A stretch of DNA of 64,000 nucleotides from Mucilaginibacter celer. GTDB lineage: Bacteria > Bacteroidota > Bacteroidia > Sphingobacteriales > Sphingobacteriaceae. The DNA lies in NCBI RefSeq assembly GCF_003576455.2, contig NZ_CP032869.1, forward strand, positions 124,001 through 188,000. Reading direction: 5' to 3'. Below are positions 1-64,000 of this stretch, in pieces. The number at the start of each line of letters is the position of its first letter. The stretch's first letter is position 1. The translations under genes and the position numbers were made by a program. Below the pieces are notes generated by a model. It did not search any database and was not told where the DNA came from. It worked only from the letters and a program-made list of their open reading frames with translations.

Positions 1-1986
1 GTATGGGCGTTGATGAAAAACGCGTGGTCAATCAGTCCTACGCAATCGCTTTATTCAAATGGCGATACCCGTTACCTGAACCAGTTTTACAATCAGCCTA
101 ATGATAACCCACTTGGGCAGATCAGCGAAGATCTGGCTGGGTACAATAAAACCAATGATAAGGCGCTTACCTCAACCTTCACTTTAAATTACGAACTGCC
201 GTTTGTTGAGGGTTTAAGCGTAAAAGGTCTTTTTGCTTACGATAACAGCTATAGCTTTAACCGCAGTTTCCGCAAGCAGTTTTATCAGTACCAGTATGAT
301 AATACCACACAGCTACAAACAGCTTTTTCGCACCAGGGCCCATCGCAGTTGAACGAATATTTTGGCCAGGGTATTACTAACGATCTGCAATTGTCGATGA
401 ATTATAACCATCGTTTTGGCAAAAGCAATGTATCAGGGTTATTGATCTACGAACAGATTTATCGTCAGGGCAACAGTAATAATGCCCAAACCCAATTCGT
501 GATCGATGCTATCGACCAGCTTTCGGCAGGTAACCGTGCTACCGACGTTGTTGGCTCAGGCTACAGCCAAAGCGGTAACCGCAGCTATGCCGGTAAATTT
601 AATTACGACTATGCCGGTAAATACCTGGCCGAATTTGGTTTCAGGGAAGATGGTTCATCCTACTTCCCGTCCAAAAGTCGCTGGGGATTTTTCCCTTACG
701 GTTCGGTAGGCTGGCGGATCTCTGAAGAATCGTTTATTAAGGATAAACTGAAGTTTGTAGATAATATCAAACTAAGGGCTACCTATGGTAAAGAGGGTGA
801 CGATCAGGCGGCTGCCAATACTTTCGCTTATTTAACCGGCTACATCTATCCAAGCTCAGGCTCGGGCTCGTTGGCGGGTTCGGTATTTGGGCCGGGATTT
901 GTAAAAGGTGTCGATTTTAAAAACGCGGCCAATGCCAATATCACCTGGTACACTTCTACCCAAACAGATATCGGCCTGGATTTCTCACTGTGGAATGGTA
1001 AGCTTACTTTCGAGGGGGATGTTTTCCGCAGAGAGCGTAGCGGTTTGTTAGGTTCGCCTATCTCCAATATCCCCGGCACTTATGGCGTAAACCTGCCACA
1101 GGTAAACCTGAATGGCGACCGTACGCAAGGCTTCGAGATCGTACTGGGGCACCGCAGTAAAATAGGCGCGGTTGATTTTTCAGTATCCGGCAATATGTCG
1201 TACGCCCGTACGCAAAACCGCTACGTCGAACAAACACCGGCCAGCAGCGATGCCGATAACTATCGCAATAAAAATGCCTACCGATACAACGATATTGTAT
1301 GGGGCTACAAAGTTGCCGGTCAGTTCCAAAATTTCCAGCAGATCTATGCTGCGCCTATCCAGGATGGCGCAGGTAACCGCAGCCTGCTTCCCGGCGATTT
1401 AAACTATGTCGACCTTAACGGCGATGGCATTATCGACGGTAAAGACCAAACCGTTATTGCGCGCAACGGCGGTAAACCGGCCATTTATTTCGGTGCCAAC
1501 TTTGAGCTGGGTTATAAAGGTTTTGATTTTTCGATGCTGGTGCAGGGGGCTACCATGTATTCGGTATCGTACCTCGATCAGCTTTCGCGCCCTTTCTATT
1601 TTCAGTATGCAAACCCGGTTGCCATTTATGCCGATAGGTGGCACCGCCAGGATATTTTTGATCCTAACAGCCCATGGGTACCGGGCAGGTTCCCGTCAAC
1701 CGGTCAGCGCCAAAATTATAAGGATGGTGTGCCTAACTCGTTCAGCACTTTTGATGCCAGCTACGTGCGTATTAAAAGCATTGAGCTGGGCTACACCTTT
1801 AGTAAAATGCTGTTAAGTAAAATAGGTATCAGCCGCTTCAGGGTGTTTGCCAATGCTTACAACCTGTACACCTTTACCGGTAAAGGCCTTGATTTTATCG
1901 ATCCCGAATCGTCAGGCACGCGCCTTTACAGCTATAGCTATCCTATCACCCTTAACGTTAACGCAGGTGTACAGGCAACTTTTTAA
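1..1986 (+). CDS. SusC/RagA-type TonB-dependent outer-membrane transporter, 3' part (5' end outside window)
   Basis: The reading frame is open from base 1 and ends with TAA at 1984-1986, so about 660 residues of a protein usually 1000-1100 long are present. What remains is the C-terminal 22-strand beta-barrel of a SusC transporter, rich in alternating aromatic residues and in N-x-D/G turns, with the family's typical LNGDGIIDGKDQT loop and a terminal strand ending in F. The signal peptide, carboxypeptidase-like domain and plug lie outside the window. Such proteins import oligosaccharides across the outer membrane with TonB energy. A SusD lipoprotein follows after 10 bp, so the two are co-transcribed. 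The TTG at 10 and ATG at 13 are internal codons, not starts. Confidence 0.95.
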   Translation, partial: VWALMKNAWSISPTQSLYSNGDTRYLNQFYNQPNDNPLGQISEDLAGYNKTNDKALTSTFTLNYELPFVEGLSVKGLFAYDNSYSFNRSFRKQFYQYQYDNTTQLQTAFSHQGPSQLNEYFGQGITNDLQLSMNYNHRFGKSNVSGLLIYEQIYRQGNSNNAQTQFVIDAIDQLSAGNRATDVVGSGYSQSGNRSYAGKFNYDYAGKYLAEFGFREDGSSYFPSKSRWGFFPYGSVGWRISEESFIKDKLKFVDNIKLRATYGKEGDDQAAANTFAYLTGYIYPSSGSGSLAGSVFGPGFVKGVDFKNAANANITWYTSTQTDIGLDFSLWNGKLTFEGDVFRRERSGLLGSPISNIPGTYGVNLPQVNLNGDRTQGFEIVLGHRSKIGAVDFSVSGNMSYARTQNRYVEQTPASSDADNYRNKNAYRYNDIVWGYKVAGQFQNFQQIYAAPIQDGAGNRSLLPGDLNYVDLNGDGIIDGKDQTVIARNGGKPAIYFGANFELGYKGFDFSMLVQGATMYSVSYLDQLSRPFYFQYANPVAIYADRWHRQDIFDPNSPWVPGRFPSTGQRQNYKDGVPNSFSTFDASYVRIKSIELGYTFSKMLLSKIGISRFRVFANAYNLYTFTGKGLDFIDPESSGTRLYSYSYPITLNVNAGVQATF

Positions 1987-1996
1987 ACCCGATATC

Positions 1997-3787
1997 ATGA
2001 AAAATATAAAATATATCATCGCGATTTTTGTGCTGGCGGGATTAAGTGCCTGCCGCAAAAACCTGCTCGACGTGCAGCCAACCACGCTGCTCACCAAAGA
2101 TCAGATTTACGGAAGCCCGGCCGGGGTAACGGCCTATTTCGCTTCCCTTTATAAAGATATGCCTATAGAGGACTATTCTTTTTGTAACGGCCGTTTCGGC
2201 CAGTTCCCCGGCGATGGGCATCAATACACCGCCAACTGGAGCGACGAGGCTTTTAACTCCAACAATGCCGGTATTAACGAAGAAAACTGGGGCAACCTGT
2301 ACAAGGCTATCCGCAACGTAAATACTTTTATACAGGAGATAGCCACTGTAACCAATGTTGACGCGCCAACCAAAAAACGTTACTCGGCCGAGGCCCATTT
2401 TGTACGCGCTTACTATTATTTCGGGTTGGTGAAATACTACGGCGGTGTACCTATCCTCACCGAACCACCAACCGACCCGAACGCTTTGCTCAAACAACCC
2501 CGTAACAAAGAAGAGGAAGTTTGGGACCTGATCAAAAACGATTTGGAGCAGGCTGCTGCCGATTTGCCCGAAACCAGCGATTACGGCCGTGCCAATAAAT
2601 ACGCTGCCCTCGCGCTGGAATCGCGCGCTATGCTGCACGCAGGCTCGATAGGTAAGTTTGGTACCGTGCAATTGGGTGGTGTAGTAGGTGTAAGCCCGGC
2701 TAAGGCTACCGAGTATTTAACGGCGGCCTATAATGCTGCTAAAACCATTATTACCGATGGCAAATACAGCCTGTTCAATAAATACCCTACAGATCTATCT
2801 AAAAACTTCCAATACCTGTTTTACGAGTGCAAACCCGGCGACTCGAACACCGAGGCCATCTTTTGCAAAGGTTATGATTATGCCGCTACCCAACGTACCC
2901 ACTCGCAGGATTTAATGGTACTGCCCGATTATATCCGCTCGCCCATAGGCTACGACAACCGCCTGGAACCAACGCTTGACCTGGTTGAAAAATTTGAATC
3001 AAAAACAAGTACCGCCGGTGCCAACGAGCCATTAAATATCGGCACACCTGCCAGCTATGTACACTATCCAACCCTAAGCGGTCCGTTTGAAAATAAAGAC
3101 CCAAGGCTGATGGGTACTGTGGTAGTTACCGGTACATCATTCCGCGGTGCTACTATTACCGGGCAGCGTGGCGTTATTTATAACAACAAGGAGTATAACG
3201 GTAACCAGGTGCTGCAGTATTTTGATGTAAGCACGCAGTCGTTCACTTTAACGCCAACCAACGTGGTGGGTACAGGTAACTCTAATTCCAACTCGCTCAC
3301 CTTCTGGCTTAAAAAATGGACCGACCCGGTTACAGATCGCAACCTGCTCTATGATTATTCATCACGCACCTCATGGCTTGATCTGAGATACGGCGAGGTA
3401 TTACTGAACTACGCCGAAGCTTCCTTCGAACTGGGTAAAGATCCATCCGAAGCTCTGGGCGCTGTTAACCAGTTACGTGTAAGGGCAGGAGTGGCATCGC
3501 TCACATCCATCAGCCGCGAAAAAATAAGGCACGAACGCATGGTTGAGCTATCGTTCGAGAACCGCACTTTTTGGGATTACATCAGGTGGCGCACCCTTAC
3601 CACCGAGTTTAACATCAGGCAGGAGTACGGCCTGGATATTTATTATGATGTAAACGCTAAAGACTATGTGTTTAAAAAAGTACCTGTAGGCGGTGGCAAA
3701 ACTTACCAGGCCCGTAACTATTACTCGCAGATACCGGGCGGCGAACGTTCCTTAAACACGGCACTTATTGATAACCCAGGCTATTAA
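1997..3787 (+). CDS. SusD/RagB-family surface glycan-binding lipoprotein
   Basis: A 596-residue protein starting at ATG 1997; the frame is open further upstream, but this start gives a clean lipoprotein signal (MKNIKY... with lipobox LSAC, Cys about residue 18) followed by the RKNLLDVQP start typical of SusD. The N-terminal TPR-like helical half and the C-terminal RagB/SusD region are both visible, including the late motif LRVRAGV and the segment IRHERMVELSFENRTFWDYIRW, which ends most SusD proteins. SusD caps the SusC barrel and captures glycan. It lies 10 bp after SusC and 14 bp before the DUF3823 lipoprotein, so it is part of one operon. Confidence 0.95.
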   Translation: MKNIKYIIAIFVLAGLSACRKNLLDVQPTTLLTKDQIYGSPAGVTAYFASLYKDMPIEDYSFCNGRFGQFPGDGHQYTANWSDEAFNSNNAGINEENWGNLYKAIRNVNTFIQEIATVTNVDAPTKKRYSAEAHFVRAYYYFGLVKYYGGVPILTEPPTDPNALLKQPRNKEEEVWDLIKNDLEQAAADLPETSDYGRANKYAALALESRAMLHAGSIGKFGTVQLGGVVGVSPAKATEYLTAAYNAAKTIITDGKYSLFNKYPTDLSKNFQYLFYECKPGDSNTEAIFCKGYDYAATQRTHSQDLMVLPDYIRSPIGYDNRLEPTLDLVEKFESKTSTAGANEPLNIGTPASYVHYPTLSGPFENKDPRLMGTVVVTGTSFRGATITGQRGVIYNNKEYNGNQVLQYFDVSTQSFTLTPTNVVGTGNSNSNSLTFWLKKWTDPVTDRNLLYDYSSRTSWLDLRYGEVLLNYAEASFELGKDPSEALGAVNQLRVRAGVASLTSISREKIRHERMVELSFENRTFWDYIRWRTLTTEFNIRQEYGLDIYYDVNAKDYVFKKVPVGGGKTYQARNYYSQIPGGERSLNTALIDNPGY

Positions 3788-3801
3788 AAAATATTGAAAT
3801 C

Positions 3802-4539
3802 ATGAGATCATCCATAATATATACCTTAATTCCCTGCATGCTGCTTTTTTACGCGGGATGCAAAAAGTACGATAATTACGCCGCTCCTGATGCAGGGGTG
3901 TACGGCAAAGTAATAGATGCCGGAACCGGTGGCGGCATTGAAACCAAGCAACCCGGCGGCGGCGACATCAGGTTTTTGCAGAATAACAAAGCTAAATACC
4001 CAAGTCCGCAGCCTATTGATATATCCATCAAGGCGGATGGATCATACTCGGCTACGCAGTTTTTTGTCGATAATTATAAGGCTTTCCCGTTAAACGGTCC
4101 TTTTATTTACGCGGGCGATTCGGTTAGCGTGGTATTGAACCATAACCAGAAAACACAGCTCGATTTTAAGGTGATTCCTTTTTACAGGATAACCGCCGCC
4201 GTTGCCGATAGCACATTCAGCTACACGGTAAACAAAGCCCCCGAAAACGATTCGAAGCTGATTGAGCTGATATTTATGGTAAGCAAAGACCCGGTAGTGA
4301 ACGAAGCCGTAAGCTCGAACGTAGCCGGACCGGGTACTTACTACGCCAATTTATGGAAAGTACCTACCGATGGCACGCCGGATGCATCGATAATAGGCAA
4401 ACCGCAAACCTTTACTTTCCATTGGGCTGATACAAGGCTGCCTAAAGGCGAGTATTATTTCAGGATGGGGGCAAGGGCGGCTAATTCGCCTAACTCAACC
4501 TATAATTATAGCCCGGTGGTTAAGGCTACAGTGCATTAA
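3802..4539 (+). CDS. DUF3823 lipoprotein of a PUL
   Basis: A 245-residue protein with a lipoprotein signal (MRSSIIYT..., lipobox FYAGC, Cys near residue 20). The mature part begins KKYDNYAAPDAGVYGKVID, which matches the start of DUF3823 proteins: a carboxypeptidase-regulatory-like beta sandwich (about residues 30-120), then an Ig-like second domain. DUF3823 proteins are encoded right after SusC/SusD in many Bacteroidota PULs and are thought to be surface-exposed glycan-binding accessory lipoproteins; no enzyme motif is visible. It is 14 bp behind susD. A strong hairpin follows at 4553, which suggests the SusCD transcript ends here. The family call is recognised by pattern only. Confidence 0.8.
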   Translation: MRSSIIYTLIPCMLLFYAGCKKYDNYAAPDAGVYGKVIDAGTGGGIETKQPGGGDIRFLQNNKAKYPSPQPIDISIKADGSYSATQFFVDNYKAFPLNGPFIYAGDSVSVVLNHNQKTQLDFKVIPFYRITAAVADSTFSYTVNKAPENDSKLIELIFMVSKDPVVNEAVSSNVAGPGTYYANLWKVPTDGTPDASIIGKPQTFTFHWADTRLPKGEYYFRMGARAANSPNSTYNYSPVVKATVH

Positions 4540-4552
4540 ACATGGCAAGGTA

Positions 4553-4585
4553 AGACTTACGAAGTTTTAAAAACTTCGTAAGTCT
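4553..4585 (+). terminator. Hairpin after the SusC/SusD/DUF3823 operon
   Basis: A perfect 16-bp inverted repeat (AGACTTACGAAGTTTT and its complement) separated by one base, 13 bp after the DUF3823 stop codon. No long T-tract follows, so it may act as a weak terminator or an mRNA 3'-end stabiliser rather than a classical Rho-independent terminator. Confidence 0.5.
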
Positions 4586-4616
4586 GAACTGATTAGATAC
4601 AACTTCATCGTCACCA

Positions 4617-4711
4617 CGTCATTGCGAGGAACGAAGCAATCCCCAACTATACAGGGCGGATCTGCATAGCCCCTTTGCAAATCGGGGATTGCTTCGTACC
4701 TCGCAATGACG
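4617..4711. repeat. 95-bp palindromic repeat, family A, copy 1
   Basis: The arms 4617-4644 and 4684-4711 are 28-bp inverted repeats with one mismatch (CGTCATTGCGAGGAACGAAG... pattern), around a 39-bp centre. The right arm is followed by GTTTTTTTAA. A second copy of the same length lies at 57526-57620. Each sits in the leader of a GH2 gene. Elements of this kind are dispersed in Bacteroidota genomes; whether this one is mobile or only a structural repeat cannot be told from one window. Confidence 0.85.
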
Positions 4712-4768
4712 TTTTTTTAACCGCTTTCCCCAAAAAAATTCAACCCGCCCATCCGGATTGATTACACT

Positions 4769-7700
4769 ATGAAAAAGAAACTATTACTACTAATCCTGTT
4801 TACCACAACCGCCCTGCAAACTTTTAGCCAGCGTTTACAATACACAGGTGTATTTGCCCCATCTACAGGCTTTGTAAAAGAATCAGAAAAACCTTACCGC
4901 CAGGAGCTCAGCCTGAATGGGTCGTGGCAATTTCAGCCGGTGCAATTGCCTGCCGGTTTCCGCGAGGGGAATGACTCTGCGCCTGCATTGTCCGGCATGC
5001 AACCCGATCAATGGGATAAAACCCTCATTCGTATCCCATCTCCCTGGAATGTAAATAGCTTCGCCGATGAGCACGGGCAGGGCGGAGATTTTCGCACTTA
5101 CCCATCATACCCTAAAGAATGGGAGCATATAAAAATGGGCTGGCTGCGCCGCAAGTTTAACGTGCCTGCCAATTACAACGGTAAACGTTTGTTGTTGCAT
5201 TTTGAGGCATTGGCCGGAGATTCCCGCATTATGATAAACGGCAAACCGGCCGGTGACCATTTCGGTATCTTCCTGCCTTTTGATTTAGATGTGACTTCGC
5301 TGGTAAAACCCGGTGCTGAAAATGAAGTAGCTGTGGGCGTTCGCAAGGCATCGTTGTTTGATAAAAATGGGAATTATGGTAGGCGCACTTACCAGGCAGG
5401 TTCGTTTTGGGGGCAGCATATCGCGGGTATATGGCAGGATGTTGCATTAATAGCAGTTCCGCTGGTGTATGTTAAAGATGTTTTTGTGAAACCGGATGTA
5501 CAGGGCGATCATCTTGCTGCCGAAATCACCATAAAAAATGACGGCGACCGGGAAGCAAACCTCACTGTAGATGCCGGAGCTTATAAATGGCAGGCAGAAA
5601 ACGCGGCCGATGCTGCGGAACCCGTTGGCAAGCTTGCATCTGTTTCTGCGTTAGATATACCGGCTGTGAAAATTAAAGTTCCGGCCCATACCGAAAAGGT
5701 AGTAACGCTGAATACGCAGGTGGGCGATAAGCTTGCGCGCTGGTCGCCGGAAAGCCCCAATTTGTATGCTTTGCTGGCCCGCGTAAGCAATGGCAAGCAA
5801 CAGGTTGATACCCGTTACACCCGCTTTGGCTGGCGCACGGTTAGTATTAATGGCGGGCAGGTGTTGATGAACGGCAAGCCTGTGGTTATGCGTGGCGATT
5901 CGTGGCACTTTCTGGGTACCCCGCAGATGACGCGCCGCTATGCCGTAGCCTGGTTTAAAGCCATGCGTGATGCCGGGTTGAATACCGTGCGTTTACATGC
6001 CCAACCATACCCTTCGTTTTATATGGACGTAGCCGATGAGATGGGGATTATGGTATTGGATGAAACCGCCATCTGGGCCAGCGATGGCGGCCCGAAAGTG
6101 GATGATCCGGACTATTGGAAAGATACCAAACACCATGTTGCCGAACTGGTATTGCGTGACCGTAATCATCCATCTGTATTTGGCTGGAGCGTATCTAACG
6201 AGGTAATGCCCGTTGTAGTAAACGTAATGCGTAACCCTACCGGCATAAAAGATACGCTGATAAATTATTACGGCATCTGGGCCGATATCTGCCGCAAACT
6301 TGATCCAACCCGCGCCTGGATCTCGGCCGATGGTGAGGATGATGCCGAAGGCAAACTGCCCACCTACGTCATGCACTACGGCGACCAGAGTACCATGGAC
6401 CGCGCACACAAAAGCGGTAAACCCTGGGGAGTAGGCGAGGCCGGAAACGCCTACTACGGCACCCCCGAACAGGTAGCCGAAACCAATGGCAACCGTGCCT
6501 ACGAGTCTTTCCTTGGCCGTATGGAAGGTGTTGCCCAATCATCCTACCAAAACCTGATGCAACAGCGCGAGAGGGAGTCTATATATAACAGCGTATTTAA
6601 CCTGGTTTGGTATGGCCTAAAACCATTGCCTATCGGCCTTAAAGATAAAACCAAAGCCCCCACGCTTGAAGATGGCGTGTATTTTACAAATTATAAAGAG
6701 GATAGCCCCGGGGTACAACCTGAAAGACTTGGCCCTTACAGCACCACGCTAAACCCCGGTTATGATCCTGCGCTACCGCTTTACCAAACCTGGCCTTTTT
6801 TTGATGCCATTAAAGCCGCTGCCGAAAATAAACCTTATGAGGTTGGTAAACCGCTTGCTAACCACGATGCTAAATCCGCGGTTTCAGGTAAAAGTTCAGG
6901 TGCAGCAGTTATAGGAGGGGCTGGTAGCACCTTAGCCGCCGATTTGAAAAAGCTGGGTGCTATTGAACAAACCGGCAAAGCTGCTCCTCATGTTTTATTT
7001 GTTGATGGCAGCAACCCTCCATCGGCACAAAATAAATCAACCATTGATAAAGTGCTGGCAAGCGGCGGTACCGTATTGGTTTGGGGAGTGGGCAGTACTG
7101 GCACCGAAGCATTGAATAAATTATTGCCTGCGACCATAGAAGTAACAAATCGTAAAAGTTCATCACTATTGCCTGTTGTAAATGATCGAATAACCAACGG
7201 CCTCGGTGCTGCCGATATGTATTTTTCAGAGCTTAACCCAGCCGATATAATTAGCAATGGTTTGGATGGCGAACTGGTTAAACAGAGCAAAGTATTGCTA
7301 ACCGCTAACAACACCGATTGGCAAAAATGGAATAAGCAAGCCGAATACGCCAAAACGGCAATGGTAGTCCGCTCCGAATTGGAGGCCAAACCCTCGGGCA
7401 CCGCGATGATAGTTTATGAAAAAGCTGCCGGAAAGATGATTGTAACTACCCTGCCTGCTAATCCTAAACTGTTGAAAGGAATACGGCTTGTACGGCAATT
7501 ACTTAGTAACGCCGGGATTGCTTTGGCAGAAGGCGCTGATGGCAGCGTGCTGAATACCGAGGGCAATATAACCGGCGCGCTATACGCCGGTAATTTTATT
7601 GCACGATCGGCAGAGGACGCTAAAACAAGGAACTTTGTTGATCCCGGAGCTGCCGATGAGATAAAGGACGGCTTAGAAATACATCGCAAAATATGGACAT

Positions 7701-8077
7701 CATTGCATGCCGATAAGGAAATTTTTGATCTCTCAGCCTTGGATGGCGGCACAGTCAATGGCCGGCAGCAGGTGGCTTATTTAAGCTTCTGGGTATCCAG
7801 TCAACGCTCGCTCGAGGATTTGCTTGCTGAGCCTAATTTACCGGTTGTGAACCTGCAGGTTAAAACAGGTGGCAGCGCGGCGGTGTTTCTGAATGGTAAA
7901 CAAATACTTGATGCCGAAACCGGCAATGAAGCAAAAGAGCTTAAGCTAAAAAGAGGATGGAATCATTTTTTAATTAAGCTTGTGTGTAACGGCAGCAACT
8001 GGCAGTTTGCCGCAAAGCTAACATCCAATCAGCCGGAGTTTATTAAAACGTTAGGCTCGGCGGTGCAGAAGCCGTAA
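4769..8077 (+). CDS. Secreted glycoside hydrolase family 2 enzyme (beta-galactosidase/glucuronidase-like), extended
   Basis: An 1102-residue exported protein (signal peptide MKKKLLLLILF... ending TFSQ). Domains in order: N-terminal sugar-binding jelly roll (about 45-230), Ig-like domain (about 235-360), and (beta/alpha)8 barrel (about 365-680). The presumed acid/base Glu is E478 in WSVSNE and the presumed nucleophile is E557 in GVGEAGN. The extra C-terminal region (about 700-1100) has a glutamine-amidotransferase-like alpha/beta segment (VLFVDGSNPPS..., GGTVLVWG) and a final beta-sandwich resembling a lectin domain (AAVFLNGKQIL). Family GH2 cleaves exo-linked beta-galactosides, glucuronides or mannosides; the substrate cannot be read from the sequence. 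It probably degrades the glycan imported by the preceding SusCD, but hairpins at 4553-4711 may separate its expression. Confidence 0.9.
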   Translation: MKKKLLLLILFTTTALQTFSQRLQYTGVFAPSTGFVKESEKPYRQELSLNGSWQFQPVQLPAGFREGNDSAPALSGMQPDQWDKTLIRIPSPWNVNSFADEHGQGGDFRTYPSYPKEWEHIKMGWLRRKFNVPANYNGKRLLLHFEALAGDSRIMINGKPAGDHFGIFLPFDLDVTSLVKPGAENEVAVGVRKASLFDKNGNYGRRTYQAGSFWGQHIAGIWQDVALIAVPLVYVKDVFVKPDVQGDHLAAEITIKNDGDREANLTVDAGAYKWQAENAADAAEPVGKLASVSALDIPAVKIKVPAHTEKVVTLNTQVGDKLARWSPESPNLYALLARVSNGKQQVDTRYTRFGWRTVSINGGQVLMNGKPVVMRGDSWHFLGTPQMTRRYAVAWFKAMRDAGLNTVRLHAQPYPSFYMDVADEMGIMVLDETAIWASDGGPKVDDPDYWKDTKHHVAELVLRDRNHPSVFGWSVSNEVMPVVVNVMRNPTGIKDTLINYYGIWADICRKLDPTRAWISADGEDDAEGKLPTYVMHYGDQSTMDRAHKSGKPWGVGEAGNAYYGTPEQVAETNGNRAYESFLGRMEGVAQSSYQNLMQQRERESIYNSVFNLVWYGLKPLPIGLKDKTKAPTLEDGVYFTNYKEDSPGVQPERLGPYSTTLNPGYDPALPLYQTWPFFDAIKAAAENKPYEVGKPLANHDAKSAVSGKSSGAAVIGGAGSTLAADLKKLGAIEQTGKAAPHVLFVDGSNPPSAQNKSTIDKVLASGGTVLVWGVGSTGTEALNKLLPATIEVTNRKSSSLLPVVNDRITNGLGAADMYFSELNPADIISNGLDGELVKQSKVLLTANNTDWQKWNKQAEYAKTAMVVRSELEAKPSGTAMIVYEKAAGKMIVTTLPANPKLLKGIRLVRQLLSNAGIALAEGADGSVLNTEGNITGALYAGNFIARSAEDAKTRNFVDPGAADEIKDGLEIHRKIWTSLHADKEIFDLSALDGGTVNGRQQVAYLSFWVSSQRSLEDLLAEPNLPVVNLQVKTGGSAAVFLNGKQILDAETGNEAKELKLKRGWNHFLIKLVCNGSNWQFAAKLTSNQPEFIKTLGSAVQKP

Positions 8078-8130
8078 AAGCTTGGGCTTTCTTGATGGAA
8101 CATTGTATTTATCTCCCTTTATAAATAGAA

Positions 8131-8278
8131 GAAAATGTTATTTCGATAAAGCGGAGGTGAGTGAAAGCGGGGGGGGCGAAAGAGAAATCTTGTACGCCCT
8201 GTGAACCGAATAAGTATAGCGGTTTGCAGGGCGTACAAGATTTCTCACTCGTTCCTCGTTTCGAAATGACATTTTTTC
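8131..8278. repeat. Palindromic repeat, family B (full element)
   Basis: An inner perfect 20-bp inverted repeat (8182-8201 and 8227-8246, GAGAAATCTTGTACGCCCTG and complement) is nested in an outer imperfect one (8131-8146 with 8261-8276, around ...TTATTTCGA / TCGAAATGAC...). It lies in the 422-bp space between the GH2 gene and the Kelch/SARP-like regulator. A one-armed relative lies at 47295-47364. Nothing else is recognisable in this gap. Confidence 0.75.
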
Positions 8279-8499
8279 TATTAATAATCAGCATAAAGTA
8301 ATACTACGTTATCGGGATGATATATAATTAACCCAACCACCCCCTTTTTTACGAAAATCGAAATTCTTTCCCCCTTGCATGAATTTGCTATGCAGCATCG
8401 TGTTTTTAATTTAAATTTACCCATGCCATTTACCTATGGCCGCCAATTTTAAGCGTTGCTGCAGCATTGCCAATTAACAGATAATTGTTTGGGACAAGC

Positions 8500-11124
8500 A
8501 TGGGGAAGTTTTATTTGCTTTACAGTAAAGTTGTTTTTATACTATTTTTTTGTCTTTCGGGCCTCGATAGTCTTGCTCAGAACTATGGCTTAAGGTTCGC
8601 GAGTCATGAAGTGGTGCAGGATAAAAGAACCTCGCTTGAGCTTAGTCCCGAAAAAGGATTCTGTTTTAATGATAATTTCGAACTATCGTTTGATGTTTCT
8701 TTTTTCCCTGCGTATAATGTTTACTTCGGCTATGTGGTAAGGATTATCTCTGATGATAAGCAGAATTTCGACCTGGTTTATAATACCGCCAAAAACCATT
8801 TCGAGTTGGTAACCGGCGATAAAGAACCCCAAATCAGTTTCGGTATCGATCAAAATGATCTTTACAATAAATGGAACCGGGTGCGGATTCTGTTTGATGC
8901 AACTCATAATCGTTTACAGGTTATTTCTGCCGGAAAAACCTATACGCAGCAAAACATCCCCCTAAATAAAAACGCCTGTTACCATATTACGTTTGGTACC
9001 AACAACCACGGAGAATTTGAAACCACCGATGTGCCGCCGATGAAGATCAGGGACATCCGGGTTGATCAGGCCGGAGCAATCCAATACAACTGGCCCCTAA
9101 ACGAAACAGGTGGAACTATTGCCCACGAAAAGTTAAAACACCAGGATGCTACGATCATTAACCCTACATGGGTATCATCCATGCACCAAAACTGGAGCAA
9201 GGCCCAGGCTTTCATCGCCAACGGTATGGCCAGCGTAAGCTTTGATGCCGATAAGGAAGCCTTGTTAGTTATCGGAACGGATACTGTTTATACTTACGAT
9301 ATTAACAGCGGTATCATCAAAAAAAATGCAGCCTTCACAAAACTTAATCTTGTTCAGGGTAACCGGGCTATATTTAATCCGCTTAATAAAAACCTGTACA
9401 GCTTTTATACCGATGCCAAGCAGGCCGAAAAGTTTGATTTTAATACCAACACCTGGTCGGGTAATTTTAAACTGGGGCAGGTAACGCGTTACTGGCATAT
9501 CAACAAAATCATTTCGCAGCGCGATTCGTCGATGTATGTTTTTGGGGGATATGGTTACCTGCTGTACCATAACGAAGTTCTTCAGTATCATTTTAATACC
9601 AATAAATGGGATAGCATTATTTACAAAGGCGATTTTTATATGCCCCGCTACCTGGCCGCTACAGGTGCTACACCCAAGGGGGATACCGCTTACATACTGG
9701 GCGGTTACGGTAATGCCAGCGGAAAGCAGATCCTCACACCAAAGTACATGTACGATATGATGCGCTACACCGTAAGCGACCGTACATTCAAAAAATTATT
9801 TGATATAGCGCCTCGCGGTGCCGATGGTTTTACTTTCGCCAACTCGCTTATTGTTGATCAGGGCGGCAAAAGCTATTATGGATTGATCTTCCCGCGGCAT
9901 ATTTATAATTCAACTTTAAAACTGATCCGCGGTTCGCTTAATAATCCCACTTATGAGGTACTTGAAAGCGGCATCCCATATAAGTTTCATGATGTGCACT
10001 CCTTTGCCGATCTGTACTTTGCTCCACGTTCCAATAAATTTATAGCGGTTACACTTTTAAGGAGTGATGCCGGCCAAACCCAGGTTGAGGTGTACACTTT
10101 GCTGGGGCCACCGCTTTTTCAAGCTGCACAATTAGTAGGCAATGGTACTAATCGCGCTTCGATGCTTTGGGTAATTGTTGCAGTTGTTATAATTGGAGGG
10201 AGCACGGCTTATTTAATCCGCAGAAAACGCGGGAATACGCCGACGCCCGCAGATGCTAAGGCAATACCTGTTGTTGTTGAAACTACGGCAACGCAGCAAG
10301 CACAGCCGATTGGCTATCATTCCGAAAAGATAATGGAAGAAGAGCCAGAGCAACCAGCTATCGAACAGCAACCGCTAAAAAATGCCATCCTGCTGTTTGG
10401 TGATCTGCAGATATTTGATGCCCAGGGGGTAGAAATGACCAAATTGTTTACCCCGCTTATCAAAGAGATGTTTTTGCTGATATTGCTGAACACCATCAGG
10501 CTTGGCCGTGGTATAAGTTCGGAACGGTTAAACGAAATGTTCTGGATTGATAAATCTGAAAAAAGCGCCAGGAACAATCGTTCGGTAAGTATAGTGAAAT
10601 TGAAAACCTTGCTCGAGCGGATGGATCATTGCCAGCTATCCAAAGAAACCGGCACCTGGACTATCGATCTTGATCCGGAATTGGTGTACGTTGATTACCG
10701 TAACTATTTAAGCCTGGTTAAAAACAAGCGGAAGCTGAATAAAGAGAAGATCAAAGAACTATCGGGTATTACCCAACGCGGTCAGTTCCTCTCTAACAGC
10801 GATTATGAGTGGCTGGAAACCTTCAAGTCGGAGATTTCTAACGATGTGATCAATACTTATCTCTATCATGCCCGTTCGGGCGAGTTTAGCCACGATCCCG
10901 AATTTTTGATAGAGCTGGCCAATTTTATTTTTTACTTTGATGCGGTTAATGAAGATGCCATGATGCTGAAGTGTAAAGCATTCTCGGCTTTGGGCAAGCA
11001 CTCACTGGCTAAGCATACTTTCGAAAACTTCAGTAAAACCTATAAATCTATTTACGAAAGGAATTTTGAGAAGGAATTTCAGACTATAGTGGATGCAGAT
11101 AACGGGTTCATGAAATCGCATTGA
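8500..11124 (+). CDS. Membrane-spanning regulator: extracytoplasmic lectin/Kelch sensor with cytoplasmic SARP-like winged helix
   Basis: An 874-residue protein from ATG 8500 (an in-frame TTG at 8485 is less likely). The signal peptide (MGKFYLLYSKVVFILFF...LAQ) is followed by a LamG-like beta-sandwich (about 30-200), then Kelch/galactose-oxidase-like repeats with YVFGGYG and YILGGYG blades (about 235-540). One strong membrane helix (about 555-575, WVIVAVVIIGGSTAYLI) is followed by a basic stop-transfer (RRKRG). The cytoplasmic part has a winged-helix region (about 626-715: LLFGDLQIFD..., SSERLNEMFW, ARNNRSVSIVKLKTLLE) like OmpR/SARP-type DNA-binding domains, and an alpha-helical BTAD-like tail. 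No kinase or receiver is present, so it resembles a ToxR-style one-component transmembrane activator. The nearby PUL at 1-8077 is a plausible target; that is inference. Confidence 0.75.
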   Translation: MGKFYLLYSKVVFILFFCLSGLDSLAQNYGLRFASHEVVQDKRTSLELSPEKGFCFNDNFELSFDVSFFPAYNVYFGYVVRIISDDKQNFDLVYNTAKNHFELVTGDKEPQISFGIDQNDLYNKWNRVRILFDATHNRLQVISAGKTYTQQNIPLNKNACYHITFGTNNHGEFETTDVPPMKIRDIRVDQAGAIQYNWPLNETGGTIAHEKLKHQDATIINPTWVSSMHQNWSKAQAFIANGMASVSFDADKEALLVIGTDTVYTYDINSGIIKKNAAFTKLNLVQGNRAIFNPLNKNLYSFYTDAKQAEKFDFNTNTWSGNFKLGQVTRYWHINKIISQRDSSMYVFGGYGYLLYHNEVLQYHFNTNKWDSIIYKGDFYMPRYLAATGATPKGDTAYILGGYGNASGKQILTPKYMYDMMRYTVSDRTFKKLFDIAPRGADGFTFANSLIVDQGGKSYYGLIFPRHIYNSTLKLIRGSLNNPTYEVLESGIPYKFHDVHSFADLYFAPRSNKFIAVTLLRSDAGQTQVEVYTLLGPPLFQAAQLVGNGTNRASMLWVIVAVVIIGGSTAYLIRRKRGNTPTPADAKAIPVVVETTATQQAQPIGYHSEKIMEEEPEQPAIEQQPLKNAILLFGDLQIFDAQGVEMTKLFTPLIKEMFLLILLNTIRLGRGISSERLNEMFWIDKSEKSARNNRSVSIVKLKTLLERMDHCQLSKETGTWTIDLDPELVYVDYRNYLSLVKNKRKLNKEKIKELSGITQRGQFLSNSDYEWLETFKSEISNDVINTYLYHARSGEFSHDPEFLIELANFIFYFDAVNEDAMMLKCKAFSALGKHSLAKHTFENFSKTYKSIYERNFEKEFQTIVDADNGFMKSH

Positions 11125-11162
11125 AAAAGTAACTCCTGATTTTTTCGGCAAACCGAATATAT

Positions 11163-11199
11163 AAAAAGGGCATCCGGTAGATTTCCGGATGCCTTTTTT
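11163..11199. terminator. Bidirectional Rho-independent terminator
   Basis: Stem GCATCCGG / CCGGATGC flanked by AAAAAGG on the left and CCTTTTTT on the right, between the convergent regulator gene (ends 11124) and the SDR gene (ends 11224 on the minus strand). The A- and T-tracts allow termination from both sides. Confidence 0.85.
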
Positions 11200-11223
11200 A
11201 CAGCGTCACACGCTCAGATGGCT

Positions 11224-12066
11224 TTATTTAAAATCGGTAGAAAGCGTAATTTCCTTATTGACTTCAATTCCATCTTTCAGCATCTGTATTTTGTAATTGG
11301 CAAACTGTAACGAATCAGATCCCAGTAATAATCTCAGCGGTGGTTCGGCCAGTTTAGCTGTATTGATTATTACCTGAGCTACTTTTTCAGGGTCGCCAAC
11401 CTGGGTGCCCGGAACCTCTTCCAGATGCCTGCGTTTTTCCTCCTGTATGGCAGTATAGGCAGGTATCGGATGTTGCGGATGGGCTATCGATCCACTTTTT
11501 AAAAAGTTGGTGCGCACGTAACCCGGTTCAATAATGGTTACGTTGATGCCAAATGGTTTCACCTCTTGTGCCAGAGCCTCAGATAAACCTTCAACCGCGA
11601 ATTTGGTGCCACAGTAATGCCCCCAGGCCGCACCGGCTATCAAACCAAAAACGGTGGAGATATTAAAAATATGACCGCTGCCCGCTGCCCTCATGTGCGG
11701 CAACACTGCGCGGGTTACATTCAGCAAGCCAAAAACGTTAATATCATAAATAGCCTGAACCTCGCTGGCTGTTGTTTCTTCAATGCCGCCTATTAAGCCA
11801 TAACCGGCATTGTTCACCAAAAAATCGATAGTGCCAAAGCGGGCTATGGTTTCGGCTACTGCTTTGCCAACGCTGGCTTCATCAGGCAGATCAACCTGTA
11901 AGGGCAAAAATTGCGCTGAAGAATCATTAACAGCACTTTTTACTACATCAAGGTTACGGCCGGTTACGGCTACGTTATTACCTTCGGCTAATATTTTTTT
12001 TACTAATATGAGGCCGATCCCCTGTGAACCGCCTGTTACAAACCATGTTTTTCTTTGATTTTCCAT
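11224..12066 (-). CDS. Short-chain dehydrogenase/reductase (SDR), classical type
   Basis: A 280-residue Rossmann-fold oxidoreductase. The NAD(P)-binding motif TGGSQGIG is near residue 11, the NNAG motif in the middle, and the catalytic Ser (NISTVFG) and Y-x-x-x-K (YCGTK) are all present. It ends in a variable substrate-binding region after EPGYVRTNF. Classical SDRs reduce or oxidise carbonyl/hydroxyl groups with NAD(P)(H); the substrate is not predictable. It starts 78 bp downstream of the AraC-type regulator gene on the same strand, so the regulator and enzyme probably form a small unit. No signal peptide; cytoplasmic. Confidence 0.93.
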   Translation of the reverse strand: MENQRKTWFVTGGSQGIGLILVKKILAEGNNVAVTGRNLDVVKSAVNDSSAQFLPLQVDLPDEASVGKAVAETIARFGTIDFLVNNAGYGLIGGIEETTASEVQAIYDINVFGLLNVTRAVLPHMRAAGSGHIFNISTVFGLIAGAAWGHYCGTKFAVEGLSEALAQEVKPFGINVTIIEPGYVRTNFLKSGSIAHPQHPIPAYTAIQEEKRRHLEEVPGTQVGDPEKVAQVIINTAKLAEPPLRLLLGSDSLQFANYKIQMLKDGIEVNKEITLSTDFK

Positions 12067-12144
12067 TGTTTAAAATTTATGATACAAAGAAACCAACAAT
12101 GCTGCAGCAGGCATTTATTCAAACCATAGGGATGTTTGCGAGTT

Positions 12145-13086
12145 TCAAATATGGAGGGTGGTAACAGCACTTTCCCGGAATACCGAGGGCGATGATTTTT
12201 CCTTTTTATGAAAAAACGAGGTAAAAGCAGCCTGCTCCGAAAAGCCTAACACATAGCTGATGGTTTTGATATCCCAATCGGTTTGCAGCAGCAGGGTTTT
12301 GGCTTCATAAAGCAGCCGCTCCTGGATGTGTTCGCGCAGCGTTTTACCGGTTTGGTTTTTAACAAGCGAGTTTAGGTAGTTGGGATGAACGTTTAGCTGA
12401 TCTGCAAATTCGGATGCATTTTTGATCCTTACTGTCGTATCAGGATCTTTAGTTTGAAACGACGATTCGAGCAGGTTTAAAAAACCATGGATGTATCTGT
12501 AATTTTCGGGTATGGCAACATCGGCCAGATTTTTACCGGCGCGCCGGGCCTCTAACAAAATCATCTGCAGATGTAGTAAAATAGCTTGTTTCTTATCATC
12601 ATTTTGCCCGGCATCTTCCGTTACCATCAGTTCAAAATAACTGTTGATTTTTGTTGATTGCTCTTCGTTTAGCTGAATAACCGCTTTTGATGGTTTGAAA
12701 TAAGGATACTGCCTTAACAGATGAAGCACATGCGTGGCGTTGCCAAAATAATCGGGGTGAATCAGGCAGAAATGCCCTCCGGTTTCAACAGAGGTTGTTT
12801 GCCATGACATGATCTCGTCCGGGTGTAAAAAAGCAATATCGCCCGTACCCATCAAATACCGGTGAAGGCCTACTGTAAGCACGCCTGTGCCGGAGGTAAT
12901 ATGAAAAATTTTAAAAAACTGCCGCCTGCCTGGTGAAATATAATCCTTAACCGGGTAGTTATCACGGTTTTTAACAATAAAGTGATTGGCATCAAGCGGA
13001 TAATGCTCAATATTAAACAACGGAATTTTAAAGCCCGCCTGCGCAAAGGTTTCGAGTTCTAAACGCGGGATCTTTAATTTTTCCAT
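12145..13086 (-). CDS. AraC-family transcriptional regulator
   Basis: A 313-residue protein with an N-terminal cupin-like sensing domain (about 30-160; KIFHITSGTGVLTVG, GDIAFLHPDE) and a C-terminal AraC DNA-binding domain with two helix-turn-helix units (about 205-305). The segments NVHPNYLNSLVKNQTGKT and SYVLGFSEQAAFTSFFHK are the two recognition regions typical of the family. It is encoded directly upstream of the SDR gene on the same strand, so it probably controls that gene and perhaps itself. The ligand is unknown. Confidence 0.93.
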   Translation of the reverse strand: MEKLKIPRLELETFAQAGFKIPLFNIEHYPLDANHFIVKNRDNYPVKDYISPGRRQFFKIFHITSGTGVLTVGLHRYLMGTGDIAFLHPDEIMSWQTTSVETGGHFCLIHPDYFGNATHVLHLLRQYPYFKPSKAVIQLNEEQSTKINSYFELMVTEDAGQNDDKKQAILLHLQMILLEARRAGKNLADVAIPENYRYIHGFLNLLESSFQTKDPDTTVRIKNASEFADQLNVHPNYLNSLVKNQTGKTLREHIQERLLYEAKTLLLQTDWDIKTISYVLGFSEQAAFTSFFHKKEKSSPSVFRESAVTTLHI

Positions 13087-13178
13087 ATTGCTAAGTTAAA
13101 GAATTTTCAAAGGTATAACAGATGCTCTGTATAATTGCCTGTAACCGACATGCTTAGCAGGAGTATATTGTAGCTCTT

Positions 13179-16028
13179 ATGAAAAATGCCGATCAAATGC
13201 ATCATGATGATATATTTGTTATGATGAGGTATTTACTCCTGCTTTTTTTATTAGGATTTGGTTTCAATATTTTGGCGCAACAGCGTATCGAACTGAGATA
13301 TAACAGGGATGGTATGATCTATAGCGGCGATACCGATATTGTTGTCAGCAGCTTTAACAACGGAAGGGCTTCTTTCACCGTTAAGAGTAAAACTCCGGGA
13401 TATAAAAAAAGCAAGGTAGGTTTTATCGATTCGGCCGGCATTGTAAAGGTGCCGCCTGTTTATGTTAACTGTAGTACTTTTCAAAACGGACAAGCGCTGG
13501 TGCAGGATATCAGTGGCAAAATTAATGTGATTGATAGTATTGGCAAGTTAGTGCTTCCTGCATTTTATTATTGGGTGGCGAAGTGTGATAACGGCTTGTT
13601 TGTAGTATGGGAAGATGGCAAGTTTGGTTTATTTACATCTTCTGGTAAACAGCTGTTCCCGCCATCAAGATATACCCGGTTAGCGAGGTATTTCAATCCT
13701 CCTTTTGTAATTAACGACGGGCGAAGCTCTGGTGGATCTGAAGATTATGGCCTGGCCTTAAGTATCGCACCTTCCATTTATTTTAAAGATTTCATGGCCG
13801 TTCAACGCGATGGGTTATGGGGTGTTATTAATCGTGACGGCGTTGAAATATTACCACCAACATTTGAAGGAATTGGGGTATTCAGAGGCGATGTTGCTAT
13901 TGCTATAAAGCACAAAAAGAAGGGTCTTATCAATAGTCACGGCGACTGGCTTGTTCCACCCATTTACGAAGAAGCCTGGGTTACGGGATATAAATCAGTA
14001 TTAGTAACTAAACGGAAAAAGAAGGGCGTGATAACTTACAATAATAGTATCATCGTGCCAATAATTTATGATGAGGTTAAAATACTTACTTCAAAAGCTT
14101 ACCTTGTTTATAAACCAGATAAGGCCTACAGACAAGCCGACGATCGCCCGGTAGGGGTGGTTAGCAACGGCAAAGTGATTGTTCCAATACGTAGGGGACA
14201 GCGAATAACAGCTTTTGGTAGTGGCTTTATAATTGCAAAGAATGAGAAAAACAACTTCAGCCTCGCCTTGTACGATAGCATAGGCATGCGTATAACTAAT
14301 TATATGTATGGGTATGAGTGGCTTTTTGAGCCTGTATGGTCATTGACAAACCCGGCAGATAGCTCGAAATATATTGTTTTTAATGCTGTAGAAAATAGGT
14401 TTGTGAGTTACACCGATATAGTTGACATTTTTTACAACGCTGATCGGACCCCGCGGATTACTTACTATAAAAAAAATAATTTATGGGGATTGCTTGATGA
14501 ACGTGGTGTTGAAATAACGCCACCTATTTATGAAAAGGCATGGGTTGGAAAGTTTAACGACAGAAGCCTGGTGGGTTTTGTTAAACTAAATGGAAAATGG
14601 GGGGTAATTGATAACCACGGAAAGACTTTGTTAAACTTTGAATATGACGATTGTGGATTATTACGCACCGGTTGTTTCTGGCTCAAAAAAGATGGCCGTT
14701 GCCGTTTCATCCTTCATGATCTACAGCACATAACCGGGATAAGTTACGATACCCCCGCTCAATACACAGCAGGAGCCTATTACGATAATATACACGATAT
14801 CCCCGTGCAGAAAAATGGTAAATGGGGTTTTCTGAACAATTACGGGCGGGAGGTGGCACCTTGTATTTATGATGAATTTCTTAGTCCTTACAGATTCGGG
14901 AAAACTATAATACCGGTGAGGATAGGCAATAAATGGGGCTTTTTGAATAAGCATTTAAAACCCACTACCCCTGTTCAATATGATAAGCCAAAGGCGCTTT
15001 ACTTTGGAGAAACGCTGCGAGGGGTTTTACTCAGCGTAACTCAAAATCATAAATATGGCCTGATTGATACGGGAGGGCACGAAATAGCTCCCTGCATTTA
15101 TGACATGATAGTGTTAACAACCGGCCACGGCGATTATATTATTAGAAAAGGTAAACTATCCGGACTGATTCATCCTAATGGGCAAGTTATTGTTAAGCCT
15201 CAATACGACGGAATTTCATGTGTACAACAAGGATTTTACTCAAAGGATACCTGGTATTGGGTAACTAAAAATAAAAAATCAGGATTAATGAATGAAAAAG
15301 GAGAGGTTATAATTCCCTGTTTATACGACGAATTACGAGATGAAGAAACCGGAAATCTCGCCGCGCGAAAAGACAATCATTGGGGAATGATAAACTTACA
15401 AAATAAGGTAATTGTTCCGTTTCGATACGACGAAATCAGGGAGGTTCGCAGGTGTCAGGATACGGCAAAATGGGTTTACGTGGTAAAACTAAACGGTAAA
15501 TATGGACTTGTTGACGCGAATTATAAGATGATATTGCCGTTCAAATATGATTTTATAGACTTTCCATTTTCGTTATACCAGAACCGCCCGGTGATTGAGG
15601 TAACCCTCGAAGAAAAAAGGGGATTGCTTGATTGGGACGGTAAAATTTTTGTACAGATAAACTTTAGGTATGTCAAAAATTATTATCCTAATTGTTATGT
15701 GGTTGAGGGGATGGATGGTAAGGAAGGAATGCTTGATCAAAACGGTCGGGAGATACTTGCGCCGGTTTATGATAACATTAGTTTTGGTATGGAAAAACAC
15801 TGTTTTGTATCCAAAGGAAAAAAAGTAAATGTAGTTACCTATGATGGCAAATTTGTTTTCGATGAAGATTTTGATAGCTACGAACCTTTTCGAGACATTA
15901 ACGGCTATTTCCAGATTACCAAAAACGGCAAATATGGCCTGCTTGATTGCGATGCCAACCTAATTTACCCCTGCATCTACAGAAGCATCCGCTATGAGGA
16001 TGGCAAAATAATACCCGAAAAATTTTAA
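13179..16028 (+). CDS. Secreted WG-repeat protein
   Basis: A 949-residue protein built almost entirely from WG repeats, about 40-60 residues each: segments such as KNGKWGFLNNYGREVAPCIYDEF, KKNNLWGLLDERGVEITPPIYE and NGKYGLVDANYKMILPFKYD recur from about residue 65 to the C-terminus. The start at 13179 gives a 14-residue extension; the ATGs at 13221 and 13224 give a tidier signal peptide (MRYLLLLFLLGFGFNILAQQ) and are good alternatives. WG-repeat proteins are common in Bacteroidota, exported, and of unknown function, possibly binding. It ends 5 bp from the convergent LytTR gene, with no terminator between. Codon use is more AT-rich than in the PUL genes. Confidence 0.88.
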   Translation: MKNADQMHHDDIFVMMRYLLLLFLLGFGFNILAQQRIELRYNRDGMIYSGDTDIVVSSFNNGRASFTVKSKTPGYKKSKVGFIDSAGIVKVPPVYVNCSTFQNGQALVQDISGKINVIDSIGKLVLPAFYYWVAKCDNGLFVVWEDGKFGLFTSSGKQLFPPSRYTRLARYFNPPFVINDGRSSGGSEDYGLALSIAPSIYFKDFMAVQRDGLWGVINRDGVEILPPTFEGIGVFRGDVAIAIKHKKKGLINSHGDWLVPPIYEEAWVTGYKSVLVTKRKKKGVITYNNSIIVPIIYDEVKILTSKAYLVYKPDKAYRQADDRPVGVVSNGKVIVPIRRGQRITAFGSGFIIAKNEKNNFSLALYDSIGMRITNYMYGYEWLFEPVWSLTNPADSSKYIVFNAVENRFVSYTDIVDIFYNADRTPRITYYKKNNLWGLLDERGVEITPPIYEKAWVGKFNDRSLVGFVKLNGKWGVIDNHGKTLLNFEYDDCGLLRTGCFWLKKDGRCRFILHDLQHITGISYDTPAQYTAGAYYDNIHDIPVQKNGKWGFLNNYGREVAPCIYDEFLSPYRFGKTIIPVRIGNKWGFLNKHLKPTTPVQYDKPKALYFGETLRGVLLSVTQNHKYGLIDTGGHEIAPCIYDMIVLTTGHGDYIIRKGKLSGLIHPNGQVIVKPQYDGISCVQQGFYSKDTWYWVTKNKKSGLMNEKGEVIIPCLYDELRDEETGNLAARKDNHWGMINLQNKVIVPFRYDEIREVRRCQDTAKWVYVVKLNGKYGLVDANYKMILPFKYDFIDFPFSLYQNRPVIEVTLEEKRGLLDWDGKIFVQINFRYVKNYYPNCYVVEGMDGKEGMLDQNGREILAPVYDNISFGMEKHCFVSKGKKVNVVTYDGKFVFDEDFDSYEPFRDINGYFQITKNGKYGLLDCDANLIYPCIYRSIRYEDGKIIPEKF

Positions 16029-16033
16029 CCAGC

Positions 16034-16795
16034 TTACCTGTTCTCCAACCAACTCAAAAAACTACCCGATTTTTCCTTACCAATAAGCAATTGCCCCGGG
16101 CTGGGTATAGTAAGCTTAACAAACAATTTCCGCCCAAAGTAATGTTCAACCTCTTTTATGGCGCTGAAATTAACCAGGTACTGTCGGTTAAGCCTGAAAA
16201 ATTGTTTGGCCGAGAGCATGTTCTGGATCTGATCCATCGATTGATCGAGCGCGTATTCCTGCTGCTGAAAGGTCATGATGGAGGGCGAGTCGTTACGGAT
16301 GTAAATAAACGCTATCTGCTCGGTTTGTACGGTGGTGTATTTATTGTGCTTAAAAACCAGGAAGCTTTTCTTACCCTCGTCCTGCCCAAGTTTGTTCAGC
16401 AGGGCATCCAGATCGGGGCGGGTGCTTTGTTGGAAAAAGTTTTTAAAACTTTCTACTTTTTCAAGCGCTTTCTGCAAATCATCTCCAGAGAATGGTTTCA
16501 ACAGGTAATCAACCCCATTGGCCTTAATAGCTTCCATCGAGTACTCGCCGTAGGCGGTGCAAAATATAACCGGCGCTTTAATTTCTGTGTGTTTAAAAAT
16601 CTCGAACGACAGCCCGTCCGAAAGCTGGATATCCATAAATATCAGGTCGGGGTGCTCGCTGTTAGTCAGGTAATCTACCGCGGCTTCAACACTTTGCAAT
16701 TGCGCTACCACGCGTGCTTCAGGTCTTAACTTATTGATGAGGTTTGCCAGCGATCTGGCCGCTTTTATCTCATCCTCAATAATTACTATTTTCAT
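16034..16795 (-). CDS. LytTR-family response regulator
   Basis: A 253-residue two-component regulator. The N-terminal receiver (about 1-120) shows the acidic pair (IIEDE), the phospho-accepting Asp in LIFMDIQLSD, the Thr/Ser in VIFCTAYG and the Lys in YLLKPF. The C-terminal LytTR DNA-binding domain (about 150-250) has KHNKYTTVQTEQIAFIYI and FFRLNRQYLVNFSAI. Its start overlaps the end of the histidine kinase gene by 20 bp, so the two are translationally coupled. LytTR regulators often control exopolysaccharide, cell-wall or transport genes; targets here are unknown. Confidence 0.95.
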   Translation of the reverse strand: MKIVIIEDEIKAARSLANLINKLRPEARVVAQLQSVEAAVDYLTNSEHPDLIFMDIQLSDGLSFEIFKHTEIKAPVIFCTAYGEYSMEAIKANGVDYLLKPFSGDDLQKALEKVESFKNFFQQSTRPDLDALLNKLGQDEGKKSFLVFKHNKYTTVQTEQIAFIYIRNDSPSIMTFQQQEYALDQSMDQIQNMLSAKQFFRLNRQYLVNFSAIKEVEHYFGRKLFVKLTIPSPGQLLIGKEKSGSFLSWLENR

Positions 16796-17795
16796 GAATA
16801 AGAGGTAGTTTAATGGTGAACATGGTGGCGGTAGGCAAAATCTCTATGTTTTTATTGGCCAGATGGCTGTATCTATCAATAATATTCTGAAGCCCTATAC
16901 CAGTGGAAGTTTCTGAACTGCGCTTTAGCTGAAGCTGGTTTTCAACAACCAGGAAATCGTTTTCCGAGTAGATCCGGATGTGCAAAGGCTTATCTAACGA
17001 TACCACATTGTGTTTGATACAATTTTCAACCAGCAATTGCAGTGTGAAAGGGGGAATGCTGGTTTTGTTATACTTCGGGTCTACATTTATTGAAAGTTCA
17101 ATTCCTTCTTCAAAACGTGCTTTCAGCAAAAACAGGTAGGAGTTTAAGATGTTCAATTCTTCGGCAAGCGTGATTACGTCCAGCTTGCGGCTCTCGAGGG
17201 TAAAGCGGTAAAAATCTGAGAGCTTTAAAATGAAATCAACGCTGTGTTTATCCTCACTCTCCACCATATATTTTAAAGTGTTGAGGCTGTTAAACAAAAA
17301 ATGAGGGTTAACCTGTTGCTTCAACAACTCGTACTGGGCACCCAGATTATCACCTTTAATACGCTCCAGTTCGATGCCTACCTGCTGGTTATGATAGTTT
17401 TGATACAAAAGGTGGATAAACATGTAAAACATTACGTTTACCAAAATCCCCCGCACCTCAAACATCAGCATGGTGGGGCCGAAGTTAAGGTGTGTCATCA
17501 AAAACTGCTGAATGCAGGCTAATACAAACATCACCACAATCCCCAAAAGCAAATTTTTGATTAAAATAGGTGTCGAGAAGCCATTGGCCACATCGCGGGA
17601 TGAGTAAGCGGGCAGCGTTTTGATATTGTAATACCAGGTAAACAGCGCGAACAAAGCAGTTATGCCCGAATCTACCAGTGCTTCGTAAGGGTTAAAATGC
17701 ATTTGGGCCATTTTAGGCAGGGCCATCATTGCACCCAAAAACAGGGAACTGATCCAAATTACTTTATTCGAGATTTTAAACGTTTGTTTTGTCAT
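16776..17795 (-). CDS. LytS/YehU-type sensor histidine kinase
   Basis: From the ATG read at 17795 this is 339 residues; an in-frame ATG at 17834 would add 13 residues and is less typical. About four membrane helices occupy the first 150 residues with no large periplasmic loop. They are followed by the His_kinase dimerisation motif QVNPHFLFNSLNTLKYMVE, with the phospho-accepting His in NPHFLFN, then a HATPase with the N-box LLVENCIKHNV and the G-box TGIGLQNII. It phosphorylates the LytTR regulator encoded next to it, with a 20-bp gene overlap. The signal sensed within the membrane is unknown. Confidence 0.93.
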   Translation of the reverse strand: MTKQTFKISNKVIWISSLFLGAMMALPKMAQMHFNPYEALVDSGITALFALFTWYYNIKTLPAYSSRDVANGFSTPILIKNLLLGIVVMFVLACIQQFLMTHLNFGPTMLMFEVRGILVNVMFYMFIHLLYQNYHNQQVGIELERIKGDNLGAQYELLKQQVNPHFLFNSLNTLKYMVESEDKHSVDFILKLSDFYRFTLESRKLDVITLAEELNILNSYLFLLKARFEEGIELSINVDPKYNKTSIPPFTLQLLVENCIKHNVVSLDKPLHIRIYSENDFLVVENQLQLKRSSETSTGIGLQNIIDRYSHLANKNIEILPTATMFTIKLPLIHENSNY

Positions 17796-17862
17796 GCCTG
17801 GTATGCAAATATAATGTCTAATTAATGGTATCATGATGCTGTTTGTTCGCGGGGTGTAAAAA

Positions 17863-17898
17863 CTCGCAGGTTCAAGCGCGAACGCTTGAACCTGCGAG
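17863..17898 (-). terminator. Strong terminator after the epoxide-hydrolase-like gene
   Basis: A perfect 16-bp stem (17863-17878 with 17883-17898) with a CGAA loop, followed on the minus strand by GTTTTTAC. It lies 25 bp past the stop codon of the gene at 17923-19194 and insulates it from the kinase gene. Confidence 0.85.
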
Positions 17899-17922
17899 AG
17901 AGCTTTTAGAAGCTTCGTTTAA

Positions 17923-19194
17923 TTAACGCAATGTTTTAAAGGCAGCCCTCAATTCTTCGGCAAAAATTTGAGGTTGTTCCCATTGGGCAAAGTGACCGCC
18001 GTTACTGGCCTCATTAAAATAGATTAGCTTAGGGTAGGCACGTGCAGCCCATGTTTTTGGTGCCTGGTAAATCTCGCCGGGGAATACGCTTACGGCAACC
18101 GGTACTGTAATTTCGTGTGTGTGTTGCTCAATGGCGTTAAAATTGTTGTTGTTATTTTCCCAGTAAAGCTGTGCTGATGAGTTGCCTGTATTGGTTAACC
18201 AGTACAGGGTGATATCATCCAAAATTTCATCTTTGGTTAATACTTTTTCGGCATTACCACCGCTGTAGGTCCAGTCGTTAAATTTATCTAAAAAGAAAGC
18301 GGCCAAACCAACAGGCGAATCAGATAAACTGTAGCCTATAGTTTGCGGACGGGTTACCATAATGCCTGCATAACCGGCACCTTTGGTATATAAATAACTC
18401 AAAGATTTATAAGCAGCCTTTTCTTTTACCGACAGATTGGCCGGTGCAGGTGCACCGCTGTTAAGCAATTTGGCTACTTCGGCAGGTACAGTTGCAGGCA
18501 TGTTTATGTGGATGCCGATCAGGCCCGAAAATTTTTGACGACCCATAGCATCGGCAATAACCGAACCCCAGTCGCCACCTTGTGCAATGTAGTTTTTATA
18601 ACCAAGGCGTTTCATCAGTACATCCCAGGCTTTGCCTATACGGTCGGGATCCCAGCCTGTGGTTTTAGGTTTTTCAGAAAAACCATAGCCAGGCATTGAA
18701 GGGATCACCACATCAAAAGCATCAGATGCCTTACCGCAATAAGCTTCGGGATCGGTAAGCGGACCAACAATTTTCAAAAGCTCAAATACCGAACCTGGCC
18801 AGCCGTGGGTAATGATGATAGGCAGAGCATTAGGGTTTTTTGAACGTAGATGGATAAAGTGGATATCAAGCCCATCAATATTGGTGATAAACTGCGGCAG
18901 GGCATTCAGCTTGGCTTCGGCCTTGCGCCAATCGTAATCGGTACCCCAGTATTTTACAAGGTTTTGGATCTGGTTGAGCTTTACACCTTGGGTACGATCG
19001 GTTACGGTTTCCTGGTCGGGCCAGCGGGTTGCCGAGATGCGTTGACGAAGATCGGTTAATGCCGATTCGGGAACGTTAACATGAAACGGACGGATAGCAT
19101 CGGCAGCGGGTGTTGTTTGTGCAAATGCGGTAGATGTGAATAAAACGAAAGCTCCGGCAATCATTTTATTAAGGATGTTTTTATAAGTTTTCAT
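17923..19194 (-). CDS. Secreted epoxide hydrolase-like alpha/beta hydrolase with EHN domain
   Basis: A 423-residue protein with a Sec signal (MKTYKNILNKMIAGAFVLFTSTAFAQ). The N-terminal EHN lid region (about 35-145: FHVNVPESALTDLRQRISATRWP...YDWRKAEAKLN) is diagnostic of microsomal-type epoxide hydrolases. The alpha/beta-hydrolase core follows, with the oxyanion region HGWPGS, nucleophile Asp in GGDWGS, and a C-terminal catalytic His in GGHFAQWE. Known relatives open epoxides with water to diols; many bacterial members have unknown natural substrates. Export to the periplasm is notable for this family. It is one of two exported hydrolases with an Asp nucleophile encoded in tandem here. Confidence 0.9.
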   Translation of the reverse strand: MKTYKNILNKMIAGAFVLFTSTAFAQTTPAADAIRPFHVNVPESALTDLRQRISATRWPDQETVTDRTQGVKLNQIQNLVKYWGTDYDWRKAEAKLNALPQFITNIDGLDIHFIHLRSKNPNALPIIITHGWPGSVFELLKIVGPLTDPEAYCGKASDAFDVVIPSMPGYGFSEKPKTTGWDPDRIGKAWDVLMKRLGYKNYIAQGGDWGSVIADAMGRQKFSGLIGIHINMPATVPAEVAKLLNSGAPAPANLSVKEKAAYKSLSYLYTKGAGYAGIMVTRPQTIGYSLSDSPVGLAAFFLDKFNDWTYSGGNAEKVLTKDEILDDITLYWLTNTGNSSAQLYWENNNNNFNAIEQHTHEITVPVAVSVFPGEIYQAPKTWAARAYPKLIYFNEASNGGHFAQWEQPQIFAEELRAAFKTLR

Positions 19195-19362
19195 TGTGTG
19201 TTTTTTTAATTGTTAATCAAAATTACCTTCAAAAGGGAGGGGCGACAATCAATACATAGCTGGGATGGACAAACGGAGTTGTGAATTAGACATTCTGATT
19301 TTTGAAGGGAAAGGCGTTTGTTGCGGGAGTTAGCACCGATATTGCTGTCGGCTTAAAACAAA

Positions 19363-19387
19363 AAATCCCAGCCAACGGCCGGGATTT
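19363..19387 (-). terminator. Terminator of the haloalkane dehalogenase/epoxide hydrolase-like gene
   Basis: Inverted repeat AAATCCC-A-GCC / GGC-C-GGGATTT with an AAC loop, 23 bp beyond the stop codon of the minus-strand gene at 19410-20417, followed on that strand by TTTTTGTTTT. Confidence 0.75.
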
Positions 19388-19409
19388 ATAAACAAGGAGT
19401 ATGAGCGAT

Positions 19410-20417
19410 TTACTTAGCCAACCCATCAGCCTCAACAATGGCATCAGCAAATGCCTGCGGAGCTTCCTGCGGCACATCGTGACCAATGCCGTCTAAAATT
19501 TTATGATCGTATTTGCCTGTGAATTTTTTAGCATAAGCAGCGCCGTCTTTCGCGGCACCATCAAAATCACTGCTGATGGTAACGGTTGGGATACTGATTA
19601 CCGGGCCGGCGGCCAGTTTATTTTCAATTTCATCATATTTAGCATCACCCTTGGCCAGGCTTAACCTCCAGCGGTAATTGTGAATCACGATGGCTACATG
19701 ATCGGGGTTGTTAAAAGCTGAGGCCGAGCGGTTGTAGGTGGCATCGTCAAAATTCCATTTTGGTGATGCCAGTTTCCAGATCAGCTTGTTAAAATCGTTG
19801 CGGTTGGCACCGTAGCCGGCTTCGCCGCGGGCGGTGGCAAAGTAATATTGATACCACCAGCCCAGTTCGGCTTTAGGTGCTAAGGGCTGCTGGTTCATTT
19901 CGCGGTTTACTATGAGATAGCCGCTTACAGATACCAGGGCTTTAAAGCGTTCGGGCCAAAGGGCGGCCAGGATATCGGCGGTGCGGGCACCCCAGTCGTA
20001 ACCGGCAACTATGGCCTTTTTTATTTTGAGGGCGTCGAGCAGGGCAATCATATCGGTAGCGAAAACGGATTGCTGCCCGTTGCGGAAAGTGGTGTCGGAT
20101 AAAAAGCGGGTTGAGCCGTAACCCCTTAGATAGGGTACAATTACCCGGTAGCCCTTTTGGGTAAGCAGGGGCACCACATCGGCATAGCTGTAAATATCAT
20201 AAGGCCAGCCATGCAGCAGCAGTACCACCGGACCTTTTGCCGGGCCGGCATCTACATAACCAACATTCAGTTCGCCGGCATTAATTTGTTTAATATTTTT
20301 GAAAGGATCGGGCGCAGTTGTATTAGCGGCTGTTTGTGCGTTGGCGATAAAAAGTGAGCCAGCTATAAATGCAACAGTTGCAAAAAAGCGGCGGATATGA
20401 TTAGTGGTAGTTTTCAT
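19410..20417 (-). CDS. Secreted alpha/beta hydrolase, epoxide hydrolase/haloalkane dehalogenase-like
   Basis: A 335-residue protein with a signal peptide (MKTTTNHIRRFFATVAFIAGSLFIANAQ). The core shows HGWPYD (oxyanion HG), the nucleophile elbow GYDWGA with Asp instead of Ser, and the late GIGHDVPQE His motif. An Asp nucleophile with HGWP fits soluble epoxide hydrolases, haloalkane dehalogenases or fluoroacetate dehalogenases; the residues that would distinguish them cannot be assigned safely. It lies upstream of the EHN-type hydrolase on the same strand, each gene with its own terminator, and downstream of the Ohr gene. This suggests a detoxification neighbourhood rather than one operon. Confidence 0.88.
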   Translation of the reverse strand: MKTTTNHIRRFFATVAFIAGSLFIANAQTAANTTAPDPFKNIKQINAGELNVGYVDAGPAKGPVVLLLHGWPYDIYSYADVVPLLTQKGYRVIVPYLRGYGSTRFLSDTTFRNGQQSVFATDMIALLDALKIKKAIVAGYDWGARTADILAALWPERFKALVSVSGYLIVNREMNQQPLAPKAELGWWYQYYFATARGEAGYGANRNDFNKLIWKLASPKWNFDDATYNRSASAFNNPDHVAIVIHNYRWRLSLAKGDAKYDEIENKLAAGPVISIPTVTISSDFDGAAKDGAAYAKKFTGKYDHKILDGIGHDVPQEAPQAFADAIVEADGLAK

Positions 20418-20450
20418 GATGTTTAGTTTTTAGATAGATTATAAAATAAA

Positions 20451-20480
20451 GGGACAACCATCAATGAGATTGCCCCTTTT
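20451..20480 (-). terminator. Probable terminator after the Ohr gene
   Basis: On the minus strand, AAAAGGGGCAATC ... GTTGTCCC can pair imperfectly and is followed by TTTATTTT, 10 bp after the Ohr stop codon. The stem is short and bulged, so confidence is limited. Confidence 0.4.
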
Positions 20481-20489
20481 TATTAATGA

Positions 20490-20924
20490 TTAAGCGATAT
20501 TAAGCGTTATATCAATATTGCCTTTTAATGCTTTTGAGTACGGACAGGTGTTGTGCGCAGCTTCGGCAAGTTCGCGGGCAAGCTCGCGGTCGAGGCCTGG
20601 CAGGTTGATGTTAAGGCGGGCTTGTAAAGAGTAAGCGCCGTTGGTAAGTACCAGGTCAACCTCGGCATCAACAGCTGCATCGGCAGGGATCCTTACTTTC
20701 TTTTGTGCGGCGGCCAAACCCATTGCGCCGATAAAACAAGCCGACCAGCCGGCTGCCAATAACTGCTCTGGGTTGGTACCCAAACCTGAAGTTCCGGGGC
20801 TTGATAATTTAAGATCCAAACGACCGTCGGTGCTTTTTGCGGCTCCGTCGCGGCCCCCGGTTGTGTGGGTTTTACCTGTGTATAATACTTTTTTGTTTTC
20901 GATGGTGCTATTTGAAGTTTCCAT
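20490..20924 (-). CDS. OsmC/Ohr-family organic hydroperoxide resistance protein
   Basis: A 144-residue protein of the OsmC fold. The N-terminal VLYTGKTHTTGGRDG and the early cysteine in AAGWSACFIGAM match the Ohr subfamily; the second reactive cysteine is in HNTCPYSKALKGN. Ohr proteins reduce organic hydroperoxides with a peroxidatic/resolving cysteine pair and are regenerated by dihydrolipoamide. No signal peptide, so cytoplasmic. It is the first gene of a minus-strand run with two exported hydrolases. No OhrR-like MarR regulator gene is visible nearby. Confidence 0.92.
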   Translation of the reverse strand: METSNSTIENKKVLYTGKTHTTGGRDGAAKSTDGRLDLKLSSPGTSGLGTNPEQLLAAGWSACFIGAMGLAAAQKKVRIPADAAVDAEVDLVLTNGAYSLQARLNINLPGLDRELARELAEAAHNTCPYSKALKGNIDITLNIA

Positions 20925-21076
20925 GATGTTTTAAATTTTTAAGTTGTTGTTGTTATTTATCTGATTTGTTGATTCAAAATTACTGCGATATCGGCTCCGC
21001 CTCAATCACTTCCTGGCCGAAGCGGACAAACCGGCCCCTGAACCGGACAATTTTTACATTGCCCTGCCGCGGCGCT

Positions 21077-21244
21077 TTATTTTTTACCGGGCTGTTTCTG
21101 CTTTTTGTTTTCTTTACCGTCGATAATCATCCCGCAGGCTTGTGGATTACTCTCAAAGGGTGCGCTGGCTACGAACGACATAGAGAGCAACGAGATGAGC
21201 CCGATGATAAACCTGTTGCGGTTGTGCTTCAATAAATTGTTCAT
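21077..21244 (-). CDS. Small secreted protein (55 aa)
   Basis: An ATG at 21244 opens a 55-codon frame ending TAA at 21077. It encodes an N-terminal basic region (NNLLKHNRNR), a hydrophobic stretch (FIIGLISLLSMSFVASA) with an A-x-A-like cleavage site, then a short mature peptide of about 28 residues with one cysteine and a lysine-rich end (GKENKKQKQPGKK). It begins 8 bp after the stop of the DUF1223 gene on the same strand, which supports co-transcription. I do not recognise a family. The signal peptide and operon placement support a real gene; function is unknown. Confidence 0.6.
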   Translation of the reverse strand: MNNLLKHNRNRFIIGLISLLSMSFVASAPFESNPQACGMIIDGKENKKQKQPGKK

Positions 21245-21252
21245 GATGATTA

Positions 21253-22032
21253 TCATTTACCGGCTATGCTATTATCCAATCCGGCTTTAGCTGCGCCCCA
21301 AATTTTGCCGGTGTTTTGATCCTGTACCAACACTATCACCTCCCAGGCCTGGCCGTTAAGTTCTTTAGGCAGGGCTATCTGGACATCTCCTTCTCCGGTG
21401 GCATTAAAGTTTACAGTTTGCAGCTTACGCACAATTTGCACGTGCGATAGGGTATGCCCGGCATTTTCGCCGCGCTCAACCCTGGTTTGGGCATTTTTTT
21501 GTACGATGGCTATTTGCAAACTACTGCCTTTTGCAGGTTGGGTGGCTTTGTAGTGTATGTTCACCGTTTCGCCGGTTTGGCTCAGCTGTAACGTAAGGTT
21601 GGGTGTGGGCGCAACCGATAATTGATTGGAAAGCGCGCTGCTGATAGCCCCCACGTCTGATCCTACAAATTCTGCGGCACCGTTTACTACCAGCTGCGGG
21701 GTATATACCTGGGCATTAAGCAGGTCGCCGTAGCGGCGTTGCCTTTTCGAAAAATCGGCATTGCTGTACCTATCTTTCCAGCCGAGGGTGTTCCAGTAAT
21801 CAACATGGTAGGCCAGGATGTATACGGGTTTGCCTTCGGTGGCTTTTTGTACTGCGGCAATGGCCTCATCGGCGGGCGGACAGCTTGAGCAGCCTTCGGA
21901 GGTGAACAGTTCCAGCACGGCAAAGCCATCGGGTTTGGCAATGGTATCGGTAGGTTTGGGCTGCTGTCCGCAGGCGGTTAATGCCATTGCCCCGGTAATG
22001 CAGGCAAGTATTGATGTGGTTATAGCTTTCAT
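21253..22032 (-). CDS. DUF1223 thioredoxin-like lipoprotein
   Basis: A 259-residue protein from ATG 22032 (the frame is open upstream to 22152, but this start gives a lipoprotein signal MKAITTSILACITGAMALTACG). The mature part has the DUF1223 core: VLELFTSEGCSSCPPADE with a CxxC pair in a thioredoxin-like setting, then YHVDYWNTLGWKDRYS, and TPQLVVNGAAEFVGSD. DUF1223 proteins are periplasmic and probably redox-active, with unknown partners. A 55-residue secreted protein is encoded 8 bp downstream. Confidence 0.88.
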   Translation of the reverse strand: MKAITTSILACITGAMALTACGQQPKPTDTIAKPDGFAVLELFTSEGCSSCPPADEAIAAVQKATEGKPVYILAYHVDYWNTLGWKDRYSNADFSKRQRRYGDLLNAQVYTPQLVVNGAAEFVGSDVGAISSALSNQLSVAPTPNLTLQLSQTGETVNIHYKATQPAKGSSLQIAIVQKNAQTRVERGENAGHTLSHVQIVRKLQTVNFNATGEGDVQIALPKELNGQAWEVIVLVQDQNTGKIWGAAKAGLDNSIAGK

Positions 22033-22163
22033 GATATATTTCCTGTTTTGTTGATTCAAAGGTATTTCAACATGGGGCGGGAGCGAAGATGAAACCGGTT
22101 GGATAGGGCAATGGGGTAGTTGAAACGGACAATTGGGGCGATGAAGGGGCAAGGTTTTTTGCG

Positions 22164-22391
22164 GTGTTCCAATTTTAAAAGGTGGAACACTTTAAACTTT
22201 TTCGTAAAATGGAACAGTTGATAATCAGTCACTTAAGTTTTGATAAAATGAGTGATTTTGCAAATTGGAACACCTTTGTGTTGATAATCAGTATGCTGTG
22301 ATTTTTGAAAAATAAAATTGGAACACCCGTTTTTAAAAATGGAACACTTGTTTTTGCGAAATTGGAACACGAAGACATATTTTTGGAACAG
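22164..22391. repeat. Array of TGGAACA(C/G) repeats
   Basis: Seven direct copies of TGGAACAC/G start at 22183, 22210, 22266, 22319, 22340, 22363 and 22384, and one inverted copy (GTGTTCCA) is at 22164-22171. Two copies of GTTGATAATCAGT lie at 22217-22229 and 22280-22292. Spacing varies from 21 to 56 bp in AT-rich DNA. It fills the gap between the DUF1223 gene and the orphan small genes. It could be the multi-repeat end of an IS21-like element that has lost its transposase, or an operator array; neither is proven. Confidence 0.7.
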
Positions 22392-22487
22392 TATCGTCCT
22401 GAAGAAAGTTTACATCTAATTTTAATGGTGTAATAGGTTTACACTTTCAGGATTTCCGGCGGCAGATCGTTTGTTGAATCTGTATAC

Positions 22488-22934
22488 TTGAAAAATTATT
22501 GGGCTAACTTCGGGCTATTTTATAGAAATAATATGGTATTACTTTACATCGCAGTATTTGGTTCGATGGACTTACTCGTTTGTTTATTAGTTAACAGCGT
22601 AATTTTACCGAATTTTAGAAACATCTCGCTTGTTGTTTTATATGTTGCTGTTCTTACACTTATTCATGCCGGCTTATTTCAATCAAAGTTTTTGCTATCG
22701 TTGGAAGATTTTGTGCTGTGTGGAGGGGCCTTAATAGCGGCGTTAATTATAGCTTTAGGTAGTAAAATATCTACATATAAGCTTGCCCGTTCGACATATT
22801 ATAATGACGATACTAAGCAATCACACAGTAAGCTGCACAAGTTTTTCTTCTTTAAATTACTATATATTTTAATCTTTATCTCTCAGGTATTTTTTTTAAT
22901 TGCGCTTGGAAAACAGGTTTATACTAACTGGTAA
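22488..22934 (+). CDS. Small membrane protein of unknown function
   Basis: A 148-residue protein from TTG 22488; ATG 22533 (M16) is a reasonable alternative start. Four hydrophobic helices are visible: about 16-37 (VLLYIAVFGSMDLLVCLLV), 48-63, 70-90 (FVLCGGALIAALIIALG) and 120-142 (FFFKLLYILIFISQVFFLIA). I do not recognise a family. The coding DNA is clearly more AT-rich than the neighbouring PUL genes. It stands in a row with two small soluble genes at 22946 and 23373, upstream of an RHS-repeat remnant, a pattern seen for immunity genes of polymorphic toxins. Confidence 0.6.
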   Translation: MKNYWANFGLFYRNNMVLLYIAVFGSMDLLVCLLVNSVILPNFRNISLVVLYVAVLTLIHAGLFQSKFLLSLEDFVLCGGALIAALIIALGSKISTYKLARSTYYNDDTKQSHSKLHKFFFFKLLYILIFISQVFFLIALGKQVYTNW

Positions 22935-22945
22935 AAGTAATTGCG

Positions 22946-23314
22946 ATGAACAAAAACGAAGTAATACAGGATCTCATATTTCTTCCTGTAAAATACGCTA
23001 ACGAGGATAAATCACCCTATGCATTAGTGAAAGAATCTGGCTATTTTGAGTTTCATGACGAGATTACCGAAAAAGATATCTTTGATATCCTCGTTAAGCA
23101 CCCGGAATTAGTCCAGGAGTGGGTAGCATATTCGGAGGATCAAAGAATGTCGCCCGTGTGGTATATTCACGATAAGAATGGACAATATTATGTTTCTTAT
23201 TATTCAAAAAATGAAGCACCGCTTCCCCCATACATCTCGGATGATCTTCTTGAAGTGTGTGCGGTTTTCATTAAACGGAAATCAGAACAGGTGAGGCTTG
23301 AATTTTTGACTTAG
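22946..23314 (+). CDS. Small acidic hypothetical protein, possibly an immunity protein
   Basis: A 122-residue soluble protein, starting 11 bp after the preceding small membrane protein gene. It has no signal peptide or membrane helix and is acidic in the middle (FHDEITEKDIFDILVKHPELVQEW). It ends with a helix LLEVCAVFIKRKSEQVRLEF. No family is recognised. Size, acidity, AT-richness and the nearby RHS remnant resemble orphan immunity genes of polymorphic toxin loci, but no toxin gene remains; this is inference. Confidence 0.65.
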   Translation: MNKNEVIQDLIFLPVKYANEDKSPYALVKESGYFEFHDEITEKDIFDILVKHPELVQEWVAYSEDQRMSPVWYIHDKNGQYYVSYYSKNEAPLPPYISDDLLEVCAVFIKRKSEQVRLEFLT

Positions 23315-23327
23315 ACTATAAACCTCT

Positions 23328-23356
23328 TATGCCTGTAGTTTGCAACTATAGGCATA
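23328..23356. repeat. Hairpin repeat, family C, copy 1
   Basis: TATGCCTGTAGTT - TGC - AACTATAGGCATA: a 13-bp stem with one G-U pair, 13 bp after the stop codon of the 122-aa gene. The same core occurs in longer form at 28036-28076, so this is a dispersed repeat that may also end transcription. Confidence 0.7.
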
Positions 23357-23372
23357 TTTATTAATTTAGAAT

Positions 23373-23720
23373 ATGGGATTTTTTGAAATATTTAAATCAG
23401 ATCCGATAAAAAAGAAGATTTTAGCGATCAGGCGAGACATGAAAACAATTATAGCAGCGGTCTGTGACGAGAGATATTGGATCGATTGGTTCGGGTCTTA
23501 CGACGTACATCCGAAATATTTGGCATTTTGGATTTGCGTCAAGTCCGACGATATGAAGATGAAGTTAAAATCAGACGAAGAACTTTACAAAAAGCTAAGA
23601 AGTTTGTTAGATCAACATGGATATCCCATTGAGGGAAGAGATGGGGTTTTTATCGGTTTTGAATCACAAGAAACGGTTGACCGTGAATCGCATGGGCGTT
23701 GGGAAGTTCATCTGCAATAA
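23373..23720 (+). CDS. Small hypothetical protein, possibly an immunity protein
   Basis: A 115-residue soluble protein, no signal peptide: an N-terminal amphipathic helix (FEIFKSDPIKKKILAIRRDM), a tryptophan-rich middle (YWIDWFGSYDVHPKYLAFWICV) and an acidic/basic mixed helix, ending GRWEVHLQ. No recognised family. It stands 58 bp after the 122-aa gene, with hairpin family C between. As with its two upstream neighbours, small size, AT-rich coding DNA and proximity to an RHS-repeat fragment point to an orphan immunity gene, without proof. Confidence 0.62.
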   Translation: MGFFEIFKSDPIKKKILAIRRDMKTIIAAVCDERYWIDWFGSYDVHPKYLAFWICVKSDDMKMKLKSDEELYKKLRSLLDQHGYPIEGRDGVFIGFESQETVDRESHGRWEVHLQ

Positions 23721-23784
23721 TAAAGTATATACGTAAGTAACCTTTAACAGAAAATAAGTATATATAATTAACGTCAATAAACCC

Positions 23785-23940
23785 CTCCTGGTCTAACTTT
23801 AGCGAAAGCGTAACTTCCGCCTAAACTTGAGCAAGCCCTGCTACCGCAAGTAATTGCTGCCACAAGCCTCCCGGCTTTTGGCTCGTAAGCAAAGTAATAG
23901 CTATGCAAATCCCGGATATAACTACATCCGGGATTTGCTT
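23785..23940. repeat. Degenerate palindromic repeats upstream of the RHS remnant
   Basis: Starts with AACTTTAGCGAAAGCGTAAC near 23797, which matches the arm of the 186-bp element at 60804-60989 in degenerate form. It then has a perfect 13-bp hairpin, 23905-23917 with 23926-23938 (GCAAATCCCGGAT and complement), followed by TTTTTGATAA. The rest of the 439-bp gap before the VIT gene holds the RHS fragment and nothing else recognisable. Confidence 0.6.
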
Positions 23941-23956
23941 TTTGATAACGTAGTTT

Positions 23957-24040
23957 TTGCCCGCTATATACTATCTGCAAAACATCGATTACCGCTACAA
24001 GCCGCGGGGCTGGCTTAGTAATATTAACAACGCTCAACTT
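23957..24040 (+). pseudogene. Fragment of an RHS-repeat (polymorphic toxin) gene
   Basis: About 25 codons in one frame read YYLQNIDYRYKPRGWL and then SNINNAQLN. This closely follows the RHS/YD-repeat pattern of Bacteroidota RHS proteins (LQNIDYxYNxRGWLxxINN). The frame has a stop just upstream (TAG 23951), no plausible start, and a low-complexity continuation, so it is a remnant and not a gene. It begins right after a palindromic repeat that may mark the deletion end point. Three small orphan genes lie upstream on the same strand. The family match is by eye. Confidence 0.6.
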
Positions 24041-24159
24041 AACGAGCTACACCGGCAAAAACAACAGCGTCCTAAACCCTCCCGCACTTTTTTATCAAAT
24101 TTTTCAACCCCACTTATGGAATCCCACCTCCCCCTGCATCTTACATAAAACGAGCGATT

Positions 24160-27100
24160 ATGAAAAGACTGATTTCCTTTCCCCTTTTTGCATTGATGGC
24201 GGCTGTACTCATGGTACAGCCTGCCTTAGCCCAAAGTCCGCAGCTTACTGTTGATGGTAAAAGCAACAACGGCGTAAAGCTGCAGCAGTTAAAAATTGAT
24301 GTGGCTATTTATGGTAACGTAAGCCGCACCACCTGGCAAATGACCTTTGTAAACACCACCCCGCGTATTTTAGAAGGTACATTAACCTTTCCGCTAAAGG
24401 ATGGCATAAGTGTAAGCCGCTACGCGCTGGATATAAACGGAAAAATGCGCGAAGCCGTACCGGTAGACAGGGGCAAGGGCACCGTAACCTTCGAGGCTAT
24501 TGAACGCCGCCGCGTTGATCCCGGTTTGCTGGAGAAAGTAGAAGGCAATGCATTCCGCACCCGTATTTATCCTATCAATCCTAACAGTACCCGCACCGTA
24601 ATTATTGGTTACGAAGAGGAGATCCATTTAGGCGATAAAGGAAACCTGAAATTTAGCCTGCCCTTAAATGTGAAGGATACGGTGGAGAAATTTTTGTTGA
24701 ATGCCTCGGTTATTCAAAGTGCCGATGCCCCTGTAGCTGAAGGGGAGGGGGATGCTTTACATTTCGATAATCACCACAATACGTATTCGGCCTCACTGGC
24801 TAAAAGCAGCTATATGCCCAATCATCCCTTATCATTTCTGATCCCTAAGCCAACTGATGCCGGCGAGGTAATGATCCAGGCGCAGGGCAATAAATACTAT
24901 TATTTTATCAATACCCAATTGCAGGCGAAGGCCATTGGCAAACCCATGCCGCACCGCATAGGGCTGTTGTGGGATGCCTCGTTAAGTGGTGCCAACCGCG
25001 ATATTAAAAAAGACCTGGCCCTGCTTGATGCTTACTTAAAAAAGGTGAACAATGCCGATGTGGTGCTCACAACCTTTAGCAATACCATTTTAAATACAAA
25101 AACCTATACGGTTAATAACGGCAACTGGTCTGATTTAAGGAATGTGCTCGAACATATTACTTATGACGGCGCTACCAACCTGGGTAATATTAACCTGAAC
25201 CCATATAATGCCGACGAGTTTTTGCTGATGAGCGACGGCCACCAAACTTTTGGCGAAAAAACATTAAAGTTGATCAATAAACCCGTTTATTGCATCAATT
25301 CATCAGCCGTGGCCGATTACAGCAACCTGAAGCTCATCGCCCTCAAAACCCACGGCGAAATGATTGATCTGGGTGCCGATGATACCGATAAAGCCCTCGT
25401 TAAGCTTACCACCCGTCCCCTGCATTTTATAGGCATTAAGGCTGAAGCCGGTGTTGAGGAAAATTACCCGTCGTTGCCGGTGGCTGTGGGCAATACCTTT
25501 TCGGTGGCAGGCATTACCCGTAATCCTAATCAAACGCTTACCCTGCAATACGGTTATGATAACAAAGTGAGCCTTGAAAAACAGGTAACGCTTGATTTGG
25601 CCGCCAACGCTGTTGAAGGTGTGGATGTTGCCAAACTTTGGGGGCAGAAAAAGATCAGCGAGCTGGATATCAATTACGAGGCCAACCGCCAGGAGATAGA
25701 ATCGTTAGGTAAGCGTTTTGGCATCGTTACCCGCAACACCTCACTCATCGTATTAGAAAACATCGACGATTATATCCGGTACGAAATTGAACCTCCTGCC
25801 GAATTACAGGAGCAATACAATGCCATTATGAAACAACGCGGCCCGGTTGAAAAACCTCAGCGCGAAAACCTCAGCACCTCAATCGCGATGCAAACGCAGC
25901 TTGGGCAATGGTGGGATAAAGAAACCGAAGTTAAAGAGCAACCTAAACCACAACCCCAGGTTCAGCCCGACGCCAATAGAAAAGCCCGAAACCGCAGAAC
26001 AAAAACAAATGGGCAGGAGCCACCCGCAGTGGCCGAAATGCAGGTAAGGGGTAGTGCTAACGCTAATGTGGCTGATAGAGTGGCCGAACCTGCCGCGCCA
26101 ACCGGAAACCAGCTTGCCGAGGTTGTGGTAGTTGGTTACGGTGTACAAAGAAAAGTATCTGTAACCGGTTCGGTAACTACCATTAGCCCTGCATCGGTTG
26201 ACAATGCATTGGCAGGCCGGGTGGCAGGTGTCACAGCAACTCCTTCGCAGGGCGCAACAGGAGCTAATAGCCAGGTGAATGTGCGCGGTGTTAACAGCAT
26301 AACAGGTGCCCCGCCTTTATATATTGTGGATGGCGTGGCCGTAAGTAATATTAATAGTATCAACCCAAATAATGTTGCCTCAATAAACATTTTGAAGGAT
26401 GCAAGCGCCACGGCATTGTACGGTGCAAGGGCTGCTAACGGTGTAGTGGTGATCAATACCAATGGCAGCAGGCGCGCTGTGGCGGATACGGTTGCAAATA
26501 GCAGCCCGGTGCAAAATGGTGGCATTAATGTTGCCTATAACCCTGTAACTGCCGATTATTTAAAAATCATTCAAAAAACAGCCAAAGCCGCACAGTATCA
26601 AAAATATATTGAGCTCCGCACATCGTTTAGCAGCAATCCGGTTTACTATTTTGATGTGGCCGATTATTTTATAAAAACCGGTAATGCCGAACTGGGCAGG
26701 CGCATCCTGAGCAACCTGGCCGAACTTGACCTGGGCAGCTACGAACTATACAAAATGCTGGGCTATAAATTAAAACAACTGGGCGATGTAGATGGCGAAC
26801 TGTTTGCCTTTAAAAAAGTAACCGAACTGCGCCCGCTCGATCCGCAAAGCTTCCGCGATTATGGTTGGGCCCTGGAAGATGCCGGCCAGCATCAAAAAGC
26901 GCTTGATGTATTGTATACGGCCATGACCAAAAGCTATAACCCTGATGCCGACGGTTTGTACAAAGGCATCGAGGAAGTGTTTTTACCAGAAATAAACCGC
27001 ATTATTGCCCTTAATAAAGGCAAGCTGAACCTAACCGGCATTGATAAAAAGCTGATTAAGGCCATGCCGGTTGATGTGCGGATAGTGATGGACTGGAACA

Positions 27101-27465
27101 TGAACAATACTGATATTGACCTTTGGGTAACCGACCCCAATAACGAAAAATGTTTTTACAGCCATAACCGCACCGAAATTGGCGGCCGCATCTCGCGCGA
27201 TATGACGCAGGGTTTAGGTCCTGAGCAGTTCTTGCTGAAAAAAGCAATTCCCGGTACTTATAAAATAGAGATCAATTACTATGGAGACAGGCAGGCTACC
27301 ATTGCCGGCCCAACCACCATTATGGCCGAAATGTTTACCCACTACGGCACCCCGCAGGAAAAGAAGGAGATTATTGTGCTGCAAATGAAAAAAGATGCAA
27401 ACGGCGCGGTATACATCGGCGATCTGGATTTTAAGCCGGAAGGGAAGGAAGTGGCTGCAAGGTAA
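24160..27465 (+). CDS. Chimeric VIT/vWA-like protein with internal SusC-type plug domain and C-terminal DUF2135
   Basis: An 1101-residue exported protein (signal [24 protein letters not shown]). In order: VIT domain (about 30-160; [36 protein letters not shown]); a vWA-like region with a DASLS MIDAS-type motif (about 270-400); a proline/charged linker (about 575-650); a TonB-receptor plug of SusC/RagA type (about 652-768: [49 protein letters not shown]); TPR-like helices (about 790-960); and DUF2135 (about 965-1090: DIDLWVTDP...). There is no beta-barrel, so it cannot be a transporter. VIT/vWA/DUF2135 proteins are large surface or periplasmic proteins of uncertain role. The plug may bind or mimic a SusC/TonB partner; that is inference. 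Single gene, no operon partner seen. Confidence 0.85.
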
Positions 27466-27525
27466 ACGGCAATAATTAACTTTATATCGGATTGATGTAT
27501 TTGTCTCGTCCTGAAAAAAATTAAA

Positions 27526-27981
27526 ATGAAGAAAGTATTAATCATTTTTATTTTACTCGGTGTTTCAATGTGCAGTGTTTATGCTCAAACTAAAACGATT
27601 AAGGGAAGGGTAATATCTGAGTTTTTCGAAACCACGCCATTTGCGTTAATTATGATTAACGACACAGTTAAAGTTGGCAAAACAGATTTGGATGGCTTTT
27701 TTCAAGTTGAAATCCCTGTTGGGGTAAAAAAAATATCATTTTGGTATCTTGGTTTCGAGCCGGCAATAATAGCGCTTACAGATAAATGTGACGAGGCAGA
27801 GGTTGTAATGATAGCAAGCTTCACTTATGATTTTATGACACCCAAAAGGGTTGATAAACTCCGGATGAAAAGGTACAAAAAACTCCCCCAATTGCATAAG
27901 GAAGCACTTGCGAAAGGTTTATTTAAAACAGATACGGCTTGTTATACACAAGAGTTTAGGCCGTTTTACAAAAAGAAATAG
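27526..27981 (+). CDS. Small secreted protein with carboxypeptidase-regulatory-like domain
   Basis: A 151-residue protein with a signal peptide (MKKVLIIFILLGVSMCSVYAQ). The mature part begins TKTIKGRVISEFFETTPFALIMINDT and continues with KTDLDGFFQVEIPVG and ISFWYLGFEPAI, the pattern of CarboxypepD_reg-like (Ig-like) domains found at the front of SusC proteins. After about residue 105 there is a basic tail (RVDKLRMKRYKKL). It is 60 bp after the VIT/plug gene and could be co-transcribed. Function unknown; free-standing copies of this domain are common in Bacteroidota. Confidence 0.78.
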   Translation: MKKVLIIFILLGVSMCSVYAQTKTIKGRVISEFFETTPFALIMINDTVKVGKTDLDGFFQVEIPVGVKKISFWYLGFEPAIIALTDKCDEAEVVMIASFTYDFMTPKRVDKLRMKRYKKLPQLHKEALAKGLFKTDTACYTQEFRPFYKKK

Positions 27982-28015
27982 CATTGATTTAACCGACTAT
28001 CGGTAAACTCTGCTG

Positions 28016-28076
28016 TCCGTAGACTTTGTCTACGGATACCGTATGCCTGTAGTTTGCAACTACAGGCATACGGTAT
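28016..28076. repeat. Two adjacent hairpins; second is family C, copy 2
   Basis: TCCGTAGAC / GTCTACGGA (28016-28024 with 28028-28036) is followed at once by a perfect 19-bp stem with TGC loop (28036-28054 with 28058-28076) whose core is the same as the hairpin at 23328-23356. It lies between convergent genes ending at 27981 (+) and 28159 (-), where it may terminate both. Confidence 0.75.
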
Positions 28077-28158
28077 TAAAGTATCGCACTACATTCAGTT
28101 GATGTTGTAAAATCCACGTATAACTAACTCGAAGCCAGACACCCGACCAACGGGTGAA

Positions 28159-28668
28159 CTATTCTATTTCCCTTAAAACATCAACACTTATCCAATAAGT
28201 TTTCCTCCCTTTTTTAACAGCTTTGCAGCAACTCTTTATATAAGCCACAATATCATTATAATACCTTTTTAAATTTTCGGTTGCTGCAAACTCCCCGTTA
28301 CCATCAACATGGATAAATTTTGAGTATATATCTATTTCAGATCTTTTATAAGGAATAACCGATTCCGCTGTAAAACCCCGGTAGAATGAGAAATCGATGT
28401 AAGGACCTCCTTTACGTTGATTTACCGCATACGCGGGCTGTTCAATAAATCTGTTCATACTTAAGCTGAGATTTTCGAAAGAATACGCTTCTGCAATTAA
28501 AAAAAAGTGAGTGCTTAGCGTTTGCCGGTATTGAAGAAATTCCTCGCTGTCGGCTATCGTTTTAAACATTTCCGTGTCGAAAAAAATATCCGGGATGAAA
28601 CTACCGCCCTTCTGCTGTATAAAGTTAAATAGCCGCTCTGTATCCTGATCATTAAAATAAAACTCCAT
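28159..28668 (-). CDS. Hypothetical protein
   Basis: A 169-residue soluble protein starting at ATG 28668 (MEFYFNDQDTERLFNFIQQ); the frame is open to 28719 but the extension looks non-coding in character. It has mixed alpha/beta composition, no signal peptide, no cysteine or histidine motif except CC near the end (SCCKAVKKGRKTYW). I do not recognise a family. Its size, aromatic and acidic content, and lack of partners resemble orphan immunity-like or stand-alone proteins common in Bacteroidota. It faces the ECF sigma gene divergently. Confidence 0.6.
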   Translation of the reverse strand: MEFYFNDQDTERLFNFIQQKGGSFIPDIFFDTEMFKTIADSEEFLQYRQTLSTHFFLIAEAYSFENLSLSMNRFIEQPAYAVNQRKGGPYIDFSFYRGFTAESVIPYKRSEIDIYSKFIHVDGNGEFAATENLKRYYNDIVAYIKSCCKAVKKGRKTYWISVDVLREIE

Positions 28669-28805
28669 TGTACCGTTATTTTTTGGGGATCCCCTTTTTA
28701 CCGCCAATATCCGGAACATTCCGCTTTATCAACTTAAATTACCCCAGATTTTACAAATCTCATTACCAAAGTAACATCATACTGTTAAGCTTCATAATAA
28801 AAACC

Positions 28806-28813
28806 TATATTTG
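28806..28813 (+). promoter_or_regulatory. Candidate Bacteroidota -7 box upstream of the ECF sigma gene
   Basis: TATATTTG matches the Bacteroidota sigma-A -7 consensus TAnnTTTG, 82 bp upstream of the ATG at 28895. The -33 region about 20 bp upstream (TGTTAA) is only a weak match to TTTG. The call is tentative. Confidence 0.35.
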
Positions 28814-28894
28814 GTTTTACAGATTTAAACTAAACATTAAGCCACCATGATGTTTGTATAAGTGTTATACAGTATCAAAAGGTATAAAAACACC

Positions 28895-29479
28895 ATGGCC
28901 TATAACGAACTATACATTGATAACGATGCCGAACTGCTGTCGCTTTTAAGCGGGGGCGATAAAGGGGCATTTGATGCCTTGTATAACAAGTACTGGAAAC
29001 AGGTTTATAACGCGGCCTATAAAAGGCTTAACGATGCCGAGCGGGCGCAGGATATAGCCCAGGATGTATTTGTACAACTGTGGACGAGGGAATCAAAATC
29101 GACCATCGAAAACCTGCCTGCCTATTTAATGGTGGCCGCCCGCAACGGCGTGTTTAAATACATGGAAAAGGAATCGAGGTATGCCCAGCTACCCGATACT
29201 GCCCACGAAATTGAAAGTCCCCTTGGCCGGGCCGATGCCAATGTATTGCATGATGAGTTTTTGAAGGCTTTTAATGATTTGATAGAAACGCTGCCTCCGC
29301 AGCAACGCCTTATATTCAATTTACGCTTCAACGAAGGCCTCTCGAGCCAGGAAATAGCCGATCAGCTGCAAATTTCGCCCAAAACTGTGCGTAACCAAAT
29401 GGGCAAAGCACTTGCTACCCTCCGCAGGTCGCTGTTTTTACTTCATGTGCTGCTTTATTTCTATCAAAAAGGTTGGTAA
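28895..29479 (+). CDS. ECF RNA polymerase sigma factor, FecI-like (PUL type)
   Basis: A 194-residue sigma-70-family protein from ATG 28895 (an in-frame GTG at 28862 is less likely). Region 2 (about 20-90: GGDKGAFDALYNKYW..., AQDIAQDVFVQLW) and region 4 (about 125-180: LPPQQRLIFNLRFNEGLSSQEIADQLQISPKTVRNQM) are both clear. It ends with a hydrophobic tail (LLHVLLYFYQKGW) typical of Bacteroidota FecI-like factors. A FecR anti-sigma gene follows after 173 bp and then a SusC with an STN domain, the standard cell-surface-signalling set. Predicted to activate the SusC/SusD locus at 31061 onward. Confidence 0.95.
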   Translation: MAYNELYIDNDAELLSLLSGGDKGAFDALYNKYWKQVYNAAYKRLNDAERAQDIAQDVFVQLWTRESKSTIENLPAYLMVAARNGVFKYMEKESRYAQLPDTAHEIESPLGRADANVLHDEFLKAFNDLIETLPPQQRLIFNLRFNEGLSSQEIADQLQISPKTVRNQMGKALATLRRSLFLLHVLLYFYQKGW

Positions 29480-29652
29480 AACGATTTTTCAGTTATTTTA
29501 TGTGGGATATTTTTATCTTAAGCGGTATTTTGTTGCCAAATTTTTAGCTATGTGATCTTAAGAATATGTTTTTATTAAAAAAATGTAAAAATATTTTTAA
29601 ATCGCGTGGGCTATTTTCATTTTGGCCACTCATGTATATATAAAGGCAGCAA

Positions 29653-30816
29653 ATGGACGAGGCGAATAAAGCATATTTTGTACAGATACTAAAAAAATAC
29701 AGGCTTGGTGAAGCTACGAACGAGGAAATTAAATTTCTCGAATCGTACTACAACCTGTTTGATTTAAATGATGATTTAATTACCGATGACAACGACGCCG
29801 ATTATTTGCACCTGAAAAACGCGATAAAGGCCAACATCGATCAAAAAATAGCGCAATACGAAAAAAAGCCGCTTACTATGCCATCAAAGTATGGCTGGGC
29901 AAAATACGCGGTAGCGGCCTCAATACTTTTATTTGCTGCTGTGGGTACTTACTTTTTTACCCGCAATAACCATAAGGCTGATAAACTTATAGCTAATAAT
30001 TACAAAAGCATAAAACCGGGCAGCAATAAGGCTACCCTCACCCTGGCGGGGGGCAAAACTATCACGCTTGATGATTCGGTTAGCGGGCAAATCGCGCGGC
30101 AGGCCGGCGTTATTATTACCAAATACGCCAACGGACAAATTGTTTACAAAACCGCCGAGCCATCGGGCGAGGTGTTTCAAAACACAATAACCACACCCAA
30201 CGGCGGCCAGTACAGGGTGATCCTGCCCGATGGTACCAATGTTTGGCTCAACGCGGCATCGTCATTAACCTATCCAACAGCTTTTAAAGGTACCGGGCGT
30301 TTGGTTACGCTTACCGGCGAGGGTTATTTTGAGGTGGTTAAAAATAAAGCAATGCCTTTCAGGGTGCACTCGGCCGGGCAAACGGTTGAGGTATTGGGCA
30401 CCCACTTCAATATCAATGCCTATGCCGATGAAGCGCTTGTTAAAACAACGCTGCTGGAAGGTTCGGTAAAAGTGAGTTCGGCGGCTAATTCGGCAGTGAT
30501 TGTTCCGGGGCAGCAGGCCCAGCTGGCAGCTGGTGGGGCAGGAGCTATCCGCCTACAGCAGGTAGATACCGAAAAAGAGGTAGCCTGGAAAAACGGCGTA
30601 TTTTCATTTGCAGATGAGGATCTCCGTACGGTAATGAGGCAAATCAGCCGGTGGTATGATATCGATGTGGTTTACGAAGGAAAGATCCCCGATGAAAAAT
30701 TTTTCGGCGAAATCTCGCGCGGCAGCAACCTTGCCGATGTATTTAAGATCCTCGAGCTGAACAACATAAAGTTTGAGGTTGATGGCAAAATAGTAAAGGT
30801 ATCCTACAGTAAATAA
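29653..30816 (+). CDS. FecR-family anti-sigma factor
   Basis: A 387-residue inner-membrane protein. A cytoplasmic N-terminal helix region binds the sigma factor (about 1-75, YFVQILKKYRLGEATNEEI), one membrane helix (about 85-105, YAVAASILLFAAVGTYFF) follows, then a periplasmic FecR domain (about 175-300: TTPNGGQYRVILPDGTNVWLN, EVLGTHFNINAY) and a DUF4974 STN-contacting C-terminus (about 310-387: WKNGVFSFADEDLRTVMRQISRWYDIDVVYEG). It relays the loaded state of the STN-bearing SusC at 31061 to the ECF sigma factor encoded upstream. Confidence 0.95.
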   Translation: MDEANKAYFVQILKKYRLGEATNEEIKFLESYYNLFDLNDDLITDDNDADYLHLKNAIKANIDQKIAQYEKKPLTMPSKYGWAKYAVAASILLFAAVGTYFFTRNNHKADKLIANNYKSIKPGSNKATLTLAGGKTITLDDSVSGQIARQAGVIITKYANGQIVYKTAEPSGEVFQNTITTPNGGQYRVILPDGTNVWLNAASSLTYPTAFKGTGRLVTLTGEGYFEVVKNKAMPFRVHSAGQTVEVLGTHFNINAYADEALVKTTLLEGSVKVSSAANSAVIVPGQQAQLAAGGAGAIRLQQVDTEKEVAWKNGVFSFADEDLRTVMRQISRWYDIDVVYEGKIPDEKFFGEISRGSNLADVFKILELNNIKFEVDGKIVKVSYSK

Positions 30817-30960
30817 CAGTTCTGAAAAGAAAATATCCGTCCCTAAACTTTATAAAAATCGAAAACTAAACTAACAAACTGAATGCTCACAACTAAAAGA
30901 AATTACATGGAGAAACGAATACGCTAAATCTCAGATAACCCCCTAATTAAAGACAAAAAA

Positions 30961-30988
30961 AACCGGAAGCCTCTCACCGCTTCCGGTT
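30961..30988 (+). terminator. GC-rich hairpin in the SusC leader
   Basis: AACCGGAAGC - CTCTCACC - GCTTCCGGTT, a perfect 10-bp stem with an 8-nt loop, 144 bp after the FecR stop and 72 bp before the SusC ATG. It is preceded by an A-run and followed by GCAAAAAGG, not by a T-tract. It may separate sigma/FecR transcription from SusC, or be part of the SusC mRNA leader. The remainder of this 244-bp gap shows nothing else clear. Confidence 0.5.
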
Positions 30989-31060
30989 GCAAAAAGGTCG
31001 CGCAGCACAAGAAGTTCAAGGCCTGGGCTGCATTTTATTAACCCAATCTTATTCAAAAAT

Positions 31061-34000
31061 ATGAAATTAACTTTTCTTTACAACGCCGTATGCGCAATAC
31101 GGGGGGTAAAGTACAAAATCTTATTAGTATTGAAACTCACCACTATACTGTTACTTGTGGGCGCGTTACACTTATCCGCTGCAAGTTATTCGCAAACGGT
31201 GACATTATCCGGTAAAAACAAAAGTGTGCAATCTGTTTTTACGGACATTAAGCGTCAAACCGGCTATTTGTTTTTTTATAGCGATAAGGTAAACTTAAAA
31301 GGCAAAACAATTGATGCGGATTTTCATAATACGCAGCTTGTTGATGCGCTTACCGCCTGCCTTAAAAATTTTGACCTGAGTTTTACTATTGTAGGTAAAA
31401 CCATCGTGATTCAAAATAAAATTCCCGAGCCGGAACCTGCCCCGGTTATTGCCGCAAACAAAATACCCGTGAGCGGCCGGGTAGTGGATTCGGTAAGTAA
31501 AACCACCATGCCCGGTGTAAATATCGCTATTAAAGGGAGTAAAGGAGTAATAGGCCAGACTAACGAAAAAGGCGAATTTAACGTGCAGGCCGATGCAGGG
31601 CAAACCTTGGTATTCTCGTTTATCGGCTACAAATCTGCAGAAGTTAAAGTTGTGCCAGGGCAATCGATTGTAGTTAAGCTTTTACCGGATATTAATAACA
31701 TAAAAGATATTGTAGTTACCGGTTACCAGGTTATCAAAAAGGATAATTATACCGGCAACGCCATCTCGGTAAGCGGTGCCGACCTGAAACGTAATAATCC
31801 ACAAAACGTAATCAAAGCTATTGCTTCTTTTGATCCGTCATTTAAGGTGCTTGATAATAACTTTGCAGGATCCGATCCTAACAAGCTGCCCAAGATAAAT
31901 GTAAGGGGAGCCACGGCAATTCCATCAATAAACGATGACATACTTGATCGTAACAACCTTTCAAGCAATTACAACCTGCCCGCATTCATACTGGATGGTT
32001 TTGAGGTTTCGCTTCAAAAAGTAGTAGACCTGGACATCAACCGTATCGAATCGGTTACCTTATTAAAAGATGGTGCTGCTACGGCAGTTTACGGTTCAAG
32101 GGCTGCCAATGGTGTAATGGTTATTACCACTAAGGCCCCTGTTGCCGGAAAGTTGCAGTTATCATATAACTATGAACTTACTTTTAACGGACCGGATTTA
32201 TCTGATTATCATGTGCTTAATGCCAAACAAAAAGTAGATTACGAGCGGCTTGTAGGCTTATACAGTACACAAACCCCTACCAGCGGCGATACCAAACAGG
32301 ACGAGCTTGACGCCCAGTTGTTTACGCGCCTGAAAAACGTGGCCAGCGGCGTAAATACTTATTGGTTATCGCAGCCGTTAAGAAATGCTTACCAGCAAAA
32401 GCATTCGGTTTACGTGCAGGGCGGCGACCAATCTTTCAGGTATGGTCTTGATATGCGTTATCAGACACAGCCCGGTGTTATGAAAGGCTCAGACAATACA
32501 CGATATAGCGGCGGGGTTAACTTTACCTACAACCCAAGTTCGAAACTCATCATCAGGAATGATTTAACCATTACACAGGTTAACCAGGTTAACTCACCTT
32601 ATGGCAATTTTGCAACATATGTAAATGCCAATCCTTACTTCCCCATCAGGGATAGTACAGGCAGGTTGGTACAGGAACTTGCCAACTGGCGTATAAACAC
32701 CTTCCGCAAAGGATCAGATCAGTACATCACCGAAAATATTTTTAACCCGTTGTATGAAGCCAGCCTCAGCAATTTTGATAAATCTGCTTATACAGAGATC
32801 TTAGAGTCGTTATCGGCTGATTACAAGCTCTCAAAAGGTTTAAGATTGAGGGCATTAATGAGTGTGAACAAAAATAACAGTACCTCAGATCATTATGTGT
32901 CGCCGTTAAGCAGCGCTTTTTATAATACCGCAGCTGATAAATTAAATAACAGGGGTAGTTATGATTATGGAAATAATGGCAGCCTTCGTTTGGATGGAAA
33001 CGTAACCATCAATTATAACAAAATGCTGGGCGATCACTATTTCAACCTTGTTTTAGGTGCCAACATTTTAGCGTCGAAAACGGATGTTAAATCGTTCTCG
33101 GCCCAGGGTTTCGCAAACGACAGGTTTACCAACATAGGCTTTGCACGTATTTATAAAGAAAACTCGGGACCTTTTGGTGATATTACCAAATCAAGAACTG
33201 CCGGTGCATTCTTTTCGGGTAACTACGCATTCCAGAATAAGTATCTTTTAGATGCATCTGTAAGGGTTGACGGTTCATCGGCTTTCGGTGCCGATAGGCG
33301 TTATGCCCCTTTTGGTTCCTTAGGTATTGGCTGGAACATTCACAAAGAAAATTTCCTGCAAGGCTCAAAAGTAATAAGCCAATTGCGCCTTAAAGGGAGC
33401 ATAGCTACCCTGGGCTCTATCGGTTTTCCTGCTTACCAGTCACGCTCAATTTACTTGTACGATACCCAGCACTGGTATTCAACAGGTATCGGCGCCACCA
33501 TATTGGGTTATGGAAACAGCAACCTGGAGTGGCAAAAAACCCGTACGACAGATGTTGGTATGGACATCGGTTTATTTAAGGACAGGATAGTTATATCGCC
33601 CCGTTACTATTACAAACTTACCAAAGGGCTTATTACCGACATTAACCTCGCCCCATCAACAGGTTTTACTACCTACAAAGATAACCTCGGCGATATGTCG
33701 AACAGGGGTTATGAGCTTTACCTTGTAGCCCAGGTTTTCCATACAACAGATTGGAACATAAACGTTACTGGCAACCTTGCCCATAACGATAACAAAATAA
33801 TCAGTATCTCCAATTCGCTTAAAGCGTTTAATAATAATATAGACAACTTCCAAACCAATACTGATAATAACGCATTTTCAACACCGCTTACCAGGTATGT
33901 TGAGGGGAAATCGCTTACTACCATTTATGCTGTAAAATCATTAGGTATCGATCCTCAGAATGGTAAAGAACTGTTAGTGAAAAAAGATGGTACCCTAACC

Positions 34001-34495
34001 TACGACTGGAATGTTAAGGATGTACAGGACGTAGGTAATACCGCGCCAAAGGCCGAAGGTTTTTTTGGTACTTCGGTTTCGTACAAAAGGTTTTTGATGA
34101 GCGTTAGTTTTCATTACCGTTTTGGCGGCCAGGCCTTCAATCAAACGCTTATTGACAGGGTTGAAAATGCCGACCCGCGCTTTAATGTTGACAGCCGGGT
34201 ACTTGAACAAAGGTGGAAAAAACCGGGCGACCATACATTTTTCAAAAATATTACCGATCTCACTGATACCTACGTTTCATCGAGGTTTGTACAAAAAGAT
34301 AACCTGATTGAGTTGCAGTCGTTATACCTGTCGTATGATTTTAAACTGGCGGCTATTCGTCGTCTGGGGCTTCAAAACCTGAGGCTCGCGGCTACTGCAA
34401 ATGATATTTTCAGGGCTTCAACTATCCAGGCAGAGCGGGGTATTAATTATCCGTTCGCCCGCAGCTTAACATTTTCATTATTAGGTTCATTTTAA
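31061..34495 (+). CDS. SusC/RagA TonB-dependent transporter with N-terminal STN domain
   Basis: An 1144-residue outer-membrane protein. Signal peptide ending SAASYSQ; STN (secretin/TonB short N-terminal) domain about 45-125 (VQSVFTDIKRQTGYLFFY...); carboxypeptidase-regulatory-like domain about 135-215; plug about 220-365 (INVRGATA, PAFILDGFEV, LLKDGAATAVYGSRAANGVMVI); and 22-strand barrel to the end (LTFSLLGSF). The STN domain marks it as a signalling transporter that contacts FecR, whose gene lies upstream. The SusD gene starts 9 bp after its stop. Given the peptidase genes downstream, its substrate may be a peptide or protein fragment rather than a glycan; that is inference. Confidence 0.95.
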   Translation: MKLTFLYNAVCAIRGVKYKILLVLKLTTILLLVGALHLSAASYSQTVTLSGKNKSVQSVFTDIKRQTGYLFFYSDKVNLKGKTIDADFHNTQLVDALTACLKNFDLSFTIVGKTIVIQNKIPEPEPAPVIAANKIPVSGRVVDSVSKTTMPGVNIAIKGSKGVIGQTNEKGEFNVQADAGQTLVFSFIGYKSAEVKVVPGQSIVVKLLPDINNIKDIVVTGYQVIKKDNYTGNAISVSGADLKRNNPQNVIKAIASFDPSFKVLDNNFAGSDPNKLPKINVRGATAIPSINDDILDRNNLSSNYNLPAFILDGFEVSLQKVVDLDINRIESVTLLKDGAATAVYGSRAANGVMVITTKAPVAGKLQLSYNYELTFNGPDLSDYHVLNAKQKVDYERLVGLYSTQTPTSGDTKQDELDAQLFTRLKNVASGVNTYWLSQPLRNAYQQKHSVYVQGGDQSFRYGLDMRYQTQPGVMKGSDNTRYSGGVNFTYNPSSKLIIRNDLTITQVNQVNSPYGNFATYVNANPYFPIRDSTGRLVQELANWRINTFRKGSDQYITENIFNPLYEASLSNFDKSAYTEILESLSADYKLSKGLRLRALMSVNKNNSTSDHYVSPLSSAFYNTAADKLNNRGSYDYGNNGSLRLDGNVTINYNKMLGDHYFNLVLGANILASKTDVKSFSAQGFANDRFTNIGFARIYKENSGPFGDITKSRTAGAFFSGNYAFQNKYLLDASVRVDGSSAFGADRRYAPFGSLGIGWNIHKENFLQGSKVISQLRLKGSIATLGSIGFPAYQSRSIYLYDTQHWYSTGIGATILGYGNSNLEWQKTRTTDVGMDIGLFKDRIVISPRYYYKLTKGLITDINLAPSTGFTTYKDNLGDMSNRGYELYLVAQVFHTTDWNINVTGNLAHNDNKIISISNSLKAFNNNIDNFQTNTDNNAFSTPLTRYVEGKSLTTIYAVKSLGIDPQNGKELLVKKDGTLTYDWNVKDVQDVGNTAPKAEGFFGTSVSYKRFLMSVSFHYRFGGQAFNQTLIDRVENADPRFNVDSRVLEQRWKKPGDHTFFKNITDLTDTYVSSRFVQKDNLIELQSLYLSYDFKLAAIRRLGLQNLRLAATANDIFRASTIQAERGINYPFARSLTFSLLGSF

Positions 34496-34504
34496 TAAAA
34501 AACC

Positions 34505-35998
34505 ATGAAAAAATATTTAATTTTTATAATTCCATTACTTGTTTTTACATCATGCAGGAAGTTTTTGGATGTGCAGCCGGAATCTGATGTAGATAAGGAG
34601 CAGCTTTTTCAAACTGAAGCCGGATTTCAGGAGGCATTAAACGGGGTTTATGCAAGGTGCACCAAAGCAGATTTGTATGCAGGAAACCTTACGTTTAGCA
34701 ACCTTGATATTATGGCGCAAAACTATTCGTTTTCTAATACCGATTTCCAAAAAATCGCCTCGTTTCAATACAGTCAAAGCATTTTAAAAGACAAGAACAG
34801 CCAGATCTGGTCGTCTGTTTATAATGCTATCGGCAACTGCAACCAAATACTGCAGGTTATAGATAAGCAAAAGGCAATATTTTCAGGAAATAACTATGCC
34901 ATCATCAAAGGTGAAGCACTGGCGTTGCGCGCGTATCTTCATTTCGATCTGTTACGTATGTTTGCCCCATCATACAAGTACAGCCCCGATAGTAAGGGCA
35001 TTCCTTATGTAACTAATGTTAGCATTAAAAGCACGCCCTTTTCATCAGTAGGTGATGTAATTAATTACGCTATTATTGATTTGCGTAACGCACGTACCTT
35101 ACTAAGTAACACAGATCCTATTATTTCGGCAGCTTATGTTGTTGGTTATCCGAACAAAAAATATCCCGATAATTTTACAGGCATAAAGCAAACCGAAACT
35201 ACAAGCAATACCCTGTTTTTACAAAACCGCAGGCACAGGCTAAACTACTACGCGGTGTGCGGTGAACTTGCAAGGGTTTACCTGTACAAAAACGACTATC
35301 AGAATGCGCTTTCGAACGCGAATGATGTAATAACAGCCAACAAGTTTCCGTGGACACAAAAAGAAGATGCTTTTAACAACGATGTTACGCAGAAAGACCG
35401 GATTTTTTACAATGAACTGGTGTTTGGATGGTATGCGCCTTACGCCAATGATAATGATGCGCTCGTAAGCTTATTTAGCAGAGCAAATACGGCAGACTAC
35501 CAGCCAACCCCGGCACAGTTAGATAACATATATGAAAAAAGCACCGTTGGTGCCGAAGACTGGCGCTACAGGCAATGGTTTTATACAGCTACCGATGTAA
35601 CACCAAACCGTAGTTACCTGATTAAGTACCTGGTTAACAGCTCGCCTCAGGTAAATCTGCACCCGCTTATGGCACCTGCTTTTCGTTTAACGGAGGCCTA
35701 TTACATAGCCGCCGAAGCGAGTTACGATAGTAACCCGATGAAAGCTATTGAGTACTTAAATACTGTGCGCACGCACCGCGGTATAATTGATCTGTTGCCC
35801 GCAACTTTAGGTAAAACGGCTTTTATAAATGCGTTGGTTAAGGAAGCCCGTAAAGAGTTTTACGGCGAGAGCCAGATATTTTACATGTATAAACGGTTAA
35901 ACCTTGATATAGTAGCGGCCAACGGACAGGTATATCCTGCATCTAACAGCATCTATGTGTTCCCGGTTCCGGATGATGAAAAAGCTTATAATAATTGA
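34505..35998 (+). CDS. SusD/RagB-family surface lipoprotein
   Basis: A 497-residue lipoprotein (MKKYLIFIIPLLVFTSCRKFLDVQPESDVDKEQLF; lipobox FTSC, Cys 17). The helical SusD core is visible, with the EALALRAYLHFDLLRMFAPSY segment that is conserved in the family, and a C-terminal EARKEFYGESQIFYMYKRLN. It is shorter than many glycan SusDs, closer to the RagB/SusD-like proteins paired with peptide-type SusCs. It is 9 bp after the SusC gene and ends 19 bp before the DUF4843 gene, in one operon. Confidence 0.95.
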   Translation: MKKYLIFIIPLLVFTSCRKFLDVQPESDVDKEQLFQTEAGFQEALNGVYARCTKADLYAGNLTFSNLDIMAQNYSFSNTDFQKIASFQYSQSILKDKNSQIWSSVYNAIGNCNQILQVIDKQKAIFSGNNYAIIKGEALALRAYLHFDLLRMFAPSYKYSPDSKGIPYVTNVSIKSTPFSSVGDVINYAIIDLRNARTLLSNTDPIISAAYVVGYPNKKYPDNFTGIKQTETTSNTLFLQNRRHRLNYYAVCGELARVYLYKNDYQNALSNANDVITANKFPWTQKEDAFNNDVTQKDRIFYNELVFGWYAPYANDNDALVSLFSRANTADYQPTPAQLDNIYEKSTVGAEDWRYRQWFYTATDVTPNRSYLIKYLVNSSPQVNLHPLMAPAFRLTEAYYIAAEASYDSNPMKAIEYLNTVRTHRGIIDLLPATLGKTAFINALVKEARKEFYGESQIFYMYKRLNLDIVAANGQVYPASNSIYVFPVPDDEKAYNN

Positions 35999-36017
35999 TC
36001 TTATACCATTTATAACA

Positions 36018-36872
36018 ATGAAAAGAAATATATTTTATGTTTTTGTGGTTGTTGCAGCACTTTTTGGCTGCAAAAAAGACCAATTGCTTACCTATGGCTC
36101 TAAGGATAATATTTATCTGAACTATAAGGATAAAGACAAAAATCAGGACACTTCGATACTCACTTACTCTTTTGCCTATAACCCCACGCTGGCCCAGGAT
36201 ACCATTTGGGTGCCGGTAATTATTTCGGGCCAGATATCAAAAAGCGAACGGAAGTTTACAATAAGCGTAGTTGATACTGCTACTACAGCTAAGGCCGGGC
36301 TGCATTATGAAGCGCTTAAACCAACTTACGTGATGCCTGCCGATTCTGGCACTGTAAAAATACCGGTGATTATAAAAAACAGCGACCCGGATCTTGCCAA
36401 TAAATCAGTAAAGCTCACTATTCTCGTTTCGGGCGGTCAGGATTTTGGCTCTTCACTTCCTGTATTGCTCAGAAAAAGAACTATCCTGTACTCTGCCCGG
36501 TTAGAGCAGCCATCATGGTGGATTTTTTGGATGGGTAATCTCGGTAATTACAGCAGGATCAAACACCAGTTATTCCTGATTTCATCGGGTACTGTTGATC
36601 TTGTAAATCTTTCCAAACCAGATGCTTATCTTCAAATTCCGCGTTCGCTGTATTATATAGATAATGTCAGAACATTTGTGAACGACCCCTTTGCCTGGGT
36701 AGCGCGTTATCCTGAAAAGGGTTATGTACTTACCAAAAGAGCCAACGGAAGCAATGATTATGATTTTTATAGTTCTTCTTCGCCCGATAAAAAGTTTTAT
36801 CTCAAGTATTACGATTTGGCAGGCAAGTACTTTTTTGTTGATGAAAATGGTCAACAGGTTATTATCAATTAA
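36018..36872 (+). CDS. DUF4843 lipoprotein
   Basis: A 284-residue lipoprotein from ATG 36018 (MKRNIFYVFVVVAALFGCKKDQL; lipobox LFGC). The mature part begins with a TYGSKDNIYLNYKDKDK segment and contains the Calx-beta-like stretch of DUF4843 proteins (PVIISGQISKSERKFTISVVDTATTAKAGLHYEAL). DUF4843 proteins follow SusC/SusD in many Bacteroidota loci, together with PKD-like lipoproteins as here. They are predicted surface-exposed accessory binding proteins; the exact role is unknown. The genes on either side are 19 and 11 bp away. Confidence 0.83.
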   Translation: MKRNIFYVFVVVAALFGCKKDQLLTYGSKDNIYLNYKDKDKNQDTSILTYSFAYNPTLAQDTIWVPVIISGQISKSERKFTISVVDTATTAKAGLHYEALKPTYVMPADSGTVKIPVIIKNSDPDLANKSVKLTILVSGGQDFGSSLPVLLRKRTILYSARLEQPSWWIFWMGNLGNYSRIKHQLFLISSGTVDLVNLSKPDAYLQIPRSLYYIDNVRTFVNDPFAWVARYPEKGYVLTKRANGSNDYDFYSSSSPDKKFYLKYYDLAGKYFFVDENGQQVIIN

Positions 36873-36883
36873 ACACTTAGGTC

Positions 36884-38323
36884 ATGAAATTTAAATCGAT
36901 AGCTATATTGGCGTTCATAACAACAGTGCTTTATACTTCATGTAAAAAAGACCTGGGCAATTATGTATACTCGCCACCTTCAGAGCCGGTAGTTGCCGGC
37001 TTTAATAACGCAACATTCGCAGCGCAGATTGGCGATACGCTTACCATACAACCAAAAATTACCCTCGCAAACGCCGATCCGCTTAAGGATTTGGATTTTG
37101 AGTGGCACATAACCGTTCAGGAAGAACTTCGGGAAGCGGTTTACAAGGGTTACCCGCTTAAAATAGTTTATAATTTGGGCCCTGGCCCCCGCACCTGTAA
37201 GCTCCTCATTACCGATAAACGCAACGGGTTGTTTTATAATTTCCCCTTTAAAATAACAGGCACAACCCAGTTTTCGGTGGGCAGCCTGGTATTAAGCAAT
37301 GATAACGGGCTTACCAAACTATCATTTGTAAGGCCCGATAAAACGGTATTGAGCGATATTTATAAATCGCTTAATAAAGAAGATTTGCCTATAAACCCGG
37401 TTGAACTGTATTACTCAAAACCACTGCCTTACCAGCCCAACACCAAAGAGGAATATTGGGTGTTAAGTAATGATCCTAATAAAAGTGGTGTGATACTTGA
37501 TGCCAGTACATTATTGAAACGAAAAGATTTTTCGTCGCAGTTTTTCTCGCCGCCTGCCGTTATCAGCGCCGGGTATCTCGAACCGTTTTTGGGGCCTGTA
37601 CAAATGGGTACAGTACCAACCGGCGTAATTAACGGCAAGTTATACGTGGGTGTTCAATCAACAGCTCCTTTTGCTGATGATTATGGCAAGTTTGCCAATG
37701 CGCAGGCCGGCGATTACAATATGTCGAAGTATTTTACACACGGCAGCTCATTTTTCATCGGGTACGATCTGAAGAAAAAAGCGTTTATCACATTTGGCTC
37801 TGATGGAACCTATTCTGGAACCAACTATAAAGTTGATACAGCAAGCACAGGTTTTGATCCTAAAAATGTTACATACGATAACCTTTTATTCATGAAGCCT
37901 GTTGAGGGCGGCGCATCTTACGCGTTCTTTAAAACGGGCACAGGTGCCGTAACCGAATTAAGTTTCAGCTACCCTTTGGGCAACGACAGAACCTTTAGAG
38001 GCCTGGGCAAACGCACATTTAAAGGCAGCGCATTAATTGACGACGACACCAAGTGGGTAGTTAACAGTTTAAATGTATTCTACTTTTCATCAAAAGGAAA
38101 AATATACCGATACAATCCTATTAATGAGGATATAAGACAGCTTGATGCAGATTTCGGCGGTAAAAAAATATCAATGATCAAGGTTAGTTTGGATGATAAT
38201 ACTCTTACTGTTGGCGCAAACGGGGCTGTTTATACACTTGATGTGAGTGTTTCCAAAACGGGAAACATCATCAAAACATTAAGTGGCATTCCTGGTGAAC
38301 CAATTGACATAGTTACTAAATAA
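36884..38323 (+). CDS. PKD-like family lipoprotein
   Basis: A 479-residue lipoprotein (signal MKFKSIAILAFITTVLYTSCKKDL; Cys 20). The N-terminal Ig/PKD-like domain (about 35-125: GDTLTIQPKITLANADPLKDLDFEWHI) is followed by a beta-propeller-like region with repeated GKIYR / AVYTLDV turns near the C-terminus. These proteins regularly accompany DUF4843 and SusD proteins. No enzyme motif is visible; a surface ligand-binding role is likely. It lies in the operon between the DUF4843 gene (11 bp) and the basic-secretory-type peptidase gene (17 bp). Confidence 0.82.
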   Translation: MKFKSIAILAFITTVLYTSCKKDLGNYVYSPPSEPVVAGFNNATFAAQIGDTLTIQPKITLANADPLKDLDFEWHITVQEELREAVYKGYPLKIVYNLGPGPRTCKLLITDKRNGLFYNFPFKITGTTQFSVGSLVLSNDNGLTKLSFVRPDKTVLSDIYKSLNKEDLPINPVELYYSKPLPYQPNTKEEYWVLSNDPNKSGVILDASTLLKRKDFSSQFFSPPAVISAGYLEPFLGPVQMGTVPTGVINGKLYVGVQSTAPFADDYGKFANAQAGDYNMSKYFTHGSSFFIGYDLKKKAFITFGSDGTYSGTNYKVDTASTGFDPKNVTYDNLLFMKPVEGGASYAFFKTGTGAVTELSFSYPLGNDRTFRGLGKRTFKGSALIDDDTKWVVNSLNVFYFSSKGKIYRYNPINEDIRQLDADFGGKKISMIKVSLDDNTLTVGANGAVYTLDVSVSKTGNIIKTLSGIPGEPIDIVTK

Positions 38324-38340
38324 ACAATAAACCTAACCAT

Positions 38341-39093
38341 ATGAAAAAAATGAATAACAGCCTGAAAGTTTTCATGCTGATGGCTACTGCCATGGCTTTA
38401 ACAACCGCCTGTTACAAAGATAAACTGGCCGATAGCAGGGATGAACCACAGGTTAAGCCGGTTTTTCATGATTACCTGTCGCAGGATTCAGTAACCAGGG
38501 GGCCTTATACATTGATCTTCACCAACTACTCGCCCGATTTTGAAACCGAAGAGGGGAAAAAAATCAAGGAACGGATGATCGATGCCTTTTTTAAAGTATA
38601 TCCCCTGGAAGCTTCCATTTATAATCCTAAAACAACGGTGAAGGTTCATTTTAACATCGATCCATCCTATACAGGTGTTGCCGAAGCAGGAAACGGCACT
38701 GTTCGTGTAAGCCCAAAATGGATGCTTGCTAACCCTGAGGATCTGGATGTGGTTACCCATGAGGTAATGCATATTGTACAGGATTATAAAGGAGGCAACC
38801 CCGGATGGCTTACTGAAGGCATTGCCGATTACGCCAGATACACCCTCGGGCTAAACAACGCCGCCGCTAACTGGCATTTACCCGACTATAGTGCAGATAA
38901 AGATTATACAGGGAGTTACGGTATAACAGCCCGTTTTTTGGTTTGGCTTGATAAGCATGTTAAAGCCGGTATTGTAAAAGGCCTGGACGCCGCCTGCCGC
39001 GATAATACGTATTCTGATCAAACCTGGAAAACATTAACTGGTAAAACAGTTGATGAACTTTGGGAAGCTTATAGTAAGAACCCGGCGCTCTAA
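38341..39093 (+). CDS. Basic secretory protein (BSP)-type zinc metallopeptidase, lipoprotein
   Basis: A 250-residue lipoprotein (MKKMNNSLKVFMLMATAMALTTACYKD; lipobox TTAC). The zinc motif H140-E141-V-M-H144 is followed by IVQDY, and then PGWLTEGIADYARYTLG, which matches the peptidase-like BSP family (plant basic secretory protein and bacterial relatives) with H-E-x-x-H and a downstream Tyr/Asp-rich signature. The predicted reaction is peptide-bond hydrolysis at the cell surface or in the periplasm. As the last gene of the SusC-SusD-DUF4843-PKD operon, it points to peptide or protein substrates for this locus. A UUCG-loop terminator follows. Confidence 0.88.
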   Translation: MKKMNNSLKVFMLMATAMALTTACYKDKLADSRDEPQVKPVFHDYLSQDSVTRGPYTLIFTNYSPDFETEEGKKIKERMIDAFFKVYPLEASIYNPKTTVKVHFNIDPSYTGVAEAGNGTVRVSPKWMLANPEDLDVVTHEVMHIVQDYKGGNPGWLTEGIADYARYTLGLNNAAANWHLPDYSADKDYTGSYGITARFLVWLDKHVKAGIVKGLDAACRDNTYSDQTWKTLTGKTVDELWEAYSKNPAL

Positions 39094-39100
39094 AAATAAA

Positions 39101-39128
39101 TAGCCGGAGTGGTTCGCCATTCCGGCTA
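39101..39128 (+). terminator. Terminator of the SusC-to-BSP operon
   Basis: TAGCCGGAGTGG - TTCG - CCATTCCGGCTA, a 12-bp stem with one G-U pair and a UUCG tetraloop, 7 bp after the BSP peptidase stop codon. No strong T-tract follows. The 332 bp to the next gene show no other recognisable structure. Confidence 0.75.
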
Positions 39129-39460
39129 TAATAAGACATGTAATATTAATAGCCGCAGAAAACGAAAAAAGTGAGGGTGATTTTGATATCTGCAGCTACG
39201 GTTATGATGGACCGGACATAAAGGCATTTTTTTTTCAATATAATTAACTAAACGTACGCTCCGATTAGCATATCAATTTTTGTAGCCGGTTTTATTGCCA
39301 TAATTGTAAGCAGGTTAGGCTGTTGCTTTTAACGTAACCCGGCAAAATATAATTTAACAATATCAAATAATTAACATGCTAAAGACATACGGAGCCGGCA
39401 GCATCCTTTGCGGATAGGGGTGTTGCCAATGGTTCCGTAAGGCGCAATAAAAAGCTTTTT

Positions 39461-40393
39461 ATGACAAAAAATGAATTAACCAGGTACATCATCGGCGGCA
39501 TCGTGATCTCGTCGTTTTCGTTTTTTTACGGCAAATGCCTTAATAAGCCCGATGTAGCACCCATCCGGCAAACGGGTAAACCGCCGGCTTACTGGCAGGA
39601 GCACTGGTTTGAACATAACCAGGTGGTATCGTTGGTTTATGAGGATAAAAACGTTGCCGTTTATTACGATAAGGGGATGGATAAATCGGTTACATGGCCT
39701 TACAAAACCATGTCGGATGCCTGGGGCTATGTAAAAAACACTTACGGTAGCTTCGGCGATTCGACAAGGTTGTACACCATTTTTCACCAGGGCATTTACG
39801 GCGGCGGCCATCCCGCTTCGTACTTTGATGATAGTCATGATTACCGAAATACCATTGATTGCGGCCTCGATGGCTGGGAAAAACCAACCGGCCAGGAAAT
39901 AGGCATGCCCATTCATGAAATGGGGCATATTGTAAGCGGTGCCAGTCACGGTGTAAAAGGTTCACCATCGGATGTGCTTTGGGGCGACAGTAAGTTTATG
40001 GAGATTTTCAACTACGATGTATTGCTGCATATCGGTCGCGAAGATGAGGCAAAGCGGGTTTACGACCAGATGCAGGGCCAGTATGATGATTTTCCGCGGG
40101 CCAAAACGCAGTGGTTTAAAAACTGGTTTTATCCCATTTACAGCAGTTACGGTAAAGCAGCGGTGCTTGATAAATACTTTGCTTTGCTGGCGGCAAACTT
40201 CCCGCAAAAAAAAGATCCGCACGGGCATGAATATACCCGTGATATGAACTGGGGCGAATTTGTGCATTTCTGGAGCGGGGCTGCAGGTGTAAACCTTAAG
40301 CAGCAAGCTACCCAGGCCTTCGGCTGGACAGAGGAGTGGGAAACCCAGTTTAAACAGGCGCAAAAGGATTTTCCGAAGGTGAAGTATAAATAG
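39461..40393 (+). CDS. Membrane-anchored putative zinc metallopeptidase (HEMGH)
   Basis: A 310-residue protein with an N-terminal hydrophobic anchor or signal (YIIGGIVISSFSFFYGKC; the Cys may be a lipid site, but the lipobox is poor). A classical zinc motif H152-E153-M-G-H156 is followed by IVSGASHG, with His163 as a possible third ligand. The rest is rich in Trp/Tyr (YWQEHWFEHNQVV; WKNWFYPIYSSYG). The exact family is not recognised; it behaves like gluzincin or F5/8-associated peptidases of Bacteroidota. It stands 367 bp after the BSP gene, in the middle of a set of peptidases, so it likely shares their role. Confidence 0.65.
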   Translation: MTKNELTRYIIGGIVISSFSFFYGKCLNKPDVAPIRQTGKPPAYWQEHWFEHNQVVSLVYEDKNVAVYYDKGMDKSVTWPYKTMSDAWGYVKNTYGSFGDSTRLYTIFHQGIYGGGHPASYFDDSHDYRNTIDCGLDGWEKPTGQEIGMPIHEMGHIVSGASHGVKGSPSDVLWGDSKFMEIFNYDVLLHIGREDEAKRVYDQMQGQYDDFPRAKTQWFKNWFYPIYSSYGKAAVLDKYFALLAANFPQKKDPHGHEYTRDMNWGEFVHFWSGAAGVNLKQQATQAFGWTEEWETQFKQAQKDFPKVKYK

Positions 40394-40451
40394 ACAAGCG
40401 GATGTCACTTTTAGCTTTAACTCCGGCGTTAGTACCATAGCTGATAAAAAA

Positions 40452-40690
40452 GCGGGGAGAGAGCGATTCCCTCCCCTGGGAGCATAGCCTTCAATTTGGC
40501 AAAAAGCGGTGGGTTTGTGCGATTCCCCTCTCGAGAGGGGTGGAGGGGTGTGTTATTCTGCGCGAGGTTTATCGCTCGTATAACACACCCCTGCTCTCGC
40601 TCTTTCCCATCGCGCCCCCTCTCAAGAGGGGAACTTAAAGCCATTTGCTGCCCGGATCTTTAAGTTGGCAGCCCCCTCCCGGGGAGGGAA
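40452..40690. repeat. Nested GC-rich palindromic repeat, family D
   Basis: The inner inverted repeat AGGGGTGTGTTAT / ATAACACACCCCT (40544-40556 with 40580-40592) lies inside CCCCTCTCGAGAGGGG / CCCCCTCTCAAGAGGGG, and further out CCCTCCCCTGGGAG / CCCCCTCCCGGGGAGGG. The whole fills most of the 457-bp gap before the ThuA/DsbD-like gene. The start of a TAACACACCCCTGC-type repeat is widespread in Bacteroidota. No coding sequence is supported in it. Confidence 0.75.
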
Positions 40691-40850
40691 TAAAAAACGT
40701 TCCGAACACCCATGGTGGCCGGAGAAACCTGCACTATTGAAACAAAGTTAATATTGATTTAAAATAACCTATACACAACAAATCATCGGCAATAACCGAC
40801 ACGGTAAACAGCTAAATGTCAAACTTGCCAAACTTTTTAATTAAAAAGAT

Positions 40851-42731
40851 ATGAAAAAGATAGTTTCAGCCCTGCTGCTTTTCCTTGTGTTTAGTATGGC
40901 TTCATCTGCAAAGGTTACAAAAGCCGGATCAGGCAAAATTAGCCTCAGGGTTTTGTACGTGGGCTACGATCCCCCAAAACCGAAACCAGCAAAAATAACC
41001 TACTACAGTACCGCTACACCGGCTATCGACGAAGCCTGGAAAACCCGTATGGCCGATTTTAAGGCATTTTTGGAAACGCGGTTTGATAAGGTAGAAGTGG
41101 TGGACGTGCGGGATTATAATGCATCAATGTCTGATAAGGTAGATGTAACCATTGCCGATGCCGGTCCGATAAACCTTCCGGCAAATTTTAACCGTCCTAT
41201 TATTTTAATGCACCAGCTGGCACCAGATGTAGGTTTGCCTATCGGTTTAAAGTTTGACTGGTATTGCCAGTGCCTGGAAGACGATGCGCTGAACATTAAA
41301 ACCAGTCACCCGATATTTAACACGCCAATAAAGGTTAATTTAACATTGGTAACAAGGCCTACGCCCGGATCTTTTTTTAACGGTTACCAGGCTGCAACCA
41401 CGCCAAAAGAAATGCCGATGTGGAAGGTGATTAAGGAAGATGCATCTGCAAAAGATAAGTATATCATAGGTATGGTAGCCCATGGCGAGGGTTTTAACGA
41501 TTCGCCGGATGCGGAAGCTATAAGCGGCGGCGTTTGTTTAAAAAATGCTGAGGCGGTAGCGCTTGGCAGGCATGGCAATTATTTTATGTGGGGATTTTCG
41601 GGTTCGCCCAACCACATGACGGATGAGGCCAAAGATGTTTTCGTGAACACGATTTGCTACATCAAAAAGTTCGACCGTCAGCAGCCAATCATGAAAAAGG
41701 TACAGATCGAAAACCGCGAATGGGTAAGCGAAATGATCTATCGCAGCGATAAAGCTCAGTATGAAAAAACGCTGATCTCCCGTAAGGAAGGCAATGCCCG
41801 CCTGCTTAAAATGCAACAGGAGTTGAAAGACCGCAAAGCCAAAGGAGAGGATATTGGCAGAGCTAACGAAGCCCTGCTGCATATGCCGATATCCGATGCT
41901 ACAGAAAGTTTTGATGACTATCTGAAGTACTGGACCGGCAGCGGCATGTATAATATGTTTGGCACTGATGTAGAGGCCTATCATAAATACTATCGCGAAA
42001 ACCTTGAATATTATTATCCGGCAGATGGCTATTCGCTACAGGTAGATGAAGATGCGAAAAAGCTGGGCATCTCCAACCGCAAGGTAGAGCTGCTTGAAAA
42101 ATGTATCAGCATGCTTGAAAAAGGCGATGACGCGGCCTTAGCCCAAAGGGTACTGGAGAGATATACTACCGAAAAATTTGGCTCGGCTACTGAATGGCGT
42201 AACTGGTTAAACAAAAACAAACCAAACCTTTATTACACCGAAGCAGGCGGATTTAAATTTATGGTGAATACCTATAAAACAGAAACAGCTGCTGTTGCAG
42301 CTCCGGTATCCGGCACTGTTAAAACGACTGCCGCTACTACGGTACCCACCCGTGCCGATCCGGTAGTAGTTACCGCTACGCTGGTTGATATGCAGGGCGG
42401 AAAAAAGCAGGTAGTTGTTAATGCCGATATTTTGCAGGGCTGGCATATTTACGCTTATGTGCCTAAGGATAGCCCTTTTATTATAACCGAGCCGGTTATT
42501 GAGTTACCTAAAGGAATTAAAAACACAGCTTGGCAAAGCTCGGCCGGCGTACCGTTTACCGGCGGCGAGGGCATGTTTGTATGGGAAGACAAAGCCACAT
42601 TTAAAACCGAAATAAACGCCAAATCATTAAAGCCGGGCACCACCATTAAATGCGGGCTTTACTACCAGGTATGTGATAATAACAAATGCTTCCCGCCCAA
42701 ACGCAAATTGATTGAATTACAGATTTTATAG
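40851..42731 (+). CDS. Exported two-part protein: amidotransferase-like N-terminus and DsbD-alpha-like C-terminus
   Basis: A 626-residue exported protein (signal MKKIVSALLLFLVFSMASSA). The first ~280 residues have alternating hydrophobic beta-strands and a VAHGEGFNDSPDAEAISGG segment suggestive of a ThuA/glutamine-amidotransferase-like fold. A helical region follows (about 285-490). The last ~120 residues (about 508-626) resemble the N-terminal domain of DsbD: GWHIYAYVPKDSPF, then YQVCDNNKCFPP with the cysteine pair C608/C613. In DsbD that pair passes electrons to periplasmic partners. The TlpA-like gene 9 bp downstream is the obvious partner. Function inferred: a thiol-disulfide relay coupled to the neighbouring peptidases. 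Confidence 0.72.
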   Translation: MKKIVSALLLFLVFSMASSAKVTKAGSGKISLRVLYVGYDPPKPKPAKITYYSTATPAIDEAWKTRMADFKAFLETRFDKVEVVDVRDYNASMSDKVDVTIADAGPINLPANFNRPIILMHQLAPDVGLPIGLKFDWYCQCLEDDALNIKTSHPIFNTPIKVNLTLVTRPTPGSFFNGYQAATTPKEMPMWKVIKEDASAKDKYIIGMVAHGEGFNDSPDAEAISGGVCLKNAEAVALGRHGNYFMWGFSGSPNHMTDEAKDVFVNTICYIKKFDRQQPIMKKVQIENREWVSEMIYRSDKAQYEKTLISRKEGNARLLKMQQELKDRKAKGEDIGRANEALLHMPISDATESFDDYLKYWTGSGMYNMFGTDVEAYHKYYRENLEYYYPADGYSLQVDEDAKKLGISNRKVELLEKCISMLEKGDDAALAQRVLERYTTEKFGSATEWRNWLNKNKPNLYYTEAGGFKFMVNTYKTETAAVAAPVSGTVKTTAATTVPTRADPVVVTATLVDMQGGKKQVVVNADILQGWHIYAYVPKDSPFIITEPVIELPKGIKNTAWQSSAGVPFTGGEGMFVWEDKATFKTEINAKSLKPGTTIKCGLYYQVCDNNKCFPPKRKLIELQIL

Positions 42732-42740
42732 GTAATTGGT

Positions 42741-43280
42741 ATGAAAAAAACATTTTTAATGCTGGCTACCTTAGCAGTGTTGATTGTAGCAGGGGCAAAG
42801 CCAGTGGCTGCATATACCCGCCAACAGGCGGATACGGTAGGGCAGGGCGTTGAAGTTGGTAAAGTATTACCGGCGTTCGGTTTGCAGGGCAGTAACGGTA
42901 AGCCGCTCAAATCATCGGCAGTGAAAGGGAGGGTGGTACTTATTGATTTTTGGGCATCGTGGTGTATGCCTTGCCGGGCGTCCATTCCGCATTTAAAGGA
43001 GCTTTATAAAAAGTATCAAAAAAGCGGTTTTGAGATATTGAGTGTTTCGATAGATCAAAACAGCAGGGCCTGGAAAAGCGCAATGCTGAAGGAAGCAATG
43101 CCCTGGCAACAGGCCATTGATAAGTATGAAGCGGGGAAGGACGCATCGGTAATGATGAACGCTCTGGGCATCCAATCAGTACCTTTTGCCTTATTGTTGG
43201 ATGACAGCGGCAAAGTGATTGCTGTGAATCCTGCAGCGGAAGACATTGATGCGTTGCTCAAAAAAATATTTAATAGTTAA
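42741..43280 (+). CDS. TlpA-family thiol-disulfide oxidoreductase
   Basis: A 179-residue exported thioredoxin-fold protein (signal MKKTFLMLATLAVLIVAGAKPVAA). The active site is in WASWCMPCRASIP with C75 and C78; the cis-Pro loop is QSVPFALL. The redox role in the periplasm is reducing or isomerising disulfides. It begins 9 bp after the DsbD-alpha-like protein gene, and together they could form a redox pair. Their position in a row of peptidases suggests they unfold disulfide-bonded proteins before cleavage; this is inference. Confidence 0.93.
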   Translation: MKKTFLMLATLAVLIVAGAKPVAAYTRQQADTVGQGVEVGKVLPAFGLQGSNGKPLKSSAVKGRVVLIDFWASWCMPCRASIPHLKELYKKYQKSGFEILSVSIDQNSRAWKSAMLKEAMPWQQAIDKYEAGKDASVMMNALGIQSVPFALLLDDSGKVIAVNPAAEDIDALLKKIFNS

Positions 43281-43358
43281 AAATAAAAAAGTGGCTCTCA
43301 TTGCCACATAAAGAAGCTCTGTCGGGCATTTCCATCAGTTTTAGTTAAGTTTAATTTC

Positions 43359-43390
43359 GAGGGGCCGGTTTAAATACCGGCTCTTTTTTA
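43359..43390 (+). terminator. Rho-independent terminator after the TlpA gene
   Basis: Stem GCCGGT / ACCGGC (43364-43369 with 43376-43381), extended by weaker flanking pairs and followed by TCTTTTTTA. It is 79 bp past the TlpA stop codon and 35 bp before the M16 gene. Confidence 0.7.
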
Positions 43391-43424
43391 ACTTAGCGCT
43401 AAATCCTGATCCGATTTACAAATT

Positions 43425-46271
43425 ATGAAAAACATAAAAAGTACTATTTTATTAGCCAGCGTAGGCATTGCGCTTAGCTGGTCGTTTACCGCTGCGCCAA
43501 CATGGGCACAGGTAGCCAAGCCAAAAGTTGTAAAAACTACAACAGAGAAAAATTTGCCGCTTGACCCGGCTGTACGTACCGGTAAATTGCCTAACGGCTT
43601 TACCTATTACATCAGGCATAACGAAGAACCTAAAAAACGCGTTACTTTTTACCTGGCCAATAAAGTTGGCTCGGTACTGGAAGATGATACCCAGCGTGGT
43701 TTAGCTCACTTTATGGAGCACATGAGCTTTAACGGTACTAAAAACTTCCCGAAAAATGAGCTGGTAAGCTACCTGCAAAAATCGGGCGTACGCTTTGGGG
43801 CTGATTTGAACGCCTATACTTCATTTGATGAAACAGTATATCAGTTGCCATTGCCATCTGATAACCCGGACATCCTGAAAAACGGTATCCAGATTATGCG
43901 CGATTGGGCGCAGGATGCTACCCTTGATGTTACCGAAATAAACAAAGAGCGTGGTGTAGTACTGGAAGAAAAACGTTTAGGCAAAGGCGCGCAGGAACGC
44001 ATGCAACGTCAATACCTGCCAACCATCCTTAACCACTCGCGCTATTCGCTGCGTTTGCCAATTGGTACTGATGAAGTGCTGAATAACTTTAAACCAGAAA
44101 CCATCAAAAAGTTTTACCACGATTGGTACCGCCCCGACCTGCAGGCTTTAATTGTAGTAGGCGATATCGACGTAGATCAGATGGAGAAAACCATCAAAGC
44201 CAAATTCAGCGACCTGAAAAACCCTGCAGGCGAAAAGCCGCGTACCAAATATACCGTGCCATTGCTGGGCCAGAACCAGTTTTTAGCTGTTACCGATAAG
44301 GAAATGACTGTTACTGTAGCGCAGGTAATGATGAAGCAACCAGCAGCTAAACTGCATACCGCTGCCGATTACCGTGATAATATTGTTCGTGGATTATTTA
44401 ACAGGATGACAGGTGCCCGTTACGCCGAAATTATGCGCCAGGCCAACCCGCCATATTTACAGGGTGGTGCCGAAGTAGGCGATTTTTTAGGCGGATTGGA
44501 TAACTACAGCCTGTATGCCGTAGCCAAACCAGGCGAACTGGAAAACGGCTTCAAAGCCGCATGGCGCGAAACTGAGCGTATAAAACGTTTCGGTTTTACC
44601 CAAACCGAGCTTGACCGTGCCAAACAAGCCTACCTGAGCGATATGGAAGCTTCGCTTAAAGAAAAAAACAAAACCAACTCGGATAGCTATGTGAACGAAT
44701 ACCTGCAATACTTTTTAAAAGGGACAGCGGCACCGGGTATCAGCTACGAGTATGATCTGGTGAAGAACGATTTGCCGGGCGTAACCCTGGACGAGGTGAA
44801 TGCCGTAAGCAAATCATCCATCAAAAACACCAACCGCGATTTGATGCTGCTTGCTCCTGAAAAAGATAAAGCAACTTTGCCAACAGAAGCTGTTATGAAC
44901 AGTTGGATAAAAGCTGTTGAAGGCGAAGATCTCAAACCTTACAATGATGAAGTAAGCAAACAACCTTTATTGGCCAACGCTCCGGTTGCAGGTAAAATAA
45001 CTGCCGAAACCAAAGATGCAGCCCTGGGTACAACAACCCTTACGTTGAGCAACGGCGTAAAAGTGGTATTGAAACCAACTGATTTTAAAGATAACGAGAT
45101 CCTGTTCAGCGCTTCGTCCCCAGGCGGTACTTCGCTTTATAGTGATGCCGATTACCAGTCGGCCGCAAATGCTTCGGGCATGATCGAATCGTTTGGGTTG
45201 GGCAATTACAATCCTACACAACTGGAAAAATATTTATCAGGTAAGCAGTTAAGTGTAAGTCCATACATCAGCGAGCGCACACAAGGTGTAAGCGGTAATT
45301 CGACTCCAAAAGACCTGGAAAGTGCTTTTGAACTGATCTACGGTTATTTAACTGAACCTCGTAAAGATGCCGATTTGTTCCAGGGCATCATTACCCGTTC
45401 AAAAGCAAGCCTCGCCAACAGGGGGAATGATCCTAACGCCGTGTTCCAGGATACTTTAAGCGCAACGTTGGGCAACTACAACGTGCGCCGTACAGGGCCG
45501 AGCATCGCGAAAATTGATCAGATCAATCTGGATAGGGAGTACACCATCTACAAAGAGCGTTTTGCCGATGCGTCGGGCATGACTTTTACTTTTGTAGGTA
45601 ACATCGATATTGAGAAAATTAAACCGCTTATTGAAAAATATATCGCCTCGCTGCCATCAAAAAATCTTGGTGAGAAGGCTAAAGATTTAGGCATCCATAT
45701 CCCCGAAGGTAAGATCGCCAAAAACGTTTACAAAGGTTCGGAGCCGAAAGCCACCGTTGATATGGTATGGTCGGGCCCGTTTGAATACAGCGCTGCCGAG
45801 CGGATCCAGCTGGATGCTTTAAAAGAGTGCCTGGAAATCAGGTTGATTGAGCGCTTGAGGGAAGATGAAAGCGGTGTTTATTCGCCTGGCGCTTATGCTA
45901 ATAACAGCAAATTCCCAACTCAACGTTACTCCATGTTCGTGTACTTTGGTTGCGATCCAAAAAATGCTGATAAATTGGTAGCCTCAACTTTAGATGAGAT
46001 CAATAAGCTGAAAACCAACGGTCCGGCACAGGTAAATATTGATAAATGGCGCGCCGAAAGCATCCGCACCCGCGAAACCAGTGTACGTACCAACGGTTTC
46101 TGGCTGGGCTACATCAGCGGGCAGATCAACGATAAAGAAGACTTGCACCAGATAGATAGCTATACTAAAGATTTGAATAGCGTAACTATTGAAAGCGTAA
46201 AAGCAACTGCTCAAAAATACCTAAGCGGGAAGAATTTTATCCGTATGCAGTTATTGCCGGAGACTAAGTAA
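43425..46271 (+). CDS. M16-family (pitrilysin/insulinase) zinc metallopeptidase, two-domain
   Basis: A 948-residue exported protein (signal MKNIKSTILLASVGIALSWSFTAAPTWAQ). The inverted zinc motif H95-F-M-E98-H99 lies in GLAHFMEHMSFNGT, and the distal zinc ligand Glu is E175 in NKERGVV, 76 residues on, as expected. A second M16-like half without the motif begins near residue 530 and carries the R/Y-type C-terminal features (DESGVYSPGA). These enzymes enclose and cut peptides in a clam-shell chamber. It follows the TlpA gene after a terminator, so it may be transcribed separately. Fits the peptide-degradation theme of the locus. Confidence 0.95.
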   Translation: MKNIKSTILLASVGIALSWSFTAAPTWAQVAKPKVVKTTTEKNLPLDPAVRTGKLPNGFTYYIRHNEEPKKRVTFYLANKVGSVLEDDTQRGLAHFMEHMSFNGTKNFPKNELVSYLQKSGVRFGADLNAYTSFDETVYQLPLPSDNPDILKNGIQIMRDWAQDATLDVTEINKERGVVLEEKRLGKGAQERMQRQYLPTILNHSRYSLRLPIGTDEVLNNFKPETIKKFYHDWYRPDLQALIVVGDIDVDQMEKTIKAKFSDLKNPAGEKPRTKYTVPLLGQNQFLAVTDKEMTVTVAQVMMKQPAAKLHTAADYRDNIVRGLFNRMTGARYAEIMRQANPPYLQGGAEVGDFLGGLDNYSLYAVAKPGELENGFKAAWRETERIKRFGFTQTELDRAKQAYLSDMEASLKEKNKTNSDSYVNEYLQYFLKGTAAPGISYEYDLVKNDLPGVTLDEVNAVSKSSIKNTNRDLMLLAPEKDKATLPTEAVMNSWIKAVEGEDLKPYNDEVSKQPLLANAPVAGKITAETKDAALGTTTLTLSNGVKVVLKPTDFKDNEILFSASSPGGTSLYSDADYQSAANASGMIESFGLGNYNPTQLEKYLSGKQLSVSPYISERTQGVSGNSTPKDLESAFELIYGYLTEPRKDADLFQGIITRSKASLANRGNDPNAVFQDTLSATLGNYNVRRTGPSIAKIDQINLDREYTIYKERFADASGMTFTFVGNIDIEKIKPLIEKYIASLPSKNLGEKAKDLGIHIPEGKIAKNVYKGSEPKATVDMVWSGPFEYSAAERIQLDALKECLEIRLIERLREDESGVYSPGAYANNSKFPTQRYSMFVYFGCDPKNADKLVASTLDEINKLKTNGPAQVNIDKWRAESIRTRETSVRTNGFWLGYISGQINDKEDLHQIDSYTKDLNSVTIESVKATAQKYLSGKNFIRMQLLPETK

Positions 46272-46281
46272 CAGCCCCCTT

Positions 46282-46326
46282 AAATAAACAGGAACGGCCC
46301 GCATTGCGGGCCGTTCCTGTTTATTT
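46282..46326 (+). terminator. Very strong terminator after the M16 gene
   Basis: A perfect 21-bp stem (46282-46302 with 46306-46326, ...GGAACGGCCCGC) with an ATT loop, 10 bp after the stop codon. The stem's own AAATAAA / TTTATTT ends act as A- and T-tracts, so it can work from both sides. Confidence 0.88.
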
Positions 46327-46337
46327 ACTACATCGAG

Positions 46338-46435
46338 GTCATGCCGAACTTGTTTCGGCATCCCACAGGACAGGTAGACGATTTGCTAAGCATGGCCGCT
46401 TAGCGAGTGGGATGTTGAAACAAGTTCAACATGAC
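46338..46435. repeat. 98-bp palindromic repeat, family E
   Basis: Arms 46338-46366 and 46407-46435 are 29-bp inverted repeats with four mismatches (GTCATGCCGAACTTGTTTCGG... pattern), centred on a smaller TTTGCTAAGC / GCTTAGCGAG pairing. It lies between the M16 gene terminator and the second ECF sigma gene. Together with the terminator and the promoter below it fills the 414-bp gap. Confidence 0.75.
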
Positions 46436-46617
46436 GGAATGGGTTCTCTCTCCCCCCCTAAATGTTAAAATAATTTTTTCATCAAAATTATATTGCATAT
46501 TTGTATCCGGTTCAGAAGCGGTTCCTGCTGCAACTGAACATGGTAACCAATTATTGATTAAATCCGGAATGAAAGTGTGTTCGCAAAGCGATGGATCTTG
46601 TTTAAGCGATAATACGC

Positions 46618-46649
46618 TTTGTTCGCAATCGATAACCATAGTTAGTTTG
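46618..46649 (+). promoter_or_regulatory. Candidate Bacteroidota sigma-A promoter for the second ECF sigma gene
   Basis: TTTG (46618-46621) followed after 20 bp by TTAGTTTG (46642-46649), close to the consensus TTTG-N19-TAnnTTTG, and 37 bp upstream of the ATG at 46686. Confidence 0.4.
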
Positions 46650-46685
46650 CAAAACATTTAAAAGATCTCCCTTAGAGCGGGGCCG

Positions 46686-47276
46686 ATGTCAAAGTACAGT
46701 ACACATACCGATCATGACCTTACCAGCCTGCTGCAAAGCGGCGATCATGACGCTTTTATCGAAATTTACCAGCGGTACTGGCGGCGTATGCTTGCCGTGG
46801 CCTGGAACCACAGTAAGGATAAAACTGTAGCTAAGGATATTGTACACGAGGTTTTCCTCTCGCTTTGGGAAAGGCGCGACGCCGTGGAGATCAAAAGCAT
46901 TTCGGCCTTCCTGTCTACCGCTGTAAAATTCGGTGTATTCAAACACTACCAACGCGAAAAAAACCGCGCCGACCTGGCCAAGGCCAACTACGAATTTACC
47001 GATATCACCCACGACGAAGCCAAACTCGATGCCCTCTTTCTGCAAGAGTACATCAACGGCATTGTGGAAGAAATGCCCGAAAAATGCAAACTGGTATTCC
47101 GCTACAGCCGTGACCTGGGCTTGAAGAATGCCGAGATAGCCGAGAAAATAGAGATCAGCGAGAAAGGGGTGGAGGCTAACCTTACCCGTGCACTAAAAAT
47201 TATCCGCGGCGAGTTGAAGAATTATGGTTGGAGTATTGTGGTGGTGTTGCATACGGTTATTTCGCTTTTGAAATAG
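46686..47276 (+). CDS. ECF RNA polymerase sigma factor, FecI-like (second PUL)
   Basis: A 196-residue sigma-70-family protein. Region 2: LLQSGDHDAFIEIYQRYWRRM... and AKDIVHEVFLSLWERRD (about 15-75). Region 4: MPEKCKLVFRYSRDLGLKNAEIAEKIEISEKGVEANLTRAL (about 125-175). A hydrophobic C-terminal tail (WSIVVVLHTVISLLK) is present, as in its relative at 28895. The FecR partner lies 771 bp downstream instead of adjacent, separated by an antitoxin-like gene and repeat elements. It presumably still controls the SusC/SusD genes at 49387 onward. Confidence 0.95.
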   Translation: MSKYSTHTDHDLTSLLQSGDHDAFIEIYQRYWRRMLAVAWNHSKDKTVAKDIVHEVFLSLWERRDAVEIKSISAFLSTAVKFGVFKHYQREKNRADLAKANYEFTDITHDEAKLDALFLQEYINGIVEEMPEKCKLVFRYSRDLGLKNAEIAEKIEISEKGVEANLTRALKIIRGELKNYGWSIVVVLHTVISLLK

Positions 47277-47294
47277 CTTCAAAGCTTCCCCCAT

Positions 47295-47364
47295 GTCATT
47301 TCGACGGACTGTGGGAGGGCAAGGAGGTGGCGTGAGGAGAAATCTTATACGCCCTGTAAAACGA
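47295..47364. repeat. Partial family B repeat (single arm)
   Basis: Begins GTCATTTCGACG and ends GGAGAAATCTTATACGCCCTGT, the same outer and inner motifs as the arm of the element at 8131-8278, but without the opposite arm. It looks like a decayed half element. Confidence 0.5.
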
Positions 47365-47447
47365 ATCGCCTTTAGAAGAGCGATTTTCGTTTAGCCCTAT
47401 CAATATTATATTGAAAATTAGTAAATTGGGTTATGATAAGGATAATC

Positions 47448-47672
47448 ATGACACCCGATAAAAACTGCTTAACGATAAAGCTGCCGGATAGCTTGGTGGG
47501 GAAGACTATCGAGGTTATCGCGTTCGAGATTGATCAAATTGAAGAAACCATTATTGCAGATCAAAAAAAGAAACGTATTGAGGACATCAATAAAGCCTTG
47601 AATAAACATCGGGTTGATCTTACCGGCTTCAAATTTGACAGGGACGAAGCGAATAACTATAATCGCCTTTAA
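47448..47672 (+). CDS. Small antitoxin-like protein, probably orphan
   Basis: A 74-residue protein starting at the internal ATG 47448 (MTPDKNCLTIKL); an ATG-like start at 47433 would add five residues. The N-terminal beta part (LTIKLPDSLVGKTIEVIAFEID) and the acidic C-terminal helix ending in FKFDRDEANNYNRL match the style of small Bacteroidota antitoxins encoded just before PIN-domain (VapC-like) toxins. No intact toxin gene follows; instead a 159-bp palindromic element starts 51 bp downstream. A short overlapping frame after 47656 reads ITIIAFNTNASII, reminiscent of a PIN toxin N-terminus. The family call is by resemblance only. Confidence 0.55.
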   Translation: MTPDKNCLTIKLPDSLVGKTIEVIAFEIDQIEETIIADQKKKRIEDINKALNKHRVDLTGFKFDRDEANNYNRL

Positions 47673-47723
47673 TACTAACGCATCTATTATCTCCACGACA
47701 TTAACGATTCACATCCCTTTTAG

Positions 47724-47882
47724 AATACGAGGCACCTACGGAGCCTTTAAACTCATTCAGATTTTGCTATAAACACGCTACCCCTACGGGGTATTTGGCA
47801 CTGTTTTCTAACTCCGTTAGGAGTATCGTGTTTATAGCAAATTATAGTTTGTTTTGAAATGGCTCCGTGGGTGCCTCGTATT
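47724..47882. repeat. 159-bp double palindrome, family F
   Basis: Outer 22-bp arms (47724-47745 and 47861-47882, AATACGAGGCACCTACGGAG...) have one mismatch; inner perfect 15-bp arms (47762-47776 and 47827-47841, TTTGCTATAAACACG) enclose a third pairing of CTACCCCTACGGGGTA type. It sits between the orphan antitoxin-like gene and FecR in the PUL regulatory region. The rest of this 375-bp gap shows nothing coding apart from a possible toxin relic before 47722. Confidence 0.85.
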
Positions 47883-48047
47883 ATACAAGCGATTCATCTG
47901 GTTGGCTAAGGGTATTAAATCCAGATGTCTTTCTTTCCGTCTTAGAGCCTGGCGTGCTTAGATCAACAATACAATAAATTTTTTTTCCTCCCCAATATAG
48001 GGTAACCCGCTTTTCAATGTACCCACCTATAAAAGCACCCAAACCAA

Positions 48048-49199
48048 TTGGACCAGGAACAGATTCACATTTTATTAAAAAAGTATCAAGACGGTACCGC
48101 CACTGCCGCCGAGCGCGAGCAATTGCTGCAATGGTTCCGCGAAACCGCCTACCAGGATGCCGAATTTCCGGAAGATGAGGAAACGGTAGGAGAAGCTATG
48201 CTTGCCCGCCTTAACCAGGAAACCAAACCTGCTAAAACGAAGCCGGGCTACTTCCGTTGGGTAGCGGCTGCTTCGGCTGTGTTGATATTGGGTGTTACCG
48301 GCCTATTCATTACCAGGATGCTCACAACCGATAGTGGTAATTTCCTTCATCAAAATGCTCAATCCAATATCCATCCCGGAGGCAATAAAGCCATCTTAAC
48401 TTTAGCCAACGGCAACAAAATCTCCCTTACCGATGCAGGCAATGGGCAAATTGCCAATCAAAACGGTATCAACGTGACCAAAGCTGCTAACGGCCAATTA
48501 GTTTATACCATTACCGACCGGGTAGATCTGTCCGGTGCTTCATCCAGCACAGATCTCGACGCCTCCAACACCATCGAAACACCCAAAGGTGGCCAGTACC
48601 AGGTTGTTTTGCCCGATGGTTCAAAGGTTTGGCTTAATGCTTATTCATCTTTAAAATTCCCGGTAAGTTTTGCTAACAGGAATGAGCGTCGGGTTGAACT
48701 ATCGGGCGAGGCTTATTTTGAGGTGAGCCATAATAAAGAAATGCCTTTCAGGGTGGTAACCAACCGCCAAACCGTTGAGGTTTTGGGCACGCATTTTAAT
48801 GTGAACGCTTATGCCGATGATGCCACTACCAAAACTACCCTGTTGCAGGGGATGGTGAGGGTAACAGCTGCAAACCGTAGCGCCATCTTAAACCCAGGCC
48901 AGCAGGCTAAGCTGGGCAATACGCTTGATGTAAGCGAAGTAAATACCGAAGAGGCTGTAGCCTGGAAAAACGGCTATTTCAATTTTGATGATGAAAAACT
49001 GGAAAACATTATGCGCAGCGTATCGCGCTGGTATAATGTGGATGTGGTTTTTGCCGATCAGAGCCTGCGCAACGAAACCTTTGGTGCGGTAACTACCCGC
49101 TTTGCCAGCATCAACACGCTGCTAAAAATGATTGAGCAAACCGGCGACGCGCGGTTTAGCATCCAGGGCTCAACGATAACTATAACCAAGAAGAAGTAA
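48048..49199 (+). CDS. FecR-family anti-sigma factor (second PUL)
   Basis: A 383-residue inner-membrane protein. The only in-frame start that keeps the conserved N-terminal helix (QIHILLKKYQDGTATAAEREQLLQWF) is TTG 48048; a stop codon (TAA 48030) lies just upstream. One membrane helix (about 70-88, VAAASAVLILGVTGLFI) is followed by the periplasmic FecR domain (about 180-295: TPKGGQYQVVLPDGSKVWLNAYSSL, EVLGTHFNVNAYADD) and a DUF4974 C-terminus (WKNGYFNFDDEKLENIMRSVSRWYNVDV). It should hold the ECF sigma factor encoded at 46686 and sense the STN-bearing SusC at 49387. Confidence 0.93.
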   Translation: MDQEQIHILLKKYQDGTATAAEREQLLQWFRETAYQDAEFPEDEETVGEAMLARLNQETKPAKTKPGYFRWVAAASAVLILGVTGLFITRMLTTDSGNFLHQNAQSNIHPGGNKAILTLANGNKISLTDAGNGQIANQNGINVTKAANGQLVYTITDRVDLSGASSSTDLDASNTIETPKGGQYQVVLPDGSKVWLNAYSSLKFPVSFANRNERRVELSGEAYFEVSHNKEMPFRVVTNRQTVEVLGTHFNVNAYADDATTKTTLLQGMVRVTAANRSAILNPGQQAKLGNTLDVSEVNTEEAVAWKNGYFNFDDEKLENIMRSVSRWYNVDVVFADQSLRNETFGAVTTRFASINTLLKMIEQTGDARFSIQGSTITITKKK

Positions 49200-49386
49200 T
49201 AACCTGATAAACCAATTTAAACCCGATTAAACTATATGAGAAAATTTTACAACTCCCCGTAGCATAAAGCAGATCAGCGGTTTATAAAAAGCAGAACAGA
49301 GGCACTTCCGATGCCCCTGCTCAATCAGCTTTTTAAAATCCGAATGTAATTGTCGTCACATTTCAACTTAAAACAGCCTTTAACAA

Positions 49387-52300
49387 ATGTATAAAATTTT
49401 TACTACAAACATTTGTACGCCTTCGTGCTACCCTAAGAAATTTCTGCTCATCATGAAGCTAACCACGTTTATACTCTTCCTCGCTTTTATGCAGGCAAGT
49501 GCGGCGGTCTTTTCGCAAAAGATCACCTATAAACAAAATGATGTAACGCTAAAACAAGTATTCAATGAAATAAATAAGCAAACGGGCTACAACCTGTTCT
49601 GGTCGGCAAAAAGTATCAAAAACACGCCGAAGATAGATGTCAACTTTCAAAATACCCCTATTGAAGAGGCCCTGAAAACCAGCCTCAAAAACACAGGTTT
49701 AACTTACAGTATCGATGGTAAATCGGTGATCATTAAAGAAGCGCCGGGCGGAAAAAACGATGCCCCGGCCGAGGTGATTGCCGATATTACCGTAACCGGT
49801 ACCGTAAAAGATAACAAGGGCGTAACCCTGCCGGGCGTAAGTATTACCGTAGTTGACGACCCTAAACGGGGTACCGTTACCGATAATAACGGTAAGTTTA
49901 TCCTCGATGTAAAAAGCGGCTCGGTGATTCGGGTATCCTTTATCGGTTTTGTGCCGCAAACTTTTACGGTTAATGCCGATAATAAGCTTTTTAACGTGGT
50001 TTTGGTAGAGGATTTGCGCCAGGCCGAAGAGGTGGTAATTACCGCCTACGGTAAAAAGGAGCGGAAGGAAGCCATTGTAGGGTCGGTAACCACCATCAAA
50101 CCAGCCGAGTTAAAAATCCCGGCAAGTAACTTAACCACTGCGCTGGCCGGGCAGGCGGCGGGTATCATCGCTTTCCAGGGCACCGGGCAGCCGGGGCAGG
50201 ATAACGCGCAGTTCTTTATCAGGGGGGTAACTACTTTCGGTTATAAGGTTGACCCTTTGATTTTGATAGATAACATTGAGTTAACTACTAATGATCTGGC
50301 TCGTTTGCAGGTGGATGATATCGCCAGTTTCTCTATTCTGAAAGATGCCAGTGCTACAGCCTTGTATGGTGCCCGTGGTGCCAATGGCGTAATTCTGGTC
50401 GCTACTAAGCAAGGTAAGATTGGCAAGCCGCAAATTAGTTTCAGGGCGGAAAACTCGGTATCGCAAAATACCCAATCGCTTAAAATTGCCGATCCTATCA
50501 CGTACATGAAGCTTTTCAACGAAGCTACGCTGTCGCGTGATCCATATCAGCCTACACCTTTTGATCCGGATAAGATCATCAACACCGAAAATACTTTGGC
50601 TAAAGGTCCGGGTTATAACCCTTATGTTTACCCGGCGGTTGATTGGCTCAATTTGCTGCTTAAAAAACGTACATCAACCCAACGCGGTAACCTGAGCGTT
50701 AGCGGTGGTACACCATTTGCCCGTTACTATGTAGGTGGATCATACAATGTTGACCATGGTAACCTTGCCGAAGATGCGGCCAATAATAACAGCAACAATA
50801 TCAAGTTCACCAACTACCAGTTGCGATCCAACGTAAACCTTAACCTTACCAAAACCACCGAGGCTATCCTGCGTTTTTCGGGAACATTCAGCGATTATAA
50901 CGGGCCGCTTACTACTGATGGTTCCTTTAATTCGGATGTTTATAAAATAGCCTTGCATACCAGCCCGGTGTTGTTCCCGGCTTATTTCCCAGCTGATTCG
51001 GCCAATATTAACACCAAGCATATTTTGTTCGGTGCCCCGGCAGATCAGGGTGTGCCTTATAACAACCCGTACGCGTTGTTGCTGAGAGGCCACAAAAGCT
51101 CAACCGAATCGCGGGTGCTGGCGCAGATCGAGTTGAACCAGGGACTTGAATTTATCACCAAAGGCTTAAACTTCCACGGTATTTTCAGCACCAACAGGTA
51201 TTCGTATTTCGATGCCAATTACGGTTATAATCCTTTTTATTATAACATCGGTAGCTATAACAAAACCAATAACACCTATACCTTAACCTGGCTCAACCAA
51301 AAACCAGGCGACGCTATTGAGTATCTGCAATATTTTCCGGGCACGCCAACTATCAGCAACCAGATTTACCTGCAGGGTAACTTTGATTATTCGCGCCAGT
51401 TGGGCAAACATAATCTTTCGGCAACCGCGGTGTTTACCCGCCAGCAAACGGTTTATTCAAATGCGGGCCAGCTTATTGATGCCTTGCCGCACCGCAACTT
51501 TGGTATAGCGGGCCGCGCCGGATATAACTACGCCGGAAAATATTTTTTGGAGTTTAACTTCGGTTATAACGGTTCAGAAAGGTTCTCGGCCGAACATCGT
51601 TATGGCTTTTTCCCAACCATTGGCGGCGGCTGGCTGGTATCGGGCGAAAAGTTTTTCGAACCATTGCTTGATGTGGTTAACCGTTTAAAGATCCGCAGCA
51701 GCTACGGTTTGGTAGGTAACGATGCCATCAGCGACAGGCGTTTCTTTTATGCATCAAACGTAAACCTTAACGGCGGGGCCTACGCCGCTTTCGGTACCAA
51801 CGCGGGCTATGCGCATAACGGTGCAACTATCCTCAACTATTCAGACCCTAATGTAACCTGGGAAACATCTAAACAGGCAAACCTCGCGGTTGAAATGACC
51901 CTGTTTAAAAATCTGAATATCGTTGCCGAGTTTTACAATTATAACAGGTACAACATTCTGCAAAAACGCTCGTACATTCCAAGTACCTCGGGTTTGGAGG
52001 CTGATATTTATGCCAACTTAGGTAAAGCCAACTCAAAAGGTATCGATCTGTCTTTCGATTATAAAAAGACCATCAATAACTCATGGATCGTATCGGGCCG
52101 TGGTAACTTTACCCTCGCTACCGATAAGTATACCTACTACGAAGAGCCTAACTACCCTGAACCTTATCGCCATTTTGTTGGCCAGCCTATCCGTATTGGC
52201 TATGGTTACATTGCCGACAGGCTTTTTGTTGACGATGCCGAAGCAGCAGCCTCACCAACGCAAATTTTCTCCACCACCGGCAAAGCCCCCCGCGGCGGCG

Positions 52301-52884
52301 ATATCAAATACCGCGATCTGAACGGCGACGGTATTATCGATAACCGCGACCAAACTTTCATCGGCTACCCGCAGGTACCCGAAATTGTGTACGGCTACGG
52401 TGTATCGGCCCAATACAAAAACTTTGATCTTTCTGCCTTTTTCCAGGGGCAGGCAAGGGTGTCATTCTTTATTAATCCCAACTCGGTTAGCCCCTTTGTG
52501 CAAAGCACCGAGGCATATGTATACGGCAACACCCAGCTATTACAGCAATTTGCCGATAGCCACTGGAGTGAGGAACACCAGGATTTGTATGCCACCTATC
52601 CGCGTTTAGGCACTACCCGCAACATTATCGAAAATAATTTACAGCCAAGTACCTGGTGGTTACGCAACGGGGCCTTTATGCGCCTTAAATCGGCCGAGAT
52701 GGGGTACACCCTGCCTGCGTCCATAACCAAAAGGATGGGCCTGCGCAGCCTGAGGATTTATGTTAACGGCCTTAACCTGATTACCTGGAGCTCATTTAAA
52801 CTTTGGGACCCCGAGCTGGGCGGCAATGGCTTTAACTACCCCATTCAAAAGGTATACAATATTGGTTTGAATGTTAATTTATAA
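49387..52884 (+). CDS. SusC/RagA TonB-dependent transporter with N-terminal STN domain (second PUL)
   Basis: An 1165-residue outer-membrane protein. A long signal region (from ATG 49387, or ATG 49453 giving MKLTTFILFLAFMQASAAVFSQ); STN domain about 45-125 (LKQVFNEINKQTGYNLFW); carboxypeptidase-regulatory-like domain about 135-215; plug about 220-345 ([41 protein letters not shown]); barrel to the end, with LNGDGIIDNRDQTFIG. The STN domain couples it to the FecR encoded upstream. The SusD frame begins before this gene's stop. Imports glycan fragments, probably of a beta-linked glycan given the GH2/GH3 genes downstream (inference). Confidence 0.95.
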   Translation: MYKIFTTNICTPSCYPKKFLLIMKLTTFILFLAFMQASAAVFSQKITYKQNDVTLKQVFNEINKQTGYNLFWSAKSIKNTPKIDVNFQNTPIEEALKTSLKNTGLTYSIDGKSVIIKEAPGGKNDAPAEVIADITVTGTVKDNKGVTLPGVSITVVDDPKRGTVTDNNGKFILDVKSGSVIRVSFIGFVPQTFTVNADNKLFNVVLVEDLRQAEEVVITAYGKKERKEAIVGSVTTIKPAELKIPASNLTTALAGQAAGIIAFQGTGQPGQDNAQFFIRGVTTFGYKVDPLILIDNIELTTNDLARLQVDDIASFSILKDASATALYGARGANGVILVATKQGKIGKPQISFRAENSVSQNTQSLKIADPITYMKLFNEATLSRDPYQPTPFDPDKIINTENTLAKGPGYNPYVYPAVDWLNLLLKKRTSTQRGNLSVSGGTPFARYYVGGSYNVDHGNLAEDAANNNSNNIKFTNYQLRSNVNLNLTKTTEAILRFSGTFSDYNGPLTTDGSFNSDVYKIALHTSPVLFPAYFPADSANINTKHILFGAPADQGVPYNNPYALLLRGHKSSTESRVLAQIELNQGLEFITKGLNFHGIFSTNRYSYFDANYGYNPFYYNIGSYNKTNNTYTLTWLNQKPGDAIEYLQYFPGTPTISNQIYLQGNFDYSRQLGKHNLSATAVFTRQQTVYSNAGQLIDALPHRNFGIAGRAGYNYAGKYFLEFNFGYNGSERFSAEHRYGFFPTIGGGWLVSGEKFFEPLLDVVNRLKIRSSYGLVGNDAISDRRFFYASNVNLNGGAYAAFGTNAGYAHNGATILNYSDPNVTWETSKQANLAVEMTLFKNLNIVAEFYNYNRYNILQKRSYIPSTSGLEADIYANLGKANSKGIDLSFDYKKTINNSWIVSGRGNFTLATDKYTYYEEPNYPEPYRHFVGQPIRIGYGYIADRLFVDDAEAAASPTQIFSTTGKAPRGGDIKYRDLNGDGIIDNRDQTFIGYPQVPEIVYGYGVSAQYKNFDLSAFFQGQARVSFFINPNSVSPFVQSTEAYVYGNTQLLQQFADSHWSEEHQDLYATYPRLGTTRNIIENNLQPSTWWLRNGAFMRLKSAEMGYTLPASITKRMGLRSLRIYVNGLNLITWSSFKLWDPELGGNGFNYPIQKVYNIGLNVNL

Positions 52885-52900
52885 GGAGATGAAGAGTATC

Positions 52901-54814
52901 ATGAAATTTAACTATAAACTTTTTTGCCTGCTATTTTTAATGACGGTAGCCGGCTCATGCAAAAAATATCTTGACGTTGTACCGCCTGATGTAGGTACGA
53001 TTGACTACGCTTTCAGGAGCAAGAACGAGGCGGAGAATTATCTTTTTACCTGCTATTCATCGGTACAGCAATTAAATGATATGAACAGGAGCGCCGGCTT
53101 CACCACCTCGGGCGAGATTATTTTCCCGCTCAACCTGCCCGGCAACCCTATTGATATTACCGGTTTTACGTTGATAACCGGCACCCAAAACGTTGGCGAA
53201 CCAGGTTTAAACTTCTGGGATGGCCGTGCTAACGGTACTGCCATGTACGTAGCCATCAGGCGCTGTAACACCATGCTGGAGAATATCGACAAACCTGCCG
53301 ACCTATCTGCCGTTGAAAAGAAACGCTGGATAGCCGAGGTGAAATTTTTAAAGGCCTACTATCACTATTATTTAATGCGGATGTACGGCCCGGTGCCAAT
53401 TGTTGATGTTAACTTACCTGTTGAAGCATCTACTGCAGAAGTTAAAGTGAAACGCCAGTCAGTTGACGATGTAGTTAATTATGTAGTGGGTTTGCTGGAT
53501 CAGGCCATTCCCGATCTGCCTGCTACCATCGATAATCCATCTAAAGAGCTGGGCAGGATCACAGCGCCTGCAGCAGCGGCTATCAAAGCCGAGGTGTTGA
53601 TGACGGCTGCGAGCCCGCTGTTTAACGGGAACCCGGATTATGCCAACTTTAAAGACAAAAGCGGCAAAAACCTGTTCCCAACCTCATTTGATGCCACCAA
53701 ATGGCAAAAAGCGGCTACGGCTTGCAAAACGGCTATTGATATGTGCGAGGCTGCCGGTTTGCACCTTAACCAAACTTTTATTCCTTCGCCTGCGGTAACT
53801 AACCTGCCCGATTCGTTGAAACGTGTGCTTACTTTCCAAACCGCGCTTACCCAAAAATGGGATATCAACCCGGAGCTCATCTGGTCGTTAAGCAACATCT
53901 GGCATGGGCAGGAATATTGCATCCCGAGGTTAACCCAAAAAGCTAACCAGAACGACGGGCAAAATCCGGCTTACTACGCGGTGCCTATCTCCACTACCGA
54001 TCTGTTTTATACCAACAAAGGCGTACCTATTGATGAAGATAAAACCTGGGATTATGCCGACCGTAACCAACTGCGCACCGGTGATGCCGCTAACTTTTAC
54101 TACATCAAACAAGGTTACCAAACCATTAAAGCCCACTTTGATCGTGAACCGCGCTTTTACGGCAGCATCGGTTTTGATGGCGGTATTTGGTTTGGCGATG
54201 GGATCCTGGATGCCAAAATTGCCCACTACGTACCTGCAAGGGGCGTAACCGCGCTGGCCGGACCGAAAACGTTGCAAAAAACCAACATCACCGGCTACTG
54301 GCCTAAAAAACTGGCCAACTATTTAACCGTGTATGACGACGGCTTTAACTGGACGGATTTTTCGATGCCTGTAATGCGCATGGCCGGTTTATACCTGCTT
54401 TATGCTGAAGCTTTAAATGAGGCTAATGGCCCAACAGCCGATGCCATAAGCTATGTGGATAGGGTAAGGGCACGCGCCGGATTAGATGGCGTGGTTAACG
54501 CATGGGCTGCCTATTCAAAAAATCCATCAAAACCTACTACCAAAGAAGGTTTACGCGCCATCATTCACCAGGAGCGCCGCATTGAGCTTTGTTTTGAGGG
54601 CCAAAGCGGCTGGGATTTACGCCGTTGGAAAGAGTTGCAGGGTGTGTTAAGCACCCCGCTAACCGGCTGGAGCATTTACGAAGAACAAGCTATTAACTAC
54701 TACCGCGCCCGCAACGTAGAGATCCCGGTATTCAATACCCGCGATTACCTGTGGCCTATCTGGAACAACTCGATAGTGATTAATGATAACCTTGTTCAAA
54801 ACCCTTACTGGTAG
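52901..54814 (+). CDS. SusD/RagB-family surface lipoprotein (second PUL)
   Basis: A 637-residue lipoprotein from ATG 52901 (MKFNYKLFCLLFLMTVAGSCKKYLDVVPPD; lipobox AGSC). In-frame ATGs at 52871 and 52889 are alternatives; the first overlaps the SusC stop. AAGGAG at 52883-52888 lies 12 bp before 52901 and could serve as a Shine-Dalgarno site. Family motifs: LKAYYHYYLMRMYGPVPIVD, RVRARAGLDGV and IIHQERRIELCFEGQSGWDLRRWK. Long SusDs like this occur in complex-glycan PULs. It precedes two lipoprotein genes by 25 and 17 bp in one operon. Confidence 0.95.
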   Translation: MKFNYKLFCLLFLMTVAGSCKKYLDVVPPDVGTIDYAFRSKNEAENYLFTCYSSVQQLNDMNRSAGFTTSGEIIFPLNLPGNPIDITGFTLITGTQNVGEPGLNFWDGRANGTAMYVAIRRCNTMLENIDKPADLSAVEKKRWIAEVKFLKAYYHYYLMRMYGPVPIVDVNLPVEASTAEVKVKRQSVDDVVNYVVGLLDQAIPDLPATIDNPSKELGRITAPAAAAIKAEVLMTAASPLFNGNPDYANFKDKSGKNLFPTSFDATKWQKAATACKTAIDMCEAAGLHLNQTFIPSPAVTNLPDSLKRVLTFQTALTQKWDINPELIWSLSNIWHGQEYCIPRLTQKANQNDGQNPAYYAVPISTTDLFYTNKGVPIDEDKTWDYADRNQLRTGDAANFYYIKQGYQTIKAHFDREPRFYGSIGFDGGIWFGDGILDAKIAHYVPARGVTALAGPKTLQKTNITGYWPKKLANYLTVYDDGFNWTDFSMPVMRMAGLYLLYAEALNEANGPTADAISYVDRVRARAGLDGVVNAWAAYSKNPSKPTTKEGLRAIIHQERRIELCFEGQSGWDLRRWKELQGVLSTPLTGWSIYEEQAINYYRARNVEIPVFNTRDYLWPIWNNSIVINDNLVQNPYW

Positions 54815-54839
54815 GATTTTTTTGTAGCACGAATAAAAA

Positions 54840-56084
54840 ATGAAAGATATTATGAGCAATAATCATATAAAGTCGGTATACTTTTTAGCTATACTGGCGC
54901 TTTTAACCGCATGCTTGTTTTCATGCTCCAAAAGCGATACTTATAAACTTCCGGACGATACCGATAAAAGCAAACCCGGCGTAGTTACCAATGTTAAGGT
55001 GCGCAATTTTAACGGTGGCGCGGTTTTAACTTACACCCTGCCCTCATCGCAAAACCTGCTGTATGTGGTGGCCGATTATAACATCAACGGAAAAACAGCC
55101 CGTCAAACTAAATCGAGTTATTTTTTGGATACCATTAGGGTTGATGGCTTTGAAAGCAGTAAGGAATATACCATTACACTGCATTCGGTAACAAGGGCCA
55201 ATGTACAATCAGACCCTATCACGGTTACCGTTCACCCGGATACGCCTTATTACCAGTTGATCAGGAAAAGCCTTACCCTTGCTGCCGATTTTGGTGGCGT
55301 GCATTTATCGGCCTTAAATAAAGATAAACGCCCGGTAGGCATCAACCTCGTAACTATCGATCCTGCAAACAATAAATTCGCCATCAACGACAGGCATTTT
55401 ACCAGTACCGATACCATTAGTTATGCGGTGCGCGGTTTCAGCACTACGCCTGCCAAATTCGGCGCGTTTGTGACCGATCAGTTTGGTAATTCGTCTGATA
55501 CTACCATTGTAACACTTACGCCTTTGTATGAAGAGATGCTTGATAAAAAGCTGTTTTTCCCGGCTAATACCCCAAGCGATGCTTACATAGGTTATGGCGG
55601 TATTCTACCTTATTTATGGGATGGCTTTACCAAAGAGGTTGGCGGCGCTTCGCCATGGCAAACCACTATCGGGCCGGTTCAGAAACTGGTACAGGGTACT
55701 TTTGGCGTAGGCAGAAGTTATAAGCTAAGTCACTTTTTAATGTGGACCCGTGGTTACGGCTATGCCAACCCTAAAGTATTCAGCATCTGGGGATCAAATA
55801 AAGATACCCCTGCCGATGCCGTTACGCCTGGAGGCCTTGCCGCCGGAACTACCGTTGGCGACTGGGTGGTGCTGGGTACTTACCGTTTCCCTGATCCGCC
55901 GTCGGGTTTGCCGCAGGGACAAACCAACGCTGCCGACCAGGCCTTTATTGATGCCGGCGTAAACTTCGATCTGCCGTTTAATGCTCCGCCTGTAAAATAC
56001 CTTAGGGTAGTGGTGAAAGAAACCTGGTTTGGTTTGGATTACACCTATATCGAAGAAATGTCGTTTTACGGAATCCCTCAATAA
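54840..56084 (+). CDS. Surface lipoprotein of DUF4959/DUF5126/DUF5000 type
   Basis: A 414-residue lipoprotein (MKDIMSNNHIKSVYFLAILALLTACLFSCSKSD; lipobox FSC). Three domains seem present in order: a fibronectin-like DUF4959 (about 45-130: KPGVVTNVKVRNFNGGAVLTYTLP), DUF5126 (about 140-235: GGVHLSALNKDKRPVGINLV) and a discoidin-like DUF5000 (about 255-414: WQTTIGPVQKLV..., SHFLMWTRGYGYANPKVFSIWGS). The last is a jelly-roll related to F5/8C, a likely glycan-binding module. It is encoded after SusD, and is the expected surface glycan-binding protein of this PUL. Confidence 0.83.
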   Translation: MKDIMSNNHIKSVYFLAILALLTACLFSCSKSDTYKLPDDTDKSKPGVVTNVKVRNFNGGAVLTYTLPSSQNLLYVVADYNINGKTARQTKSSYFLDTIRVDGFESSKEYTITLHSVTRANVQSDPITVTVHPDTPYYQLIRKSLTLAADFGGVHLSALNKDKRPVGINLVTIDPANNKFAINDRHFTSTDTISYAVRGFSTTPAKFGAFVTDQFGNSSDTTIVTLTPLYEEMLDKKLFFPANTPSDAYIGYGGILPYLWDGFTKEVGGASPWQTTIGPVQKLVQGTFGVGRSYKLSHFLMWTRGYGYANPKVFSIWGSNKDTPADAVTPGGLAAGTTVGDWVVLGTYRFPDPPSGLPQGQTNAADQAFIDAGVNFDLPFNAPPVKYLRVVVKETWFGLDYTYIEEMSFYGIPQ

Positions 56085-56101
56085 CCTTAAGCCATCAAAC
56101 A

Positions 56102-57331
56102 ATGAAAATCAACATCAAAAATATAGCATGGCTGGTATTGCTGCTGGCCGCATGGGGCTGCTCGAAAAAGAATGAAGCCTATAAAGAGCTGATAAAAGGC
56201 GGCGAAAAATATTACCCCGGTGTAATATCAAACGCCAATTACAGGGCAGGCAAGCTGCGTACCCAACTGGTATGGAACCCAAGTCCCGACCCTAAAATTG
56301 TGAAGTACAAAATTTACTGGAACAACAAGCAGGATTCGTTAACCGTTACGGCCGAAAGCCATGATCCGCTGGATACCGTAAAAGTAATTATCCCCAACCT
56401 GGTTGAGGGTACCTATAACTTTATCGTAAACTCGGTTGATAGCGAAGGGCATATTTCCATCGCCAAAACCATTAATGGTGTACGAGTGTACGGTTCGGTT
56501 TACGCGGGAGGTATTTTTAACCGCGGTTACAATGCCGATAACCCTTTTACGGTTGATATTACCACCGGCCTGGTTAAGCTGAACTTTAACCAGATCACGC
56601 TCGATTCGGTAACCATCAACACCAAAACCATTGTTACGTACATCAACACCGCCGGGCAAACCAAAATCGCTTTGCTAAAACCTGAAGATTCGATAGTGAC
56701 TATTAATGATTTTCAGTTTGGTACCGATGTTACCTACCAATCAAGCTATCTGCCGTTCAGGGGGGCTATCGATACGTTTACGGTGGCTTCGCCTACGCTT
56801 TTCCCAAGAGTTAGGCGTGTGGGCGACATCACATCGCTCTACATCAAAAACCCAGGATACACATTTCAACGCGGAGATAATGGTACCAACAAATGGGGGA
56901 CCCCTAAAGACTGGCAGTACAACAACAACGTGCTGAACCAGGATGGCGGCAAAGGCGGCGGCTGGTCGTGGGATGGCAATGGCGTGATCCATTTCGAATC
57001 GAAAGACTGGGGCGGCGATGGGGTGAACAATGGTAAAGTTTATCAAACCATTACCCTGCCAGCCGGTAGCTACGCGCTGGATATTGAAACGGCCGGCTAT
57101 GGTGGCAACTTCAATGCTAATGAGATTGTGGCGGTTGGCAATGCCTTACCGGATATCACCAATATCGGTAGCCCGCTGGCCATCTTCCGTGGCGATCAGA
57201 ATAACCTGGGCGGTACGCATACGCTAAGCTTTACTCTTGCGGCAACCACCACCATTACGTTTGGATGGGTGGTAAATACGCAGAACTATACTTATGTACA
57301 GTTTAAAGGTGTTAAGCTGAGGAGTTTGTAA
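56102..57331 (+). CDS. Surface lipoprotein of DUF4998/DUF5013 type
   Basis: A 409-residue lipoprotein (MKINIKNIAWLVLLLAAWGCSKKN; lipobox WGC). The N-terminal fibronectin-like DUF4998 (about 40-130: KLRTQLVWNPSPDPKIVKYKIYWNN...) is followed by a linker domain and a C-terminal DUF5013-like jelly-roll (about 255-409: GGKGGGWSWDGNGVIHFESKDW..., YTYVQFKGVKLRSL). DUF5013 resembles carbohydrate-binding domains. As last gene of the SusC operon it probably binds glycan at the surface beside the DUF5000 protein; the pairing of these two proteins is common in Bacteroidota PULs. Confidence 0.82.
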   Translation: MKINIKNIAWLVLLLAAWGCSKKNEAYKELIKGGEKYYPGVISNANYRAGKLRTQLVWNPSPDPKIVKYKIYWNNKQDSLTVTAESHDPLDTVKVIIPNLVEGTYNFIVNSVDSEGHISIAKTINGVRVYGSVYAGGIFNRGYNADNPFTVDITTGLVKLNFNQITLDSVTINTKTIVTYINTAGQTKIALLKPEDSIVTINDFQFGTDVTYQSSYLPFRGAIDTFTVASPTLFPRVRRVGDITSLYIKNPGYTFQRGDNGTNKWGTPKDWQYNNNVLNQDGGKGGGWSWDGNGVIHFESKDWGGDGVNNGKVYQTITLPAGSYALDIETAGYGGNFNANEIVAVGNALPDITNIGSPLAIFRGDQNNLGGTHTLSFTLAATTTITFGWVVNTQNYTYVQFKGVKLRSL

Positions 57332-57353
57332 TAGAAATAACGCTTTTCAAATG

Positions 57354-57478
57354 TCCCCTCGGGTTCTCTGGTAGAGGATTCTGAAGCGTGCACCACACGA
57401 GGCCTATGGGTTCGCCTTTATCTTTAATTGGTGAGATAGTGGGCAAAAATCGGGCTTCTCTGCAAGAGAACCTGGGGA
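57354..57478. repeat. Imperfect palindromic repeat, family G
   Basis: Arms 57354-57376 (TCCCCTCGGGTTCTCTGG...) and 57458-57478 (CTCTGCAAGAGAACCTGGGGA) pair with a few mismatches and gaps around an 81-bp centre. Lies right after the DUF5013 gene, in the 466-bp gap that also holds the second 95-bp family A repeat. Confidence 0.6.
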
Positions 57479-57525
57479 GACAAAACTGTTTAAAAACGTG
57501 TAATGAAACTGGTATTATCTCCGAG

Positions 57526-57620
57526 CGTCATTGCGAGGCACGAAGCAATCCCCAACTGTACAGGGCGAATTTGCTTAGCCCCTCTGCCTATCGGGGATTG
57601 CTTCGTGCCTCGCAATGACG
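57526..57620. repeat. 95-bp palindromic repeat, family A, copy 2
   Basis: 28-bp arms 57526-57553 and 57593-57620 are perfect inverted repeats (CGTCATTGCGAGGCACGAAG... pattern). Element length and most of the 39-bp centre match the copy at 4617-4711. It lies 177 bp upstream of the second GH2 gene. Confidence 0.85.
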
Positions 57621-57797
57621 GCTCTTACATGCTTTTAAACAGCTTTTGAGAACCTTAGGAGCTTGCCGAGTATAATCCATCTTTTTATAAGTTTTATCCA
57701 TTTTCAATTTTACCGCACCCATATACATTTACAAAACCGGTATTAATACCCCTGATAAAAATCTACCCAAAAAATCCCACTAAATAATTAAAACCCA

Positions 57798-60752
57798 ATG
57801 TTTAAACGTTTTTCTTTATCCCGATTTTTAATTGTCATCCTTACAGGTGTTTGCTCCGGTGTCTATGCCCAAAGCAACGAGGTGTCGCTCAACAGCTCGT
57901 CCGGGCAGCAATGGAAGGTAAAACCACAAGCCGACGTTACCGATGCCTCGCAAATTAAGGATGCCGGCTACAATACTTCCGGCTGGGTTACTGCCGTTGT
58001 TCCCGGTACCACGTTCGCATCGTACGTGGCAGCCGCGTTAGAGAAAGACCCCAACTTTGGCGATAATATTTACAAGGTTGATAAAGCCAAATATGATCGT
58101 AGTTTTTGGTACCGTACCGAATTTGGAATCCCCGCAAGCTATACCAAAAAAACTATCTGGCTTAATTTTAGGGGCGTAAATCGCAAGGCTGATATTTACC
58201 TGAATGGTACTTTATTGGGTACTTTGGATGGGTTTATGCAACGCGGCCATTTTGATATCAGCGCATTGGCAAGCCGAAACGGCAAAAACGTATTGACTGC
58301 ATTGGTTTATATCCCCAAACAACCATTGGCCAACGTAGGCAGCCCCAACTATGTATCAAGTGCTGGCTGGGATTGGATGCCGTATGTACCGGGCCTTAAC
58401 TCTGGTATTACCGATAATGTTTTCCTGAGCAATACCGGCGATGTAACTATTAAAGATCCCTGGATCCGCGCCGAGTTACCAACCAATGCCCGTGCCGATC
58501 TCTCGGTTGCTTTGGAAGTTAAAAACAATGCGGCAAGTTCGCAGGCAGCTATTATTAAAGGTGTAATTACACCGGGCAATATCGAGTTTCAGAAAAAGGT
58601 TTATGTGGATGCCAATGGCAGCACCGATGTAAAACTCACCAAACGCGATTTTGAGCAGCTGATGATCAACAGTCCCAAACTTTGGTGGCCAAACGGTTAT
58701 GGCGAGCCTAACCTGTACAACTGCAAACTGAGCGTTAGTGTGGGCGATGAAGTATCGGACGTAAGGAACATCAAATTCGGTATTAAAAGATACAGCTATG
58801 ATACCATTGGCCATGTATTGCACCTGGCCATTAACGGCACCAAAGTATTTATAAAAGGCGGCGACTGGGGCATGAGCGAATACCTGCTGCGCTGCCGTGG
58901 TGCCGAATATGATTACAAGGTAAAGCTGCACAAGGAAATGAACTTCAACATGATCCGTAACTGGATCGGTTCAACTACCGACGAGGAGTTTTATGATGCC
59001 TGCGATAAATATGGCATTATGGTTTGGGACGATTTCTGGCTGAATGCCAACCCAAATCTTCCGGCCGATTTGACGGCGTTTAACGCCAATGCCATCGAAA
59101 AAATAAAGCGGTTCAGAAACCATCCTGCTATTGCCGTGTGGTGCGCCGATAATGAGGGATGGCCTGAACAACCGCTCAGCGCCTGGCTGAAAGAAGACCT
59201 GGCCACCTTTGATGGCGGCGACCGCTGGTACCAACCCAACTCGCACGCCGAAAATCTTACCGGCAGCGGCCCATGGGATGCCAAAGATCCACGCTACTAC
59301 TTTACCGCATACCCAACCGGCCTGGGCGGTAACAAAGGCTGGGGTTTACGTTCTGAGCTGGGCACTGCGGTATTTGTAAACTTTGAAAGCTTTAAAAAAT
59401 TTATGCCGAAAGAAAACTGGTGGCCGCGCAATGAAATGTGGGATCAGCACTTTTTCGGTCCGAGGGCATTTAATGCCGGGCCGGATAGTTACCAGGCCAG
59501 CATTACAAACGGCTACGGCGAACCAAAGGGGATAGAAGACTTTTGCCGTAAAGCGCAGTTTGTAAGTTTGGAAAGCAACAAGGCTATGTTTGAGGGCTGG
59601 CAGGATGCCATGGGCGAGGATGCTTCGGGTTTGATGACCTGGATGAGCCAATCGGCCTATCCATCAATGGTATGGCAAACCTATGATTACTATTATGATT
59701 TGACGGGCGCTTACTGGGGCGTTAAAAAGGCCTGCGAACCGTTGCACATTCAATGGAATCCTTTAACCAATGCCATTAAAGTAATTAACACTACCCGGAA
59801 AGATGTGGATGGATTAACAGCTTCGGCAGATGTGTATAATTTGGATGGTACACTGGTGAAACAATACAGTATTTCAAAAACTATCGATGCCCCGGCCAAC
59901 AGTTCAGGTGCGGCATTTGATCTGAAATTTAACCAGTACAAGGCCGATCTGGCAAAAAACAAAAAAGTTGTAAGCTCATCATCAACCAACGGCGATGCTT
60001 CGGCTGTTAACGATGGTAACCCTGGCACCCGCTGGGCCAGCCGTTACAACGATGGCGAATGGGTTTATATCGATCTGGGTAAAGAAGAAGTAGTGAACGG
60101 TGTTGGCCTAAGCTGGGAAGATGCCTATGCAAAATCGTTCAAGATCCAGGTATCAAACGATGCCAATCACTGGTATGATGTATACAGCACCACCGAAGGC
60201 CGCCAGGGCGAACAGAAAATCACCTTCCCCGAGGTTAACGCCCGCTACGTAAAAATGCAGGGCGTGGAGCGTGCTACTTACTGGGGGTATTCGCTTTATA
60301 ATTTTGAGGTTTATGAGGGCGATGTAGCCAGTGAAGGTTTATCGGCGGTACACTTTATCAAACTAAAACTTAGTGATAATACCGGTAAAATAGTATCTGA
60401 TAATTTTTACTGGAGGGGTAACAAGCGTAAAGATTATACTGCTTTAAATAACCTGCCCAAAGTTGATTTGAAGGTAGATTATAAAACGGTTAAGGCCGAT
60501 GGTAAATATTATATCACGGCTCAGGTAACTAATCCTTCATCATCAAAAGCCGTAGCTTTCGGTGTGCGTGTGCAGGCAGTTAAAGCATCTACCGGTGAGC
60601 AGATTTTGCCGGGCATTATGAGCGATAACTATTTTACTTTGCTGAAAGGAGAAAGTAAAACAGTTAAGATTGAATTTGACGAGGCTGCGTTAGGGAAGGA
60701 TGCTGTGAAGTTGGAGGCTGAGGCTTATAATAACACGGTTGCAGGAAGATAG
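57798..60752 (+). CDS. GH2 exo-beta-glycosidase (exo-glucosaminidase/mannosidase type) with inserted F5/8C discoidin domain
   Basis: A 984-residue exported protein (signal MFKRFSLSRFLIVILTGVCSGVYAQ). Domains: galactose-binding-like N-terminus (about 30-200: TAVVPGTTFASYVAA...), Ig-like (about 210-330), TIM barrel (about 340-650), then Ig-like, a discoidin/F5-8C (CBM32-like) domain (about 715-850: ASAVNDGNPGTRWAS..., EWVYIDLGK, YNFEVYEG) and a final Ig-like part. Presumed acid/base is E453 in WCADNEGWPE, and the nucleophile is E520 in RSELGT. The DNE acid/base context and long architecture fit exo-beta-D-glucosaminidases and beta-mannosidase-type GH2; the substrate is uncertain. The F5/8C domain splits the C-terminal Ig region, an uncommon arrangement. 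Confidence 0.87.
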   Translation: MFKRFSLSRFLIVILTGVCSGVYAQSNEVSLNSSSGQQWKVKPQADVTDASQIKDAGYNTSGWVTAVVPGTTFASYVAAALEKDPNFGDNIYKVDKAKYDRSFWYRTEFGIPASYTKKTIWLNFRGVNRKADIYLNGTLLGTLDGFMQRGHFDISALASRNGKNVLTALVYIPKQPLANVGSPNYVSSAGWDWMPYVPGLNSGITDNVFLSNTGDVTIKDPWIRAELPTNARADLSVALEVKNNAASSQAAIIKGVITPGNIEFQKKVYVDANGSTDVKLTKRDFEQLMINSPKLWWPNGYGEPNLYNCKLSVSVGDEVSDVRNIKFGIKRYSYDTIGHVLHLAINGTKVFIKGGDWGMSEYLLRCRGAEYDYKVKLHKEMNFNMIRNWIGSTTDEEFYDACDKYGIMVWDDFWLNANPNLPADLTAFNANAIEKIKRFRNHPAIAVWCADNEGWPEQPLSAWLKEDLATFDGGDRWYQPNSHAENLTGSGPWDAKDPRYYFTAYPTGLGGNKGWGLRSELGTAVFVNFESFKKFMPKENWWPRNEMWDQHFFGPRAFNAGPDSYQASITNGYGEPKGIEDFCRKAQFVSLESNKAMFEGWQDAMGEDASGLMTWMSQSAYPSMVWQTYDYYYDLTGAYWGVKKACEPLHIQWNPLTNAIKVINTTRKDVDGLTASADVYNLDGTLVKQYSISKTIDAPANSSGAAFDLKFNQYKADLAKNKKVVSSSSTNGDASAVNDGNPGTRWASRYNDGEWVYIDLGKEEVVNGVGLSWEDAYAKSFKIQVSNDANHWYDVYSTTEGRQGEQKITFPEVNARYVKMQGVERATYWGYSLYNFEVYEGDVASEGLSAVHFIKLKLSDNTGKIVSDNFYWRGNKRKDYTALNNLPKVDLKVDYKTVKADGKYYITAQVTNPSSSKAVAFGVRVQAVKASTGEQILPGIMSDNYFTLLKGESKTVKIEFDEAALGKDAVKLEAEAYNNTVAGR

Positions 60753-60764
60753 TTTAATAAATAA

Positions 60765-60800
60765 TATTACCAACCTTCGCGATAGCGAAGGTTGGTAATA
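60765..60800. terminator. Hairpin after the GH2 gene
   Basis: A perfect 16-bp stem TATTACCAACCTTCGC / complement with a GATA loop, 12 bp past the GH2 stop codon. No long T-tract. It directly abuts the 186-bp repeat element and may belong to the same repeat cluster. Confidence 0.55.
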
Positions 60801-60803
60801 TGG

Positions 60804-60989
60804 AGTACTGGTTGAAGTTTAGCGATAGCGTAACTTCGAGCTAAACTGTGTTAAGCTTTCAGCTTAACTTTAATACTATCCACTTAAGTTTTTCAGATGT
60901 GGAAAGAGATTTAATGTCGCGCCCCGGAAGCAGAATGCTTCCGCCACTTTAGTACGAAGTTATGCTATCGCTAAACTTCGACCAGTACT
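60804..60989. repeat. 186-bp element with 35-bp terminal inverted repeats, family H
   Basis: Left arm 60804-60838 and right arm 60955-60989 (AGTACTGG(T/C)TGAAGTTTAG..., TAGCGATAGC core) differ at 2 of 35 positions. The 116-bp centre has GTTAAGCTTTCAGCTTAAC and GGAAGCAGAATGCTTCC hairpins and no reading frame. Length and structure resemble a miniature inverted-repeat element. A degenerate relative is near 23797. A 13-bp hairpin follows at 60995-61023 (TATCGCGCAGGCC / GGCCTGGGCGATA). The rest of the gap up to 61140 holds nothing clear. Confidence 0.8.
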
Positions 60990-61140
60990 TTTCGTATCGC
61001 GCAGGCCAGAGGCCTGGGCGATAGTAGCCACCCGGCTGGAGCCGGACGGCTGTGTTTCCTTTTTTATCCAATCTCGCAATCGATTGTAATTTAATAGATC
61101 ATAATACTATTTTAGCGCCCACTATCGCCACGCATCATCA

Positions 61141-63420
61141 ATGAAAAAAATAACTTTAGGCCTAATCAGTCTTTCAACCCTGATAATTACCACATCGGGC
61201 ACTTTAAAAACTAACCCCGACACCCCGCTTTATAAAGATAAAAAAGCCCCCGTTGCTGATAGAGTGGAAGACCTGCTGAAACGCATGACCCTGAAAGAAA
61301 AGGTTGAGCAACTGCAAAACCGCGCATCAGGCAGCGCCGACGAAATTGACCGGATATTTAAAGGCGAAAGCTACGGCTGCACCCACGAAATGAACCGCAG
61401 CGCCGCCGAATGTGCCGATATGTATCAAAAGCTGCAAACCTATATGCTTACCAAAACCCGGCTGGGCATCCCCATCCTTACCGCTGCCGAAGGCATTGAA
61501 GGCATCCTGCAAAACAACAGCACCATTTTTCCGCAGGAACTGGCTCAGGGTAGTACCTTTAACCCGGCACTCATCAACAGGATGACATCAGCCGCCGGCG
61601 ATGAGGCACAGGTGATGGGCATCCACCAGATTCTTTCTCCGGTACTGGATATTGCCCGCGAGTTGCGCTGGGGCAGGGTAGAAGAAACCTTTGGCGAAGA
61701 CCCATACCTCATTGCCGAAATGGGCGTGGCCTTTGTAAAGGGCTATCAAAAAAGCAGTATCACCTGTACGCCCAAGCATTTTATGGCCCACGGTTCGCCA
61801 TCGGGCGGGTTAAATTGCGCTAATGTAAGCGGCGGCGAGCGCGAGTTACGCAGCCTGTATATGTACCCTTTTAAAAGGGTGATTGCCGAAACCAATCCGC
61901 TTGCGGTAATGTCGTGCTATAGTTCGTACGATGGGGTAGCCATGTCCGGCTCTGCCTATTACATGACCGATATTTTGCGCGGCGAGCTGGGCTTTAAAGG
62001 CTATGTATATTCGGATTGGGGATCGGTAGATCGCCTGCAAACATTCCATCATGCTGTAGATTCGCAGGAAGATGCCGCCAAAATGGCCCTCATTGCCGGT
62101 ATCGACCTCGATATTGACGATGCCTATACCAAATTGGAAGGCTTGATTGCGAGCGGTAAATTGGATCTGAAATATATTGACCAGGCTGTGCGCCGGGTGT
62201 TAACGGTAAAATTTAACCTCGGCCTGTTTGAAAATCCATATGGCGACCCGGCTAAAGTTGCCAAAGTAGTACACAGCGCGGCCAATGTGGCTATGGCTAA
62301 GGAGGTCGCCGATGAAAGCGCCATTTTACTTAAAAACAACAATAATATCTTGCCCCTAAATCTCAGCAAATACAAATCGATAGCCGTAGTTGGACCCAAC
62401 AGTAATCAAACCATTTTTGGCGATTACGCCTGGACAGAGCGCAACCCTAAATTAGGCACAACCCTGCTGGCCGGTTTAAAAGAAGTGATAGGCAATAAAG
62501 CTATCACCCTAAACCAGGCCGAGGGCTGCGACTGGTGGAGCCAGGACAAAAGCCATATTGCCGAAGCTGTTAAAGCTGTTGAGCAAAGCGATATAGCCAT
62601 CGTGGCTATTGGCACCCGCAGCACTTTTTTGGGCCGTAGCCCAAAAAACTCAACCTCGGGCGAGGGTTTTGACCTTTCTTCGCTCGAGTTGCCGGGTGTG
62701 CAAATGGATTTGCTGAAAGCTATCAAAGCTACAGGTAAACCTATGGTGGTAATATTCATTGCAGGCAAGCCCCTGGCTATGCCATGGGTAAAAGATAATG
62801 CTGATGCCGTGCTGGTGCAATGGTATGGCGGCGAAAAACAAGGCCGTACTTTGGCCGATATCCTTACCGGGGTTGTTAATCCTTCGGGCCATTTAAATGT
62901 GTCGTTCCCGCGCAGTACCGGTAATAGCCCATCATTTTACAATCACTATGTAACCGACCGCAACGAACCTTTCGATCAGCCGGGAAGTCCCGAAGAACCT
63001 AAGGGGCATTATATTTTTGACAGGCCAGACCCGCTTTGGGCTTTTGGCGAAGGCATGAGCTACAGCAATTTTAAATATGTTAGCTGTACAGTGAAAGATT
63101 CGGTATTAAATGAAAACGGAACTATTAATGTAGAGGTCGAGATTGAAAATACCGGTAATCGTGATGGTAAGGAAGTTGTGCAGCTTTATGTACGCGATAA
63201 GGTAAGTTCGGTAGCTACGCCGGTGCAGCAGCTTAAGGCTTTTAAAAAAGAACTGATAAAAGCAGGAGCAAGGGTGAAAATTAACTTACACGTGCCGGTA
63301 TCTGAATTGGGATTGTATAATGATAGAATGAAATACGTGGTTGAACCCGGCGAGTTTGATATACAGGTAGGCGGTGCATCAAACCAGATAGTGTTTCATA
63401 AAACGGTTAGCGTGAAGTAA
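61141..63420 (+). CDS. Glycoside hydrolase family 3 beta-glucosidase-like enzyme
   Basis: A 759-residue exported protein (signal MKKITLGLISLSTLIITTSG). It has the full BglX-like architecture: N-terminal TIM barrel (about 45-370) with KHFMAHG and the catalytic nucleophile D292 in YSDWGSV; alpha/beta sandwich (about 385-610) with GEGFDLSSLELPG, whose Glu is in the usual place of the acid/base; and C-terminal fibronectin-III-like domain (about 665-750: VEIENTGNRDGKEVVQLYVRD). GH3 members release terminal beta-glucose, xylose or N-acetylglucosamine; the substrate is not fixed by sequence. Separated by repeats from the GH2 gene, so probably transcribed on its own. Confidence 0.95.
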   Translation: MKKITLGLISLSTLIITTSGTLKTNPDTPLYKDKKAPVADRVEDLLKRMTLKEKVEQLQNRASGSADEIDRIFKGESYGCTHEMNRSAAECADMYQKLQTYMLTKTRLGIPILTAAEGIEGILQNNSTIFPQELAQGSTFNPALINRMTSAAGDEAQVMGIHQILSPVLDIARELRWGRVEETFGEDPYLIAEMGVAFVKGYQKSSITCTPKHFMAHGSPSGGLNCANVSGGERELRSLYMYPFKRVIAETNPLAVMSCYSSYDGVAMSGSAYYMTDILRGELGFKGYVYSDWGSVDRLQTFHHAVDSQEDAAKMALIAGIDLDIDDAYTKLEGLIASGKLDLKYIDQAVRRVLTVKFNLGLFENPYGDPAKVAKVVHSAANVAMAKEVADESAILLKNNNNILPLNLSKYKSIAVVGPNSNQTIFGDYAWTERNPKLGTTLLAGLKEVIGNKAITLNQAEGCDWWSQDKSHIAEAVKAVEQSDIAIVAIGTRSTFLGRSPKNSTSGEGFDLSSLELPGVQMDLLKAIKATGKPMVVIFIAGKPLAMPWVKDNADAVLVQWYGGEKQGRTLADILTGVVNPSGHLNVSFPRSTGNSPSFYNHYVTDRNEPFDQPGSPEEPKGHYIFDRPDPLWAFGEGMSYSNFKYVSCTVKDSVLNENGTINVEVEIENTGNRDGKEVVQLYVRDKVSSVATPVQQLKAFKKELIKAGARVKINLHVPVSELGLYNDRMKYVVEPGEFDIQVGGASNQIVFHKTVSVK

Positions 63421-63452
63421 TAAGATCAGTTTAACAATTACCATCTTGTTAA

Positions 63453-63548
63453 TCCTGAATAGGTAAAAGCCGTGATCTCTGAAGGCGATATGACATCACG
63501 ATTTTGTCATCCTGAGTAAGTAAAAGCCGCGGCATCTGAAGGTGATAT
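63453..63548. repeat. Two direct repeats (TCCTGAATAGG... type)
   Basis: A ~39-bp sequence beginning TCCTGA and ending GAAGGCGATAT at 63453-63491 recurs with several changes at 63510-63548 (TCCTGAGTAAGTAAAAGCCG...). It lies just upstream of the tandem palindromes, in a 340-bp gap otherwise without genes. Confidence 0.6.
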
Positions 63549-63562
63549 AACATTTAACCTTT

Positions 63563-63745
63563 GTCATGGGTAGGAACGAAGCATCTTCTTCGCCCTGCAT
63601 AGCGGCCATGCTTATTGTAGAAGATGCTTCGTTCCTCAGCGTGACAACGTGTTTTTGAACATGCCATGGGCAGGAACGAAGGATCTTCTTAGCCCTGCAT
63701 AGCGGCCATGCTTGTTGCAGAAGATGCTTCGTTCCTCAGCATGAC
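63563..63745. repeat. Tandem pair of 83-bp palindromic repeats, family I
   Basis: Two copies, 63563-63645 and 63663-63745, exactly 100 bp apart. Each is a palindrome of AGGAACGAAGCATCTTCT / AGAAGATGCTTCGTTCCT arms around TAGCGGCCATGCTT. Copies differ at a few positions. The arms resemble the ...GGAACGAAGCAATC part of family A at 4617. Confidence 0.8.
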
Positions 63746-63760
63746 AACATGTTTCATTTT

Positions 63761-64000
63761 TTAGTGCGCCTTCCCAAAATTCTTTTCCCCGGCCACAATC
63801 GCTATATCCAAATTATTCTCATCGGGTGGCTTAGGGCATGAGTAACCGCCGGCAAAGGCACAGTAAGGATTGTAGGCCTTATTAAAGTCGATAACGATAC
63901 TGCCGTTTTTAATGTCTTTGGTGGTAAGGTCGATATAGCGGCCGCCTCCATAAGTTTCTTTCCCATTGGTAGTATCGTTAAAAGGCAAAAACAGGTAATT
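63761..64000 (-). CDS. DUF1684 protein, C-terminal part (5' end outside window)
   Basis: Open frame to the window end; stop codon TAA at 63763-63761 (minus strand). The 79 visible residues hold the C-terminal signature of DUF1684: FNDTTNGKETYGGGRYIDL, then a FNKAYNPYCAFAGGYSCPKPPDEN stretch and IVAGEKNFG. DUF1684 proteins are small (about 200 residues), often exported, and of unknown biochemical role. The start lies beyond base 64000; the TTG at 63988 is internal. Convergent to the GH3 gene. Confidence 0.85.
   Translation of the reverse strand, partial: NYLFLPFNDTTNGKETYGGGRYIDLTTKDIKNGSIVIDFNKAYNPYCAFAGGYSCPKPPDENNLDIAIVAGEKNFGKAH

Follow-up and report, generated by a model that had tools for sequence, protein, structure and literature searches.

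TonB powers transport through barrels and is exploited by bacteriocins, and the colicins and pyocins are non-transporter proteins with a TonB box. The SusC homologue Bt1763 has DEVVVTG as its TonB box; when this is deleted or mutated, growth on levan suffers as it does without SusD, and the N-terminal extension (NTE) has been proposed to choose among TonB orthologues (PMC7782687). According to a review, ITIH4, an inter-alpha-inhibitor (ITI) heavy chain, inhibits proteases via non-covalent complexes after its own cleavage, and the bait region of alpha-2-macroglobulin (A2M) imitates substrates (PMC10855846). In E. coli A2M, bait-region residues 923–942 were unseen after cleavage (PMC4498604). 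Here we describe a Mucilaginibacter celer gene in which the TonB box and plug of a SusC-type transporter lie in the linker of a protein whose N-terminal half is predicted to resemble an ITI heavy chain.

The gene occupies positions 24160–27465 on the forward strand of the window, by which we mean the whole 64,000-nucleotide stretch that was analyzed, and its reading frame is intact and open across 1101 amino acids. Pfam, NCBIfam and the predicted structure together bear out the order of domains, without a barrel, that an earlier note on this DNA had described: a signal peptide, a VIT domain, a vWA domain, a linker with a TonB box and a SusC plug, TPR-type repeats and DUF2135, all encoded on the forward strand. 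The signal peptide (24160–24231, residues 1–24) appears to be of type I, ending in ALA/Q and without a lipobox cysteine, as judged by inspection of the sequence, and the protein is probably located in the periplasm. The VIT domain (24280–24612, residues 41–151) scored 77.8 bits in Pfam against a cut-off of 26.5. The vWA domain (24937–25419, residues ~260–420), delimited by structure and alignment, has no Pfam match in the window protein, though it is clear by structure. The DASLS metal-site motif pointed out in the earlier note is at residues 272–276, and the likely metal-site residues D272, S274, S276, T339 and D359 are invariant in all 77 aligned rows taken from the best 80 of at least 546 matches. 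Beyond it is the exchangeable linker slot (25921–26553, residues 588–798), delimited by the model and by linker profile matches. This slot contains the TonB box LAEVVVVGY (26113–26139, residues 652–660), assigned by sequence, conservation and a codon test, a second conserved motif, LAGRVAGV (26209–26232, residues 684–691), assigned by alignment and pattern counts, and a Plug domain (26191–26445, residues 678–762) that spans profile positions 23–107 of 107. Plug-signature motifs are found at residues 706–713, 720–726 and 744–763, and the part of the plug that is folded in the predicted model is residues 716–768 (26305–26463). The TPR-type helical repeats (26554–27012, residues 799–951) were assigned from the model and a weak Pfam match (18.3 bits, below the cut-off of 24.4), and DUF2135 (27244–27387, residues 1029–1076) scored 69.7 bits against a cut-off of 22.

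The SusC/RagA plug signature claimed in the earlier note was confirmed by the Pfam Plug profile (55.3 bits, cut-off 23.9) and by the NCBIfam SusC signature TIGR04057 (54.7 bits, cut-off 46.2). The NCBIfam SusC/RagA model TIGR04056 also matched residues 650–770 with an E-value of 3e-44, covering just model positions 76–206 of 981 and scoring below that model's whole-protein cut-off. A beta-barrel is absent: none of the Pfam matches was to a barrel model, and the predicted model has no barrel-like run of strands. The Pfam matches of the window protein likewise included no NTE (CarboxypepD_reg), no macroglobulin domain and no PF00207. There is a warning for annotation in these scores, in that the protein exceeds the TIGR04057 SusC signature cut-off, yet is not a transporter. 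Among PDB sequences, the plug matched RagA 6sli (E 7e-20) and the TPR part matched weakly; the nearest solved structures by sequence were RagA 6sli and the SusC homologue 5t3r. The nearest relative of the gene in the named collection is from M. gossypiicola (77% over the alignment). An assembly join or frameshift was rejected, since the genome is a single 7,149,106-base contig, the frame is intact and the same architecture is found in other genomes. The earlier note had offered an assembly join, or a fusion seen in no other genome, as grounds against itself; both were tested and neither occurred. The homologue search that it had proposed found TIGR04056 in 65 of 77 homologous linkers and not in 12 (E ≤0.001; best 80 of at least 546 matches), so the fusion recurs.

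The next gene (27526–27981, forward strand, 151 aa) is CarboxypepD_reg-like at 27.0 bits, below the cut-off of 32.2, a type with the fold of the SusC NTE. It begins 60 bases 3' of the VIT gene, whose own linker is without that domain. There was no conserved neighbour across 14 VIT neighbourhoods, in which genes were shared only within groups of related genomes, and a search for seven window neighbours in 85 related loci gave one match only, a weak one for a sigma factor. Because no conserved pairing was found, the CarboxypepD_reg-like gene was not counted as part of the VIT gene's system, to which it probably does not belong. In the same genome, a SusC gene (L034:1317-4405) appears to be split into frames of 362 and 667 aa.

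The model of the window protein, built from 41 rows, had a mean pLDDT of 78.4 and a pTM of 0.75, with confident VIT/vWA and TPR/DUF2135 halves. Segments with pLDDT <50 include residues 597–620, 622–706, 708–715 and 770–794, and the means of successive 10-residue blocks across residues 711–770 were 57, 84, 78, 75, 71 and 80, the plug core being folded at moderate confidence. Of the solved structures, ITI heavy chain 1 (6fpy_B, Foldseek E 7.7e-24) matched best, aligning with model residues 35–558 at a VIA-align Z of 23.5 over 482 residues with 14% identity and an rmsd of 7.3, so that the domains match 6fpy_B better than does their arrangement. vWA structures aligned at Z 13–16 over residues ~260–420, and the fold searches mostly cover the VIT/vWA part. 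In the predicted structure, the N-terminal half thus has the heavy-chain fold. In the model of a Pedobacter protein, residues 594–721, TonB box included, were unstructured; the box is disordered in both models, as expected for a linear motif.

Within the family, 30 of 201 genomes gave long matches to the window protein (E <1e-100): 7 came from the 35 of the same genus, 19 from another genus and 4 from a third. A draw of 296 genomes from the phylum gave 24. In contrast to the earlier note's statement that VIT and DUF2135 are normally in different proteins, both were present in all 12 of the proteins of this family that were scanned whole. VIT with DUF2135 is the family norm; the place of the plug is a linker slot whose content is exchangeable. 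The slot was surveyed in the window protein and 76 of 79 loci drawn from the best 80 of at least 546 matches, a selection in which close relatives are over-represented; L077 and L126 (partial) and L089 (truncated) were left out. Among these 77 linkers (best 80 of at least 546 matches), the median length was 205 residues (range 107–389), and at E ≤0.001 the SusC signature was matched by 38, the Pfam plug by 33 and CarbopepD_reg_2 (NTE) by 26. On reading, some linkers contained NTE, TonB box and plug, others TonB box and plug, and the Pedobacter linkers a TonB box plus only the first part of the plug; one of the Pedobacter type, L047, had no Plug match at E 0.1. Other linkers had more than one TonB box or the pieces in a different order (e.g. 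L099 and L122). An (I/V)DEPVG-like motif, to our knowledge not a known SusC motif, was also observed in 33 of the 77 linkers (best 80 of at least 546 matches), e.g. L064, L093 and L083, as compared with a mean of 1.6 and a maximum of 6 after shuffling; it occurs in Mucilaginibacter, Pedobacter and Flavobacterium.

On reading 22 more distant or additional proteins (L201-L220, L222 and L223; L221 ends before the linker), a TonB box was seen in 10, and the other 12 showed none. Some of these 12 hold other material in the slot: CarboxypepD_reg without a plug in L210 and L214, a weak plug-like stretch in L219 (13.7 bits, below cut-off), and, in the VIT/DUF2135 protein L209:1501-4731 (reverse strand) of another genus, a TonB C-terminal domain at 25.0 bits (cut-off 24.6) that the NCBIfam TonB model did not report at E 0.001. 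Long VIT matches were present in 3 of 40 other genomes searched of the genus of L209: L230 and L231 have NTE, TonB box and plug in the slot, and L232 has a plug in the stretch read. The slots of two distant VIT/DUF2135 proteins, L213 and L223, contain stretches with ATTYNW that had no Pfam match and that presumably recall surface-adhesin repeats. The second VIT protein of the M. celer genome, L002, had no SusC module on reading. As judged from these sequences, the SusC module is not family-wide; it is common in and near the genus and mostly unseen in distant families.

The plug appears to be exchanged. There are 112 plug matches in the genome, and the window plug was closest to that of the M. 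gossypiicola orthologue (67%), followed by those of L050, of the same-genome A2M homologue (55%) and of a same-genome SusC (53%). A tree of 78 modules over 126 columns was built from 28 SusC modules, being the plug regions recovered of 40 fetched, 18 of 30 A2M modules, 31 VIT modules and one further module; 35 of its 74 inner branches are unresolved, and its bootstrap had yet to converge. It requires 7 changes for the VIT modules and 5 for the A2M modules, in each case at least 3 of them forced by well-supported branches. As plug replacement predicts, the folded parts of L065 and L072, two close Mucilaginibacter proteins, are 91% identical and their plug cores 42%, with saturated silent sites. 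The plug core has a dN/dS of 0.19–0.23 versus 0.07–0.09 for the folded parts in Mucilaginibacter pairs, i.e., it evolves 2–3 times faster, and average identity over residues 700–770 was 32% in 41 aligned rows. The plug is whole, partial or missing, and it looks as if it has been replaced between close species. One of the relatives mentioned, L050:2043-3611 (forward strand, 522 aa), has a SusC plug, CarbopepD_reg_2 and TonB_C in one chain and adjoins a gene that looks to encode an ECF sigma factor.

The TonB box behaves otherwise than the plug. The window's LAEVVVVGY resembles the DEVVVTG of Bt1763 in sequence, and in the 77 linkers (best 80 of at least 546 matches) a strict box pattern was present in 50 and absent in 27 (shuffled mean 0.065, maximum 1; none in same-length windows of the folded parts), LxGxVAG was present in 60 (shuffled mean 0.13), and a loose box pattern was present in 64 and absent in 13, as compared with ~20 of 77 after shuffling. 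Across 41 aligned rows, identity within the box was 78–90% for L, E, V, V, V and G, 54% for the next V and 63% for Y, and the linker columns with at least 78% identity in those rows were 652, 654–657 and 659 of the box, 684, 686, 689 and 690 of LxGxVAG, and proline 595. In the Pedobacter clade (26 rows: one genus of the 201-genome family set and the named Pedobacter loci), the box (LxEVVVxGY) ranked first of 108 linker 9-mers, at 0.84 versus 0.86 for the folded parts.

Codon comparisons pointed the same way for Pedobacter, where, for a box of 9 codons and related pairs, dN/dS at dS <1.0 (12 pairs, 10 rows) was 0.056 for the box, 0.048 for the folded parts, 0.185 for LxGRVAGV, 0.25–0.35 for the remaining alignable linker and 0.47 for its gappy columns. 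The corresponding values were 0.087, 0.054, 0.154, 0.24–0.48 and 0.60 at dS <0.7 (6 pairs), and 0.080, 0.046, 0.195, 0.24–0.31 and 0.51 at dS <1.5 (22 pairs). Duplicates L086, L089 and L091 were dropped from this test and truncated L014 was kept. The test by alignment columns (26 rows) replaced one with motif-picked rows (19 of 23 kept), in which LxGRVAGV had given 0.082 rather than 0.185. For Mucilaginibacter, dN/dS at dS <1.5 (9 pairs) was 0.091 for both folded parts and box, with the plug core at 0.190 and the other linker at 0.337; the box result is weak there because in the 4 closest pairs the box gave 0.261, with one pair at 1.7, and folded parts, plug core and other linker gave 0.070, 0.228 and 0.324, respectively. 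Of the 26 rows of that test, L052 was skipped (pattern not found), L079, L084 and L087 had no plug-core label, and the start was set too early in L060 and L123. The TonB box is, by these sequence comparisons, the element kept longest in the linker, and purifying selection on it is apparent in the Pedobacter clade, which has lost the plug.

The closest plug in the genome outside the window protein belongs to a 1982-aa A2M homologue (L033:3867-9815, reverse strand; G000:C1:1309369-1315314). Its domains are MG2 (below cut-off), CarbopepD_reg_2, Plug, A2M PF00207 and bMG10; NTE, TonB box and plug immediately precede PF00207 (the plug ends at residue 1297 and PF00207 begins at 1332). Full-length homologues were found in 30 of the 201 family genomes; all 30 have a CNEQ motif of the thioester type, 25 have the strict TonB box and 30 the loose, non-specific pattern. 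Residue 1318 aligned with position 725 of the human A2M chain and residue 1338 with position 953 of the E. coli chain, which places the module at about the bait position, an approximate placement because chain positions can be offset from residue numbers by a few, and because it takes the generally given limits of the human bait region. By a hand count, VIT gene and full-length A2M occur together in 10 genomes, from 30 of each among 201, where ~4.5 would be expected; since that count ignores kinship, the co-occurrence was not used as evidence. In E. coli K-12, the DUF2135 gene yfaP sits in the cluster yfaP-yfaQ-yfaS-yfaT-yfaA, in which yfaS is an A2M gene. MagA and MagF of Pseudomonas were set aside as DUF2135 proteins, the paper's text being without that domain name. 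In the tree, the plug of the A2M homologue L140 joins one M. celer SusC (support 100/99) and not the other A2M plugs, and looks like a replacement.

From the architecture, family distribution, module exchange, conservation and predicted disorder computed here, we give about an even chance to the window protein being a barrel-less client of TonB with an exchangeable plug. We infer from them the location of the protein, TonB binding, the effect of force and any ligands of the vWA and DUF2135 halves. An ITI-heavy-chain-like protein, probably periplasmic, would be joined to its TPR/DUF2135 half by a largely disordered linker of ~200 residues, into which SusC/RagA N-terminal pieces (NTE, TonB box and plug) would have been copied more than once. 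The TonB box would be the part best kept by selection and the plug an exchangeable passenger or spacer. The exposed box would pair with the TonB C-terminal domain in the manner of SusC TonB boxes, so that the protein reaches the TonB-ExbBD motor with no barrel involved, and a pull on the linker could separate or expose the two folded halves. That TonB binds the linker is the simplest reading because a TonB-box sequence is conserved in a disordered linker and kept after loss of the plug, and the TonB C-terminal domain in the slot of L209 points to the same interface from the opposite side, albeit barely above the Pfam cut-off. If the NTE chooses among TonB orthologues, this could explain the exchange of modules. 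TonB binding, one of the options listed in the earlier note, is hence favoured, since it is the box and not the plug that is better conserved. Against this stand the conservation of the second motif, LxGxVAG, which is not part of a TonB box, the persistence of a plug in 33 of 77 linkers (best 80 of at least 546 matches), which is more than a bare box needs, and the lack of a box in 12 of the 22 distant or additional proteins, so that it is not family-wide. The 27 linkers without the strict box, the few codons and related pairs behind the dN/dS values, and the lack of a conserved neighbour count against it as well.

A rival reading is neutral capture, whereby recombination copies SusC pieces into an insert-tolerant linker and both plug and TonB box are functionless. 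The many plugs of the genome would be the source, and partial and reordered modules on reading, the faster evolution of the plug core, and the different slot material and boxless proteins of other lineages would all be expected. We nevertheless think this improbable for the module as a whole, given the purifying selection on the box in plug-less Pedobacter, motif presence far above that in shuffled linkers and the spread across several genera, although it may apply to the plug itself. We are similarly doubtful about a role as bait or integrated decoy, a decoy being among the options of the earlier note, in which the linker imitates the SusC periplasmic front end and an attacker of SusC/TonB springs a trap or signal. 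The heavy-chain fold, the inhibition of proteases by cleaved ITIH4 and the substrate-like A2M bait described in PMC10855846, and the same-genome CNEQ homologue with NTE, TonB box and plug at about its bait position all fit this role, and module exchange would fit an arms race. However, the TonB box is conserved rather than varied, and the bait role of the VIT-family linker is an analogy. The window protein is not known to be the target of any protease, bacteriocin or phage factor. Docking of the plug into a SusC barrel in trans, gating or blocking the transporter, as the earlier note also proposed, seems very improbable. The core is folded in the model and has the orthologue, L050, A2M and SusC plugs as its nearest relatives, but a plug is recognized by Pfam in only that minority of linkers, the TonB box persists in the Pedobacter clade after the plug has gone, and SusC barrels already have plugs of their own.

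If TonB does bind the linker, TonB in Bacteroidota would have a further job, at a conserved box within one of the cell's own soluble proteins. The presence of this module in the A2M homologue too, near its bait position, hints that two protease-trap-like folds follow one principle. We speculate, with little confidence, that there is a Bacteroidota class of barrel-less TonB clients, ITI-like and A2M-like periplasmic proteins whose bait slot holds interchangeable SusC front ends and is sprung by TonB pull or by attack on SusC/TonB; such clients would parallel, in bacteria, the integrated decoys known from plant immune receptors. Among the matches listed for open-licence literature on plug, TonB box, A2M, VIT and DUF2135 in bacteria, none dealt, judging by title and abstract opening, with a VIT or A2M protein containing a plug or TonB box, which is no proof of absence from print.

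The window protein has in common with the SusC/RagA transporters (TIGR04056; Bt1763, RagA) a TonB box and a plug, and differs from them in having neither barrel nor NTE and in carrying the module in mid-chain in an otherwise unrelated protein. With the ITI heavy chains (ITIH1 6fpy, ITIH4) it shares the predicted VIT and vWA fold, followed in the window protein by a disordered stretch; the likeness is one of fold alone, and the window protein is bacterial and runs on into TPR and DUF2135. As for the bacterial A2Ms (ECAM, MagD), the A2M homologue of the same genome carries this SusC module too, roughly at its bait position, whereas no macroglobulin domain was matched in the window protein. Lastly, the colicins and pyocins enter from outside, whereas the window protein, with its putative signal peptide, is the cell's own.
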